Source: a virus. Taken from it: a stretch of DNA of 44,434 nucleotides. The notes under the pieces were generated by a model, which was given only the letters and a program-made list of their open reading frames with translations, ran no database searches and was not told the DNA's origin. The stretch lies in IMG/VR virus record IMGVR_UViG_3300020195_000051, positions 1 through 44,434 of that record; one strand, given 5' to 3'. Both the position numbers and the translations under genes were made by a program. Shown one piece after another: positions 1-44,434 of this stretch (position 1 is the first letter of the stretch; each line of letters starts with the position of its first letter).

Positions 1-168
1 ATCTTTAAATATATTGACGAAAAAGGCCTTGCACCGATCGCATGCGTTTTCTTAACCGATCTATGTTGCTCCGACTTCGGCGGCGCTCCGCCCTATCCCG
101 TACTTTGGGCATCAACCGAAGAATCCGGATCGGCGCCGTTCGGCGACGTTATTTCTATTGCCAGCTAA
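1..168 (+). CDS. 3' end of HExxH/VWA-domain protein (second, diverged copy; 5'-truncated by window edge)
   Basis: The reading frame is open from base 1 to a TAA at 166-168 and encodes 55 residues. They match residues 314-368 of the complete protein at 42035-43141, including the LTD strand and the APPYPVLWAS segment of the VWA fold. The copies differ by a few substitutions (I for V at the first residue, GGA for GDA, VI for IV near the end) and by about nine bases over 231. Because it continues past the window edge, it is either the wrapped end of a circular genome from a second haplotype or a true second copy. It should not be counted as an independent gene until the ends are resolved. Confidence 0.85.
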   Translation: MFKYIDEKGLAPIACVFLTDLCCSDFGGAPPYPVLWASTEESGSAPFGDVISIAS

Positions 169-192
169 TTAATTCAATCAGGAGTATATTAT

Positions 193-249
193 ATGCGTTG
201 CTCAAATATCCGATTCAAACACGACGGGACTTCCTCAAACTGCGAATGA
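193..249 (+). pseudogene. In-frame deletion fusion of two accessory genes (18-aa remnant)
   Basis: The start region is the same as that of the 221-aa gene at 43166, including its AGGAG site. After 13 residues (MRCSNIRFKHDGT) the frame passes the deletion junction and ends with SSNCE, the last five residues of the zinc-ribbon gene at 43864-44247. The result is an 18-residue open frame, MRCSNIRFKHDGTSSNCE, ending in TGA. It is most simply a deletion scar that still has translation signals. It keeps the promoter-proximal spacing to the lipoprotein gene at 275 and probably has no function of its own. Confidence 0.75.
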
Positions 250-274
250 AAACTTAACAATGAAAGGAATAGTT

Positions 275-559
275 ATGAATACCTCAATCTCTCGAATGAA
301 CCTCGCTCGTTTTTTTCTCCTCCTAACGCTCGGGAGCCTCTTCTCCCTTGCCAGCGGCTGCTCTTCTGCTCCCAAAGGACCTCGCCGCATGCCCCGCGCT
401 CAATGCATAATAATAGATCGCTACATTGCCTTGGATAAACGCGAAGCGCAGAAGGCTGCCGAGCAACTCCGTTCTGAAGGTGCCGATGACGACACGCAAC
501 TTGTAATAGATCGACTTTTAAAACTCACCGAGGAAGCCGCCGATAAAGAATATCGCTAA
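275..559 (+). CDS. Small predicted lipoprotein
   Basis: It encodes 94 residues. The N-terminus has an arginine-containing n-region, a hydrophobic stretch (about residues 13-27) and a Cys at residue 29 in the context SLASGC, which reads as a lipobox although the -3 residue is Ala. The mature part is charged and probably helical. I chose ATG 275 over ATG 260 because AAAGGA lies just upstream of 275 and the signal peptide then has normal length. A second, nearly identical copy starts at 44273 and is cut by the window end, so this is probably one gene seen twice. Function unknown; it could act in the periplasm or at the envelope, for example in exclusion or lysis timing, but nothing in the sequence decides that. 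Confidence 0.75.
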   Translation: MNTSISRMNLARFFLLLTLGSLFSLASGCSSAPKGPRRMPRAQCIIIDRYIALDKREAQKAAEQLRSEGADDDTQLVIDRLLKLTEEAADKEYR

Positions 560-610
560 TCGTTTGAAAACCTCTAATGGACAGGATAGAAAATTTGAAA
601 GGGAAAAATT

Positions 611-1090
611 ATGCCTACTGAATATTCCGCTGCGATCGAACTCGACCGCATCGCGCACGACGCAAAGTTCCGTATAACAAGTTATTGGAGTGGCCAAGGA
701 CTACCGACAACGCTCTCCGAACTCTCACGAGTCTTTAATAAGCGCGTTCGAAAATGTGGGAGCATCCACGATATCGCTGCAATGCTCGCGAAAGATCCCG
801 ATATTAAAACAATTCAACGGGTCACGGGCGGAATTATTTTTCTCCCCCAACAAGCCTATGACTTAATGAATGCTCTTGCGCAAATAAAACTCCCCGAGTA
901 CGGACTTGATCCGAAAACCGTTGCACGAATGAAAAAGCGAAAACTGAATCAACTAGAATTAGATCGTGCGCTCGATATGACTCCGGAGGAGCAACATATT
1001 TTAAACACGCAATACGCACCCGACGAAAAATATCACCAAGAGATGGAAGAATTCCAGGCGAAACTCGATAAGAAACGAGGCATTAAATGA
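611..1090 (+). CDS. Hypothetical protein, 159 aa
   Basis: The ATG is preceded by AAAGGGA at good spacing. The product is soluble, basic and mostly helical. Residues 30-85 (LPTTLSELSRVFNKRVRKCG through GGIIFL) resemble the rhythm of a winged-helix fold, with a helix-turn-helix-like part followed by a beta wing, but no family is recognised. The C-terminal third (KMKKRKLNQLELDRALDM and onward) is strongly charged. Its stop overlaps the next start by ATGA at 1087-1090, so the two are translationally coupled. A DNA-binding role is only a guess. Confidence 0.65.
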   Translation: MPTEYSAAIELDRIAHDAKFRITSYWSGQGLPTTLSELSRVFNKRVRKCGSIHDIAAMLAKDPDIKTIQRVTGGIIFLPQQAYDLMNALAQIKLPEYGLDPKTVARMKKRKLNQLELDRALDMTPEEQHILNTQYAPDEKYHQEMEEFQAKLDKKRGIK

Positions 1091-1317
1091 AAACTTTCAA
1101 AGACTGTAATGGCTTCCGTCAAAAATTGGAATTATGCCTAGCCTATATCTGGCTTGTTTTCGCATTCAGCGTAACAATTTGGGTCTACACAAATCCCGTC
1201 ACTTGGAAAACATTCTACGCTATGTTATCCCCTGATTTTTGGAGGAGTAAAAAAGATGTTCACCAAGTCGAAAAGAAAAAAACCCACCGCTTCAGCTTCA
1301 GCTATACCACTGAGTGA
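1087..1317 (+). CDS. Small membrane protein, 76 aa
   Basis: It overlaps the upstream gene by four bases (ATGA). Residues about 16-35 (LCLAYIWLVFAFSVTIWVY) form one transmembrane helix. The tail is Lys-rich and ends SFSYTTE. Position and size fit a small inner-membrane protein, but no holin or exclusion family is recognised. A second small frame with a strong ribosome-binding site begins inside its 3' end at 1256. Confidence 0.6.
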   Translation: MKTFKDCNGFRQKLELCLAYIWLVFAFSVTIWVYTNPVTWKTFYAMLSPDFWRSKKDVHQVEKKKTHRFSFSYTTE

Positions 1318-1375
1318 ATGCGGCTCGCAGACCTTCAACGCAACCGAGAATATCACACGCTGCAACCTGATTTAA
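1256..1375 (+). CDS. Possible 39-aa basic small protein nested in the preceding gene's 3' end
   Basis: An ATG at 1256 follows GGAGGAG with seven bases between, one of the strongest ribosome-binding sites in this region. The frame runs 39 codons (MFTKSKRKKPTASASAIPLS at the start), rich in Lys/Arg at the N-terminus, and stops at TAA 1373-1375. It overlaps the 3' end of the membrane-protein gene in another frame. No family is recognised and it has no hydrophobic segment. The case rests on the ribosome-binding site alone. Confidence 0.4.
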   Translation: MFTKSKRKKPTASASAIPLSECGSQTFNATENITRCNLI

Positions 1376-1439
1376 TTAATCTTTTCCCTGCTCATTTTCC
1401 TCTCGACACACATGCCTGTTCGCTCCAAACTACAGACTC

Positions 1440-1991
1440 ATGGCAAATATCTTTCAAGAGATCCAAAGCGCACGCAGGGATATCGCCTTGCTCCGCAATG
1501 AAGTTGCCGAGTTGAAACGTCGAAGTGATGAAAACGCTTCAATGCTCAATCAGCAAATTCAGATCGGGCAAAGTTCTATCACTGAAAAACTAGAATACAT
1601 TTTAGCTGCAATCACTCCCGAGGCTGCACCTGGAATTGTTCTAATGTTCGTAAATAAAAACGGGAATTTAGAGGAGCTTAACGGTATGCAATTAAAAATC
1701 GATCAATCAATCAAAGTGGTAGCAAAAGTTGTTGACAAGGCAGGCAATGCAGCAGAGATCGAAAAGGGTTCTGCGAAATTTGACCTCAGCAATGCAGCAA
1801 TGGGTGCTTTCTCGAATCAATCTGACGACGGCTTATCTGCTGATTTCACTCCAGCAGGTCCGATCGGCGCATTGACTATTCAGTTCTCAGCCGATGCCGA
1901 CCTCGGCGAAGGTGTAACTCCGCTACTTGGCGAAGGCTCTTTAGACCTTATCGCAGGATCAGCAGTTGCAGTCGAATTGTCTTTTGCCTAA
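1440..1991 (+). CDS. Coiled-coil plus Ig-like-domain protein
   Basis: It encodes 183 residues. Residues about 3-60 form a heptad-rich coiled coil (IFQEIQSARRDIALLRNEVA, then AELKRRSDENASMLNQQI). Residues about 65-183 look like a beta-sandwich of the bacterial Ig-like type, with alternating beta strands and motifs such as VVAKVVDKAGN and GALTIQFSADADLGEG. Such coiled-coil/Ig proteins occur in many phages, often as virion decoration or adhesion accessory proteins. This one sits outside the late structural arm, among small genes, and is followed directly by a hairpin terminator at 2000. There is no obvious ribosome-binding site before ATG 1440, so translation may be coupled to upstream reading frames. 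Confidence 0.65.
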   Translation: MANIFQEIQSARRDIALLRNEVAELKRRSDENASMLNQQIQIGQSSITEKLEYILAAITPEAAPGIVLMFVNKNGNLEELNGMQLKIDQSIKVVAKVVDKAGNAAEIEKGSAKFDLSNAAMGAFSNQSDDGLSADFTPAGPIGALTIQFSADADLGEGVTPLLGEGSLDLIAGSAVAVELSFA

Positions 1992-1999
1992 TTAAGAAG

Positions 2000-2030
2000 T
2001 GGTGGGTGCATGCTGGCCCACCATTTTTTT
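2000..2030 (+). terminator. Rho-independent terminator
   Basis: TGGTGGG at 2000-2006 pairs perfectly with CCCACCA at 2017-2023, with a 10-base loop, and is followed by seven T residues. It lies nine bases after the stop of the Ig-like gene and would close that transcription unit. Confidence 0.8.
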
Positions 2031-2080
2031 CTCTTGTGCTTTCAAATAACGCGCCATATATAGAACACGTTGGTCATATA

Positions 2081-2143
2081 AAACCTCAAAGATTTAACGG
2101 ATCTTGAATTCAGCCTCAGACCTTGAGTCTTTGGGGTTTTTTC
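2081..2143 (+). ncRNA. Structured intergenic RNA ending in a U-tract (second terminator or small RNA)
   Basis: AAACCTCAAAGA (2081-2092) can pair with TCTTTGGGGTTT (2128-2139) as a 12-bp stem with one G-U pair. Inside it, AAGAT...ATCTT at about 2089-2105 can form an alternative small hairpin with a seven-base loop, so the two folds compete. The outer stem is followed by a T-run ending near 2142. Because terminators do not usually come in tandem with such a long loop, this may be an attenuator or a small RNA; a backup terminator is the simpler reading. Confidence 0.45.
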
Positions 2144-2255
2144 TTCGCAGAGCACGGTCCCTCTTTTCGGAGTGCCGGAGCCGAGCAAATCTCCCTCCCT
2201 AGCCAGCCTGCCTTTTTCCCTCGCGCGAACTCAAACGTGGGGGCATCCTAAGTTC

Positions 2256-2654
2256 ATGCCAAAAGAAAACGATGCACTGACGGAAAACCTGCAAGATCTC
2301 TCAATGAAAACTAAAGAAAAACACGCAAATGAGCCGGAGCTAGAGATATCCCGCGAAATGCGAAGGAGCCAGGGGGAGAATGATCTCCTGAAAGGACTCG
2401 GCGAACGTTTAACACCTGAAGGATCAAAGCACGTCGCTTCAATCTGCGTGCATATTTACAAGGATAATAATTCCGACGATGCAATTTTCTACACGCAATC
2501 AAATGACCTCCGTGCAGTGCCAGAAGTCTACGCCAGACAAGCTATTGGAGAACTCACTCTGCACGTTATGTCGAAGTTTGGGCACAGGCCGCCGAGGAAA
2601 CGCGGCGAGGCTAAGGAAATTTATAAAGACGAAAGTTCAATTATTCTCCCGTGA
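2256..2654 (+). CDS. Hypothetical protein, about 132 aa
   Basis: A GTG at 2172 would give a longer frame, but the extra N-terminus is Pro/Ser-rich low-complexity sequence overlapping the region after the terminators. ATG 2256 (MPKENDALTE) is the more likely start, though its GGGGG is somewhat distant. The product has an acidic, helical N-terminal half and a mixed second half (KHVASICVHIYKDNNSDDAI, then FYTQSNDLRAVPEVYARQAI) that could be a small alpha/beta fold. No family is recognised. Its TGA overlaps the GTG of the next gene. Confidence 0.55.
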   Translation: MPKENDALTENLQDLSMKTKEKHANEPELEISREMRRSQGENDLLKGLGERLTPEGSKHVASICVHIYKDNNSDDAIFYTQSNDLRAVPEVYARQAIGELTLHVMSKFGHRPPRKRGEAKEIYKDESSIILP

Positions 2655-2878
2655 GTAAAAGGGCGCTTCCGAAAGCCTTTGATCCCGAAGGACTTTTCGA
2701 GCGGCATCTCCAGCAGCTCAGACAGTTTTCGCAGCAGATGCTCGAACTTGTGAAAACAGATGATGAGAGAAGTCACACGATGGGAATGATCGCTGCCTAT
2801 AAACTTGTCCACGAGGCCTTTGAAATTTATAAACGAGAATACATTATTGAAATGAAAAATTATCAGTCGGGAAAATAA
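2651..2878 (+). CDS. Hypothetical helical protein, 75 aa
   Basis: It starts with GTG overlapping the previous stop (GTGA, 2651-2654), a typical coupled arrangement. The sequence is almost wholly helical, with alternating charged and hydrophobic residues (GLFERHLQQLRQFSQQMLEL) and a basic C-terminus. No family is recognised. Confidence 0.55.
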   Translation: MSKRALPKAFDPEGLFERHLQQLRQFSQQMLELVKTDDERSHTMGMIAAYKLVHEAFEIYKREYIIEMKNYQSGK

Positions 2879-2890
2879 TTGCATTTTTCA

Positions 2891-2910
2891 CTTGCCGAAT
2901 TGCAAGTTGC
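2891..2910. other. Small perfect inverted repeat in an intergenic gap
   Basis: ACTTGC and GCAAGT flank the six bases CGAATT in the about 95-base gap before the gene at 2975. The repeat has no T-run, so it is not an obvious terminator. It could be an operator half-site pair; there is no direct evidence. Confidence 0.25.
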
Positions 2911-2974
2911 ACGCTATTTCATTTTTCATCACTGAGGCTGAAACTCTAAATAGAAAATAAATGCGAGGGCACCA

Positions 2975-3319
2975 ATGCCTAAAGTCTTGACTACGATTAA
3001 TGACAATCCCGAATACAGAGTATTTTGCGCAGAAGTCGAAGCTTTTGCGAAACACGCTGAAGAAGAGATTCAGTTTTTAACAAAGCGTATAGAGCAAGTT
3101 TTAGACAGGCAAAGAATTAATGCGAAACTTGTTTGGGATAAACTAGAGGCTGCATTAGCTGCAAAGGGATTACTCGAAGGTTTAAATTACGTGCGTGATA
3201 AGACGCCGCTGGTTTGTTCTATCAAAGACAATGCCATTTATTTTTACACAGAACAGGAATGGGAAGAACATATTAATCCCCTCAAGGGTTTAATGGGAAT
3301 CATAGGCAGGAGCAAGTAA
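2975..3319 (+). CDS. Hypothetical protein, 114 aa
   Basis: ATG 2975 follows GAGGG. Residues about 15-65 are helical (FCAEVEAFAKHAEEEIQFLT) and the rest is mixed, with SIKDNAIYFYTEQEWEEHI suggesting a beta hairpin. It contains no signal or membrane segment. The stop TAA shares its last base with the ATG of the next gene (TAATG), so the two are probably co-translated. No family is recognised. Confidence 0.6.
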   Translation: MPKVLTTINDNPEYRVFCAEVEAFAKHAEEEIQFLTKRIEQVLDRQRINAKLVWDKLEAALAAKGLLEGLNYVRDKTPLVCSIKDNAIYFYTEQEWEEHINPLKGLMGIIGRSK

Positions 3320-3558
3320 TGCAAACGACGACAGAAAATAATAAACCTGCAAGCTTTGATTTCTCTACAACAGACGGACGTTATTTATTCCGCTCTTTAA
3401 ATGATGATGCATCGGGTCTTGAAATCAGACATTCAACAGGCGGAATTATGCAAACACTGAAAATGCGTTTGACGGCAGGCCGTGCTCGTTCAATTGCAGA
3501 ATGGCTTCAACGGTATGCACGTTGGGCAGATACAGTTCCGAATCAGGGAGGCCGCTAA
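3319..3558 (+). CDS. Hypothetical protein, 79 aa
   Basis: It overlaps the upstream stop (TAATG). The middle (YLFRSLNDDASGLEIRHSTG) looks like two or three beta strands, followed by an amphipathic helix (RARSIAEWLQRYARWADTV). This is the pattern of a small alpha/beta protein, but no family is recognised. Two bases separate its stop from the start of the next gene, whose ribosome-binding site (GGGAGG) lies inside this gene's 3' end. Confidence 0.6.
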   Translation: MQTTTENNKPASFDFSTTDGRYLFRSLNDDASGLEIRHSTGGIMQTLKMRLTAGRARSIAEWLQRYARWADTVPNQGGR

Positions 3559-3559
3559 A

Positions 3560-3973
3560 ATGGAAACCACAACAGTTCGAGTCTGGGAAGATATTCCGAG
3601 TAAAAATATCGAAGCCATGCAGGAGGCTTTCAAGTTACTCGGCGTCGTTGCTGAGATTGAATCAGGAACTTATAATGTGAAGGAACTTATTTTGAAAAAA
3701 GACGATCACGAGATTCGTTTCTCGTCGGGATTTACTATCGCTAAACGACTCCCTGAAACTAAACAAATGTATGTTTTAGAAGGCAAGGTTTTTAGTTTTA
3801 CGATTAGAGAAATACACGCAACACACGATGCTGCTTATGAGCGTAAAAAGTACTATGCGGGGCATGACCTCGATATAGAAGCACAGGATGTTAGCATAAA
3901 AGATATTGCGGAATCAGTGAAACGGCGTATTGAAGGTGAAACCCCGAATCTTAATGAAGAGCTGCCTTTCTAA
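3560..3973 (+). CDS. Hypothetical protein, 137 aa
   Basis: A longer frame begins at a GTG at 3482, but ATG 3560 (METTTVRVWE) has a strong GGGAGG and starts just after the previous stop. The protein is mixed alpha/beta, with no signal or membrane segment, and ends in the acidic motif LNEELPF. Short acidic tails ending in a Phe are typical of phage single-stranded DNA-binding proteins. The body (VRVWEDIPSKNIEAMQEAFK, later KRLPETKQMYVLEGKVFSFT) does not clearly match an OB-fold family, so the SSB idea is a weak inference. Confidence 0.6.
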   Translation: METTTVRVWEDIPSKNIEAMQEAFKLLGVVAEIESGTYNVKELILKKDDHEIRFSSGFTIAKRLPETKQMYVLEGKVFSFTIREIHATHDAAYERKKYYAGHDLDIEAQDVSIKDIAESVKRRIEGETPNLNEELPF

Positions 3974-4006
3974 TGCAACAATCAATGACACAGGAGAAAT
4001 AATAAA

Positions 4007-4180
4007 ATGGTAGAAAAAGTCGAACCCGTTGAAGTTGAAATAGGTAAACTTCTTAAATTCAAGAGCGATTATAAGGGTGCTCTCTTAGCAATTAAAGCAA
4101 AAGAAGTTGAATTAATGAAGGTACAGGGCGAACTTGATATCCTCCGTAAAGGTTTTCTAAAACTTGATGCGGAAGAATAA
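4007..4180 (+). CDS. Small hypothetical protein, 57 aa
   Basis: ATG 4007 follows CAGGAG. The product is a single helical, coiled-coil-like unit (MVEKVEPVEVEIGKLLKFKS, then AIKAKEVELMKVQGELDILR) with a regular heptad pattern, ending DAEE. A small coiled-coil protein of this kind could be an oligomerisation factor, but nothing more can be said. Confidence 0.55.
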   Translation: MVEKVEPVEVEIGKLLKFKSDYKGALLAIKAKEVELMKVQGELDILRKGFLKLDAEE

Positions 4181-4303
4181 ATAATTTCTCGGCGGCGTGG
4201 AAGGACACGCTAGTTACTAAACTGGATGATTGCAGTGAAGGGTGAGGACTCATCTACATGAACACTGCAAGATACGAGGGATTATAAAATGAGAGAAGAA
4301 ACC
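4181..4303 (+). other. Leader region before the glycine-repeat genes
   Basis: No convincing gene lies here. GCGTG and CACGC (about 4195-4210) form a short hairpin around GAAGGA. Two tiny frames (MIAVKGEDSST at 4227 and a nine-codon frame overlapping its stop) lack good ribosome-binding sites. I see no clear promoter. Confidence 0.3.
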
Positions 4304-4435
4304 ATGGATAGCTTAGAAAACGATGGTTTCGGTTACGGTTCCGGCTCCGGTGACGGTGACGGTTACGGTTTCGGTGCCGGTGCCGGTGCCGGTTTCGGTA
4401 ATGGTGACGGTTACGGTAATGGTTACGGAACTTGA
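4304..4435 (+). CDS. Gly-X dipeptide-repeat protein 1, 43 aa
   Basis: After the leader MDSLENDG the protein is an unbroken alternation of Gly with Phe, Tyr, Ser, Asp, Ala or Asn, ending GYGT. An ATG at 4289 is also in frame, but ATG 4304 gives the leader shared with the two related genes downstream (MGSLVLENDG, MTSLENDG) and the shared start context AAACCATG, so I prefer it. AGAGAAG lies upstream at normal spacing. The DNA is a run of hexamers GGT-NNC. No family is recognised. Its composition (aromatic residues in a Gly/Ser/Asp matrix) resembles low-complexity, phase-separating or adhesive sequences, which is inference only. Confidence 0.6.
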   Translation: MDSLENDGFGYGSGSGDGDGYGFGAGAGAGFGNGDGYGNGYGT

Positions 4436-4473
4436 CGGGGATTAACCGCCGAAAGGCAAAACAAGGGAATGAA

Positions 4474-4779
4474 ATGGCAAAAGCAAAGAAGATAAGTAAT
4501 GAGTTCGTAATCGTGCGCGCACACACAGCAGGTGTACACGCGGGGTATCTAGAGAGTCGCACTGGCGATACTGTGGTGCTCTCGCAATCGATCAGACTGT
4601 GGCGCTGGTGCGGTGCAAGTCTGTCCCAAGTGGCCACCACTGGTCCAGCCAAGGGAGATAATAGATTTGGTGTCTCGGTCGTTAAAACTGAAATTGTAAG
4701 CCCTCAAGGTTTTGAAATTGCTACATGTACCGATGCTGCAATGAAAGCCATCCAAGCGGTAAAACCATGGGTAGTTTAG
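4474..4779 (+). CDS. DUF6948-like phage protein
   Basis: ATG 4474 follows AAGGGA; a longer frame from TTG 4432 is less likely. The 101-residue product has the pattern I associate with the DUF6948 phage family: FVIVRAHTAGVHAGYLESR near the N-terminus, TVVLSQSIRLWRWCGASLSQ in the middle, then a beta-rich part and a C-terminal segment TDAAMKAIQAVKPWVV. The family has no known function. The gene's last 13 bases overlap the start of the second Gly-repeat gene. It therefore sits inside the repeat-gene cluster and is probably translated with it. A 12-base stretch near its end (4747-4758) recurs at 5292-5303. Confidence 0.65.
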   Translation: MAKAKKISNEFVIVRAHTAGVHAGYLESRTGDTVVLSQSIRLWRWCGASLSQVATTGPAKGDNRFGVSVVKTEIVSPQGFEIATCTDAAMKAIQAVKPWVV

Positions 4780-4961
4780 TTTTAGAAAACGACGGTTACG
4801 GTTACGGTTTCGGTTCCGGTTTCGGTTACGGCGCGGGTTACGGTTACGGCTCCGGTGACGGTGACGGTTACGGTTCCGGTTACGGTGACGGTGTCGGTTA
4901 CGGTTACGGGTACGGTTCCGGTGAAGGTTACGGTGACGAATTCGGTTTCGGTTTCGGTTGA
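4767..4961 (+). CDS. Gly-X dipeptide-repeat protein 2, 64 aa
   Basis: It starts at an ATG inside the 3' end of the DUF6948-like gene, in the context AAAACCATG shared with the third copy. The leader MGSLVLENDG is followed by strict X-Gly alternation with X mostly Tyr, Phe, Ser or Asp; there is one break (GYGDEFGFGFG) near the end. No Cys, Lys, Arg or Trp occurs in the repeat. It has no signal peptide or hydrophobic segment. The upstream sequence lacks a strong Shine-Dalgarno site, so expression may depend on coupling to the overlapping gene. Confidence 0.6.
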   Translation: MGSLVLENDGYGYGFGSGFGYGAGYGYGSGDGDGYGSGYGDGVGYGYGYGSGEGYGDEFGFGFG

Positions 4962-4970
4962 GGTAAAACC

Positions 4971-5243
4971 ATGACTAGCTTAGAAAATGACGGCTCCGGT
5001 TCCGGTTCCGGTTACGGTTTCGGTTACGGTGCCGGTTTAGGTTTAGGTTACGGTTACGGTTACGGTTACGGTTACGGTAGCGGTTACAGTTCCGGTTTCG
5101 GTGACGGCTCCGGTGACGGTGACGGTTACGGTTCCGGTTACGGTTCCGGTTACGGTTTCGGTGACGGTTACGGATTAGGTTCCGGTGACGGTAGCGGTTA
5201 CAGTTCCGGTTTCGGTGACGGTGAAGGTTACGGTGACGGGTGA
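4971..5243 (+). CDS. Gly-X dipeptide-repeat protein 3, 90 aa
   Basis: This is the longest copy. GAGG lies six bases before ATG 4971, and the leader MTSLENDG matches that of protein 1. The rest is X-Gly alternation with X = Ser, Tyr, Phe, Ala, Leu, Asp, Glu; four consecutive GY units lie near the middle, and SGYSSGFGDG occurs twice, suggesting internal duplication. The gene starts nine bases after protein 2 ends. The three copies differ chiefly in repeat number and order, as expected for sequences that evolve by unit gain and loss. Function unknown. Confidence 0.65.
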   Translation: MTSLENDGSGSGSGYGFGYGAGLGLGYGYGYGYGYGSGYSSGFGDGSGDGDGYGSGYGSGYGFGDGYGLGSGDGSGYSSGFGDGEGYGDG

Positions 5244-5265
5244 AGGAAAATGAAAAGGAAAAAAT

Positions 5266-5421
5266 ATGATTCAAATTAAAAAATTAAAAAGGCCATCCAA
5301 GCGTTCGGGTATTGCATTGAAGGCATTGCATTCAACTGAATTAAAGAAGTTTGGTGTGATTATTTGGAATACTTCAAAGGAAACCCTTTACATCGATAGC
5401 GTGAAAACGAAACGCAAATGA
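5266..5421 (+). CDS. Small basic protein, 51 aa
   Basis: ATG 5266 follows AAAAGGA. The protein is Lys-rich (MIQIKKLKRPSKRSGIALKA) with a central beta-like stretch (KFGVIIWNTSKETLYID) and a basic tail. Its 5' end carries GCCATCCAAGCG, also present at the end of the DUF6948-like gene, which hints that the region has recombined. No family is recognised. Confidence 0.5.
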   Translation: MIQIKKLKRPSKRSGIALKALHSTELKKFGVIIWNTSKETLYIDSVKTKRK

Positions 5422-5449
5422 CGAGCCGTCAGATATTAAGGTGCGAAAG

Positions 5450-5542
5450 ATGCGTAATATGAAGAAGAGATTTCTGAAATATTTTTACAGCCTAATCGCA
5501 TTGCTCTTTATGGCATTGCTCGCGGGTCGTGTAGAACCCTAA
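5450..5542 (+). CDS. Very small membrane peptide, 30 aa
   Basis: MRNMKKRFLKYFYSLIALLF starts a basic n-region followed by one hydrophobic helix (about residues 12-26) and a short polar tail (GRVEP). The stop overlaps the next ATG (TAATG at 5540-5544). Size and topology fit a small inner-membrane peptide. The AAGG at 5438 is a plausible ribosome-binding site. Confidence 0.45.
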   Translation: MRNMKKRFLKYFYSLIALLFMALLAGRVEP

Positions 5543-5733
5543 TGCAAATACAGTTAGACGACGAAGAATCAATTTTAATTGAGGAAATGCTAAATGAAAT
5601 CGAATCGCATTTTGAGGCGACGGGCCGGGCAAACAGTTTTGTTGAATCCCTCCGAGAACAGTTTGAAGAAGATAGAACCTTATCCTCCCGTCAAGTCACG
5701 GCTCTCCGAAACATCTACGACGATATATACTGA
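5542..5733 (+). CDS. Small acidic helical protein, 63 aa
   Basis: It begins at the TAATG overlap with the membrane peptide. The sequence (MQIQLDDEESILIEEMLNEI, ESHFEATGRANSFVESLREQ) is strongly acidic and helical. The C-terminal TLSSRQVTALRNIYDDIY resembles the end of small phage proteins of unknown function. About 150 bases without a convincing gene follow. Confidence 0.55.
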   Translation: MQIQLDDEESILIEEMLNEIESHFEATGRANSFVESLREQFEEDRTLSSRQVTALRNIYDDIY

Positions 5734-5882
5734 CGTTTCTCCGCCTTCTAATGGCGAATTGCCTTGGATTATTTCCAATGTTCCTGATCCCTGTACGGTC
5801 GGCGGTATTTAAATGGCCTGCGTGTGTTTCGAGTTACCGGACATGAGCGGTACTGCGAACGCAACCACGGGGAAATTAGAAA

Positions 5883-6128
5883 ATGAAATTTAGAACAAAA
5901 CCAGTAGTGATCGAAGCCGTCCATTGGACAGGCAATAACCTGGACGAACTGAGAGAATTTGTGCCAGAACGATTTAGACATAACAAGATTCATGAACCAA
6001 TGGGCATTGTCACTCTTGAGGGAGTGCTCACAGTTTCAAAGGGTGATTGGATCATCAAAGGCATAAAGGGTGAGTTCTACCCATGCAAGCCTGACATTTT
6101 CGAGATGACTTATGAGTGTGCGGAGTGA
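5883..6128 (+). CDS. Conserved small phage protein (VIEAVHWTG...[12 protein letters not shown] type)
   Basis: It encodes 81 residues. The hallmarks are [14 protein letters not shown] near the start, [20 protein letters not shown] in the middle and [12 protein letters not shown] at the end. I recognise this as a very common phage and prophage protein, probably a small beta-rich fold, without a known role. GGGGAAA before the ATG is a usable ribosome-binding site. Its TGA overlaps the GTG at 6125, coupling it to the next gene. Confidence 0.75.
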
Positions 6129-6364
6129 AGGTGGGCGAGATTGTTTATGTCGAATGGGAGGATCACTGCACCGATATGCCGAAATGGGCAAGGCGCGATG
6201 ACTGGCATCACTCCATTTGCTCAGTCAAGACGGTGGGTTTTGTTGCGATCTCAGGAAAGAAATATCTGACGCTTGTTCAGATGATGCAGGCAGGAAACGA
6301 AGTAGCTGGCCAGTCTATTACTATAGTTAAATCCTGCATCACCAAGTTGAGGAAACTCAAATGA
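6125..6364 (+). CDS. Hypothetical protein, about 79 aa
   Basis: The start is uncertain: GTG 6125 overlaps the upstream TGA, while GTG codons at 6116 and 6131 are also in frame. The protein ([40 protein letters not shown]) is beta-rich, like a small barrel, and ends [10 protein letters not shown]. This type is seen in phages next to small hypothetical genes. It ends with ATGA overlap to the next gene. Confidence 0.55.
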
Positions 6365-6513
6365 CCGACCTGGCGAAAGCGGCTGCTGAATATGCAGGAA
6401 CAGGGTTTGCTCGCTACCTAAGTGACCAACCCAGTATTTTTGGAGCAATTGAAAAGGCAAAATATGACGGCTTCCTCGCAGGTGACGCCCACAGGGGGAT
6501 GGATGAAAGATAA
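6361..6513 (+). CDS. Small hypothetical protein, 50 aa
   Basis: ATG 6361 overlaps the preceding TGA and is preceded by GAGGAAA. The product ([33 protein letters not shown]) is a short helical protein without a signal. Its 3' end overlaps the start of the next gene at 6503 by 11 bases. Confidence 0.55.
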   Translation: MTDLAKAAAEYAGTGFARYLSDQPSIFGAIEKAKYDGFLAGDAHRGMDER

Positions 6514-7027
6514 AGATGTGAACTACCTGAGCTATGCCGATGTGGATGGGGTGACGATTGGTGATCAGATGATAGTCGCTGACCAAACCAAGTTTGATGA
6601 CTCACTGAAGTTGTCTCATGCCACAAACTTTAAGGGCTACAATCTCACTATTTACGGTGGGAGTGAAAACGCTATTGACCTCAATCGCGAGTGTAAAATG
6701 GTCCTGTTCGAGCACCTCGTATTGGTTGGAGGGGGTCAGTGCGCAATTGTGGTCAAGGGTGGGTCGGAGGATATCGAGTTTACCAACGTGTGCATCACCA
6801 AGCCAAAGGGGAATTACGATATCGAACTCGGCGGGTGGTCCGATCAGTCCAGAAAGAAAACTAAACGCGTGTGGCTAGATAACGTCGTTCGCCCAGACGG
6901 AAAGCCAGTTCGCGTTGTTGTTGGAAACGCAGACAAGCCCACCATCATCGGCGGGAACGTGAAAATTCTATTCTGGCGGTCACTCGCGCTTAAGGCTTTT
7001 GTGTGGGCGAAGGGGCTGGTAAAATAG
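6503..7027 (+). CDS. Right-handed beta-helix-like phage protein, 174 aa
   Basis: The longer frame from GTG 6422 overlaps the 50-aa gene; ATG 6503 with GGGGG upstream and the N-terminus MKDKDVNYLSYADVDGVTIG is the better start. The sequence shows repeated short strands with turns of the beta-helix type (NLTIYGGSENAIDLNR, FEHLVLVGGGQCAIVVKGG, DIEFTNVCITKPKGNYDIEL), about 20-25 residues per coil. This resembles small phage beta-helix proteins usually called hypothetical; it is too short for a tailspike with its own catalytic site. The C-terminal SLALKAFVWAKGL is an amphipathic helix. Confidence 0.65.
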   Translation: MKDKDVNYLSYADVDGVTIGDQMIVADQTKFDDSLKLSHATNFKGYNLTIYGGSENAIDLNRECKMVLFEHLVLVGGGQCAIVVKGGSEDIEFTNVCITKPKGNYDIELGGWSDQSRKKTKRVWLDNVVRPDGKPVRVVVGNADKPTIIGGNVKILFWRSLALKAFVWAKGLVK

Positions 7028-7096
7028 TCTATAACAAAACCAAGTGAATCGCTCGGTTGATATAGCAAGCAGCTATGTCACACTTATAGGTAATTA

Positions 7097-8029
7097 ATGC
7101 CTATTAGTTGCACGGATGCAGACTTTACAAGGCTTTTTGAACAGCATGGCGCAGCTGAAGCAGCGCGTATTCTAGGCATTGCAGAACGAAATGTCTATAA
7201 AAGAAGAACCCGCGTAGAAGCACGGACGGAGCAATCAATTTCCGCTCCCTCGAAAGCTCTTTGGAAAACAGCTTATCCAGACAGGATTCCCTACGAAATT
7301 AAAAACGGCGTTGCACTTGTCATGTCTGATCAGCATTACTGGCCCGGAATTATTTCAACCGCACATCGTGGTGCAGTTAAACTTGCAAAAGAACTTCAAC
7401 CGCAAATTCTTATTTCAAATGGCGACGCTTGGGACGGGGCAAAATCCGGACGCCATCCTGCAATAGGTTGGGAGAGAAAACCAAACGTAAACGAAGAGAA
7501 AGAAACAATCGAGGAACGCTACGGAGAACTCCGTGACGCCGCACCTGATGCTGATCTCTATTGGATGCTCGGGAATCACGATATGCGCTTTGAAAACAAA
7601 CTGGCAAATACCGTTTCAGAAATGGATGGAGTCAAAGGCTTCTCCCTATGTGATCATTTTCCTGATTGGGAAATTGGAATGTCCATCTGGATCAACGGCG
7701 ATACAGTCATTAAACACCGCTACAGGGGCGGAGTTCATGCGACACACAATAATGCCGTTTATTCGGGTAAATCCATGGTCACAGGCCATTTGCACGCTCT
7801 CAAGGTCACGCCATTTGATGACTACAATGGAACACGTTTCGGCGTAGACACTGGAACACTCGCTGATCCGTTCGGCCCACAATTTAAATACAGCGAAGAT
7901 AATCCGAATAATCACAGATCAGGCTTTGTAATACTCACATTCCACGAGGGTAAACTTCTCTGGCCGGAAATCGTTGCCGTAATGGATGAAAAGCACATTC
8001 AGTTTCGCGGCCAGGTGATCGAAGTCTAA
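7097..8029 (+). CDS. Calcineurin-like metallophosphoesterase with N-terminal HTH
   Basis: It encodes 310 residues. Residues about 8-36 (FTRLFEQHGAAEAARILGIA, then ERNVYKRR) form a helix-turn-helix. From residue 72 the metallophosphoesterase signature follows in order: D78-Q-H80, G-D110, G159-N-H-D162 and G230-H-L-H233, the metal ligands of the calcineurin-like fold. Proteins of this architecture are common in phages and are thought to hydrolyse phosphodiesters or phosphomonoesters; the substrate is unknown. No ribosome-binding site is obvious, and a 69-base gap with no gene precedes it. The stop overlaps the next ATG (TAATG). Confidence 0.85.
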   Translation: MPISCTDADFTRLFEQHGAAEAARILGIAERNVYKRRTRVEARTEQSISAPSKALWKTAYPDRIPYEIKNGVALVMSDQHYWPGIISTAHRGAVKLAKELQPQILISNGDAWDGAKSGRHPAIGWERKPNVNEEKETIEERYGELRDAAPDADLYWMLGNHDMRFENKLANTVSEMDGVKGFSLCDHFPDWEIGMSIWINGDTVIKHRYRGGVHATHNNAVYSGKSMVTGHLHALKVTPFDDYNGTRFGVDTGTLADPFGPQFKYSEDNPNNHRSGFVILTFHEGKLLWPEIVAVMDEKHIQFRGQVIEV

Positions 8030-8352
8030 TGAGCGCCGAAGGGTGGGACGCCGCAAACGGCGAAACGCCCGACCGTGCTGGACTCGCAACTACTTATTGG
8101 AGACGGAAGAAGAAGAAGCTGGCAAGGGCATTCCTACTCGTTGCTCTTGCTTGTTACACGATCGATGATTTGCGACGAGAACGCTGTGACGCCCATTGCG
8201 TTGCTCGAAATCATGTCAAGGGTTTCTGGGAAAATAATCTGTGCTACTGCGCCGACACAGAAAAGACCATTGAAGTTACACGAGAACGCGCCGTTAGGCT
8301 CCCGAGAAAAGTCGGGGAAAATACGACGCAGCCGGACATTTACTCCGAATAA
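8029..8352 (+). CDS. Small membrane-anchored Cys-rich protein, 107 aa
   Basis: It is coupled to the phosphoesterase by TAATG. Residues about 37-53 (KLARAFLLVALACYTIDDL) form a short hydrophobic segment after a basic patch (WRRKKKKL). Beyond it are four Cys in C-x3-C and C-x-C patterns (RERCDAHCVA and NNLCYCAD), which suggest disulphides or a metal site on the far side of the membrane. No family is named with confidence. Confidence 0.55.
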   Translation: MSAEGWDAANGETPDRAGLATTYWRRKKKKLARAFLLVALACYTIDDLRRERCDAHCVARNHVKGFWENNLCYCADTEKTIEVTRERAVRLPRKVGENTTQPDIYSE

Positions 8353-8410
8353 AAATTTCCTTGTGCGAGCGACCTAACTACGCGCTAATGGGTCTATCCA
8401 AAACATTTAC

Positions 8411-8887
8411 ATGGCAGCGAATAGCTGCATTTACGAGGCGAAAGTGCAGAAAATATTTCCTGAAGATCGATTGAAGCTACTCGGCGCACCATTTGAAACA
8501 ATGAGCGAGCAAAGTTTTTATGATTACGTCGTTTCCCTTTATCAGCCACGCGATGCTCGCGGAAAAGCCAAGGAAGCTGAAGTCAAAGGGAAGAAAAGAA
8601 AAGCTCCCACGAAATTGAAATTGGGAATTTACGAGTTACGTTTTCAAACGGCACTGGGTGAAAAACAGTGTGATCTCGAATTTGACAAGTCGCTTCTCAT
8701 TAGTGAAGAAAAAATAAAGACACTTTGCGACACGCTATTTTGTTCAGAAAAATCGATTAAAGATTTTCTTGCAAAGAAAAAATTTATCTTCAGTGAAAAT
8801 AAAACTTGTGCGAGCGGCGATTCGCAAGTAGCTCAGGTGGAAATCGTTCAAATTGAAACGAAAGAGGCTGAAGCAAATGCAAATTGA
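8411..8887 (+). CDS. Hypothetical protein, 158 aa
   Basis: The product is Lys-rich and probably has two parts: an N-terminal part (MAANSCIYEAKVQKIFPEDR, MSEQSFYDYVVSLYQ) and, after a basic linker (KAKEAEVKGKKRKAPTK), a beta-rich part beginning LKLGIYELRFQTALGEKQCD, then a helical tail. The tail is acidic (IETKEAEANAN). Its 3' end overlaps the nuclease gene by 11 bases, so it is part of the replication/recombination operon. No ribosome-binding site is obvious. Confidence 0.6.
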   Translation: MAANSCIYEAKVQKIFPEDRLKLLGAPFETMSEQSFYDYVVSLYQPRDARGKAKEAEVKGKKRKAPTKLKLGIYELRFQTALGEKQCDLEFDKSLLISEEKIKTLCDTLFCSEKSIKDFLAKKKFIFSENKTCASGDSQVAQVEIVQIETKEAEANAN

Positions 8888-9926
8888 AATGCCCCCGGAT
8901 CTGACTCACGAAAAAAGTGAGATCAAAGAAATGCTCTCCATGCGAAAGGAGGGTGATCGAATTATTATCGACGTAAATTATTCATCTCTTTCGATTATTC
9001 AAACCTGTATGCGCAAAGCGCAGCTCGCACTGAATAGAAATCTGCAAAGTGGAAATGCGCACGCAGCACTGATTTTCGGATCAGGATTTCATAAAGCAAT
9101 GGAAACCTGGTACTGCGCAGAAAAGGAATCTCGCAAAATCGGCTCGGTAGCTTGCGACGACTCCCATGCGCTGATGCTCTCTGGCCAGCTTCCCCTCGAA
9201 CATGGCAAATGCGCACGTTGCGCCAGCGTGTTTGCGTTTCTTGAAAGCGCGGGAAAACTCACCGAAAACGATCAGGCAAGGAGTCCCGAATCGGGCATTA
9301 ATATTTTGAATAATTATTTCGACGTTTATCTAGACGATCCCTTTGAGCTTGTTGTTGATGCTGATGGCCCACTCTGCGAGCGTGCATTCAAATTCAAGAT
9401 CCATGAGCGTGAATTCAATCTTCCACTTCTTGGGATAGATCGGCCAATCGTTGAGGTCTGGTTCTTCGGGCAGATCGACTCTGTTCTCCGAAATAAGCAA
9501 ACTGGGGAAATTATCGTCTGTGATCATAAAACAACTTCGAGCCTCGGCAAGGATTTCTTCAACCGAATCAAGCCCAACTTCCAATACACCGGATATTGGT
9601 GGGCTGCAAAGGAAGTTTTCGGCCTTAAACCCACTCAGTTTATGGTCAACGGTGTTCAAGTCGCGAAAACAAAGCAGGAAGTGAAGCGACAATTTACTTC
9701 GATCAGCGACGCGGAAATCGAAGATCTCAAAGAGGCAATCCTCTGGAATGTAGGGAAGTACCTGCAATGCGTTTCCTCTGAAATGGCTCGTTGGCCTATG
9801 AGTAGCCCCGATGCCTGTTCCATGTGGGGAGGCTGCAATTTCAAACGTGTTTGTGAACTCCCAAGGAATATCCAAGAATCTATGATCTCCGCTGAATTCA
9901 ATTTGAAAGGAACTATCCATGGCTAA
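8877..9926 (+). CDS. PD-(D/E)XK nuclease with Fe-S cluster (Cas4/RecB/AddB-like)
   Basis: It encodes 349 residues from ATG 8877 (a TTG at 8853 is also in frame, but GAGG lies before 8877). The PD-(D/E)XK core is visible: FGSGFH at 67-72 with H72, G-Q-I-D201, then EIIVCDHKT with D216 and K218, and the QYTGYW motif near 236-241. C44 together with C314, C320 and C326 (C-x5-C-x5-C) matches the iron-sulphur arrangement of Cas4 and AddB nucleases. An extra CARC at about 112-115 may hold a second metal. It probably processes DNA ends for recombination with the Sak4-like ATPase, whose gene overlaps its end. Confidence 0.85.
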   Translation: MQIEMPPDLTHEKSEIKEMLSMRKEGDRIIIDVNYSSLSIIQTCMRKAQLALNRNLQSGNAHAALIFGSGFHKAMETWYCAEKESRKIGSVACDDSHALMLSGQLPLEHGKCARCASVFAFLESAGKLTENDQARSPESGINILNNYFDVYLDDPFELVVDADGPLCERAFKFKIHEREFNLPLLGIDRPIVEVWFFGQIDSVLRNKQTGEIIVCDHKTTSSLGKDFFNRIKPNFQYTGYWWAAKEVFGLKPTQFMVNGVQVAKTKQEVKRQFTSISDAEIEDLKEAILWNVGKYLQCVSSEMARWPMSSPDACSMWGGCNFKRVCELPRNIQESMISAEFNLKGTIHG

Positions 9927-10653
9927 GCTCTCCGACCTGCAAACAACTAATTATAAAACGGTTCTCGCTTATGGCCTGAGCGGTTCCGGTAAAACCTGCT
10001 TCGCAACGGGATTCCCCGGACCCATCTGGGCCGCTGATTTTGATGGCAAAATTTCCTCCGCTGCAAGCTTCCATAAGGGCACTGCTCAGGCGGGGCTCAT
10101 CGAGTATGAAGATTATTCGGCTCATCGGGATTGGCCCAAATTCGTAAAGCGTTGCAATGAAATCATGGCACTCCCGAAAGAGGGTTTTCCTTTTAAGACA
10201 CTGATTATTGATTCCATTACTACGTTCTCCGCTGCACTTATGTCCGAAGTCATTCGGCAGAATCCCGAGGGGAAGCGACAAAAAGTGAATGCAACACTAG
10301 TGCCAATGATTTCGGATTATCAGCTAGCCATTTTTCACTTTAAGGATTTGGTGAGGAATCTCCTCGCGATGAAGGATCGCTGCAACATCGTTATGACCGC
10401 GCATTATATTCAGGATAAAGATGAAACGACAGGCGAGGTAATTGCTCAACCTTTGATCTTCGGAAAAGAGCTTCCAGGCTGGCTGCCCATGGTCTTTGAA
10501 GAAGTCTATCGCTGTTACGCCGAAAGAAAAGACGGGAAAACCAAATTCACCGGGCAGAGCCGTGCCGAGCGAAAATACATAGCCAGAACTCAGATTACGA
10601 AAATTCCAGATACTTTTGAACTCAGCTACGCAGAAATGCAGAAACACTTTTAA
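9919..10653 (+). CDS. Sak4-like RecA-fold ATPase (phage recombination)
   Basis: It encodes 244 residues. The Walker A motif GLSGSGKT is at 19-26 and the Walker B strand TLIIDS at 94-99. The order and length match the Sak4 group of phage RecA-like single-strand annealing or recombination ATPases. A downstream segment (RCNIVMTAHYIQDKDETTGE) has the sensor-like T-A-H found in these proteins, and GKELPGWLPMVFEEVYRCYA continues the fold. AAAGGA precedes ATG 9919 inside the nuclease gene's end, so the two are co-translated. Acts in cytoplasmic DNA recombination or repair, probably with the DUF669 protein. Confidence 0.85.
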   Translation: MAKLSDLQTTNYKTVLAYGLSGSGKTCFATGFPGPIWAADFDGKISSAASFHKGTAQAGLIEYEDYSAHRDWPKFVKRCNEIMALPKEGFPFKTLIIDSITTFSAALMSEVIRQNPEGKRQKVNATLVPMISDYQLAIFHFKDLVRNLLAMKDRCNIVMTAHYIQDKDETTGEVIAQPLIFGKELPGWLPMVFEEVYRCYAERKDGKTKFTGQSRAERKYIARTQITKIPDTFELSYAEMQKHF

Positions 10654-10662
10654 GGGGATTTT

Positions 10663-10941
10663 ATGCTTCCGACTTTTATCAAAGTAAATGCTTTTATTAG
10701 TAGTGAACAGACCATATTAGTTAACGTAAACACGTCGCATATTATTACATTGAGCGGGTATCCCTACGAAGACGACCGCGCTACGGGGACACTGATTAAA
10801 ACAACTACGTCTGAATTCTCAGTCAAAGAAAACATCGAAGAGATCGGCGAGCTGACGAAAAAAGCGCATGATCAGCAGCTCCGAAGTATTGCTGAAACAT
10901 TCGCACGACACATCGGCACGTACTGGAAAATGGCCATATGA
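10663..10941 (+). CDS. Hypothetical protein, FlbD-like fold, 92 aa
   Basis: AAGGGG precedes ATG 10663. The first half (FIKVNAFISSEQTILVNVNT, SHIITLSG) and the segment TTTSEFSVKENIEEIGELTK have the layout of small FlbD-like phage proteins: two or three beta strands with LVNV, then a VKE(N/S)IEEI helix. The tail is a helix. FlbD-like proteins have no proven role in phages. It overlaps the next gene by ATGA. Confidence 0.55.
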   Translation: MLPTFIKVNAFISSEQTILVNVNTSHIITLSGYPYEDDRATGTLIKTTTSEFSVKENIEEIGELTKKAHDQQLRSIAETFARHIGTYWKMAI

Positions 10942-11141
10942 TTAGTGCTAAAAAAACCTACAACGTGGAATGCGTTTGTCCCGCGTGTGGAAAACAGGCT
11001 TGGGTGCGTTGCCACATGCTAGAGGATATTTGGAAGGCTTGGGACTCGCTGCTTTTCTGCACAAGATGCAAGCAGAAGTCGGCAAAGATTACACCAACAG
11101 CAAGTAATACAGAAATCTATAAGGGCCAAAGAGCCCTCTAG
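10938..11141 (+). CDS. Small zinc-ribbon protein, 67 aa
   Basis: Two Cys pairs, C-V-C-P-A-C near residues 12-17 and C-T-R-C near residues 41-44, form a typical zinc ribbon. The rest is short and polar. It sits between the ATPase and the DUF669 protein. Zinc-ribbon proteins in such positions often bind nucleic acid or a partner protein, but the target cannot be read from the sequence. Confidence 0.65.
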   Translation: MISAKKTYNVECVCPACGKQAWVRCHMLEDIWKAWDSLLFCTRCKQKSAKITPTASNTEIYKGQRAL

Positions 11142-11188
11142 CGGTAACGAGGCGGGACCGAATAACCTGCCTCAAAAGGAGCAACAAA

Positions 11189-11554
11189 ATGCCAATGATC
11201 AATCCGGATTTCTCAGAAGAAGTAGATAATAGTTTGCCAAACGGCGAGTACGGCGTTCGCGTCGTCAATGTAGAACAGAAGATTGGAAAAACTTCTGGCA
11301 ATGCATATTTGAATTGGACTCTTGAAACCTTCGGCGAAAAGTCGAACGGAAGAAAGATTTTCCACTCGACACCTATCGGCGGCAAGGGCGTCGGAATTCT
11401 TCGCCAGTTTCTTAAAGTCACTGGAACAACAGTTCAAGCAAATGGTGGATTTGATACTGACGAAACCATGGGCAAAGAACTCACTGTAGTTATCGTAACG
11501 GAGAATGATTATCCGAAGGTAAAGGCAGTTAAGGCTTGGCTGAGCGCTGCATAA
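11189..11554 (+). CDS. DUF669-family protein (putative single-stranded DNA-binding)
   Basis: It encodes 121 residues, with CAAAAGGAGC before ATG 11189. Key segments are LPNGEYGVRVVNVEQKIGKT, NAYLNWTLETFGEKSNGRKI, and GGKGVGILRQFLKVTG, which fit the DUF669 phage family. Family members lie next to Sak4 and polymerase genes and are thought to have an OB-like fold and to bind single-stranded DNA. It lacks the acidic-Phe tail of classic SSBs. A strong hairpin follows at 11577. Confidence 0.75.
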   Translation: MPMINPDFSEEVDNSLPNGEYGVRVVNVEQKIGKTSGNAYLNWTLETFGEKSNGRKIFHSTPIGGKGVGILRQFLKVTGTTVQANGGFDTDETMGKELTVVIVTENDYPKVKAVKAWLSAA

Positions 11555-11576
11555 TTTCTCTGCCATAGAGAAGTCG

Positions 11577-11626
11577 GGGGATTCAGTGACGGAAATAACG
11601 GCAACTACACGATTCGCTGAATCCCC
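11577..11626 (+). terminator. 10-bp hairpin between DUF669 gene and membrane-protein gene
   Basis: GGGGATTCAG (11577-11586) and CTGAATCCCC (11617-11626) are perfectly complementary with a 30-base loop. Only TTATT follows, so it would be a weak terminator. It may instead protect the upstream mRNA end or tune expression of the polymerase gene that follows. Confidence 0.5.
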
Positions 11627-11642
11627 TTATTAAGGAAATTTT

Positions 11643-11831
11643 ATGATCTACTTCATGACCTTCTTCTTCTTTGTTATTTCGGCTCTTTTAGCAACAGCTT
11701 CTATGGTTCTGCTCTTCTTCTCCCTACGTCTTATTAGGAAAATTCGCCGAACCAACGCCGAATCAGCACGGATTCGAGCAGAGTACAAACGTCGCTTAAG
11801 CACGGTCGCGGGACAAACTCATGCTGGTTGA
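11643..11831 (+). CDS. Small membrane protein, 62 aa
   Basis: AAGGAAA precedes ATG 11643. Residues about 1-31 (MIYFMTFFFFVISALLATAS, MVLLFFSLRLI) are hydrophobic, one long or two short membrane segments, followed by a basic cytoplasmic tail (RKIRRTNAESARIRAEYKRR). The gene overlaps the polymerase start by 11 bases. Function unknown; the tail could anchor a replication partner at the membrane, which is speculation. Confidence 0.6.
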   Translation: MIYFMTFFFFVISALLATASMVLLFFSLRLIRKIRRTNAESARIRAEYKRRLSTVAGQTHAG

Positions 11832-14142
11832 CCTAATCCCTAGCCAGCCTTCTTTCGCCTTAGAAAGAACAGTCTCCGGGGATGGCCCGGAAGATGCGAA
11901 AATTTTAATCGTGACGGATATGCCGTCGTATAATGATGCCGCAGCCAGGAGGCCGCTCAGTGACTACACCGGGAAACTTCTATTTTCACAGTTCCTCAAA
12001 GCCGGAATACCGCGTTCTCGAATTAGGGTTGAATCGTTATGTGAGCGAATACCACCCGGAAGAAAATTTTTTCTCTTGGACCCTATCGAGCAGAATGCCT
12101 GGAGAAGTGATTGTCTCGCTCGTATTGCCAAAAGCAAAGCGAATATCATCGTTCCGCTTGGAGAAGATCCGCTTAGGCTCGTTACTGATAAGCTTGGAAT
12201 CGGCAAATGGCATCTATCTATACTTGAAGGAATTGCGGGGCGTAAAGTAGTTCCCCTGCATCATCCCGAATATATAAATAAAGTTTACAAGGAAATCCCT
12301 TTTTTAACCTTTGGAGCAATGCGTGTCGCAGAAGAAAGTCATTTCCCAGACATTAGACGAGTACAAAGAAATTTTATTATTAATCCGACAGTCGAACAGT
12401 CTCTTGCCTGGATGGATCAAGCGGCACGGCAAGAAAATCTGTCGCTCGACATTGAAACAGGATGTGGACAAATCACCTGTATCGGATTCGCGACCGACCC
12501 CCGCGAAGCTTTCTGCATCCCGACGCTCCCAAAAGACTATACAGCCAATGAGTATTACCTACTCTGGCGCGGAATCTCTCAGCTCCTTGCGAGCGAAACA
12601 AAAAAGATCGGACAAAATTTAATTTATGACTGCACCTACTTATCACGTTATGGAATACGAGTCAGGAACGTATTTCACGATACAATGGTTTGCCAGAAGT
12701 TCCTCAATCCTGAATTGCCTATGGGGTTGGATACGATTGCTCGGATTAATTCTAAGGAGCCTTATTGGAAGGATGAGGGTAAAGACTGGGGGCTTAGGCA
12801 AGATATCAATCAATTGTACTATTACAATTGCAAAGATGTCGCCATTACTCTCGAATGTGCCCTTGTACAGCAAACTGATCTCCAACGAAGAGCTTTAGAT
12901 AAATTATTCTACGAAAAGCAAATGGCCTATGCGCCGTGCGCATTTGAAATGAGCTGGAACGGACTCCCGATTGATCAAGAAGAAAGGCAGCGGCTCCGTG
13001 AAAAAGCTGAAAAGGAAATTGAATCGATTACTAAAACCCTCGACGAAGTTGCCAGTGAAAAGCTCGGCACGACGATCAATCCGCGTTCTCCTACTCAGGT
13101 TAAGGCTCTCCTAGCTGCTTTCGGATATAAACTTCCATTTCATCAGGGGAAGGAGAGTTCAAACAAAGAAGCCCTAATGAAGCTCCGACTTAAAGATCCG
13201 GAATCAAAGATTCTCACTCCGCTTATTAAAATCAGCGAGTGGAATAAACAACTATCGAGTTTCATAAATTATGCGTGTGATAACGACGATCGCCTTCGCT
13301 TTACTTTATACAATCATGGCACTGAGTCTGCTCGTTGGAGTAGCGGTAAAGACCCCTGGGATCGTGGCCTCAATTCACAAACTGTTCCGGGGAAATTAAA
13401 AAGTCAGTTCCGCGCTCCCAAGGGGAAGAAGTTTATCGAAGTCGATTTGAAACAAGCAGAGAGTCGTATTGTTGCGTGGGACGGGCCTGTACCGAAACTC
13501 CAAAAGATGTTCCACGACGGCGAAGATATTCATCGTTATGTTGCTTCACATCCGCTCCTCTTTAATAAGTTAATGAGTGATGTAACGAAAGACGAACGCC
13601 AGCTAGGGAAGAAAACCGGGCACGCTGCTAATTACGGGATGCATGCTGCGACACTCAGCGATTCGTGTCTAAAGGAAATGGATCTCGTCCTGCCGATTCA
13701 TAAGGCGGAGCGAATGCTCGCTGGTTATCACGCTGCACTCGAAGGGGGAGTTCTCCGATGGCAGAAGAAGATTGAGGAGGAGGTAACTCGAACGAGGAGA
13801 CTTCGGACGGTTTTCGGCTATGAGCGTTATTTCTACGACCGCTTGGGGCCGGATATGTTCCGTGAAGCCTATTCATATAAGCCACAAAATACAGTGGTTT
13901 ATATCATTAATAATCTAATGCTCTATATGGCAGGAAAACCCCATGTTCTTTTATCGAACCAAATTCACGACGCACTCTTGTTAGAGGTCGATGAGAGCCA
14001 TACACTGGAGGTCATTGAACTAATTAAGGATCAAGACGCTTGGAACCCCAAAATGCAAATGGCGGGCGGAGAGCTTCGGATTCCAATTGATATTCAAATC
14101 GGCGAACGCTGGAAGCCGATGGAAACTGTCTTTGAAGGATAA
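11821..14142 (+). CDS. polA: Family A DNA polymerase with N-terminal UDG-like domain and 3'-5' exonuclease
   Basis: It encodes 773 residues in three parts. Residues about 16-170 resemble a uracil-DNA glycosylase fold (GDGPEDAKILIVTDMPSYND, RPLSDYTGKLL, VPLGEDPLRL, LHHPEYI). Residues about 205-350 are a proofreading exonuclease with D210-I-E, N266...D270 and Y335-NCKD339. From about 370 comes the polymerase: motif A DLKQAESR at 542-549, motif B R593...K597...Y605-G, motif C H716-D717. It is the replicative polymerase of this phage. A UDG-polymerase fusion is known from SPO1-like phages; whether the glycosylase part is active cannot be read. At the position equivalent to E. coli Phe762, this enzyme has His601. 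Confidence 0.93.
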   Translation: MLVDLIPSQPSFALERTVSGDGPEDAKILIVTDMPSYNDAAARRPLSDYTGKLLFSQFLKAGIPRSRIRVESLCERIPPGRKFFLLDPIEQNAWRSDCLARIAKSKANIIVPLGEDPLRLVTDKLGIGKWHLSILEGIAGRKVVPLHHPEYINKVYKEIPFLTFGAMRVAEESHFPDIRRVQRNFIINPTVEQSLAWMDQAARQENLSLDIETGCGQITCIGFATDPREAFCIPTLPKDYTANEYYLLWRGISQLLASETKKIGQNLIYDCTYLSRYGIRVRNVFHDTMVCQKFLNPELPMGLDTIARINSKEPYWKDEGKDWGLRQDINQLYYYNCKDVAITLECALVQQTDLQRRALDKLFYEKQMAYAPCAFEMSWNGLPIDQEERQRLREKAEKEIESITKTLDEVASEKLGTTINPRSPTQVKALLAAFGYKLPFHQGKESSNKEALMKLRLKDPESKILTPLIKISEWNKQLSSFINYACDNDDRLRFTLYNHGTESARWSSGKDPWDRGLNSQTVPGKLKSQFRAPKGKKFIEVDLKQAESRIVAWDGPVPKLQKMFHDGEDIHRYVASHPLLFNKLMSDVTKDERQLGKKTGHAANYGMHAATLSDSCLKEMDLVLPIHKAERMLAGYHAALEGGVLRWQKKIEEEVTRTRRLRTVFGYERYFYDRLGPDMFREAYSYKPQNTVVYIINNLMLYMAGKPHVLLSNQIHDALLLEVDESHTLEVIELIKDQDAWNPKMQMAGGELRIPIDIQIGERWKPMETVFEG

Positions 14143-14143
14143 T

Positions 14144-14530
14144 ATGAATTTCGCTGAAAAATATCACGGAGTAGATTTAAAGCGCATCGATCTTGAAACA
14201 ATTAAAACCCGCGAAGAAGGCGTTTGGCTTCTTTCGGAACTTGATAAAATTATCGGCGACATTGAAGAATCGCTTGATTTTGCATTATCCGGAAATGCGC
14301 CGATTAATGAACCTTGGTGGATTAAAACAAGGCGAGCACTTAAGGGCGCAAAGAGTACGCGAAATAATTTGACTTGGACCATGGGGAAGCTCCCGAGGAA
14401 TCCGAGCACTTTACGCAGAGAAAGACTTTTCATTGTTGAAGCACGAGAAGTTTGTGGCCATGAATTATATCGAATGATTTGGGATCGTGTTTTTGAGAAA
14501 CACCCTAGTTTGAAGAAAGAGGCAATATGA
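14144..14530 (+). CDS. Hypothetical protein, 128 aa
   Basis: It begins one base after the polymerase stop, with GAAGGAT as a ribosome-binding site, and overlaps the helicase by ATGA. The sequence (MNFAEKYHGVDLKRIDLETI, EGVWLLSELDKIIGDIEESL) is helical and charged, with a basic region (RRALKGAKSTRNN). Position between polymerase and helicase suggests a replication accessory role. No family is recognised. Confidence 0.6.
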   Translation: MNFAEKYHGVDLKRIDLETIKTREEGVWLLSELDKIIGDIEESLDFALSGNAPINEPWWIKTRRALKGAKSTRNNLTWTMGKLPRNPSTLRRERLFIVEAREVCGHELYRMIWDRVFEKHPSLKKEAI

Positions 14531-15846
14531 AGGTTACAGTAGGCGATATGATTAAGCCCCCGACGAGAGCCGCATTGGAAAAGATGGCTTCTACACTTTC
14601 GCGTCCGAGAAATTATCCTAACTTCATCGATGCCTATTTAAAGTTCACTGAGAATCAGGAATCAACTAAGAAAATTCACACTTGGGTTGCGATTTCAATT
14701 ATGGCCGCAGCTCTTGAGAGAAAAGTCTACAAGACGGAAGGGCATTTTAAATTATTTCCTAATCTCTATACTTTTATTATTGGCGAATCGGGAGTCGTTA
14801 GAAAATCAACTTCAACAGGAATCGGCGTGGATTTGCTCCGTGAAATTCCTGAAATCAAAATTATGTCCGAGCGAGTTACTGCTGCGTCGCTGATAGGACA
14901 AATGGAGCGTTCTTATGGAGAGTTTCCTGCCTCAAACAACAACGGTCGGCAAAGTGCTGTTTTTGCCTATGCTTCAGAACTCAACGTGCTTTTGGAATCT
15001 GTATTCGGGAGCATTTCAGAATTGCTCACAACTTTTTATGATTGCAGCCCTCACGACAGTAACAAGCCGTGGGTCTATGAGACAAAAGGCGAGGGACAGG
15101 TTAAAATCTTTGGTCCGTGCCTTAATATCCTGGGAGCTTCGACACCGGCCTGGCTCGCGCGTTCGATCCCTGCTTCCGAAATGGAGGGGGGATTTGCAAG
15201 TCGTGTTATCTTTGTTGTTGAAAAAGAAAATCCCGATAAGTTTGTAGCCTGGCCTTCGCTGGATCAAACGGTTGCAGATATGAAACCCCTTTTAATTCAG
15301 GATCTTCAGCAGATTCATAATCTAATGGGTGAATTTCAATTCGACGTGGATGCACTACGTTTCTACGAGGAATGGTATCTGCATTATAAAACGCGCACTT
15401 TAAAAGAAGCTGATCCGCGTTTCAAGGGTTATTACGGCAGAAAATCAACTACGGTGAAGAAGATTGCAATGCTCCTTTCAGTTGCCGAAGGAAACTCACT
15501 TGTTGGAACGACGAAAAATATTGAGGATGCAATTAAACTGCTCGATGAAGTTGAAGCAAAGATGCTCGATGCATTCGGTTCGACAGGGGAAAATAAATTA
15601 GCAACTGGAATTCATCTCGTAGGGGAATTAATCAAGGAGCGCAAGACTGTAAAGCACAGTTTCCTCGTTGGGCTCCTTTGGCGCAGATATAATGGCGCTG
15701 AAATTACTCAGATTGAAAGAGATTTAATGGAAATGGGAGTCATGCGAATGACCCGCGACGGAAATGATTATACGTTTCATGCAACAGGCGAGGCACTTAA
15801 CGAAGTCGTTGAGCCCGAAAGTCCTCCCGAAGTTGATCTACTTTAG
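14527..15846 (+). CDS. DUF3987-like P-loop ATPase / replicative helicase-like protein
   Basis: It encodes 439 residues. The stretch HTWVAISIMAAALERKVY followed by LFPNLYTFIIGESGVVRKST matches the start of the DUF3987 family, common as a primase-helicase partner in phages; the P-loop is the relaxed form G86-E-S-G-V-V-R92-K93-S94-T95. Later segments (VFAYASELNVLL, FYDCSPHDSNKPW, LNILGASTPAWL) fit Walker B and sensor positions. It is the only helicase candidate seen, so it probably unwinds DNA for the polymerase. No separate primase is visible. Its last 50 bases overlap the convergent TM gene on the other strand. Confidence 0.75.
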   Translation: MKVTVGDMIKPPTRAALEKMASTLSRPRNYPNFIDAYLKFTENQESTKKIHTWVAISIMAAALERKVYKTEGHFKLFPNLYTFIIGESGVVRKSTSTGIGVDLLREIPEIKIMSERVTAASLIGQMERSYGEFPASNNNGRQSAVFAYASELNVLLESVFGSISELLTTFYDCSPHDSNKPWVYETKGEGQVKIFGPCLNILGASTPAWLARSIPASEMEGGFASRVIFVVEKENPDKFVAWPSLDQTVADMKPLLIQDLQQIHNLMGEFQFDVDALRFYEEWYLHYKTRTLKEADPRFKGYYGRKSTTVKKIAMLLSVAEGNSLVGTTKNIEDAIKLLDEVEAKMLDAFGSTGENKLATGIHLVGELIKERKTVKHSFLVGLLWRRYNGAEITQIERDLMEMGVMRMTRDGNDYTFHATGEALNEVVEPESPPEVDLL

Positions 15847-16066
15847 TTTCTAAGCGAAGAAGGCTGGCAAGGAGTTCGGCCCGTTCGTTTGCCACTTGCG
15901 CGCGACGTTGGGAGTTATATGCCTCGTTTTGGTCATTGACTATTTTTGCGTCTGCTTTGGTTACGAAGTTTGTGAAGAGAAAAGACGTTCCTACGACGAA
16001 AACAAGAACGAGGGAAATGACGAGGGAGAGGAATTGCAGCTGCGAGACCTCGCTCCTGAGAGTCAT
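15797..16066 (-). CDS. i-spanin-like membrane/coiled-coil protein, 89 aa
   Basis: It has one transmembrane helix (about residues 12-33: FLSLVISLVLVFVVGTSFLF) followed by a long helical, charged periplasmic part (about 50-89: RAQVANERAELLASLLRLET), the layout of an inner-membrane spanin. GAGGAAA precedes the ATG. It overlaps the upstream lipoprotein gene by ATGA and, at its 3' end, the helicase gene on the other strand. With the lipoprotein it could form a two-component spanin. Usually the i-spanin gene comes first, so this order is unusual and the role is inferred. Confidence 0.5.
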   Translation of the reverse strand: MTLRSEVSQLQFLSLVISLVLVFVVGTSFLFTNFVTKADAKIVNDQNEAYNSQRRAQVANERAELLASLLRLETKVDQLREDFRAQRLR

Positions 16067-16371
16067 TTTTTCCTCGCACAGGCAGAGAGTTCTTCGCGCA
16101 GAGAACGAATATAGGCTTTCATGTTTGCCCAGCCATCGGGATCGGTGCAGATATTTTTATTAAGATCCTCGACTACCTTAGCTGGTTTGAAAAGTGGTTT
16201 TGCTCCTGGGAGTAAATCACCCTCGTCGTTATAGTCTTTTAAAATGTTGTAGCATTTTCTATGGCCAGCGGGAGCATTCACAACGCAGAGATCCGTATCG
16301 GGTCTTGGAACCTGCGCGCATGCGAAGAGAAGAAAACTACAGCTTATCCAAAGCGTCGTCAGTAGCCGCAT
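16063..16371 (-). CDS. Lipoprotein, putative o-spanin or lysis accessory, 102 aa
   Basis: ATG 16371 follows AGGAGAACAAATCG; an upstream start at 16425 would add 18 residues before the signal and lacks this site. The N-terminus MRLLTTLWISCSFLLFACAQ is a lipoprotein signal with the lipobox LFAC, Cys at residue 18. The mature part has four more Cys (DLCVV, HRKCYN, NICTD, SACARKK). I recognise the pattern CAQVPRPDTDLCVVNAPAGH and CTDPDGWANMKAYI from phage genes beside endolysins. It is longer than a classic Rz1-type o-spanin and not Pro-rich. Confidence 0.65.
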   Translation of the reverse strand: MRLLTTLWISCSFLLFACAQVPRPDTDLCVVNAPAGHRKCYNILKDYNDEGDLLPGAKPLFKPAKVVEDLNKNICTDPDGWANMKAYIRSLREELSACARKK

Positions 16372-16540
16372 CGATTTGTTCTCCTGTGATTGCATCCTTG
16401 AGGGGCCTAACAGAAGCCTGTGCATCCTCCTGCACTTGCTTCCGGCGATTCAGTTTCTTAGTGAGAGCTAAGAAATAAATCACAGCTTTCTCAATAATCC
16501 ACTTCATCAAACTGGCAGCAAGTGCAACGAGGAATTGCAT
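16337..16540 (-). CDS. Putative holin-like small membrane protein, 67 aa
   Basis: The first half (MQFLVALAASLMKWIIEKAV, IYFLAL) is hydrophobic, one or two membrane helices, and the second half is polar (KKLNRRKQVQEDAQASVRPL). It lies between the endolysin side and the lipoprotein gene and overlaps the latter by about 35 bases. Position and topology make it the best holin candidate in the cassette, but no holin family is recognised. Confidence 0.45.
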   Translation of the reverse strand: MQFLVALAASLMKWIIEKAVIYFLALTKKLNRRKQVQEDAQASVRPLKDAITGEQIDAATDDALDKL

Positions 16541-16541
16541 A

Positions 16542-16778
16542 TTAAGCTACCGTCGGTGCGCCTAGCGCAGACTTTGCAGCTGCACGGACGATTTCTAAAA
16601 GAGGCTTATCGAAGTCGCCTGGGATTGCTTTTTCCGCAGCGTCGATAACAAGATCAACGAGGGACGAAGCATGCAGCGCGATTTCAGCCGCGAGCTTAAT
16701 CTGGCCGAATTCTGTTTTAAGAGCGATTTCGTAACCGCCGATTTTTCCAAGTTCACCACTAACGAGTTGTTTTTCCAT
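16542..16778 (-). CDS. Hypothetical protein in lysis cassette, 78 aa
   Basis: The sequence (MEKQLVSGELGKIGGYEIAL, EFGQIKLAAEIALHASSLVD) is amphipathic and lacks charge in long stretches, ending ALGAPTVA. It may associate with the membrane but has no clear transmembrane segment. It lies between the endolysin and the holin-like gene, with only a few bases on each side. Similar proteins are found in phage lysis regions without a known role. Confidence 0.55.
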   Translation of the reverse strand: MEKQLVSGELGKIGGYEIALKTEFGQIKLAAEIALHASSLVDLVIDAAEKAIPGDFDKPLLEIVRAAAKSALGAPTVA

Positions 16779-16781
16779 GAC

Positions 16782-17159
16782 TTAATTCTCCTCTGATTTC
16801 ACATATTTTGACAAGTCATAGGCGACTTGCAAGTGAAAATGATGGGGCATCCCGTTGAAAGAATGCCAATAAAGTGTGGGTTTTCCGTCGGTTCGAGCGT
16901 ATTTTTTCTCGAAGTGAGCGAGTAACGCGGCGCGAGCTATCGGGGAATATAAAAATTTTCCGGCGTATTCATCGCGGAAGTCCACCGCTCGTCCTTGAGG
17001 GTGGACCCCGCTCTCTCCGGAGACTGCCTCGGTCACTCGCGTAACCACAGGCTCGATTCCTAGCTCAAGACTCTTCTCTCCAAATTCCCTTGCCAGCTCT
17101 TGCAAAAACTCTGAGCGTTCACTCAGCTCTTTTTCTTGCTCGGGCTTTTTAAACTTCAT
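16782..17159 (-). CDS. Endolysin, M15-type D-Ala-D-Ala/L-Ala-D-Glu peptidase
   Basis: It encodes 125 residues. Residues about 50-61 (SGVHPQGRAVDF) carry the M15 zinc ligands H53 and D60, and GMPHHFHLQV near the C-terminus gives the third ligand, H109. An N-terminal helix precedes the core; there is no signal peptide, so export needs a holin. The small size is normal for the minimal VanY-like endolysins of Gram-negative phages. It overlaps the long upstream gene by ATGA. Confidence 0.8.
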   Translation of the reverse strand: MKFKKPEQEKELSERSEFLQELAREFGEKSLELGIEPVVTRVTEAVSGESGVHPQGRAVDFRDEYAGKFLYSPIARAALLAHFEKKYARTDGKPTLYWHSFNGMPHHFHLQVAYDLSKYVKSEEN

Positions 17160-19492
17160 TGCTGAGGAGATTGTTCTTCAACACGTTCGTTTGCTTCTCG
17201 ATTGCTCGACAAGGAACCACGAAAAGCCTCCTTGCCCCCCTGTGCCGCTGTGTGTGCTGCGGGCGCAGGCGTGGCATTAAATTTTATAGATGCAGGTAAT
17301 TTCTCTATTACGTCCCCCGCATTTGCTGCGCGGGTTGCCTGTTGTCCGAAGAAAAGTTTTTGCACATCTGTTTCACTCAATTTCTTGTCGAAATCAATTT
17401 GTTTAAGAATGCGTCGGCCATCTTTAGTTGTATAGATATCCGTCGCTGCAAACATCTTTTCTACGTTCTCCATGACCTTAACCATAGTGCGTTTTTGCAT
17501 AGGGTCTTTAAGACCGTGAGTCATTTCAAGAAGCCCCTTATCTGTGAGGTATTTTGCCGCATCCGCGCTTTGCCGGGCAACGTGCCAAATAATTTTCGTA
17601 AGGTACCCTATATTGTTAAATTTGGTCGAAGCGGCAAGAATACCGTTCTGCAAAATCTGTTGCTGTTGCGTATTATTAAGAATGTCCATATATGGAACCT
17701 TCTCGGCAATATGCGCCATTCTTGCTAATGATAGTTTCTGTTCGGGCGAAATCATTAAATTCACAACATCTTCGCCGTGAGATTCCATTGCCATTCTTAA
17801 TTGTTTACCACTGACTATACCTACATCAGGATCAATAGATTTACTGAGTAACTTGTCTACCCACTCTGCTTGAACAAGTTTGAACTCTTCGCTGCCCTCA
17901 CCTAATAAGCCTTTGAGATTTGCAAGCTGTTTTGACGAATCTTTCGCTGTCAACGCATCGGTAAATTTTTCAATGGATTTTTTATTACGAAACATCTTTC
18001 GCAGATCAATAATCGAATCCATTTTCGCAGTGTACTCTTTTAGGGCGCCGTCTATAAAGCTAAAGCCCCCTGAGTTTTCACCGTAAAGTTTTTGTGCCAC
18101 TTCATTACGATCTTTTGCGAGAGCATGACGAAGTTTTCTGGCAACAGCTTGCATGGCATCAGGTATTTCTTCTTTAGAACCTGGGCGATAGCCACTCAAG
18201 TCTTTAAGGTAATCAAGATTACTGAAAAGATCTTTTACATCCATGCCGCCTTTTTTCTCTGTGTGTTCAAGGGCGCCAATCATTCGTCTAATTGTTTCAA
18301 CACCACCATTAGGGTCGCCATAGACTTTATCCTCACCTAAAGATTTCAGAACCATTTCTAATTTAAGTTTTTTTCCGTTTTTTGCAGGTATCTCATTCAC
18401 TAGTGAAGTGACTACATCCTCAGCCATGCCGAGTTCACCTAGCTGATTATAGATTTCTTTACGGTAATTTTCTGTAGCGTGCCGTGCTCCGCCGCCTGCA
18501 ACGTCCATCATTTCTCTGACACTGGACATCTTCATATCAAGGGCTTCATCTATTGCAGTTACGCCATCGTGAATAATTTTACCTGCTTCAGCAGAGGTTT
18601 TTGTTTTGATACCGATCTGGCTTGCAAGTTCTTCGACCCCTTGGCGAATACCTGCAAGCTGCTTTATTCTGTGATGTGGCGAAAGTTCCAAAGCGTCTTT
18701 AATTGCACCGACTACTTTTTTTCCAGTACCTTTAAGCATCCAACCCATGCCAAGCGTTGCGTAATTCATGCCGATAGAGAGAGACATTTCTTCAGCACGA
18801 CTTGCTGAAACTTCGCCCTCGAAAAATTTAACCGCAGCCTCTCGTGCCATGACGCCCGCAGCAGCTCCAACGCCGGGAGCTAGAATCGCGCTAGCAGCCG
18901 CTCCTGGGAAGCTCCCCGCGACGAAGCCGGCCCCGATAGTCCCCACTTCGGTTAAAACGTTTGCTGCTCCTTCAAAAAGTGTTCCGGCTGTATCTGCTAT
19001 GTCGCCGCGATCGGTATCTTCTGGGTCCCAATCAAACCATAGTGAAGAGTTATTCTTTTTAAACTGAATTTTACCTTTGCGCTTTGCTACCGTGAATTTT
19101 TCTTTACCTAATTTGCGCTGGATAATTGATAATTCTTCTTCTTCATTACGGCCCATGCTTCCAGCAGCGCGGGTTCCAAACTCCTCCATAAAACCTATAG
19201 GGCGCTCGTCATTAGGGCCAGCGTCTGTACCCCCAGAAAGCATTTTCTGCTGCACACGATATTCTGCAACTTGCTGAATCGCAGCCTGTTCTTCGGGAGT
19301 AAATTCTTCTTCTTGGGCAGGAGCCATTTGTTGCCCAAGACGATCAGCGACTAATTCTGTGTCCTGCCCCTGGGATATATCAGCTTCAGGAGCCTGTTCT
19401 ACAGGAGCAGCGGGAGGAATGTCTTTTTGGGATAACGGAGCGGTTTTTTGTCCGGGCTGTTTTGCTAGTGCGCTTGGTTGATATCCTGGCAT
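17156..19492 (-). CDS. Internal virion/ejection-type protein, 778 aa
   Basis: GGGGAGAT precedes the ATG. The first 110 residues are Gln/Glu/Pro-rich and disordered. A middle part (GTIGAGFVAGSFPGAAASAI, LAPGVGAAAGVMAREAAV) is Gly/Ala-rich and membrane-like, as in podovirus ejection proteins that enter the host envelope. The remainder is helical. Length, disorder and position next to two other internal-type proteins support a role in DNA ejection; no lytic transglycosylase motif is seen. Confidence 0.6.
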   Translation of the reverse strand: MPGYQPSALAKQPGQKTAPLSQKDIPPAAPVEQAPEADISQGQDTELVADRLGQQMAPAQEEEFTPEEQAAIQQVAEYRVQQKMLSGGTDAGPNDERPIGFMEEFGTRAAGSMGRNEEEELSIIQRKLGKEKFTVAKRKGKIQFKKNNSSLWFDWDPEDTDRGDIADTAGTLFEGAANVLTEVGTIGAGFVAGSFPGAAASAILAPGVGAAAGVMAREAAVKFFEGEVSASRAEEMSLSIGMNYATLGMGWMLKGTGKKVVGAIKDALELSPHHRIKQLAGIRQGVEELASQIGIKTKTSAEAGKIIHDGVTAIDEALDMKMSSVREMMDVAGGGARHATENYRKEIYNQLGELGMAEDVVTSLVNEIPAKNGKKLKLEMVLKSLGEDKVYGDPNGGVETIRRMIGALEHTEKKGGMDVKDLFSNLDYLKDLSGYRPGSKEEIPDAMQAVARKLRHALAKDRNEVAQKLYGENSGGFSFIDGALKEYTAKMDSIIDLRKMFRNKKSIEKFTDALTAKDSSKQLANLKGLLGEGSEEFKLVQAEWVDKLLSKSIDPDVGIVSGKQLRMAMESHGEDVVNLMISPEQKLSLARMAHIAEKVPYMDILNNTQQQQILQNGILAASTKFNNIGYLTKIIWHVARQSADAAKYLTDKGLLEMTHGLKDPMQKRTMVKVMENVEKMFAATDIYTTKDGRRILKQIDFDKKLSETDVQKLFFGQQATRAANAGDVIEKLPASIKFNATPAPAAHTAAQGGKEAFRGSLSSNREANERVEEQSPQQ

Positions 19493-19494
19493 CT

Positions 19495-20613
19495 TTATCT
19501 CCCCATTTTCGCAGCTACAGCTTCTTCTGCTTTTTTAATTGCTGCCTCAATCTTCGACGCATCTTTGCCAGTGCTGTTCAATTTCTGTTGCGCACTTTTT
19601 GCGCCCGCCTCTTTTTCATTCAGAGCCTTCTGCTGTGCAGTGTTAGGACCTAAAGTTCTGAAGCCGCCTTTTTCAAAATCAAAACGCTCGTATTTAGGTA
19701 TACCCGCATAAACTTGATTCGCATCAAGACCTGCTTTTTTATAAGCGCCCTCGCGAGAGCTTCTATGCGTGGCAATATCGTCATTTGCTAAACTTCCATA
19801 TGCGTCTGCAAGTTTGATAATGTCCTTCCACTGCTTCTCGCTGAGTTTTCCTGTACCTAGAGCGAAATTCTGGAGGCTTTGATATGCTCGTATTCCCGCT
19901 CCTTCACCTAAGCCTGTAATACGATCAAGTTCTTGCGAACGAACACCCGTCAACGGATCTTGCAACTTAGCAAGCAACACGTTTACAGAGTCTTTAGCCA
20001 TCGGGCTTTCGCGTTTTTCTTTAGTTGATCCGATAGCCATGATCTTTTTAACCGCATTCACCGAAGCTATTTGATCACCGAACTCTCCCTTAACTTGGGT
20101 AGCCGTCTCATTTAAAAGTTTGAGACTTTCAGCAGCTGTCAGTTCATCACCCTGTTTTTTCTTGGCAATCTCTGTTTGCATTTCGCGGCGTTTAGTTATT
20201 GCACCAAGAGCTTGCTGATAATCGCCAGTGGCTGCAATAATGTTATTTCTTGCTTGAGCCTGTGCTTTAGGATCAGTGACTCCAAGATTAAGAATGTCGT
20301 CAAACGAACCTAAAATGTCTGCCTGGTAGTCGTCATTTTCTGCGAGTTCTAAAACCGCTGGATCATGATTAATATTTCCGGCGAGTAAACGGCCTCGGCT
20401 GCGCTCGATCATTTTCTTTCGTGCTGGACCTCTCGGGACCATATAAATGCTACGCATTTCACCCTGAAGCAGATCAAACTTTTTCATGGAAACGGCTTCT
20501 TTTTGCGTATCGAGATCAGCGCGTTGTTTTTCTAATTCATAGGCCTTGTGAACCATGCCCATTCCTGAGTTCATGCCGTCGAGAATGTTTTTTCCAAAAT
20601 TATCTTCAGCCAT
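19495..20613 (-). CDS. Internal virion-type protein, 372 aa
   Basis: The sequence is almost entirely helical and polar (MVHKAYELEKQRADLDTQKE at the start, AAIKKAEEAVAAKMGR at the end), with an inner part similar in style to phage internal proteins (NINHDPAVLELAENDDYQAD). It lies between the 778-aa and 301-aa proteins and overlaps the 87-aa gene upstream by eight bases. A role in the internal core or ejection apparatus is inferred from position, not from a recognised family. Confidence 0.55.
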   Translation of the reverse strand: MAEDNFGKNILDGMNSGMGMVHKAYELEKQRADLDTQKEAVSMKKFDLLQGEMRSIYMVPRGPARKKMIERSRGRLLAGNINHDPAVLELAENDDYQADILGSFDDILNLGVTDPKAQAQARNNIIAATGDYQQALGAITKRREMQTEIAKKKQGDELTAAESLKLLNETATQVKGEFGDQIASVNAVKKIMAIGSTKEKRESPMAKDSVNVLLAKLQDPLTGVRSQELDRITGLGEGAGIRAYQSLQNFALGTGKLSEKQWKDIIKLADAYGSLANDDIATHRSSREGAYKKAGLDANQVYAGIPKYERFDFEKGGFRTLGPNTAQQKALNEKEAGAKSAQQKLNSTGKDASKIEAAIKKAEEAVAAKMGR

Positions 20614-20869
20614 GATCAGGTTCCCCTTTTAATAAATTTTTCTGCTGCACGTAATGCTTAATCATTTTTGTTTCGCTATCAAAATGTTTTAATGCGTTTC
20701 TAGCTGTACGATTAATTCGATAGTTATCACCGTAACGGCCACGAAGAGCTTCCACAAGTCTCAAACGTCCGATAGGCCCCGGATTAATATCAGGGAGCTG
20801 CGACGGATCTTCAAACGCCTTGTGAATCGGGCCGAGATCGATTTCTAAAAAAGCGTTTTTAGTTTTCAA
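20606..20869 (-). CDS. Small conserved virion-region protein, 87 aa
   Basis: It has a basic middle (GRLRLVEALRGRYGDNYRIN) and a helical tail (ARNALKHFDSETKMIKHYVQ). Small proteins with the pattern RLRLxEALRxRYGxxYRxN occur in podophage structural regions. It overlaps both neighbours by a few bases, so it is made with them. Confidence 0.55.
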   Translation of the reverse strand: MKTKNAFLEIDLGPIHKAFEDPSQLPDINPGPIGRLRLVEALRGRYGDNYRINRTARNALKHFDSETKMIKHYVQQKNLLKGEPDHG

Positions 20870-21764
20870 CTAATTGGCTTCCCGAAATGTGTGAGGGTCT
20901 GAATTCAGACATGTTGGATGCGAAGTTCGTATTGGCTCCGAGACTCCATCCCCCGCTGCCTCCGCCCATGCTGCTGAAGTTGCCGCCGCTATTTTGTCCC
21001 ATTCCGACACCTGCACCTATTGCAGCTCCGCCGAGTTGTCCTAAACTTGACCACATATTTGCGGATGCATCGTCTCGATCGCCCGCGTGTGCAGTTACGT
21101 TATTAAGCGCATTCTGAATAAGAGATTGCCCCTGATAAGCTGCATTAGTTTCTCGCGTTGCGATATTTCCGTAACCTTGTGCAACACCGAGTCCGAGTCC
21201 TGCGGCGCCTTGTTGTGTAGAGCGCCCAAGGGAGGCAGCATTTTGTGAGACGCCTAGAAGTTGTCCGATCGCTCCTTGCTGTGCGTTGGTTGTGAGATCA
21301 GCCGTTTGAGAATCAAAACGATCTAGAGCTGCTCCGCCTGCTGCGGTTCCTTCAAAGTTCGGTCCCATTTGACGACGAAGAGTTTCGCGAAGTTTTTCAC
21401 GGTCGCGGGTTCTCTGCCTCTGAAGAGGTCCGAGAATTTCTGCCTCTTTACCCTGCATAAGCTGAAAGGCTTGTTTTCCGGCTTCCATGATCGCGGGATC
21501 AACTGCTTCGATGAGTTTCTGCTCGCGCTGAATCACCATGTCTTTATGTCGGATCGTAGCTTCGAGTTGCGCGATCTCCTCGGGCCTCGCAGCAGCAGAT
21601 TTCTGGAGAGCTTCTGCTCCCTTGCGAGCTTCCCCTAAAGCGTTGTTTGCAGCACTCATTCGCGCATCAGCTGCATCGCCTTTTTTAATGGAAGAGACGA
21701 TTGCCCCCGCTGTTGCTGCCGCTCCGCCTGCCGCCAAAAGTGCTGTCGCTGTTGCTACTGCCAT
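20859..21764 (-). CDS. DNA-transfer/internal virion-like protein, 301 aa
   Basis: The N-terminus (MAVATATALLAAGGAAATAG) is a hydrophobic Ala/Gly segment, then come helical repeats (ALGEARKGAEALQKSAAARP) and a Gln/Ala-rich centre. The C-terminal 70 residues are Gly/Ser/Asn-rich. This resembles podovirus ejection proteins that insert into membranes. It overlaps the acetyltransferase gene by one base. Confidence 0.6.
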   Translation of the reverse strand: MAVATATALLAAGGAAATAGAIVSSIKKGDAADARMSAANNALGEARKGAEALQKSAAARPEEIAQLEATIRHKDMVIQREQKLIEAVDPAIMEAGKQAFQLMQGKEAEILGPLQRQRTRDREKLRETLRRQMGPNFEGTAAGGAALDRFDSQTADLTTNAQQGAIGQLLGVSQNAASLGRSTQQGAAGLGLGVAQGYGNIATRETNAAYQGQSLIQNALNNVTAHAGDRDDASANMWSSLGQLGGAAIGAGVGMGQNSGGNFSSMGGGSGGWSLGANTNFASNMSEFRPSHISGSQLVEN

Positions 21765-22141
21765 TAGAGCCTCCTGATCATACCTGTTAAATTCTTGTCA
21801 CCGATTTGAAATCCGTGATTCTCGTATCTCTCAATTAAAGCCGGATGTTCGAGCTGTGTCCAGACTGTCGTAAAACCGCTTTCTTTCGCAACTTTGAGTA
21901 GCCCTTGGATAAGCAAGTCAAGCGCAATACGTCGCTGGCCTTTATCGGCTTTAGGATTTCCGACTACCCATTCGAGAACAGCGAAATTCGAGTCTGTTTT
22001 GTAGAGAAAACCTGCGCAAAGGCCTTCGATAACAAGGCGAGTTCTAGGGAGTAAATCCTCAGCAATGGGAGCCCATCCATGGGCAGTCCACCATGAACAG
22101 ATTTCTGGATAGTCTTTCTCGTTCATCGAGCGTAGTTCCAT
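21764..22141 (-). CDS. GNAT-family N-acetyltransferase, 125 aa
   Basis: The fold is shown by an N-terminal strand-helix (MELRSMNEKDYPEICSWWTA), a central beta strand with FAVLEWVVGNP, the acetyl-CoA loop region KADKGQRRIALDLLIQGLLK, and a C-terminal IERYENHGFQIGD. The acetyl-CoA motif is Q/R-x-x-G-like in the form KGQRRIA. The gene lies inside the late arm between the fibre and an internal protein. The substrate is unknown; a role in modifying a virion or host protein is inferred. Confidence 0.75.
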   Translation of the reverse strand: MELRSMNEKDYPEICSWWTAHGWAPIAEDLLPRTRLVIEGLCAGFLYKTDSNFAVLEWVVGNPKADKGQRRIALDLLIQGLLKVAKESGFTTVWTQLEHPALIERYENHGFQIGDKNLTGMIRRL

Positions 22142-24340
22142 TTATACCCTTATGAAAACTCGTGCCCCGTAATTGGCAGGAGTTGTTTGATCGCCGCCTG
22201 TGACTGTGATTCCGGTCGAATTATTTAATCCACCGGAAAGCGTTAAGTTCGAGGTCGTGTTTGTGTCATAAGATGCAAAAGCTAGATATCCTCCGGCATC
22301 GCCTACACCGCTATAGAAGCCAAGGCTATGTGTATGCCCGCTATCAACAAGGGTGAAGCCGTTCTTATTAGTTAATTCCGTTTGTACGGAACCAACATTA
22401 TCCCCAGTAGATCCGCCTGTTGTCGCCGCAGTTCTCGTTGAAGCGTTTGGATCTGCATATTGCGAAATCGTATGCGTTCCAGTTCCCGTTGTAGTGATAT
22501 TAATTGCAGTCCCGGCAAGGGCATTGGCCTCGGTCGTTGCTACTTTGATCGTATCTGCTGAAACGTAGATCGCGTAATAAGTCGTTGCGAGAGACAGGCC
22601 AGTTGGCAAGGTGGTTGTCGTCGTAAATCTAACTGGAAACCCGCTCCGATTTATGCCGTGCCCGGTGATTGTTAAAACCTCCGTGCCAGTATCCACATCA
22701 GTTGTTGCGAAGTTCTTTGCTGCAAACCCGACATAGCCTCTTCGGTAACGTGCTCGCGAGTCTGCGACGTTGAATGAAGTTGAATTGTCTCCTTGGCCGT
22801 TTGCAACGCCCGTTTCTGACCAAAGACGAAAGAGGAGATTTCGATCATAGGCAGAGCCATCGGCAGAGACGGTTCCTGCTGGCACCCGGGTTCTTGAGGT
22901 ATCGATGTAATCGCCCGGATCGTGCAGATGTGCTGATCCTCCGCCGCGAAGTGAAATTGTCGTCGTTGCATTTGATGAGGCGTTATTGAAAAAAGATCCG
23001 ACATATCTCCATGGATTGTACGGATGATAATAGCCGTAAAGATCTTCTCTTCGATCGTATGGAATTACATCGGAGATGATCGATTTACCTGCATCAGTAA
23101 TATAAAGGTGATAAGCGGTCGAAGATGTTTCAGTGACTCCGGTATCCATTTGTGTCGAAGGAATCCATTTTACGAAATCATGCTCATAATTAATTAATTG
23201 TCCTGCGACGTGAATCTTTGCTCCGTGTGCTACGTGGCGAAGTTCATCGATTGCGTAGTATTCCGGTGTAACCGTATTGAGTTCGTAATAAACCGAGAAG
23301 AACTCAAAGCTTCTTGCTCCAACGCAGTTTGCAGAATCCTGAATACACATTCCGACTAAATGCGCGCCCGCTGTTGTGAAAGCTCCCGAGGCGTAGCGTT
23401 TCCAAGATGAAGTTGATAAGTCGTACCAATAGTCACCGGAACTAGGACTTGGCGGAGTTGTTGCACTGTAAATCGGATTCGCATAAGTGACATCGAGAGT
23501 TGAGTCGTTTTTAAGGAAAACCCAGGTAATTTTCATCAAAGTGATCACGTCGTTGTCAGATAAAACAACGCGAGGGATCGGTGCGTCTGCACTGTTAAAG
23601 AAATATCCTCTGCGAACTTTAGTCAGTGTCGTTGAGCTTGCAACGTAGGCAAGGAAGTATTCCGTGCTTGCTGAATGCACAACCTTGAAAGCTTGATAAG
23701 TTCCAACAAGGGCACCGATCGAGGCCCCCATTGCATCTACGTTCATTGTGGAATTATGCTCGCCGACGATCTTTGTCCAAGATTGTCCAGTGAAAGTTGA
23801 GTCGTTAATGAGGCAAGTATTCGTCGAGCTGGCAGGGAGTGAGAGGCCGGTCGAAGTAATGTCTGTCGTAATGGTTGTTGCTGTTCCGTCGATGGAGGCG
23901 ACGAAATTAGTCGTTGCACCCTTTAAAGTGACTGTTGCAGCAGCGCCGTGGGGAACGAGGAAAACAGGCTGATTTGAGCCGCTACCGCGAATGCGTCCGG
24001 AGATAATACGTGAATCTGGAATCGTATTACCCAGTGATACTAACGTATCGATTTCGTCGATAGAGAGAGCGGGCGCTTCGTACCAGTAGGTGTTTCCTAA
24101 AATGCGTTTTAGAACGAAACGGATTCTTTCGAGTTCACCGGCAAGACTTGTTGCTAGGCTTTCAGTTCCGAGTGCTCCGGGGGTTGTCTGAAGTTTCATT
24201 TGCGCAGTTGAAGCACTGTAATCGTCCATTCCTGCGGGAACAAAGTTTGTTATGAAGTTATCAAATTCGGCGTCGAGATCTGTGTCCGTTAGATTTTCAA
24301 GTGCAGTCCAGTTTTTAACTCGTGAAAATGTTGCGCCCAT
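22142..24340 (-). CDS. Tail fibre / collar-type protein, 732 aa
   Basis: The N-terminal part (GATFSRVKNWTALENLTDTD, ELERIRFVLKRILG) is typical of phage tail fibre attachment domains. The middle is beta-rich; residues about 560-625 form a module with LPTGLSLATTYYAIYVSADT and GTGTHTIS, also found in the adaptor protein at 25941-27143. The C-terminus (SGHTHSLGFYSGVG ending PANYGARVFIRV) is the tail-collar/tail-tip type with an H-T-H pattern. It probably contacts the host receptor. Confidence 0.8.
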   Translation of the reverse strand: MGATFSRVKNWTALENLTDTDLDAEFDNFITNFVPAGMDDYSASTAQMKLQTTPGALGTESLATSLAGELERIRFVLKRILGNTYWYEAPALSIDEIDTLVSLGNTIPDSRIISGRIRGSGSNQPVFLVPHGAAATVTLKGATTNFVASIDGTATTITTDITSTGLSLPASSTNTCLINDSTFTGQSWTKIVGEHNSTMNVDAMGASIGALVGTYQAFKVVHSASTEYFLAYVASSTTLTKVRRGYFFNSADAPIPRVVLSDNDVITLMKITWVFLKNDSTLDVTYANPIYSATTPPSPSSGDYWYDLSTSSWKRYASGAFTTAGAHLVGMCIQDSANCVGARSFEFFSVYYELNTVTPEYYAIDELRHVAHGAKIHVAGQLINYEHDFVKWIPSTQMDTGVTETSSTAYHLYITDAGKSIISDVIPYDRREDLYGYYHPYNPWRYVGSFFNNASSNATTTISLRGGGSAHLHDPGDYIDTSRTRVPAGTVSADGSAYDRNLLFRLWSETGVANGQGDNSTSFNVADSRARYRRGYVGFAAKNFATTDVDTGTEVLTITGHGINRSGFPVRFTTTTTLPTGLSLATTYYAIYVSADTIKVATTEANALAGTAINITTTGTGTHTISQYADPNASTRTAATTGGSTGDNVGSVQTELTNKNGFTLVDSGHTHSLGFYSGVGDAGGYLAFASYDTNTTSNLTLSGGLNNSTGITVTGGDQTTPANYGARVFIRV

Positions 24341-25941
24341 TATGCTCTCCCGCTATTTGCAGCCTTCTGATTCTGGTTAGAAGGTCGCATGTAAACTTTG
24401 ATGCCTGTGACCTTAAAATTCTCATTATTTCCTGATTGACTGATTTTAAACGATATAGTCCTGCCCGCGCCATAGAGTTTTTTGCGAACCGTGGCTGAGG
24501 CATTGGCGGTTAGGCGATCCGTGGCAAGGGTGAAGTCGCCTAGAACAGGGCCTTTTGAGACAGAGATTTGAATCGTTTCGATGTAAATTCCATCGATGTA
24601 ATAGGCCAAATCGATGTTCCAGCGCCCTGTAGGAACGAACTTAAGCTCGACGAAATCAAAGATTTTATTGAGATTCGCGATCTGGGGGTCTGCCTGACCA
24701 AAATCAATGTGCGGGGTCTGGAGCGTAGCCGTATAAGCATCGCCCCCGACGTTGCGATCCATTCGATCCGTTTCATAAATCCAGCCTGCCTCGTTGCCGT
24801 AGAAAATCTTCTTCTTTTTGCCCATTTGACGGAATGCGAAACAGTTCACTTGGTCTTTCGTAATGACCGTTATGTCTGGGCGTGACTTGCTGAAGTCGAG
24901 TTTTAAGATGCGATCGTTCTTAATTCCCCCGGAACTGCGGCAGGCGAAATAGGCTGTTTTCTTGCCTTCGTCGTAGATGCCCCGGCGCTCGTCGAGTCCT
25001 TCCATGGACAGTTCATTGCGCATGTAATTTGAGACTTCCATAAGGCTGAAAACGTCGCCGCCTTCAACTTCTCCTGCGTTCTGCTCTACGGCCTTGTAGC
25101 TTGTGAGGGAGCCTGAAGCGTTTGCAACAAGGAGATCATCGACGGCAATGACTTGCCCGTCGGGGCCTGCTGCGCCGAATTCGTTACTGATTTTTGTGAA
25201 ATACCATGTTGCGGGATCTGCGTTGTCGTCGATTAGGACATAGACTCCGAGGGGTTTTTTGAAAACGAAAAGGCGCTTCTTATAAACAACCCACGCATTG
25301 AGGCGTTCGCCTTCGCCAGGCCCTACGGGATAATTTTCGGCTTGTCCCGTTGCGAAATTCTCATGGTCATCAGGATCGGAGGCATAGGCAATGTGATCCA
25401 TGAAAGCCCAAAGGCGATCACGGAAAATGATTCCCCCGCGAGGATAGTTTCCTACGGTCCAATCGACGGAAGGGAATTCAATATTTTTACGTACAATAGC
25501 ATCGCCTTCAATCACTTGAATTGGCGAATTGCCCGAATAGATGAAGATTTTTCTTTCGAGAGTCGGAGCTTCTTTTCCACCTGTTACAGCGGTTACTTGA
25601 ATCTGAGGAGAGACGAGAATTGTTGTCGGAGCATTTAAAAATGCAGTGATTTCAGTTTGAGTCTCGGGATCAGGCAGTTTATAGACTTTACCCTCGCGAG
25701 TAACGGCAATGAAGCGTTGAAGATCTTCAGTAGGGAACCAATCTAAAAGAGTGACAATTCCCGAGGGCAAAACAGAGTTATTCCACTTCCGGGAGCCTGA
25801 ATCCTTCTGGATAATGCCGTCACGTATTTCTACGTTGTTTGCAATAATGAGATGTGAATCAGGAATATCGGAGGGATTAAGATCTGTCATCAAGCCGCCG
25901 CGACCAATTTTAATGTCTAGCTGCGAGCCTTGATAACTCAT
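24340..25941 (-). CDS. Tail hub / nozzle protein (P22 gp10-like)
   Basis: It encodes 533 residues, starting MSYQGSQLDIKIGRGGLMTD LNPSDIP (typical of podovirus tail hub or stabilisation proteins). The body is a beta-propeller-like set of repeats (AVTREGKVYKL, RLWAFMDHIAYASDPDDHEN, RLFVFKKPLGVYVL). It would attach under the adaptor and close the tail channel. Overlaps both neighbours by one base. Confidence 0.75.
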   Translation of the reverse strand: MSYQGSQLDIKIGRGGLMTDLNPSDIPDSHLIIANNVEIRDGIIQKDSGSRKWNNSVLPSGIVTLLDWFPTEDLQRFIAVTREGKVYKLPDPETQTEITAFLNAPTTILVSPQIQVTAVTGGKEAPTLERKIFIYSGNSPIQVIEGDAIVRKNIEFPSVDWTVGNYPRGGIIFRDRLWAFMDHIAYASDPDDHENFATGQAENYPVGPGEGERLNAWVVYKKRLFVFKKPLGVYVLIDDNADPATWYFTKISNEFGAAGPDGQVIAVDDLLVANASGSLTSYKAVEQNAGEVEGGDVFSLMEVSNYMRNELSMEGLDERRGIYDEGKKTAYFACRSSGGIKNDRILKLDFSKSRPDITVITKDQVNCFAFRQMGKKKKIFYGNEAGWIYETDRMDRNVGGDAYTATLQTPHIDFGQADPQIANLNKIFDFVELKFVPTGRWNIDLAYYIDGIYIETIQISVSKGPVLGDFTLATDRLTANASATVRKKLYGAGRTISFKISQSGNNENFKVTGIKVYMRPSNQNQKAANSGRA

Positions 25942-27143
25942 TAGTTATAAATCCATGGGATACGATCATATAAACTTGGCGTTCCGCCGCGTGCATCCAA
26001 GCGTGTGAGCATGCGTCCTTTATTTGTTGAAATCTGGCGCTTCATCTTTCGATTAGCCGTGACAAGTGCCTGTAACGTCGCCTGAGTTTGACGATGGAAG
26101 TAGTCCGATCGCGAATCACTTTTATCCACGAGGATGAAATGTGATGCCGCGTACATGAGGACTTTTCGGAAAGCCCTAGGAATTTTCGGAATGGCCGAAA
26201 TCGTATGTGTACCAGTTCCCACGCCAGTAATATCAATCGCAGTTCCGCCTGAAGTCGCAGCAAGTTTAAACGTATCAAGGGCAGAATCGCGAATATAATA
26301 TACAGTTTCGAGAATAAGCCCCGTAGGAAGGGCGCTTGTTGTAACGACTTTTACTTGTGTTCCATCTCTGAATCCATGGTTTGCAGCCGTGCAGACATCT
26401 GTCGTTGCGGCTGTGAATGTTTTGATTGCAAGCTTTTCAGCTACGGGAATGTATTCGTACTCGACTCGAAGAGACTCGCTTGGGAACTGAGAAAAGCGAA
26501 CTGTTGGCAATCCGTTGAGTTCCTTAAGAAGTGCAAACTTCTGCGGAACCCCTGCGCGTACATGCGAGCGGGGATAATGCTGATCGAAGGAACTTAAGTC
26601 TGTTCCTTCAATTGCGCCCGGTCTGTCGTTCCCGACTTCAGTCCCGAAAACGCGCATTGCCTGCGTGAGGCGTTCAATGTTCGTGGTGAGATCATAGTCT
26701 ATCTTGAACGCGGTGAAGGCTAGCGAGGAGGAAGTTGCTTCGAGGTACTCCTGGTCCAGCGTGAACCCGGCAGCTCCCGAGGTATGCGCCGAAATTCTAT
26801 AAACGGACGTTCTGCTGTTAAAGCGAATGAACCAATCAGCGAAGCTCCCGAGACTTGAACTCGGAGTGGTATTAAACGTCGCTGAAGTGCTCCCGAGCGT
26901 TACGATGCAAGAGCCGGTTTCATAGGGGGCAACAAGTTTTAGGAGTCCGGGGGTCGGGTTTTTTGCCCATTCCCAGGCTTCTCCGAGGTCTACGTTAAAT
27001 TCGTTTCCGCCCGCAAAAAGAGCCCGATACATAGCATCGAGCTGTTCTTCACAGATGGAATCATAATCGGAAGTGCCGTCGGTGAGTTCGCCTGATCTTT
27101 CGAGCGCGGCGAGTTTCAAGTCGAGTGCAGTTTCAAAGTTCAC
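25941..27143 (-). CDS. Head-tail adaptor with inserted beta module, 400 aa
   Basis: It starts with GTG (27143) after AAGGGGG. The outer segments (MNFETALDLKLAALERSGEL, IPRAFRKVLMYAASHFIL) are helical as in podovirus adaptors. Between them a beta module (about residues 245-315: LPTGLILETVYYIRDSALDT, GTGTHTIS) is closely similar to one in the tail fibre at 22142. The protein would link the portal to the tail hub. A terminator lies just upstream of the gene. Confidence 0.65.
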   Translation of the reverse strand: MNFETALDLKLAALERSGELTDGTSDYDSICEEQLDAMYRALFAGGNEFNVDLGEAWEWAKNPTPGLLKLVAPYETGSCIVTLGSTSATFNTTPSSSLGSFADWFIRFNSRTSVYRISAHTSGAAGFTLDQEYLEATSSSLAFTAFKIDYDLTTNIERLTQAMRVFGTEVGNDRPGAIEGTDLSSFDQHYPRSHVRAGVPQKFALLKELNGLPTVRFSQFPSESLRVEYEYIPVAEKLAIKTFTAATTDVCTAANHGFRDGTQVKVVTTSALPTGLILETVYYIRDSALDTFKLAATSGGTAIDITGVGTGTHTISAIPKIPRAFRKVLMYAASHFILVDKSDSRSDYFHRQTQATLQALVTANRKMKRQISTNKGRMLTRLDARGGTPSLYDRIPWIYN

Positions 27144-27161
27144 GCAAACCCCCTTGCGAGG

Positions 27162-27196
27162 AAAAACCGGGGAAGAAGGGAAAACTACTCCCCCGG
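27162..27196 (-). terminator. Rho-independent terminator on the late strand
   Basis: On the minus strand, CCGGGG (27196-27191) pairs with CCCCGG (27172-27167) and is followed by TTTTT (27166-27162). It lies after the 126-aa gene and before the adaptor gene, so transcripts from the capsid genes may be partly stopped before the tail genes. Confidence 0.65.
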
Positions 27197-27221
27197 AACT
27201 CCGGACTTAAAGCCACCCACA

Positions 27222-27602
27222 TTAAGCCGAAGTTTTGTCCTTCGCCTTCGGTGCCTCAACCTTTATTGCAACTGGAGCCACAACTTCGGGAGCGGTTGCT
27301 TTTTCAAGCTTTGCTTCCTCGTGTGCTGCAAGTTCTGCTGACATTCGTGCATGTTCGTTACGCAACTTTGCGATTTCCTGTTCCAGCGTATACTTGGTAA
27401 CAACAGGGGCCAGTTTGAAATCGACTGTTTTTTCCGCCGGAACAGGTTCACCGTTCTCGTAGAAAAATAAGCTTGATCCCGCTGGCTTTTCAAAATATCG
27501 CACACGATCTTTAATGTGTAGGCGATAAGGTTGCGTCTCGACAATGCGCCCGCTCTTTGCGGATTTTTTATGCACGATTAGGTCTAGTGGTTGATAGCTC
27601 AT
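27222..27602 (-). CDS. Virion-region hypothetical protein, 126 aa
   Basis: AAGGG precedes the ATG. The first half is beta-rich (LDLIVHKKSAKSGRIVETQP, YFEKPAGSSLFFYENGEPVP); the second is a helix followed by an Ala/Pro/Lys-rich tail (APVAIKVEAPKAKDK). The tail resembles flexible linkers of capsid-associated proteins. It is the last gene before the terminator at 27162. Confidence 0.55.
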   Translation of the reverse strand: MSYQPLDLIVHKKSAKSGRIVETQPYRLHIKDRVRYFEKPAGSSLFFYENGEPVPAEKTVDFKLAPVVTKYTLEQEIAKLRNEHARMSAELAAHEEAKLEKATAPEVVAPVAIKVEAPKAKDKTSA

Positions 27603-27628
27603 GTTTTTCCCTTTTTTGTTTTAATTAA

Positions 27629-28132
27629 TTACCAGCCGATGACTTCGACTTCAATCGTCTGAGCGGCGATTGCAAGAGCAGAAGCTTCGGATAGTGCAGC
27701 GGCTGCTAAAGTTTCACTTATGACGCCGCCCTTTGTTACGGAATCGGCTTTAGCAATCGTCTTGTCAGTTGCAGCCTCTTTACCGAAAATATCCGTTGCA
27801 TAATATGCAGCAGCAGCGGTTGAAGCAGCGGCCTGTCCACCGATCATCTTCAAATCGTGTGAGTGTGTCTGAGCAGGAGCACGCATAACAATAAGTTTTT
27901 CAGCACTTTGATCGTACTGGAAAATGTATCCTGATGCGCCCTGATCAACGACAACCATGCTTTCGATGTTATTTGGACAACCGAGTTTTCCCTTTGAAAT
28001 AGGAATCCCGTTTGCCGGAACAGTTAGAGAACTGTCACCAAATACGAGTCGCACAAGATTGTGTTTACGTGAATTGTATCGGCGTTGTTTTAATACGGTA
28101 TAAGTTACGTCGCCTGCTGCTAGATCTGCCAT
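27629..28132 (-). CDS. Possible capsid decoration/head-fibre protein, 167 aa
   Basis: The N-terminal 85 residues are beta-rich (VTYTVLKQRRYNSRKHNLVR, VPANGIPISKGKLGCPNNIE) and the rest is Ala-rich and helical. It is expressed with AAGGAG before the ATG and lies in the capsid gene block. A decoration or head-fibre role is inferred from position and composition. Confidence 0.5.
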   Translation of the reverse strand: MADLAAGDVTYTVLKQRRYNSRKHNLVRLVFGDSSLTVPANGIPISKGKLGCPNNIESMVVVDQGASGYIFQYDQSAEKLIVMRAPAQTHSHDLKMIGGQAAASTAAAAYYATDIFGKEAATDKTIAKADSVTKGGVISETLAAAALSEASALAIAAQTIEVEVIGW

Positions 28133-28208
28133 TTTCTTTTCTCCTTGTTAGGGAGGCGAGGAGCCCCAGATTACTCCGGAGCCCCCAACCAACGTGTTTG
28201 TGAACTAA

Positions 28209-28682
28209 TTACGCTGAAGCAATCATGTCGCTGTTATTCGCTGGCGTCTCTGGATTCTCGATGCAGATGAAGCCGTAAACAACCATACCTGTCGGTGTTC
28301 CGGTTCCAATTACGTGTGAGATTTCCATCGAATCACCAACCGCGAAAGCAACTGGGGTAGCTACGTCTTCGTAGACTACTTTACCAATTGCTGTTCCCGA
28401 TGGGAGAATAACCGTTTCAACAACCGCTTCGCCTGTTGCGGAAAGTGGTGTTGGACGTTTCGTGAAAACGACTCGCGGATCAACCGATGTTCCGGAAATC
28501 GCTTCGCCAGTTACTACGCAGAGAACTTGAGTTACTTTGCAAGGACGTATGCAAACTAATTCACCAAGATCAGCGCTTGCTGCTCCGACATCGATTTCCT
28601 TCAATACTTCTGCCGCATTCAGTGAGAGTGGTATGTTCGGAACGAAAAAGTTTAGATGCGTTCCTGCTTCTGTATAAGCCAT
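28209..28682 (-). CDS. Putative capsid decoration protein, 157 aa
   Basis: The protein is beta-rich with small residues (HLNFFVPNIPLSLNAAEVLK, LVCIRPCKVTQVLCVVTGEA, VVYGFICIE). It lies just after the major capsid region, the normal site for small decoration or cement proteins. No family is named with confidence. Confidence 0.5.
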   Translation of the reverse strand: MAYTEAGTHLNFFVPNIPLSLNAAEVLKEIDVGAASADLGELVCIRPCKVTQVLCVVTGEAISGTSVDPRVVFTKRPTPLSATGEAVVETVILPSGTAIGKVVYEDVATPVAFAVGDSMEISHVIGTGTPTGMVVYGFICIENPETPANNSDMIASA

Positions 28683-28698
28683 TTGAAAATTCCTTTCG

Positions 28699-28872
28699 TT
28701 AAAATGTCGATTTTAAGCTTTTAGGTTTCAGGGCTAAGAAGTCCTTTTCCGATTTCATAAAACTTCTCTTCGGAGCGTCGAACGCTTTTTGCGCGGAAGC
28801 TGTATTAGCTATACGCTTTTTCGTCTTTTGCTCCTTCAGATTGTCACTCATCGTCGGGTTCTTCTTAGCCAT
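28699..28872 (-). CDS. Small basic protein, 57 aa
   Basis: ATG 28872 follows TAGGAG; a longer frame to 28944 overlaps the major capsid gene and is not needed. The product is Lys-rich (MAKKNPTMSDNLKEQKTKKR, KALKPKSLKSTF-like tail). It sits between the capsid and decoration genes. A small basic capsid-region protein could bind DNA or a capsid protein; this is inference. Confidence 0.55.
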   Translation of the reverse strand: MAKKNPTMSDNLKEQKTKKRIANTASAQKAFDAPKRSFMKSEKDFLALKPKSLKSTF

Positions 28873-28883
28873 TGAAACTCCTA

Positions 28884-29834
28884 TTAGCTGCTGGTTACGT
28901 GAACGATACGTGCTTCGCCTGCGTTCGCTGTATCCCAGACGCAACCGAACTCAAGAATTCCGTACCAAGCTACGGCTTGCTGACGACCGAAGTCCTTCGC
29001 GTATTCGCTGCGAAGTTCTGGATCTTGAGCAACTACCATCGCTACAGCATCTTCGCCGAAGAAAACCGCTTCACCGAGAACCGAACCCGTACCGAGTGAT
29101 GCGGAAAGTGCAGAGGTATTGTTGATTTCGATGAAACGGATATTTTCAAGACGACCGATTTCGCTGTTAAACTTTGCAGAAGGATCGGTGTACTTCTTCC
29201 AATCTTCCCAAGCCGGATCGGACATTAAACCACGTTTTGCTTTGGTCGAAACCAAACCAATATAATCGTCGCCCATATAGCCCGGAATATTGAGAGTCGA
29301 GAACATGTAATCGCGAATTTGTTCAACGTGATAGACGTTAAGGTTTGCAACTGCTGCCGAAGAAGCAGTTCCATCCGTATCCATCGTCAAAGCAGCAACG
29401 CCTGTTGGAATTGCTTTTACCTTAACTGAAGTTGAAGTGAATGCATCAGCTGCGGCACCGTCAAGAACGAGGCGCATCTGTTTCATCAATTCTTTCTGAA
29501 TGATATTTTCTGGATCAAACTTGCTTAAGTCTTGAGCAAGGCTAGTGAAAGGAACCGAACGGCCCCACTCAGAAACCGTGATCGCAACTGTCGAAAGAAC
29601 TACCGAGTCCTCAGGGACTTTCTGTCCTTCAATTAATCGTCCATTCGTAGGAACGGACATATTGGAAACGCGAGTGATCGTAATCGATTCGCCTTTCTTC
29701 TTGCCGTAGCCGGGTTCTGTCGAAACGAACTGCATGAATTTTGTTTCAGCTAATGCAGCAGAACGCAGCTTGTCGCTGAGTTCGTGATTCCGACTAATGC
29801 CACTTGGTACATCAGTGCTCCATGAAAATGCCAT
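28884..29834 (-). CDS. Major capsid protein (N4 gp56-like HK97 fold)
   Basis: It encodes 316 residues. The sequence FMQFVSTEPGYGKKKGESIT, EGQKVPEDSVVLSTVAITVS, EWGRSVPFTSLAQDLSKFDP and GYMGDDYIGLVSTKAKRGLM matches the N4 gp56 family of major capsid proteins. It is preceded by the acidic scaffold gene and followed by small decoration-type genes, the standard order. Main shell protein of the head. Confidence 0.88.
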   Translation of the reverse strand: MAFSWSTDVPSGISRNHELSDKLRSAALAETKFMQFVSTEPGYGKKKGESITITRVSNMSVPTNGRLIEGQKVPEDSVVLSTVAITVSEWGRSVPFTSLAQDLSKFDPENIIQKELMKQMRLVLDGAAADAFTSTSVKVKAIPTGVAALTMDTDGTASSAAVANLNVYHVEQIRDYMFSTLNIPGYMGDDYIGLVSTKAKRGLMSDPAWEDWKKYTDPSAKFNSEIGRLENIRFIEINNTSALSASLGTGSVLGEAVFFGEDAVAMVVAQDPELRSEYAKDFGRQQAVAWYGILEFGCVWDTANAGEARIVHVTSS

Positions 29835-29860
29835 TTAAAAGTCCTCCGTGATTTATGAAA

Positions 29861-30658
29861 TTATTGTCCGGTTCGTTGCTTCTTTTGAAAGCTCCTAACC
29901 TGATCCGTGAAATTACTACTTGCACCCGATTTCGTTACCGCATGCGGCGCGGGCGAACCCGAACTAGAAATCGTTGGAGCACCGGACCCTGTTACTTCTT
30001 CGGCAGGTCCATCGCCGCGAAACTTTTTCATGAGTTTTCGTGTCTCAGAAACAAGCACTTTGGAGCCTTCTTCCCAAGTTGGTTCCGTTTTACGGGTTCC
30101 AGCTTTGATTTCTTGTCTCCACGATCTCACTAGTTTATCGAACACGAGAGGGAGGAGATCCTCCTTCACGGCTTCGAGATCCTGATGAGCTTCGTAAAAC
30201 TTAACCCAAGTCGCTCGCTTATGTTCTTTAGCTTGAGTGATCTTCTCGGCTTCCGCAAGAACTTTCTGCGTGAGCTTCGCAACTGCCTGTTTCGGATTGA
30301 CCAGTAGCTCCGTAACGATTGCTTGATCGTCGTTGAGATCAAAATCCGCAGAAGGCTGGCTAGGGACTTCTGATTCTACGATTCCCTCGCTCATTGCTCC
30401 CAGCTCCGTTTTTACTGGAGCGTCGTCGGGAACGGGAACGGGATCCTCAGCTGGAATTTGTCCCTCTAGTTCTGCGACGTACGCGAGAAGTTCTTCCTGC
30501 GTTTTAACTTTCTTTTTCCCTTCGTAAACAACTGCCTCCGGAGCTTCTTCAACTTCAGTTTCAGTAACTTCTGCTGCTTCGGTCCCTTCAGGCGTTTCCG
30601 GCGTCTCGACTTCTTCGTTCTCAGTTTCAGTAATCGGTGTTTTGGTGGGCAGTGACAT
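29861..30658 (-). CDS. Scaffolding protein, 265 aa
   Basis: The first 90 residues are very acidic (ETENEEVETPETPEGTEAAE), the middle is coiled and helical (PKQAVAKLTQKVLAEAEKIT), and the C-terminus is basic and Ser/Gly-rich ending KQRTGQ. This composition and the place immediately before the major capsid gene are characteristic of a phage capsid assembly scaffold. It overlaps the gene before it by 32 bases. Confidence 0.75.
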   Translation of the reverse strand: MSLPTKTPITETENEEVETPETPEGTEAAEVTETEVEEAPEAVVYEGKKKVKTQEELLAYVAELEGQIPAEDPVPVPDDAPVKTELGAMSEGIVESEVPSQPSADFDLNDDQAIVTELLVNPKQAVAKLTQKVLAEAEKITQAKEHKRATWVKFYEAHQDLEAVKEDLLPLVFDKLVRSWRQEIKAGTRKTEPTWEEGSKVLVSETRKLMKKFRGDGPAEEVTGSGAPTISSSGSPAPHAVTKSGASSNFTDQVRSFQKKQRTGQ

Positions 30659-30923
30659 TTTCCATCTCCTCTAGTTGTTCCAGTGCTCGGTATTTATTCG
30701 CGACTTTTATGCGCATATTATTCTGCAATTTATCGAGTGCAGAGAGTTCCCCCAGTACTGCAAGAAGCTCCATTCCATGTTTTCCCTCTCGATAATAGGC
30801 AAGTAGCATGGCGTATTGCTGCGTCGTCTGTTCCTCGACGAAGGCTTTTAGCGTTTCCTGAGATGCTATCTCCGCCATTGACCCCGTTTTGATTTTCTCT
30901 TGCAGCTTTGTTTTAATATCCAT
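30627..30923 (-). CDS. Small helical virion-region protein, 98 aa
   Basis: It is an all-helical protein (KTKLQEKIKTGSMAEIASQE, VLGELSALDKLQNNMRIKVA) between portal and scaffold, overlapping the scaffold start by 32 bases. Its place is that of small head-assembly accessory proteins. No family is recognised. Confidence 0.55.
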   Translation of the reverse strand: MDIKTKLQEKIKTGSMAEIASQETLKAFVEEQTTQQYAMLLAYYREGKHGMELLAVLGELSALDKLQNNMRIKVANKYRALEQLEEMENVTAHQNTDY

Positions 30924-30927
30924 TCAG

Positions 30928-32778
30928 TTATCCATTCGGGAATTCAGTCTGCGGCATTGCAGACTCTAATTGCTCTTCTCCGCCAGCCATTGCCTGCGGA
31001 ATTTGGCTCTGCATATCGGGCCCGCCTTCCGGAGCCCCGCCGCCTTGTTCATCGGCTGCACCCATGGCATTCATTTCTCGATCCGCTTGATCTAATTTAA
31101 TAGAATCAATATCAACGTCGAGACTTTGCATAATCTGCTGAAGAAGCTTCGTAAAGTCATACTCGCGAGCGAAGGCTTCCTTCAGAGTTGGATCTCCGGC
31201 AATCGTCTGAAGCATACCGGTGAGTTTTCTGAAGTCCTTAATCTTATTCATCGTTTGTGTAACGCCGAATACGCGGAATTGATGACCATTGACCGTTTTT
31301 GCGAAACGCTCCTTGGGTTCAATCTCACTGATTACTTTTGCACGGCGTTCGCCGAGAATAGCTTTCAGATCTTCCGGATTTAAGTCGTCGAAATTCTGCT
31401 GAGTTCCGTTCCAGACCTTTGTAATGACCTTTTCGATGTGACCCTCTAAGCATTTACCTACGCCTGTGAAAACAGAGGTAATTGAATTTGAGGCTTCGAC
31501 AACTTCCGTTGCCTTGACTGCACGATTTGGCATTCCACCGAGTCGTAGGTCATTTGTCAGGGAACTCATGTTGAATTCACGAGACGCCATGTCGAATGCG
31601 GTCATTCCTTCTGAAGAAAGGCTTCCGGTATCAACACGTTCGAGAACTTTAGCGTTCGGAGGGCACGATTGATTTACTCCGAGGGTAGTTCCCGGGACAA
31701 TACCGTCATTAACTTGTGAAGGATCTTCGAGCCAGTATTCTCTAAGCTGCTTAATCCCGAACACAGAGTTAATGCCGCCGTCGATAATAAGGTTGAAGAT
31801 CTCATTAAGGGATTTATTGAGTTCTGTAGGAGCATCCATAAGCGCGCGATGCCAAACACTCCAAGGTACGCGAATAAGTGGATCAACAACGAAAGGAGAC
31901 TCATTATCCCAAGTGGGATAAGGCATAGGAGGCATAATAAGCTCAGTACCGTTTGCAACAACGCAAACTGCACGTTCATGAAGAACTTTTCCTGTCTGGC
32001 AATCGAGGATTTTACCCCAACACTCATGGAGTTCAACTCGTTTTCTAAAAGAAGAGGAAGGTATATTTTGATTTTGTTCCCGCGCTTTGTCATGGTCCTC
32101 ACTTGTTCCCGTTGATTTTCCCGCAGAGAGGCGTGCAACGGCTTCGGAATCGAAAGCTTCTGGATAGGCTTTCGCCATTTCAAGAACTTCCCACATATCT
32201 TTTTCAATTCTCTGCACTTCGTAGAGTTTTTCAGCGGTCGGATCAGGGAAATAATCTTTCTGTCTGACTAATTCGATCTTCGCCTGCCAATTTAAATTCT
32301 TTGAGCGATAAAGTTTCGTTTCGCCGCTACGTGGATTCTTCCGTGAGAAGAAACGCGGCTGCGGAACTTTACATCCGTGAACTTTTGAGATCATGAGAGA
32401 GCCAAGTAATGCAGCTTTCAATGCATCATGAACGTGCGTGTAGAATTCTGCTTTAGAAAGTTGATCTGCGATTAATTTCCGCGCTTCGTCTTTGGAGAAG
32501 AGGGGGTTTTTAATTGCGGGCTTAGGCTCTGCGCTAAAAAATTCTCCAAGATCGATGATCCCCTGGTGAAGGAACTGCGAAATCTGCTCAACCGCCATTG
32601 ATTGACGTGGCAAGAACTCTTGTGACTGATTTTTGAGTTTATGGCCCCAATCCTGTTCAAGGTGATACATTTCATAATTAAGTTTATTCTTCCGCATCCG
32701 TTTTGTTCGAGCGGAATCAGCTTCGCCCTTGTAGGCCATCACTGTCTCAACGATCGCAGTTTTTGACGTATCGGCCAT
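30928..32778 (-). CDS. Portal protein
   Basis: It encodes 616 residues. The N-terminal ETVMAYKGEADSARTKRMRK, the segment PRQSMAVEQISQFLHQGIID, and the wing/crown-like C-terminus rich in Gln/Gly/Glu (ADEQGGGAPEGGPDMQS) fit podovirus portals. It lies between the large terminase and the head-assembly genes. Forms the dodecameric DNA channel at one capsid vertex. Confidence 0.85.
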   Translation of the reverse strand: MADTSKTAIVETVMAYKGEADSARTKRMRKNKLNYEMYHLEQDWGHKLKNQSQEFLPRQSMAVEQISQFLHQGIIDLGEFFSAEPKPAIKNPLFSKDEARKLIADQLSKAEFYTHVHDALKAALLGSLMISKVHGCKVPQPRFFSRKNPRSGETKLYRSKNLNWQAKIELVRQKDYFPDPTAEKLYEVQRIEKDMWEVLEMAKAYPEAFDSEAVARLSAGKSTGTSEDHDKAREQNQNIPSSSFRKRVELHECWGKILDCQTGKVLHERAVCVVANGTELIMPPMPYPTWDNESPFVVDPLIRVPWSVWHRALMDAPTELNKSLNEIFNLIIDGGINSVFGIKQLREYWLEDPSQVNDGIVPGTTLGVNQSCPPNAKVLERVDTGSLSSEGMTAFDMASREFNMSSLTNDLRLGGMPNRAVKATEVVEASNSITSVFTGVGKCLEGHIEKVITKVWNGTQQNFDDLNPEDLKAILGERRAKVISEIEPKERFAKTVNGHQFRVFGVTQTMNKIKDFRKLTGMLQTIAGDPTLKEAFAREYDFTKLLQQIMQSLDVDIDSIKLDQADREMNAMGAADEQGGGAPEGGPDMQSQIPQAMAGGEEQLESAMPQTEFPNG

Positions 32779-32780
32779 AG

Positions 32781-34346
32781 TTAGTTCCTCGGATTACCGA
32801 AAGAATACCCGACACGCGGAATCGCGCCAGAGTTTCTTTTCTTTGGTTGATTTAAAACACCTGTAGCTATGTATTGAAGAGCATCGTGTGGATGCGAATG
32901 CTCATCTTTTAAAGGCTGAAGTTTCTGCGGCTCTCTTCCGAGAACGGATTCGGGATAACGATAACCCCCTTCAAAGCCTCTTGTTAAAACAGGGCATTGA
33001 ATCGCATCGATTTGAAAGTTTGGTCCTTCTTTATCAAAGGCAGTGAGGAACTTCTCAACAGCCTTGCGGCGATTTTCAAAAGAGACTTCGCCCGGAATGC
33101 AGCTTAAGCCTTTTGAATCGAGAATCTTTGCACAGCTGCCTTCGGCAGATTGATCGCGATTTACTCCGGCAGGATCGATGAAGTCAATCCAGTTTGCCTT
33201 CCGCCCTGTTCCCCATTCAGGGAAAAGAATTCCGCATTGGAGAAGTACGGAATCGGAAAAGCGATCAGCACCCATATTTAATTCAGTGAATTCTTTTAGG
33301 ATGACTAATTTATTTCCCTGCATTTGGCCAAGAATACAAGCGGGAGTAAGACCAAAATCCCAGCCACGTAAAAGAGGCAAACCGATATGCGGCTCCAAGC
33401 CTTTGACGATATGCACTCGTTTGTTCCAAGATCCGTAAACTGGTAATCCGTCATAACTGTCCCATTGTAATTCATATTCTCTATTCCAATCCCTTATCGG
33501 CATTTTAGTACGAATTTGATCGCGCCAAACGTCGGAGCGTTTCAGCGGATCTGCTGAGTAATGCAGTTGAAAAACAAAAAATCTATTCTTCGCGTTCCTC
33601 CAAACATCTATTCCTGTCATTGGGGATTTGCGCAGTGAACTGACAACAGACTCGGGATCAAATTCGCCGCTGTGATCAAGTTGATCATAAACAAGGCGTT
33701 TGAAAAATCCCGGCGCGGGAGAAGAAATCATTACCATGCGCCCGCCGCCTTCAAGTGTCGGCGTTGCGCCTGCGTACATTTCCTGTGCGTCGTTCCAAAA
33801 TGCACACTCGTCGCCCATGATTCCCGTGAAGGTAAATTGCCTTAACTGATCAGCGCCAGAAGGATAACCGCGAATGCGAGAATGTATTTCGGGGAAAGTG
33901 AGGGAGCAAAATTTATACTCAGCAACAGGCAAGAGATCACGAGGAAGAATCTTAGGGTCGAGATTGTCGTATATAAATTTTGCGCGTTTAACCAATTCGT
34001 CTGAGTCATCTTCTTTCTTAGATACGAAAGCATAATTTCGTCCCTCGTTGAAAATTGTGTCCCAAAGGAAAAGTGCAATATTAATCCACGACATTTTCAT
34101 ACGGCGCGATTTCGGAATGGCGAGAAAGAGTTCGCGCTGCCATACGCGCACGTACCACTGAATGTATTCGAGATCCCAAGGAAAATGTTTGATCGGCGCG
34201 TTCTTGTCTACTTCATCTAATGTCCGAACGGCTTTGAGAAATTCGATCGGGTCTTTGCGCATGCGCTTAAAACGCGCGAGGATCGCCATTTTTTCCGGGT
34301 CAATTGTCTGAGCTAGTGCGCTAATCAGGTGTTCCTCCCAAGCCAA
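32781..34346 (-). CDS. Terminase large subunit
   Basis: It encodes 521 residues. The ATPase part has an adenine/Walker A-like segment with KSRRMKMSW at 79-87 (the usual Gly of the P-loop is replaced) and a Walker B GIMGDE at 175-180. The nuclease part has RGWDFG, DPAG and HPHDALQYI, the acidic residues of the RNase H-like fold. It packages DNA with the small subunit next door. The relaxed Walker A is common in terminases, so I regard it as functional. Confidence 0.88.
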   Translation of the reverse strand: MAWEEHLISALAQTIDPEKMAILARFKRMRKDPIEFLKAVRTLDEVDKNAPIKHFPWDLEYIQWYVRVWQRELFLAIPKSRRMKMSWINIALFLWDTIFNEGRNYAFVSKKEDDSDELVKRAKFIYDNLDPKILPRDLLPVAEYKFCSLTFPEIHSRIRGYPSGADQLRQFTFTGIMGDECAFWNDAQEMYAGATPTLEGGGRMVMISSPAPGFFKRLVYDQLDHSGEFDPESVVSSLRKSPMTGIDVWRNAKNRFFVFQLHYSADPLKRSDVWRDQIRTKMPIRDWNREYELQWDSYDGLPVYGSWNKRVHIVKGLEPHIGLPLLRGWDFGLTPACILGQMQGNKLVILKEFTELNMGADRFSDSVLLQCGILFPEWGTGRKANWIDFIDPAGVNRDQSAEGSCAKILDSKGLSCIPGEVSFENRRKAVEKFLTAFDKEGPNFQIDAIQCPVLTRGFEGGYRYPESVLGREPQKLQPLKDEHSHPHDALQYIATGVLNQPKKRNSGAIPRVGYSFGNPRN

Positions 34347-35089
34347 TCATCGACAAGGGGGGTGATAGGTAATACGTCCTTGAGAGGCTCCGCCGAAGGT
34401 TTTTCTTCTGCGAAGTCGGGAGCGAAAGCGGGATCGGAGAAGTCAATCTGCGGGATATTGATTACTTTTTGCGCTTCGGCAGCACGGTCTTGCTCCTTCA
34501 GTGTGGCGTATAATTCCTTGAGCAGCGAGCCTGTGTGTTCGATTTTCTGATTTGGTTTCCCGACTTTTCTATCTAAAACGTCTTGTGCCGTTTTTTGCTT
34601 CAGGGACATTTTCGTTGCGGGGCTGAAAAGAATTTCTTCATAGACACGCATTGCTTGTGAAGAGAGCTGATCGATCTTTTGCGGAACTCCCATGCCTTGC
34701 ATTTCGACTTCGCGCACGATTTTAATTTGGACTTTGAATGCGGGAACGCGAAGAAGCCGATAGACGGTTCCTTCGTCCATGCCTGTTGCAGTTGCGATGT
34801 CTTTTGCGGGATAGCCGAGTGCAGAGAGATGACAGAGGAGCATATGGCGGTGGGACATTTTCTTGGGTCCGAACCAATCGTCCCAAGGAATCATGTCGGG
34901 CTTTTGCATACCTGCGGATTTCATTTGCACGATTTCTTTTCGGGAGAAGCCACATGTTAGTTTTTCGTCGAGATCAATTTCAACATCTACAATTGGAGAA
35001 GCAAGTCGTTGACGGAGGGATTTTTCTGGAACGGGGCCGGGTGTTTCCGTATCGAAGATCGGATTGTCTGGATTAATTTCTTCCTGCAT
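34325..35089 (-). CDS. Terminase small subunit-like protein with HTH, 254 aa
   Basis: The start is ATG 35089 (MQEEINPDNP), overlapping the previous stop (TAATG); a longer frame would run into the fibre gene. Residues about 85-125 (HRHMLLCHLSALGYPAKDIA, TATGMDEGTVYRLLRVPAFK) are a helix-turn-helix. The rest is helical and acidic at the C-terminus. Position directly before the large terminase makes it the DNA-recognition subunit; it is somewhat longer than many. Confidence 0.7.
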   Translation of the reverse strand: MQEEINPDNPIFDTETPGPVPEKSLRQRLASPIVDVEIDLDEKLTCGFSRKEIVQMKSAGMQKPDMIPWDDWFGPKKMSHRHMLLCHLSALGYPAKDIATATGMDEGTVYRLLRVPAFKVQIKIVREVEMQGMGVPQKIDQLSSQAMRVYEEILFSPATKMSLKQKTAQDVLDRKVGKPNQKIEHTGSLLKELYATLKEQDRAAEAQKVINIPQIDFSDPAFAPDFAEEKPSAEPLKDVLPITPLVDDWLGRNT

Positions 35090-36081
35090 TATGAGGGCGT
35101 GTAGGGAACGAAGTCTGCTCCGGTGTAGCTCCAGAGTGTGTTTGTGTAGGTGAATCCGGCTGAGATCGTATAGGTGTCTCCTGTTGTTGGTGCGCCGGAA
35201 GTGTTTTGTCCGAGGGCCGCGAGAACCCAAGTGATATTATTCCCGCTCACTGTTGCTGTGTAGACTTGATCGTTTACTGCGCGGAACAGGACTTTATTTC
35301 CGGTCGCTAGGGCAACGCCGTCGGGCCGATAATGCGGAGAGAGCGAGGGCGCTGTATAACCGGCAGTGTGTTTCACGGTGTTGAATACGGAGACTTCCTC
35401 GACTTTGAATTTCGTTGCAGCGGCGAGATCCGTTGTCGTTCCGACGACGAAATAAACAACGTTTGCAGCAGTACGGGAGTAACTCACGGCGAGTTCATAG
35501 AAGAGAACTCCATCGATAAAGATACGAACATAAGAAGAAGTATCGTAATTGAGTTCAAACTCGTAGGTCTGACCGGAAGTTGGATTCCATGCGCCGATGG
35601 CTCCATCTTTAATGGTTGATCCGCCGTTATTTGTTAAACCTAGATAGAGTTCATTAGAAGAGTTCGACCAGCCGAAGCCGATCCAAGAATTGTTTCCGCC
35701 TACTTGGAAGTTGAGGGTTGTTCCAAGATGGAGAAATATCTGATGGGCATTGGGATCACCTGTGTAGTTGGGCGTGATCTTCATGCGGATCGTTCCGGTT
35801 GAGGCGGAATCGGCATTGCTTGCGCCTGCATATCGGGCGTGGCCGGAAGTCAGGCCGTTTAGTTGGAGTGCGCCTGCTGAAACGGTTGCACTATTAACGA
35901 GGGTTCCGGTTGCGGAGCCTACGGAGTATTCGGCATCTGCACCTGAATGGTAGCCTGTATGGAAGGTTAGATCGGTCGCATTGATTATTGCGGGACGAGA
36001 TGCTGAGGTTATATCGACGTAATCGATCGCTGTTGTTCCGGTGTATGAGGTTCCGGCAGGGGTGCTGCCTCGGAAGGCCAT
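35089..36081 (-). CDS. Fibre/receptor-binding-type protein with lectin-like fold, 330 aa
   Basis: The sequence is beta-rich, with a LamG/concanavalin-like middle (ITPNYTGDPNAHQIFLHLGT, IGFGWSNSSNELYLGLTNNG, YEFELNYDTSSYVRIFIDGV). The C-terminus continues in beta strands. Its place beside other fibre genes, upstream of terminase, supports a virion adhesion role. Overlaps the terminase small subunit start. Confidence 0.65.
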   Translation of the reverse strand: MAFRGSTPAGTSYTGTTAIDYVDITSASRPAIINATDLTFHTGYHSGADAEYSVGSATGTLVNSATVSAGALQLNGLTSGHARYAGASNADSASTGTIRMKITPNYTGDPNAHQIFLHLGTTLNFQVGGNNSWIGFGWSNSSNELYLGLTNNGGSTIKDGAIGAWNPTSGQTYEFELNYDTSSYVRIFIDGVLFYELAVSYSRTAANVVYFVVGTTTDLAAATKFKVEEVSVFNTVKHTAGYTAPSLSPHYRPDGVALATGNKVLFRAVNDQVYTATVSGNNITWVLAALGQNTSGAPTTGDTYTISAGFTYTNTLWSYTGADFVPYTPS

Positions 36082-36416
36082 TAGGCGTTCACCTGTAGGA
36101 GGTAGGAAACAACGAGTTTGTTTCCGGTTGTCACTCCGTCAAACCAAATTTCTTTTAGGTTGAAGAGGACGTTGCGCCCACTAAACATATCGCCAACGAG
36201 TGTAAAGCTTGCTTCGGCAGCGAGTGCTCGTGCTTTTGTCGAAGTACAGTTTGCAGAGGAGTCGGCAATGTAGCAGCGACCTGTGTTTCCGAACTGGGCC
36301 TGGATTTCACAGGAGGTAACCCAGAGATCTACGGAAGAAATGCGCTGCGGAGTTCCCGCGAGAGTTAAACTTGGCTGTGTGGCCATGATTTTGAATTGTT
36401 GAAAAGCTGAACTCAT
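36081..36416 (-). CDS. Hypothetical protein between fibre genes, 111 aa
   Basis: AGAGG precedes the ATG at 36416 (MSSAFQ). The product is beta-rich (SLTLAGTPQRISSVDLWVTS, FTLVGDMFSGRNVLFNLKEI, KLVVSYLLQVNA) and may be a small virion or fibre-associated protein. It overlaps the fibre gene downstream by one base. Confidence 0.55.
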   Translation of the reverse strand: MSSAFQQFKIMATQPSLTLAGTPQRISSVDLWVTSCEIQAQFGNTGRCYIADSSANCTSTKARALAAEASFTLVGDMFSGRNVLFNLKEIWFDGVTTGNKLVVSYLLQVNA

Positions 36417-36419
36417 ATT

Positions 36420-37985
36420 TTATCCTCTGTCTGCTGTTGGGATGAATTGCATGAAGAAGCGATCCAGGTAAAAGAAACGGGCGCTTGTTCCTGCTGATTT
36501 CAGAATGCCAATTACTGGCCCTGTTTGGCGTCCTGCACCTGTTGGAATGTTATCTGTCTCAGTTGAAATCGTAGTGCCATTTACTTTGAATACGACGGAA
36601 GTCCCTGCTGCATTAACTTCCATGCGGAGAGTGAGCCAAGTATCTTCTGCGACGGCAGTAGAAGTGGTTTCGAGTGCAACGGTTGCATTGCTCACACAGC
36701 CCGCGAGCCAATTCACGGAAGTTGTAGAGAGGTATTTGAAGAAACATCCGTCGGTTCCATCGGTTGCTGTACCGTCGGAAAAACCTGCACGGATAGCATA
36801 GGTGTCGACGCCATCTGACAGAGTATCGATGTAAATGAGCCACTCCATTGCCCACGCACCGCCGCCAAGAAGTACGGCAGCTTGATCACCGACTAAGTGA
36901 TAACGATCGGTTGTTCCTGATGCAGTTGAAATTTTAATTTGGCCCGGATGATTATTTTCCGAATCAGTGCGTTTTGCGTTTGTTCCGCCGGAAGACGCTG
37001 CTGCCCATGCAAATTCTGAGGCAACGACTGTAGACATGAAATCGTCTTTCCACCATACGCCTTGGCCGCCGACCGGAAAGGCATTCACATAGGCTTCATT
37101 GCTTGTGCCACGTTTTACGCCGGTTGAAACCGTTGCAGCAGAAGTAGCTGCGGTAACAAAAGTTGTATTTGCCGTAAACGATGTGTGATTTGCTGCTGAC
37201 ATGAAGCCTTGAAGGGCATCCGTTGCAGCGAGTCCGTTTGGATAATCGATTGTGATGTTTCCGCTAGAGGCATTGAAATCTGCCGCTGCGAAAGATGCAG
37301 CTCCTTTTGTAGAACCGTCGGCTGCGGCGTTGTCGATTGTAATTGCGGCTGCTCCGCCGATGACTGTTCGTGCGCCCGATACGTTTACTGGAGTTGTAGC
37401 AGTGAGTAGTCCTGTAGTCAGAGAGGCTTGCTTGGCATCAAGTTGGGTTTGCAATGCGCTGGTAACGCCATTGACGTAACCGAGTTCCGTTGCAGTTGTT
37501 GCAGAGGAGGCGAGATTTTTAGAACCGTCCGTTACGCATGCGCGCGAGGCAGTGAGGCCGGAAACTAGAACACCTGCTGCTGTGAGGATGTTTGTATCTG
37601 AAATTGTAACACCTGAGTCTTGAATGGATTCTCCGGTTGTTCCGTCATAACGGACAACGGCATTGTCTGTTGCTGTTGCGGGTCCGACGACATCTCCGGT
37701 TCCTGCGCCGCCTGCGGCCATGAGTGTCCAGTTTGTTGAAGAGCCAGCGTCGCCTTTGACGTAAACGGTTCCGTTGTCGGTGCGGAGATAGATTGATCCG
37801 CGCGGAGCGCTGACTGGAGTTGCGGAGGGATTTAAGGCACCGGACATTACTTTTGCAGTGCCGTTTAGATCGAGATTTGCTTTTAGGATTTTTACGTCGG
37901 AGCCACTGAAGATTGCGGCGGCACCATAAACAGAGGTTGTTGAAAAAAGAAACGAGGCGATTATGGCTTTGAAAAGTGTTTTCAT
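36420..37985 (-). CDS. Large fibre-like protein with an N-terminal signal peptide, 521 aa
   Basis: ATG 37985 follows AAGGAAGCC; an open frame continues upstream but overlaps the next gene. The start (MKTLFKAIIASFLFSTTSVY followed by GAAAIFSG) is a good Sec signal peptide with a likely cut after Gly-Ala. The body contains the fibre-type repeats TATELGYVNGVTSALQTQLD and GDVVGPATATDNAVVRYDGT, and the C-terminal 230 residues are lectin-like beta sandwich (AMEWLIYIDTLSDGVDTY, LTLRMEVNAAGTSVVFKVNG). A signal peptide on a virion-type protein is unusual; it may be secreted or membrane-delivered rather than assembled normally. Confidence 0.7.
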   Translation of the reverse strand: MKTLFKAIIASFLFSTTSVYGAAAIFSGSDVKILKANLDLNGTAKVMSGALNPSATPVSAPRGSIYLRTDNGTVYVKGDAGSSTNWTLMAAGGAGTGDVVGPATATDNAVVRYDGTTGESIQDSGVTISDTNILTAAGVLVSGLTASRACVTDGSKNLASSATTATELGYVNGVTSALQTQLDAKQASLTTGLLTATTPVNVSGARTVIGGAAAITIDNAAADGSTKGAASFAAADFNASSGNITIDYPNGLAATDALQGFMSAANHTSFTANTTFVTAATSAATVSTGVKRGTSNEAYVNAFPVGGQGVWWKDDFMSTVVASEFAWAAASSGGTNAKRTDSENNHPGQIKISTASGTTDRYHLVGDQAAVLLGGGAWAMEWLIYIDTLSDGVDTYAIRAGFSDGTATDGTDGCFFKYLSTTSVNWLAGCVSNATVALETTSTAVAEDTWLTLRMEVNAAGTSVVFKVNGTTISTETDNIPTGAGRQTGPVIGILKSAGTSARFFYLDRFFMQFIPTADRG

Positions 37986-37992
37986 GGCTTCC

Positions 37993-38313
37993 TTATTTAT
38001 AGAAGTTAATAACGAGTTCGCCGTCCGTTCCGGAAGCGGCGGAGACGCCGCGATAGCAGACGCGCATTCCTGCATGGAGACCTGCGGGAACAATGTGTCC
38101 GTCGGTTCCGCCTGGCTTGACGAGCATGAGGCGTTGCTCTGCGGAGGAAGCGCCGTAGCCGAGTTCCATGACCTGACCGCAGGAGTCGAAGATTTCAACG
38201 CCCGAGGCGTTTGCGTTTAAGGAGCTATCAATTTCTAGCCAGGTGGAAGTATCGACTGAGCCCGTGGAATAAGCGCGGCGATAGGTTTGAACGCAGACAC
38301 CTTGTTTTTTCAT
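37993..38313 (-). CDS. Hypothetical protein, first gene of the late arm, 106 aa
   Basis: ATG 38313 (MKKQGVCVQTYRR) follows AAAGGATC; a longer frame runs to 38382 without a better site. The protein is beta-rich with small residues (VEIFDSCGQVMELGYGASSA, VPAGLHAGMRVCYRGVSAAS). It is the first gene after the non-coding region on this strand, so its upstream region should hold the late promoter. Function unknown; a virion accessory is likely. Confidence 0.5.
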   Translation of the reverse strand: MKKQGVCVQTYRRAYSTGSVDTSTWLEIDSSLNANASGVEIFDSCGQVMELGYGASSAEQRLMLVKPGGTDGHIVPAGLHAGMRVCYRGVSAASGTDGELVINFYK

Positions 38314-38693
38314 GAAGATCCTTTCGAGTTCTGAAGAGTGCGAATTTAATTTTATAGTGAAGCAAGCGGCGAGTACGCACAAGGTGTTTTGTCAATGAGA
38401 AGTTGCGGTTGTAAAACGATGTAAAGTTATGACGCAGTGCGGGTTTCAGAGATGAAAATTTTTTTATGCGAAGAGAAGAAGCTGGCAAGGAAGCTCCCCG
38501 ATGCTCCGAATTTGCTAAGAAGCCGACCGAGAAGGTGCGGTATTCTAACTAGAGAGTTGCTATTGGTTATAATTGACTGGGGGGGTTGGTTTTAATGCAG
38601 TGTGGCAGGACTAAAAAGTTATGAAATATTTACTTTGATGGGGGCCATGGCCGAGCGAGGTCGGTCACAGGCCATAGGCGTACCCCGGGGCCT

Positions 38694-38732
38694 AACCATG
38701 CAGAATCATTGGGCTATCGAGGTGGCATGGTT
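38694..38732. other. Stem-loop with 8-bp perfect stem
   Basis: AACCATGC (38694-38701) and GCATGGTT (38725-38732) are perfectly complementary with a 23-base loop. It has no T-run. It is a possible structured or protein-binding element of the control region. Confidence 0.45.
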
Positions 38733-39230
38733 CTTGTCTGCTTTTTCATGTCATAACAATTAACTATCTTGTTAAAAGATAACACCTTGATTTTATTAGA
38801 CTATTCCCGCTTGGTTAACCCCTGTTAACCCCATGATATCCCTGAGCTATCCCGCCCCAAACATACTATACGTTGTAACCTATTGTATCTTATAGACTAT
38901 CGGCGATCGGCCTATCTCTATACTAGTTGCTATCCGCTGTTTTCGATCACTTTACATAATAACGGTTATCAGACCTTTTCTGCGAAAGGCCAGTGATATC
39001 ATGTAGTTAGCTCGGCCAGCAGGCCACCAGCGAGGGAATTAGCCCGCCAACGCGCTATTGATCCATTGTTAAAACGTCCGCTAGCGCCAGAACGAGCGAG
39101 GATGACTTGAGAGACCAACGGATACGAGTCGCTGCTTTGCCCTTGATTCTCCTGATAACGCGCTGCTAACTCAAAGCTGCGGCGTGCAATTCATTACTGC
39201 GATTCGCAACGACAAGCCGTTCGCCGCAAA

Positions 39231-39326
39231 ATGACAACAAATGCCAACGCAAAAACGCCAACAAACGATCCGCAAAACGACAACAAACGCCAACAAACGC
39301 CAACGCGATTAGCCGCCAATGACAAC
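39231..39326 (+). repeat. Iteron-like short repeats (seven copies)
   Basis: The 8-base word AYGMCAAC occurs at 39231, 39241, 39255, 39277, 39287, 39297 and 39319. Start-to-start distances are 10, 14, 22, 10, 10 and 22, mostly near one or two helical turns. Flanks are A-rich. This is the look of an initiator-binding iteron cluster at a replication origin. Confidence 0.55.
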
Positions 39327-39407
39327 TAAAAACTCCATTATCCGACTCCGTTACTAAACCTTTGGGCCCTAAAACCAACAATATCCAAGGCCTATCAATT
39401 ATCGGCC

Positions 39408-39617
39408 TATCGGCTAATCGGCTAACCTCATTTCTCCCCCTTCATTCCCTCTCTCTTAGTTCGCTGGCGCGTTGCGCTGTTAACTCTCTCATAGATAATA
39501 TATACTTGACTAAAATGTTTTTTTTTATATTCATACGTATATAGAGATAACCATGCTCGCGAGCTAACCAAGCCAGCATATGACCCCCACAATTTGAGGT
39601 TAGCCGATTAGCCGATA
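39408..39617. repeat. 23-bp perfect inverted repeat flanking an AT-rich segment
   Basis: The left arm 39408-39430 and the right arm 39595-39617 are exact reverse complements; with one mismatch the match extends to 28 bp (39403 and 39622). Each arm itself contains a tandem CGGCTAA. The 164 bases between include a run of nine T and other AT-rich sequence. It could be a cruciform, an origin element or a transcription control element. Confidence 0.75.
39506..39533 (+). promoter_or_regulatory. Weak sigma70-like promoter candidate
   Basis: TTGACT (39506-39511) is a good -35. With 16 bases of spacing the -10 is TATTCA (39528-39533), only three of six matches. The spacer holds a T-run. It points toward the rightward arm, whose first gene starts at 39851, but lies over 300 bases upstream and inside the inverted repeat. 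Confidence 0.25.
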
Positions 39618-39850
39618 AGCCGTTATTCGCTAACTCCCCGATTCTATTCATTTATCGCCTCAAAGCCTTATTAACCCCCTCAACTATTCCCGCCTAACGC
39701 AGACTGTCTAAGGCCTAGTCACCTGACTAAACCCTACACACTCCGCGCTATAAACCTGCTAAGTTGATCCTAATTATATCACATAGTTACGTCGATAGGC
39801 CGTTGGTACTCACCTTGCAAACCTACTATTACAAGAAGAGGTAACCAAAC

Positions 39851-39955
39851 ATGATTCTACAAATTGTCGAGGCAACGCAACCCCTGATCGCAGTACTACA
39901 AACCGTTTCATTCCTATCCGTCGCCGGAATCGTTTTCGGCATTATTTGGAGCTAG
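39851..39955 (+). CDS. Very small membrane protein, 34 aa
   Basis: GAGGTAAC lies before ATG 39851. MILQIVEATQPLIAVLQTVS then FLSVAGIVFGIIWS gives a hydrophobic helix over the last 20 residues. It is the first gene of the rightward arm. Function unknown; small membrane peptides in first position often act early on the host membrane. Confidence 0.5.
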   Translation: MILQIVEATQPLIAVLQTVSFLSVAGIVFGIIWS

Positions 39956-39957
39956 CT

Positions 39958-40110
39958 ATGAAAGTCCTTGTAATTTTCAAAAACCGTAACGGCGATTTTT
40001 GCAACGTCACGGTGCATCCACTGAATATCGAAAATGTTCGCCGATCCCTAATCAAGCTACAGGCCGAACTAGTCTGTATTTCTAACCCATATTGGAGTCC
40101 CAAGTTATGA
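39958..40110 (+). CDS. Small hypothetical protein, 50 aa
   Basis: ATG 39958 starts two bases after the previous stop. The product (MKVLVIFKNRNGDFCNVTVH, VRRSLIKLQAELVCISNPYW) has a beta-beta-helix look. Its stop overlaps the AAA+ ATPase start (ATGA at 40107-40110). No family is recognised. Confidence 0.5.
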   Translation: MKVLVIFKNRNGDFCNVTVHPLNIENVRRSLIKLQAELVCISNPYWSPKL

Positions 40111-41150
40111 AACCTTCAGAGTTTAAATCGATTATTAAGGCCCGCCACTTAGCTAACCTGAAACGCGCCATTATGGTTGAGTCAAGTCCCGGCATTGGGA
40201 AAACTCAAATTTGCGCGCAAGTCGCAGCGGAGCTAGGTATAGGCTTTAAAGCCATACATGCGCCACTACTTCAGCCTGAGGATTATGGTTTTCCGGTTAT
40301 CGCCGCCGATCGCTCAAACGTTAGTTTCATTGTTAGTCGAGAAAAATTTCCCGTTGTAGGTTCAGACTGTCCCGAGTCTGGAATTCTCTTGATCGACGAA
40401 TTAAGCCAAGCCGATAACAGCTCTCAAAAGATTCTCGCCAATCTGATTCAAGAACGCCAAATTCACGGCCAGCGCCTTAAAGAAGGATGGACTATTATAG
40501 CCACCGGTAACCGAGTAACTGACCGCGCTGGTGCTAACCGACTGTTATCGCACTTGAGAAATCGCCTAACCACACTTGAACTCGAAGTCTCAATTGACGA
40601 CTGGTCGCAGTGGGCGCTAAGCAACTCTGTTAAAGTCGAAATCATTGCTTTCATACGCTTCAGACCGGAGCTTCTAAACTCCTTTGATCCACACGCTGAA
40701 ACGAATCCGACACCACGTGCATGGGTTGAGGGAGTCAGCGCAGACTTGGGCGTAGTTGACTCGGCCCACGAGTTCTCTATGTTCAGCGGCGCCGTCGGTG
40801 CAGGGCCTGCCGCTGAATTCAGCGCGTTTTTAAAACTCTTCCGCAAGTTACCAAGCCCAGATGTGATTTTACTTGATCCCGCTAACGCACAATTGCCTAC
40901 CGAACCCGCAACGCTCTACGCTCTATGTGGTGCCATGGCTAATAAGACAACACACGATAATTTTTCACGCTTTATGACTTATGTCGGCCGTATGTCTCCG
41001 GAATTCCACGTTTTATATATACGCGATGCAATTCGCTGTAAAACGCCTAAAAACGGAAAACCATGCGGTAACTGCAACCGTTGCGCTGTAACTCAAAGCG
41101 CCGATTTTATCCAATGGGCCAGTGGGCAAGGCGCCAAAGTACTTCTCTAA
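40107..41150 (+). CDS. MoxR-like AAA+ ATPase with C-terminal four-Cys cluster
   Basis: It encodes 347 residues from ATG 40107 (GGAG upstream; an in-frame TTG at 40092 is less likely). Walker A SSPGIGKT is at 26-33, Walker B LLIDE at 94-98, and the sensor-1 ATGNR at 132-136, then RNRL as an arginine-finger-like element. This is the MoxR/GvpN group of AAA+ remodelling ATPases. C311, C320, C323 and C326 (C-x8-C-x2-C-x2-C) likely bind zinc, not a usual feature of MoxR proteins. It forms a module with the DUF3150-like and HExxH/VWA genes downstream, as in MoxR-VWA pairs. Confidence 0.8.
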   Translation: MKPSEFKSIIKARHLANLKRAIMVESSPGIGKTQICAQVAAELGIGFKAIHAPLLQPEDYGFPVIAADRSNVSFIVSREKFPVVGSDCPESGILLIDELSQADNSSQKILANLIQERQIHGQRLKEGWTIIATGNRVTDRAGANRLLSHLRNRLTTLELEVSIDDWSQWALSNSVKVEIIAFIRFRPELLNSFDPHAETNPTPRAWVEGVSADLGVVDSAHEFSMFSGAVGAGPAAEFSAFLKLFRKLPSPDVILLDPANAQLPTEPATLYALCGAMANKTTHDNFSRFMTYVGRMSPEFHVLYIRDAIRCKTPKNGKPCGNCNRCAVTQSADFIQWASGQGAKVLL

Positions 41151-41190
41151 TTGATCAATTAATTTTCTAAACAGAAAAGGAATACTATAT

Positions 41191-42033
41191 ATGTCATTAT
41201 CTAATAAAGCCTTACTTGCAAACCTAACCGTTAGTCAGTGGACAGGCCGAAAACTCGATAAGCAAGCCACGAATACCGTTGCGACAACGCATCAAACAAA
41301 AGGCCGTGCTGGCAACTATACGAAAAAACTCCTGCCCGAATCGAAAGAACTTGAGGCAATTTCTACCCGTTGTAATGCCTTAAGAACATTCTTTTATGAC
41401 CAGACTCTCCCATGGTATAGCGACGGATCGCGGATTCTCTCCTCGAAAAACTATCTTGATTTCACGAATGAATTTAAAAAACTCAAAGCCGACTTTGACC
41501 ACGCTGTCGATTTATTTCTAGTTGAATATCCGGCCTTGCAAGCCCGCGCCGCAAATCAACTCGGCAACTTATTTAACAACGCCGATTATCCAAGCGTTAC
41601 CGGTCTTCGTACCCTTTTTTCCTGCAATATCTCTCTCATGCCTATCCCTGCAATTGAAGATTTTCGCGTAGAAATTCTCGATTCAGAAAAACAGACCTTC
41701 ATCACTCGCATGCGAGATATCGAATCCGCTGCAATGAAAGACTGTTGGAATAGACTCTACTCCGTTGTCTCTAAGGCAACGCAACGCCTATCCGATCCTG
41801 ACGCCATATTTAAAAACACTCTAATCGAAAACATCACCGATATATGTGCATTGTTGCCCAAACTTAATGTAACCGACGATGCAACTTTAGAGTCAATGCG
41901 AACGGCCGTAGAATCCGCCGTATCGAAACTGCAACCCGATACACTGCGCGATAATATGCACGCACGAAAAAACGCAGTCAATGAACTTGATCAAATCACC
42001 TCGAAAATGTCTGCAATTATGGGAGCTTTCTAA
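41191..42033 (+). CDS. DUF3150-like protein, 280 aa
   Basis: AAAAGGAA precedes ATG 41191. The sequence is helical and polar (LPESKELEAISTRCNALRTF, YDQTLPWYSDGSRILSSKNY, FKKLKADFDHAVDLFLVEYP). It fits DUF3150, a family found between MoxR-like ATPases and VWA/metallopeptidase proteins in phages. Its job is unknown; as the middle gene of the module it may bind both partners or be the substrate. The stop lies one base before the next ATG. Confidence 0.6.
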   Translation: MSLSNKALLANLTVSQWTGRKLDKQATNTVATTHQTKGRAGNYTKKLLPESKELEAISTRCNALRTFFYDQTLPWYSDGSRILSSKNYLDFTNEFKKLKADFDHAVDLFLVEYPALQARAANQLGNLFNNADYPSVTGLRTLFSCNISLMPIPAIEDFRVEILDSEKQTFITRMRDIESAAMKDCWNRLYSVVSKATQRLSDPDAIFKNTLIENITDICALLPKLNVTDDATLESMRTAVESAVSKLQPDTLRDNMHARKNAVNELDQITSKMSAIMGAF

Positions 42034-42034
42034 T

Positions 42035-43141
42035 ATGTACATCTCTAAAGCTAAAGCGCAACTCATTCTAGACCAACCCTTCTTTGCCTCAATCCTTTTA
42101 TCGCTCCCAATGATCGAAGACTTATCAATACCTACCCTTGCAACTAACGGCAATGAAGTTCGTTATAATCCCGAGTTTATGAAATCTCTTTCACTTGGCG
42201 AAACTGTTTTCGCTTTAGCGCATGAGACATTGCACTGCGTTTTTCAGCACATGCATCGGCGCAACGGACGTAACGCGAATCAATGGAATATCGCCGCTGA
42301 CTATATAATTAATGACTTATTAATTAAGGATAAAATCGGAAAAACAATCCAAGGAGCCCTAGTTGACTCAAGTCTAGTCGCCAAAGGGAAAACCACCGAA
42401 GGAGTTTTTGACCTACTGCCCGCTGAAACTGAAAACAAAAAACAAGGTGATAAAGACAACGGAGGGAGCCTTGATCAAGTCAGTGATGCGTCCAATGATC
42501 CTGCTGAAAATGCAGTGCAAGCGTCAGAAATGAAAGTCAAAGTCATTCAAGCCATAAACGCTGCGAAAATGTGCGGCAAGTTTTCAGGTAACCTGCAACG
42601 CGTTTTAGGCCCACTGACTAAGACTCGCGTTGACTGGCGCGCTGTTTTAAGGAATTTTCTAAGCGAGCGTGCGAAGTTATCACCGAGCTATTCAAAGCCT
42701 AAACGCCGATTTCTCGCCGATGATATTTATCTGCCATCGCTAACAGGCGAAAAACTCGGGAGCATTGTTATAGCGATTGACTGCAGCGGTTCAATTGACG
42801 AAAAACTCCTTTCAAAATTCTCGACCGAAATTAAGGCAATTTGCAGTGACGCCACGCCTAGCCAAATCGATATTCTTTATTTCGACACTGAAGTTTTAAA
42901 ACATGAGACTTTTATCGACGGCGAAGAGATCAAAATGAATCCGATCGGTGGTGGCGGTACCGCTTTTAGCCCTGTTTTTAAATATATTGACGAAAAAGGC
43001 CTTGCACCGATCGCATGCGTTTTCTTAACCGATCTATGCTGCTCTGACTTCGGCGATGCTCCGCCCTATCCCGTACTTTGGGCGTCAACCGAAGAATCCG
43101 GATCGGCGCCGTTCGGCGACATTGTTTCTATTGCCAGCTAA
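42035..43141 (+). CDS. HExxH metallopeptidase-like / VWA protein (DUF2201-type)
   Basis: It encodes 368 residues from ATG 42035, one base after the DUF3150 gene. H63-E-T-L-H67 is a zinc-peptidase HExxH motif in an N-terminal DUF2201-like domain (GETVFALAHETLHCVFQHMH). A Glu/Asp/Asn-rich linker (about 130-165) leads to a VWA-like domain with MIDAS D249-C-S251-G-S253, T309 in GGGGTAF, and D333 in LTD. The pairing with the MoxR-like ATPase is known in phages, but its target is not. The C-terminal 55 residues occur again, diverged, at 1-168. Confidence 0.85.
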   Translation: MYISKAKAQLILDQPFFASILLSLPMIEDLSIPTLATNGNEVRYNPEFMKSLSLGETVFALAHETLHCVFQHMHRRNGRNANQWNIAADYIINDLLIKDKIGKTIQGALVDSSLVAKGKTTEGVFDLLPAETENKKQGDKDNGGSLDQVSDASNDPAENAVQASEMKVKVIQAINAAKMCGKFSGNLQRVLGPLTKTRVDWRAVLRNFLSERAKLSPSYSKPKRRFLADDIYLPSLTGEKLGSIVIAIDCSGSIDEKLLSKFSTEIKAICSDATPSQIDILYFDTEVLKHETFIDGEEIKMNPIGGGGTAFSPVFKYIDEKGLAPIACVFLTDLCCSDFGDAPPYPVLWASTEESGSAPFGDIVSIAS

Positions 43142-43165
43142 TTAATTCAATCAGGAGTATATTAT

Positions 43166-43831
43166 ATGCGTTGCTCAAATATCCGATTCAAACACGACGG
43201 GACTAAACTAAAGCCTTTCGACTATGTAACATTAATAAATGTACTTAGGGAAGAACTTAGCACGGCCGGTTTTCGTACAAACGTTGACCTTCTCCCACCG
43301 AAAATTCCCGCTACAATGGACCAGCTTGATCCACGCTCCATCATTCGGAATATCCGAAACGCCTCAAAGCCCAAAGCCGAAAAGCTTCAGACATTCCAGC
43401 TGAAAATCGGCCTACATATGTGTTCGTTCCGCATCAATTCTATAATTCACGGCTATAACGCCCGCATAGATAGCTCTCATCATCAAAAAACTATCAAAGG
43501 CTATAAGCGAACGGATATTCCGACATGGGAACAACGCGAATCCTTCAATCACATAGTCAACAACGTTTTCGACCGTTACGTCATTAACGCGACCATAGTC
43601 AGCGGCGCATTCAAAGTCCGTGACTCTCGCGAAGGGCGCATTGACTCATGGTATTGCACCGGCGCTTTGAGTGAAATCATACCTGAAAAACGTGCCCGAG
43701 AAATCTGCGATTCCGATGAAAAAGAAAAAACCGCACGCCTGCAACGAAACGCCAACACACGAAAACGCCGCGCCGACTTCAAAGCCGCGCAAGCCCTAAT
43801 CTCAAACACTCAAAAACCTGTAATGGAATGA
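43166..43831 (+). CDS. Hypothetical protein, 221 aa (dispensable in the left haplotype)
   Basis: AGGAG precedes ATG 43166. The protein is basic and mixed alpha/beta, beginning MRCSNIRFKHDGTKLKPFDY and with a strongly basic C-terminus (ARLQRNANTRKRRADFKAAQ) that could bind nucleic acid. No family is recognised. In the left repeat copy only its first 13 codons remain, so the gene is probably accessory. The TGA is at 43829-43831; another in-frame ATG overlaps it and could start the next gene. Confidence 0.6.
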   Translation: MRCSNIRFKHDGTKLKPFDYVTLINVLREELSTAGFRTNVDLLPPKIPATMDQLDPRSIIRNIRNASKPKAEKLQTFQLKIGLHMCSFRINSIIHGYNARIDSSHHQKTIKGYKRTDIPTWEQRESFNHIVNNVFDRYVINATIVSGAFKVRDSREGRIDSWYCTGALSEIIPEKRAREICDSDEKEKTARLQRNANTRKRRADFKAAQALISNTQKPVME

Positions 43832-43863
43832 ATCAAAATTTCGAAAAACCAGAAAGGCAAAAT

Positions 43864-44247
43864 ATGTCTCACATATACCTAAAATGTACTCAATGCGGCG
43901 AAACGGATGACATCCAATGTGACGGAAATAATCCCATGATCTGCCCAAACTGCCGCTCCATTGACTCGTTCGAAGAACCCGAGCCAGAACTTGAACCCCT
44001 CGCGAAAACAACGGAGCAACTTCTCGCCGGCATCCTTCAAACACACCTAACCGTGCTCACCACTCCCAGTGCGCGCTGGGTAACCTTTGTTTTCCCCGGC
44101 GAAATATCTGCGGAGCAGGCCAAGGCCCTACAGACTAAACAAGGCTACATAGTCGCAGGTTATGGCTTTTACGGATTCCGCCACGTCATCGGCGACGACA
44201 AAGTGATTCTAGAAACGCGCTGGCAGTGCTCCTCAAACTGCGAATGA
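43864..44247 (+). CDS. Zinc-ribbon protein, 127 aa (dispensable in the left haplotype)
   Basis: ATG 43864 (MSHIYLKCTQCG) follows GAAAGGC; ATG 43828 is in frame and overlaps the upstream stop but has a weaker site. A zinc ribbon is formed by C-T-Q-C and C-P-N-C near residues 8-35, followed by an acidic linker (FEEPEPELEPLAKTTEQLL) and an alpha/beta part (WVTFVFPGEISAEQAKALQT, YGFYGFRHVIGDDKVILETR). The C-terminus CSSNCE has a further Cys pair. Most of the gene is deleted in the left copy. Function unknown. Confidence 0.6.
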   Translation: MSHIYLKCTQCGETDDIQCDGNNPMICPNCRSIDSFEEPEPELEPLAKTTEQLLAGILQTHLTVLTTPSARWVTFVFPGEISAEQAKALQTKQGYIVAGYGFYGFRHVIGDDKVILETRWQCSSNCE

Positions 44248-44272
44248 AAACTTAACAATGAAAGGAATAGTT

Positions 44273-44434
44273 ATGAATACCTCAATCTCGCGAATGAACC
44301 TCGCTCGTTTTTTTCTCCTCCTAACGCTCGGGAGCCTCTTCTCCCTTGCCAGCGGCTGCTCTTCTGCTCCCAGAGGACCTCGCCGCATGCCACGCGCTCA
44401 ATGCATAATAATAGATCGCTACATTGCCTTGGAT
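44273..44434 (+). CDS. Small lipoprotein, right copy, truncated by window end
   Basis: The same gene as at 275-559, with three base differences in the overlapping part, cut after 54 codons. In the mature part Lys is replaced by Arg near SSAP(K/R)GPRR. The signal peptide and lipobox are identical. If the molecule is circular, this and 275-559 are one gene. Confidence 0.8.
   Translation, partial: MNTSISRMNLARFFLLLTLGSLFSLASGCSSAPRGPRRMPRAQCIIIDRYIALD

Follow-up and report, generated by a model that had tools for sequence, protein, structure and literature searches.

Eukaryotic Sm and LSm proteins, among them yeast Lsm4 and Sm B/D, carry Arg-Gly low-complexity tails, and Hfq, the bacterial Sm-like RNA chaperone, has a disordered acidic tail. 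Here we describe a two-gene phage module in which a small protein with a predicted Sm-like fold is accompanied by a chain of glycine alternating with a second residue (Gly-X). The folded protein falls into Pfam family PF22253 (DUF6948), whose model comes with neither a function nor a linked Gly-X gene, and no mention of DUF6948 was found in the papers searched. In phages covering much of the diversity of bacteria, the chain goes together with this one small folded protein, a rare case in which low-complexity sequence keeps its composition, frame and gene order and lets length and order vary. An array of the same kind, in the same place as the Gly-X gene behind gp84 of Iodobacter phage phiPLPE, is in print as a DNA repeat, (KMGCCG)35, guessed to be an attachment site (Comeau et al., 2012; PMC3391216). 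It is read here as a gene, and arrays formerly read as DNA repeats thus become genes.

The likeness of the module to tailed Sm/LSm proteins lies in the predicted fold, an Sm1-like register and the glycine-rich low-complexity partner. It differs in that the partner is usually supplied in trans from an overlapping gene, is acidic and made of Gly-(Ser/Tyr/Asp), and in that no Sm2 motif was seen; Sm/LSm proteins form rings, whereas DUF6948 is known here as a predicted single-chain model. With Hfq it shares the size class and a predicted Sm-like barrel, but there is no profile similarity, and the Gly-X tail is in trans, rich in Tyr and Gly, and much longer. Compared by composition alone with phase-separating low-complexity proteins, the Gly-X chains fit sticker-and-spacer ideas. 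No description of the DUF6948-Gly-X pair was found in the papers searched, in keeping with an earlier reading of the window made from its letters alone (the sequence-only reading), and as a system the pair fits no described kind that we found. For this reason, and because both an Sm2 motif and similarity to Hfq are lacking, novelty is credited to the module and not to the single gene; should DUF6948 prove to be a true Sm protein, the module would fall within a known kind.

Three Gly-X genes accompany a DUF6948 gene in a viral record

The window analysed is the whole 44,434-base viral record IMGVR_UViG_3300020195_000051. Its gene content includes a terminase, a DNA polymerase, a primase, a Sak4-like annealing protein and an exonuclease, and the module sits in a stretch of small genes ahead of the replication genes. 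The three short Gly-X genes that the sequence-only reading had claimed are present, with coordinates read from the open reading frames (Table 1), and comparative evidence given below backs them as real genes.

Table 1. Coordinates of the module in the window.
Feature	Position	Strand	Description
GX array gene 1	4304..4435	+	43 aa; ORF reading, translation, hexamer scan, composition
DUF6948 gene	4474..4779	+	101 aa; PF22253 E 2.9e-17; predicted Sm/LSm-like fold
13-nt overlap	4767..4779	+	array gene 2 ATG from CCA.TGG (Pro-Trp) of DUF6948, through DUF6948 stop 4777-4779
GX array gene 2	4767..4961	+	64 aa; start in DUF6948 3' end, -1 frame
GX array gene 3	4971..5243	+	90 aa; ORF reading, translation, hexamer scan, composition

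The leaders of genes 1, 2 and 3 read MDSLENDG, MGSLVLENDG and MTSLENDG; each is preceded by AA(A)ACC, and the gene 2 leader is largely shared by genes 1 and 3. Gene 1 would reach 48 aa if it began at an in-frame ATG at 4289. The alternation, first described as strict, is nearly so; gene 2, for example, is interrupted by DEF and gene 3 by YSSG. The claimed absence of Lys and Arg was borne out by a composition count, which gave none in any of the three proteins, together with 6, 8 and 10 Asp plus Glu and 7, 16 and 18 Tyr plus Phe in proteins 1, 2 and 3, respectively. The GGT-NNC hexamer array is likewise as described: GGTNNC four times followed by GGT occurs 24 times in the record, every time within the three genes and on the + strand, and neither the other strand nor the pattern read backwards gave a match in the 44,434 bases. 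Tandem Repeats Finder reported period 6 at 4325-4428 and 4792-5239. Matches of the arrays to Pfam TrAA12 and KRTAP were below cut-off and judged compositional. Elsewhere in the window, a short degenerate tandem repeat with periods 10 and 22 lies at 39224-39304.

SLENDG had been taken for the mark of a protein family. A pattern search of viral contigs for the DNA of this leader followed by Gly-X matched no contig besides the window, and the leader is therefore not a family signature. What marks the family instead is that the array gene overlaps DUF6948 and that Gly alternates with Ser, Tyr or Asp. The window has the defining arrangement of the module, a Gly-X gene that overlaps the DUF6948 stop in the -1 frame with its ATG at -13, and we conclude that the cluster is one case of a widespread two-gene phage module with two additional copies of the array gene.

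DUF6948 is predicted to adopt an Sm-like fold

The DUF6948 product scores 63 bits against a gathering threshold of 27, residues 11-93 aligning with positions 3-85 of the 85-position profile, and by this match it belongs, as an ordinary member, to an uncharacterised Pfam family. Its AlphaFold2 model (pLDDT 93.9) contains five strands, a helix at residues 50-56 between strands 3 and 4, and a C-terminal helix. All 50 PDB matches listed by Foldseek were Sm/LSm proteins or spliceosomal chains of such kind; the matches are weak (E 0.04-0.2), and even the best has to be read in the light of the resemblance among small beta-barrels. Among the viral structure matches were further DUF6948 proteins as well as phage proteins that bear the name Sm-like.

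Profile comparison with archaeal LSm placed the full DUF6948 profile in the Sm1 register with a score of 21.2, above 30/30 column shuffles (maximum 16.6) at a probability of only 17.7%. This alignment spans the Sm1 part only (residues 6-40), with no Sm2 motif seen, and vanishes when the closer DUF6948 subset (alignment A2) is used. No profile similarity to Hfq (PF17209) was detected, the hhalign score lying under those of the shuffles; as a calibration, LSm against Hfq reaches only 1.1% probability in the same set-up. A DUF6948 profile search of PDB sequences returned no Sm protein. Since the sequence support is thin, DUF6948 is said to look like an Sm protein and is not filed as one. Judged mainly from the predicted structure, an Sm-like fold is likely; that the protein binds nucleic acid has about an even chance.

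Gly-X arrays are linked to DUF6948 in phages of diverse hosts

In order to measure linkage from the DUF6948 side, loci were fetched with the DUF6948 protein alone (alignment A2) and an array was sought within 600 nt, a locus being evaluable if at least 150 nt extended beyond the DUF6948 stop. A downstream Gly-X array was present in 69/69 viral loci and in 60/65 loci from bacterial/archaeal assemblies, as compared with 2/69 and 0/65 in upstream controls of equal length. The tie between the arrays and DUF6948, first noticed in a single record, is thus real and strong. Of the 160 loci, 26 were left out because their DNA ends within 150 nt of the stop, as would be expected if arrays break assemblies. 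The full DUF6948 alignment is too diverse for a pattern search, and the closer subset was used in its place; because the A2 seeds were taken from array-bearing contigs (the genomic set reaching down to 44% identity), the linkage figure applies to A2-like members of the family. The five array-negative bacterial/archaeal loci mostly keep the overlapping open reading frame, with an array that is short, degenerate or missing.

Searches that began with the array gave a similar picture. With DUF6948 required within 1.2 kb upstream on the same strand, 79/93 loci with GGC arrays and 76/93 with GGA/GGG arrays carried it. A scan of viral contigs for GGT arrays found at least 120 loci; among the matches listed, 89 had arrays mixing Tyr/Phe with Ser/Asp, and in 62 of these 89 the fetched stretch also held DUF6948. 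Checked as whole records, 44/50 array-bearing records encode DUF6948 over the Pfam cut-off. Another 39 records, 24 of them array-bearing and 15 from simple or other-repeat loci, contained it in 17 cases, one of which (L075) came from the second group. A tblastn search with the array protein gave no matches, an empty result that is expected with the low-complexity filter on.

The same pair is therefore found in many viral and bacterial/archaeal contigs, and the idea of a family limited to one phage does not hold. The module was read in Pectobacterium phage Koroua, Vibrio phage IKEMa6-1, Chlorobiaceae phage CV-1-33, Manatee Spring podovirus MW202898 and Iodobacter phage phiPLPE, and a DUF6948 match alone was noted for six further Pectobacterium phages and Dickeya phage Setonix. 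E. coli genomes gave no DNA-level match to a Pectobacterium-phage DUF6948. Typical DUF6948 matched only 16 of 50,697 deposited phage records, and at least 575 stretches of uncultivated viral contigs match it; the pair has been overlooked so far, though many uncharted bacterial viruses carry such overlapping small genes. In CV-1-33, the annotated frame of gene 25 (L130:2789-3034) encodes MAMALA repeats; the frame that overlaps DUF6948 encodes Gly-(Asp/Ser/Tyr), and the annotated frame is thus probably wrong. Because arrays break assemblies and can receive the wrong frame or, as behind gp84 of phiPLPE, no annotation, the module is under-counted.

A screen of neighbouring genes revealed no conserved partner besides the Gly-X gene, the largest family occurring in 7 loci, and gene context therefore gives no function. 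In the loci looked at, the module lies near early genes for recombination and replication and away from structural genes. Small phage genes often counter host functions, and an early position of this kind, together with the net negative charge of the Lys- and Arg-free window chains, would suit an acidic mimic of nucleic acid that inhibits a host defence or enzyme, with DUF6948 as its partner or chaperone. We regard this as improbable: the charge density is modest (10 acidic residues among 90 in gene 3), neither DUF6948 nor the C-terminal domain described below matches PADLOC families, and the same sequence logic recurs in phages whose hosts are very diverse.

The array start codon is maintained within DUF6948

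The array ATG lies at exactly -13 from the end of the DUF6948 stop in 58/69 viral and 45/60 bacterial/archaeal loci. Close to its end DUF6948 has a Trp codon, TGG, which together with the third base of the preceding codon supplies this ATG. A stands before TGG in 132/149 cases (89%), as compared with 27% at third positions elsewhere, and these base counts indicate that the out-of-frame array ATG is under selection. A Shine-Dalgarno match upstream of the ATG is enriched weakly (mean 3.9 versus 3.4 in synonymous shuffles) and is for that reason given no weight.

Programmed -1 frameshifting, which would yield a DUF6948-Gly-X fusion, is a possible alternative. Its frame is compatible, but the inspected junctions show no evident conservation of a slippery site, and what they do conserve is the ATG. 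DUF6948 is fused in frame to the array in 3/364 distinct domains (L069, L114, L379). These natural fusions, the low complexity of one partner and the lack of a match to PADLOC defence families make it extremely unlikely that the two genes form a toxin-antitoxin-like or killer-immunity pair, a reading that small overlapping genes in phages across many hosts would otherwise invite.

Selection acts on the array protein while its length changes

Within a single locus the Gly codon is near-constant (0.30 bit) and residue X is variable (1.82 bits). Different loci use different Gly codons: about 100 have GGC, about 20 have GGT, and the others have GGG or GGA. At the third position of X, the majority base is C in 64 loci, T in 61 and G in 4. 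Residue X is Ser (34%), Tyr (27%) or Asp (22%), followed by Asn, Phe and Thr; Ala (0.7%) and Val (0.2%) are nearly absent, even though Ala is one base change from Ser and Asp codons. Loci thus differ in their codon for Gly and in the last base of X but agree on Ser/Tyr/Asp as X, so that it is the protein on which selection acts. The opposite, a unit kept in preference to its residues, would be expected of a conserved DNA element. GTGP- and GPGT-type arrays initially assigned to L184, L234, L286 and L288 were rejected as wrong-frame readings; the true arrays are Gly-(Ser/Tyr/Asp) with GGG codons.

The arrays change length by whole units, as had been anticipated from the hexamer structure. In Neisseria gonorrhoeae, three prophage copies in each of two genomes have essentially identical DUF6948 DNA and arrays of 95 or 97 codons that differ by whole Gly-X units and in X. 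L252 and L258 share 93% identical DUF6948 DNA, yet one has a short and the other a long array. The gonococcal loci, L300-L305, are chromosomes filed as plasmids, and their X is mostly Asn.

Gain and loss of whole hexamers, like the published attachment-site suggestion for phiPLPE, could be taken to mean that the arrays are non-coding DNA repeats serving, for example, as attachment or recombination sites. This is very unlikely, because residues and frame persist although the unit varies by locus (GGC, GGT, GGG or GGA, with C or T as the last base of X), the out-of-frame ATG is selected, and fusions to DUF6948 are in frame. Missing homologues or frequent frameshifts had been named at the outset as marks of non-coding DNA; the outcome was the opposite, homologues keeping both frame and residues.

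The identity of X also bears on a structural role. The crystalline repeat of silk fibroin alternates Gly with Ser, Ala or Tyr, and a silk-like or adhesive protein forming beta-sheet fibres inside or outside the cell might be imagined. Tight sheets are disfavoured by the 22% share of Asp at X and by the scarcity of Ala, none of the three window proteins has a hydrophobic leader, and the genes are linked to early and not structural genes in the loci looked at, which makes such fibres quite improbable. The adhesive role mentioned in the sequence-only reading found no support.

Some array proteins carry a conserved C-terminal domain

The 96 complete array genes have a median length of 86 aa. In 25 of them, most of which lie in gut contigs of Bacteroidota and Bacillota, the array is followed by a tail longer than 40 aa that constitutes a conserved domain of about 145 aa at the C-terminus. 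The domain (L249:5399-5836 and 31 relatives in alignment A3; also L296:3-524) contains the motifs FAHG ... WHxxLTGSC. It was modelled with a pLDDT of 92 and matched no Pfam, NCBIfam or PHROGs family and, credibly, no PDB fold. Riemerella phage CRP5 has a distant copy that follows leucine-rich-type repeats.

A conserved domain behind an array whose length and order shift quickly is what would be seen if the Gly-X chain were a passive, freely drifting spacer that tethers, for example, a short N-terminal segment to the C-terminal domain, and L251 retains the domain with almost no array. Against this, a long tail that could be tethered is missing from about three quarters of the complete array genes, and a spacer needs neither Tyr at about a quarter of X positions nor a near absence of Ala. 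We consider a purely passive spacer unlikely.

A proposed low-complexity tail supplied in trans

The reading that we prefer starts from what the loci display: linkage, overlap, selection on X, fast whole-unit length change and rare natural fusions. Gene A (DUF6948) would encode a small Sm/LSm-like beta-barrel, expected to oligomerise and to bind RNA or single-stranded nucleic acid, and gene B a putatively disordered acidic chain of Gly alternating with Ser/Tyr/Asp. Because its ATG is embedded in the 3' end of gene A, gene B is probably made by translational coupling. The Gly-X chain may then serve the Sm-like protein as a low-complexity tail encoded in trans, its aromatic contacts, spaced by Gly-Ser and Gly-Asp, promoting multivalent assembly into a condensate-like RNP and/or tuning nucleic-acid release. 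In some gut prophages the chain additionally bears the domain of about 145 residues.

The absence of Lys and Arg and the richness in Tyr/Phe of the window chains weigh for this proposal; the acidic character of the chain, unlike the Arg/Gly tails of eukaryotic Sm/LSm proteins, weighs against it, as do the five relatives in which the overlapping open reading frame holds a short, degenerate or missing array. Condensate formation, raised in the sequence-only reading, is plausible, and the Sm-like fold predicted for DUF6948 adds to its plausibility. Taken as a whole, the proposal of an Sm-like nucleic-acid-binding protein whose assembly is driven or tuned by a Gly-X tail in trans is tentative, with a chance somewhat short of even, and assembly or condensation by the chain is, by itself, possible at best. 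That the module amounts to a phage system spanning many phyla, in which an Sm-like protein and a co-translated chain of rapidly evolving length build a viral RNP condensate early in infection, as a phage counterpart to tailed Sm/LSm proteins, we hold to be rather unlikely. The module nevertheless gives a testable handle on phage condensates built from tail-in-trans proteins.

Multiple arrays and other repeat genes

Several arrays are present in about one locus of ten, the window included. A second Gly-X family was found in viral contigs (L094, L102, L127, L105, L125, L384, L389, L422, L434, L475, L479, and L097 in a 361 kb record); its leader ends in PVG (or LVG), and a basic tail, for example TRTRRR, is often present. 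Gly-X alternation is common to both families, and genes of the second often stand in tandem, in some loci in clusters of up to six; it differs in its own leader, its basic tail, an X richer in Asn, and the absence of DUF6948 nearby. Upstream of DUF6948 in one locus (L141:643-1278), a gene encodes a SYGVNxS-type hexapeptide-repeat protein that has a homologue in one other locus.
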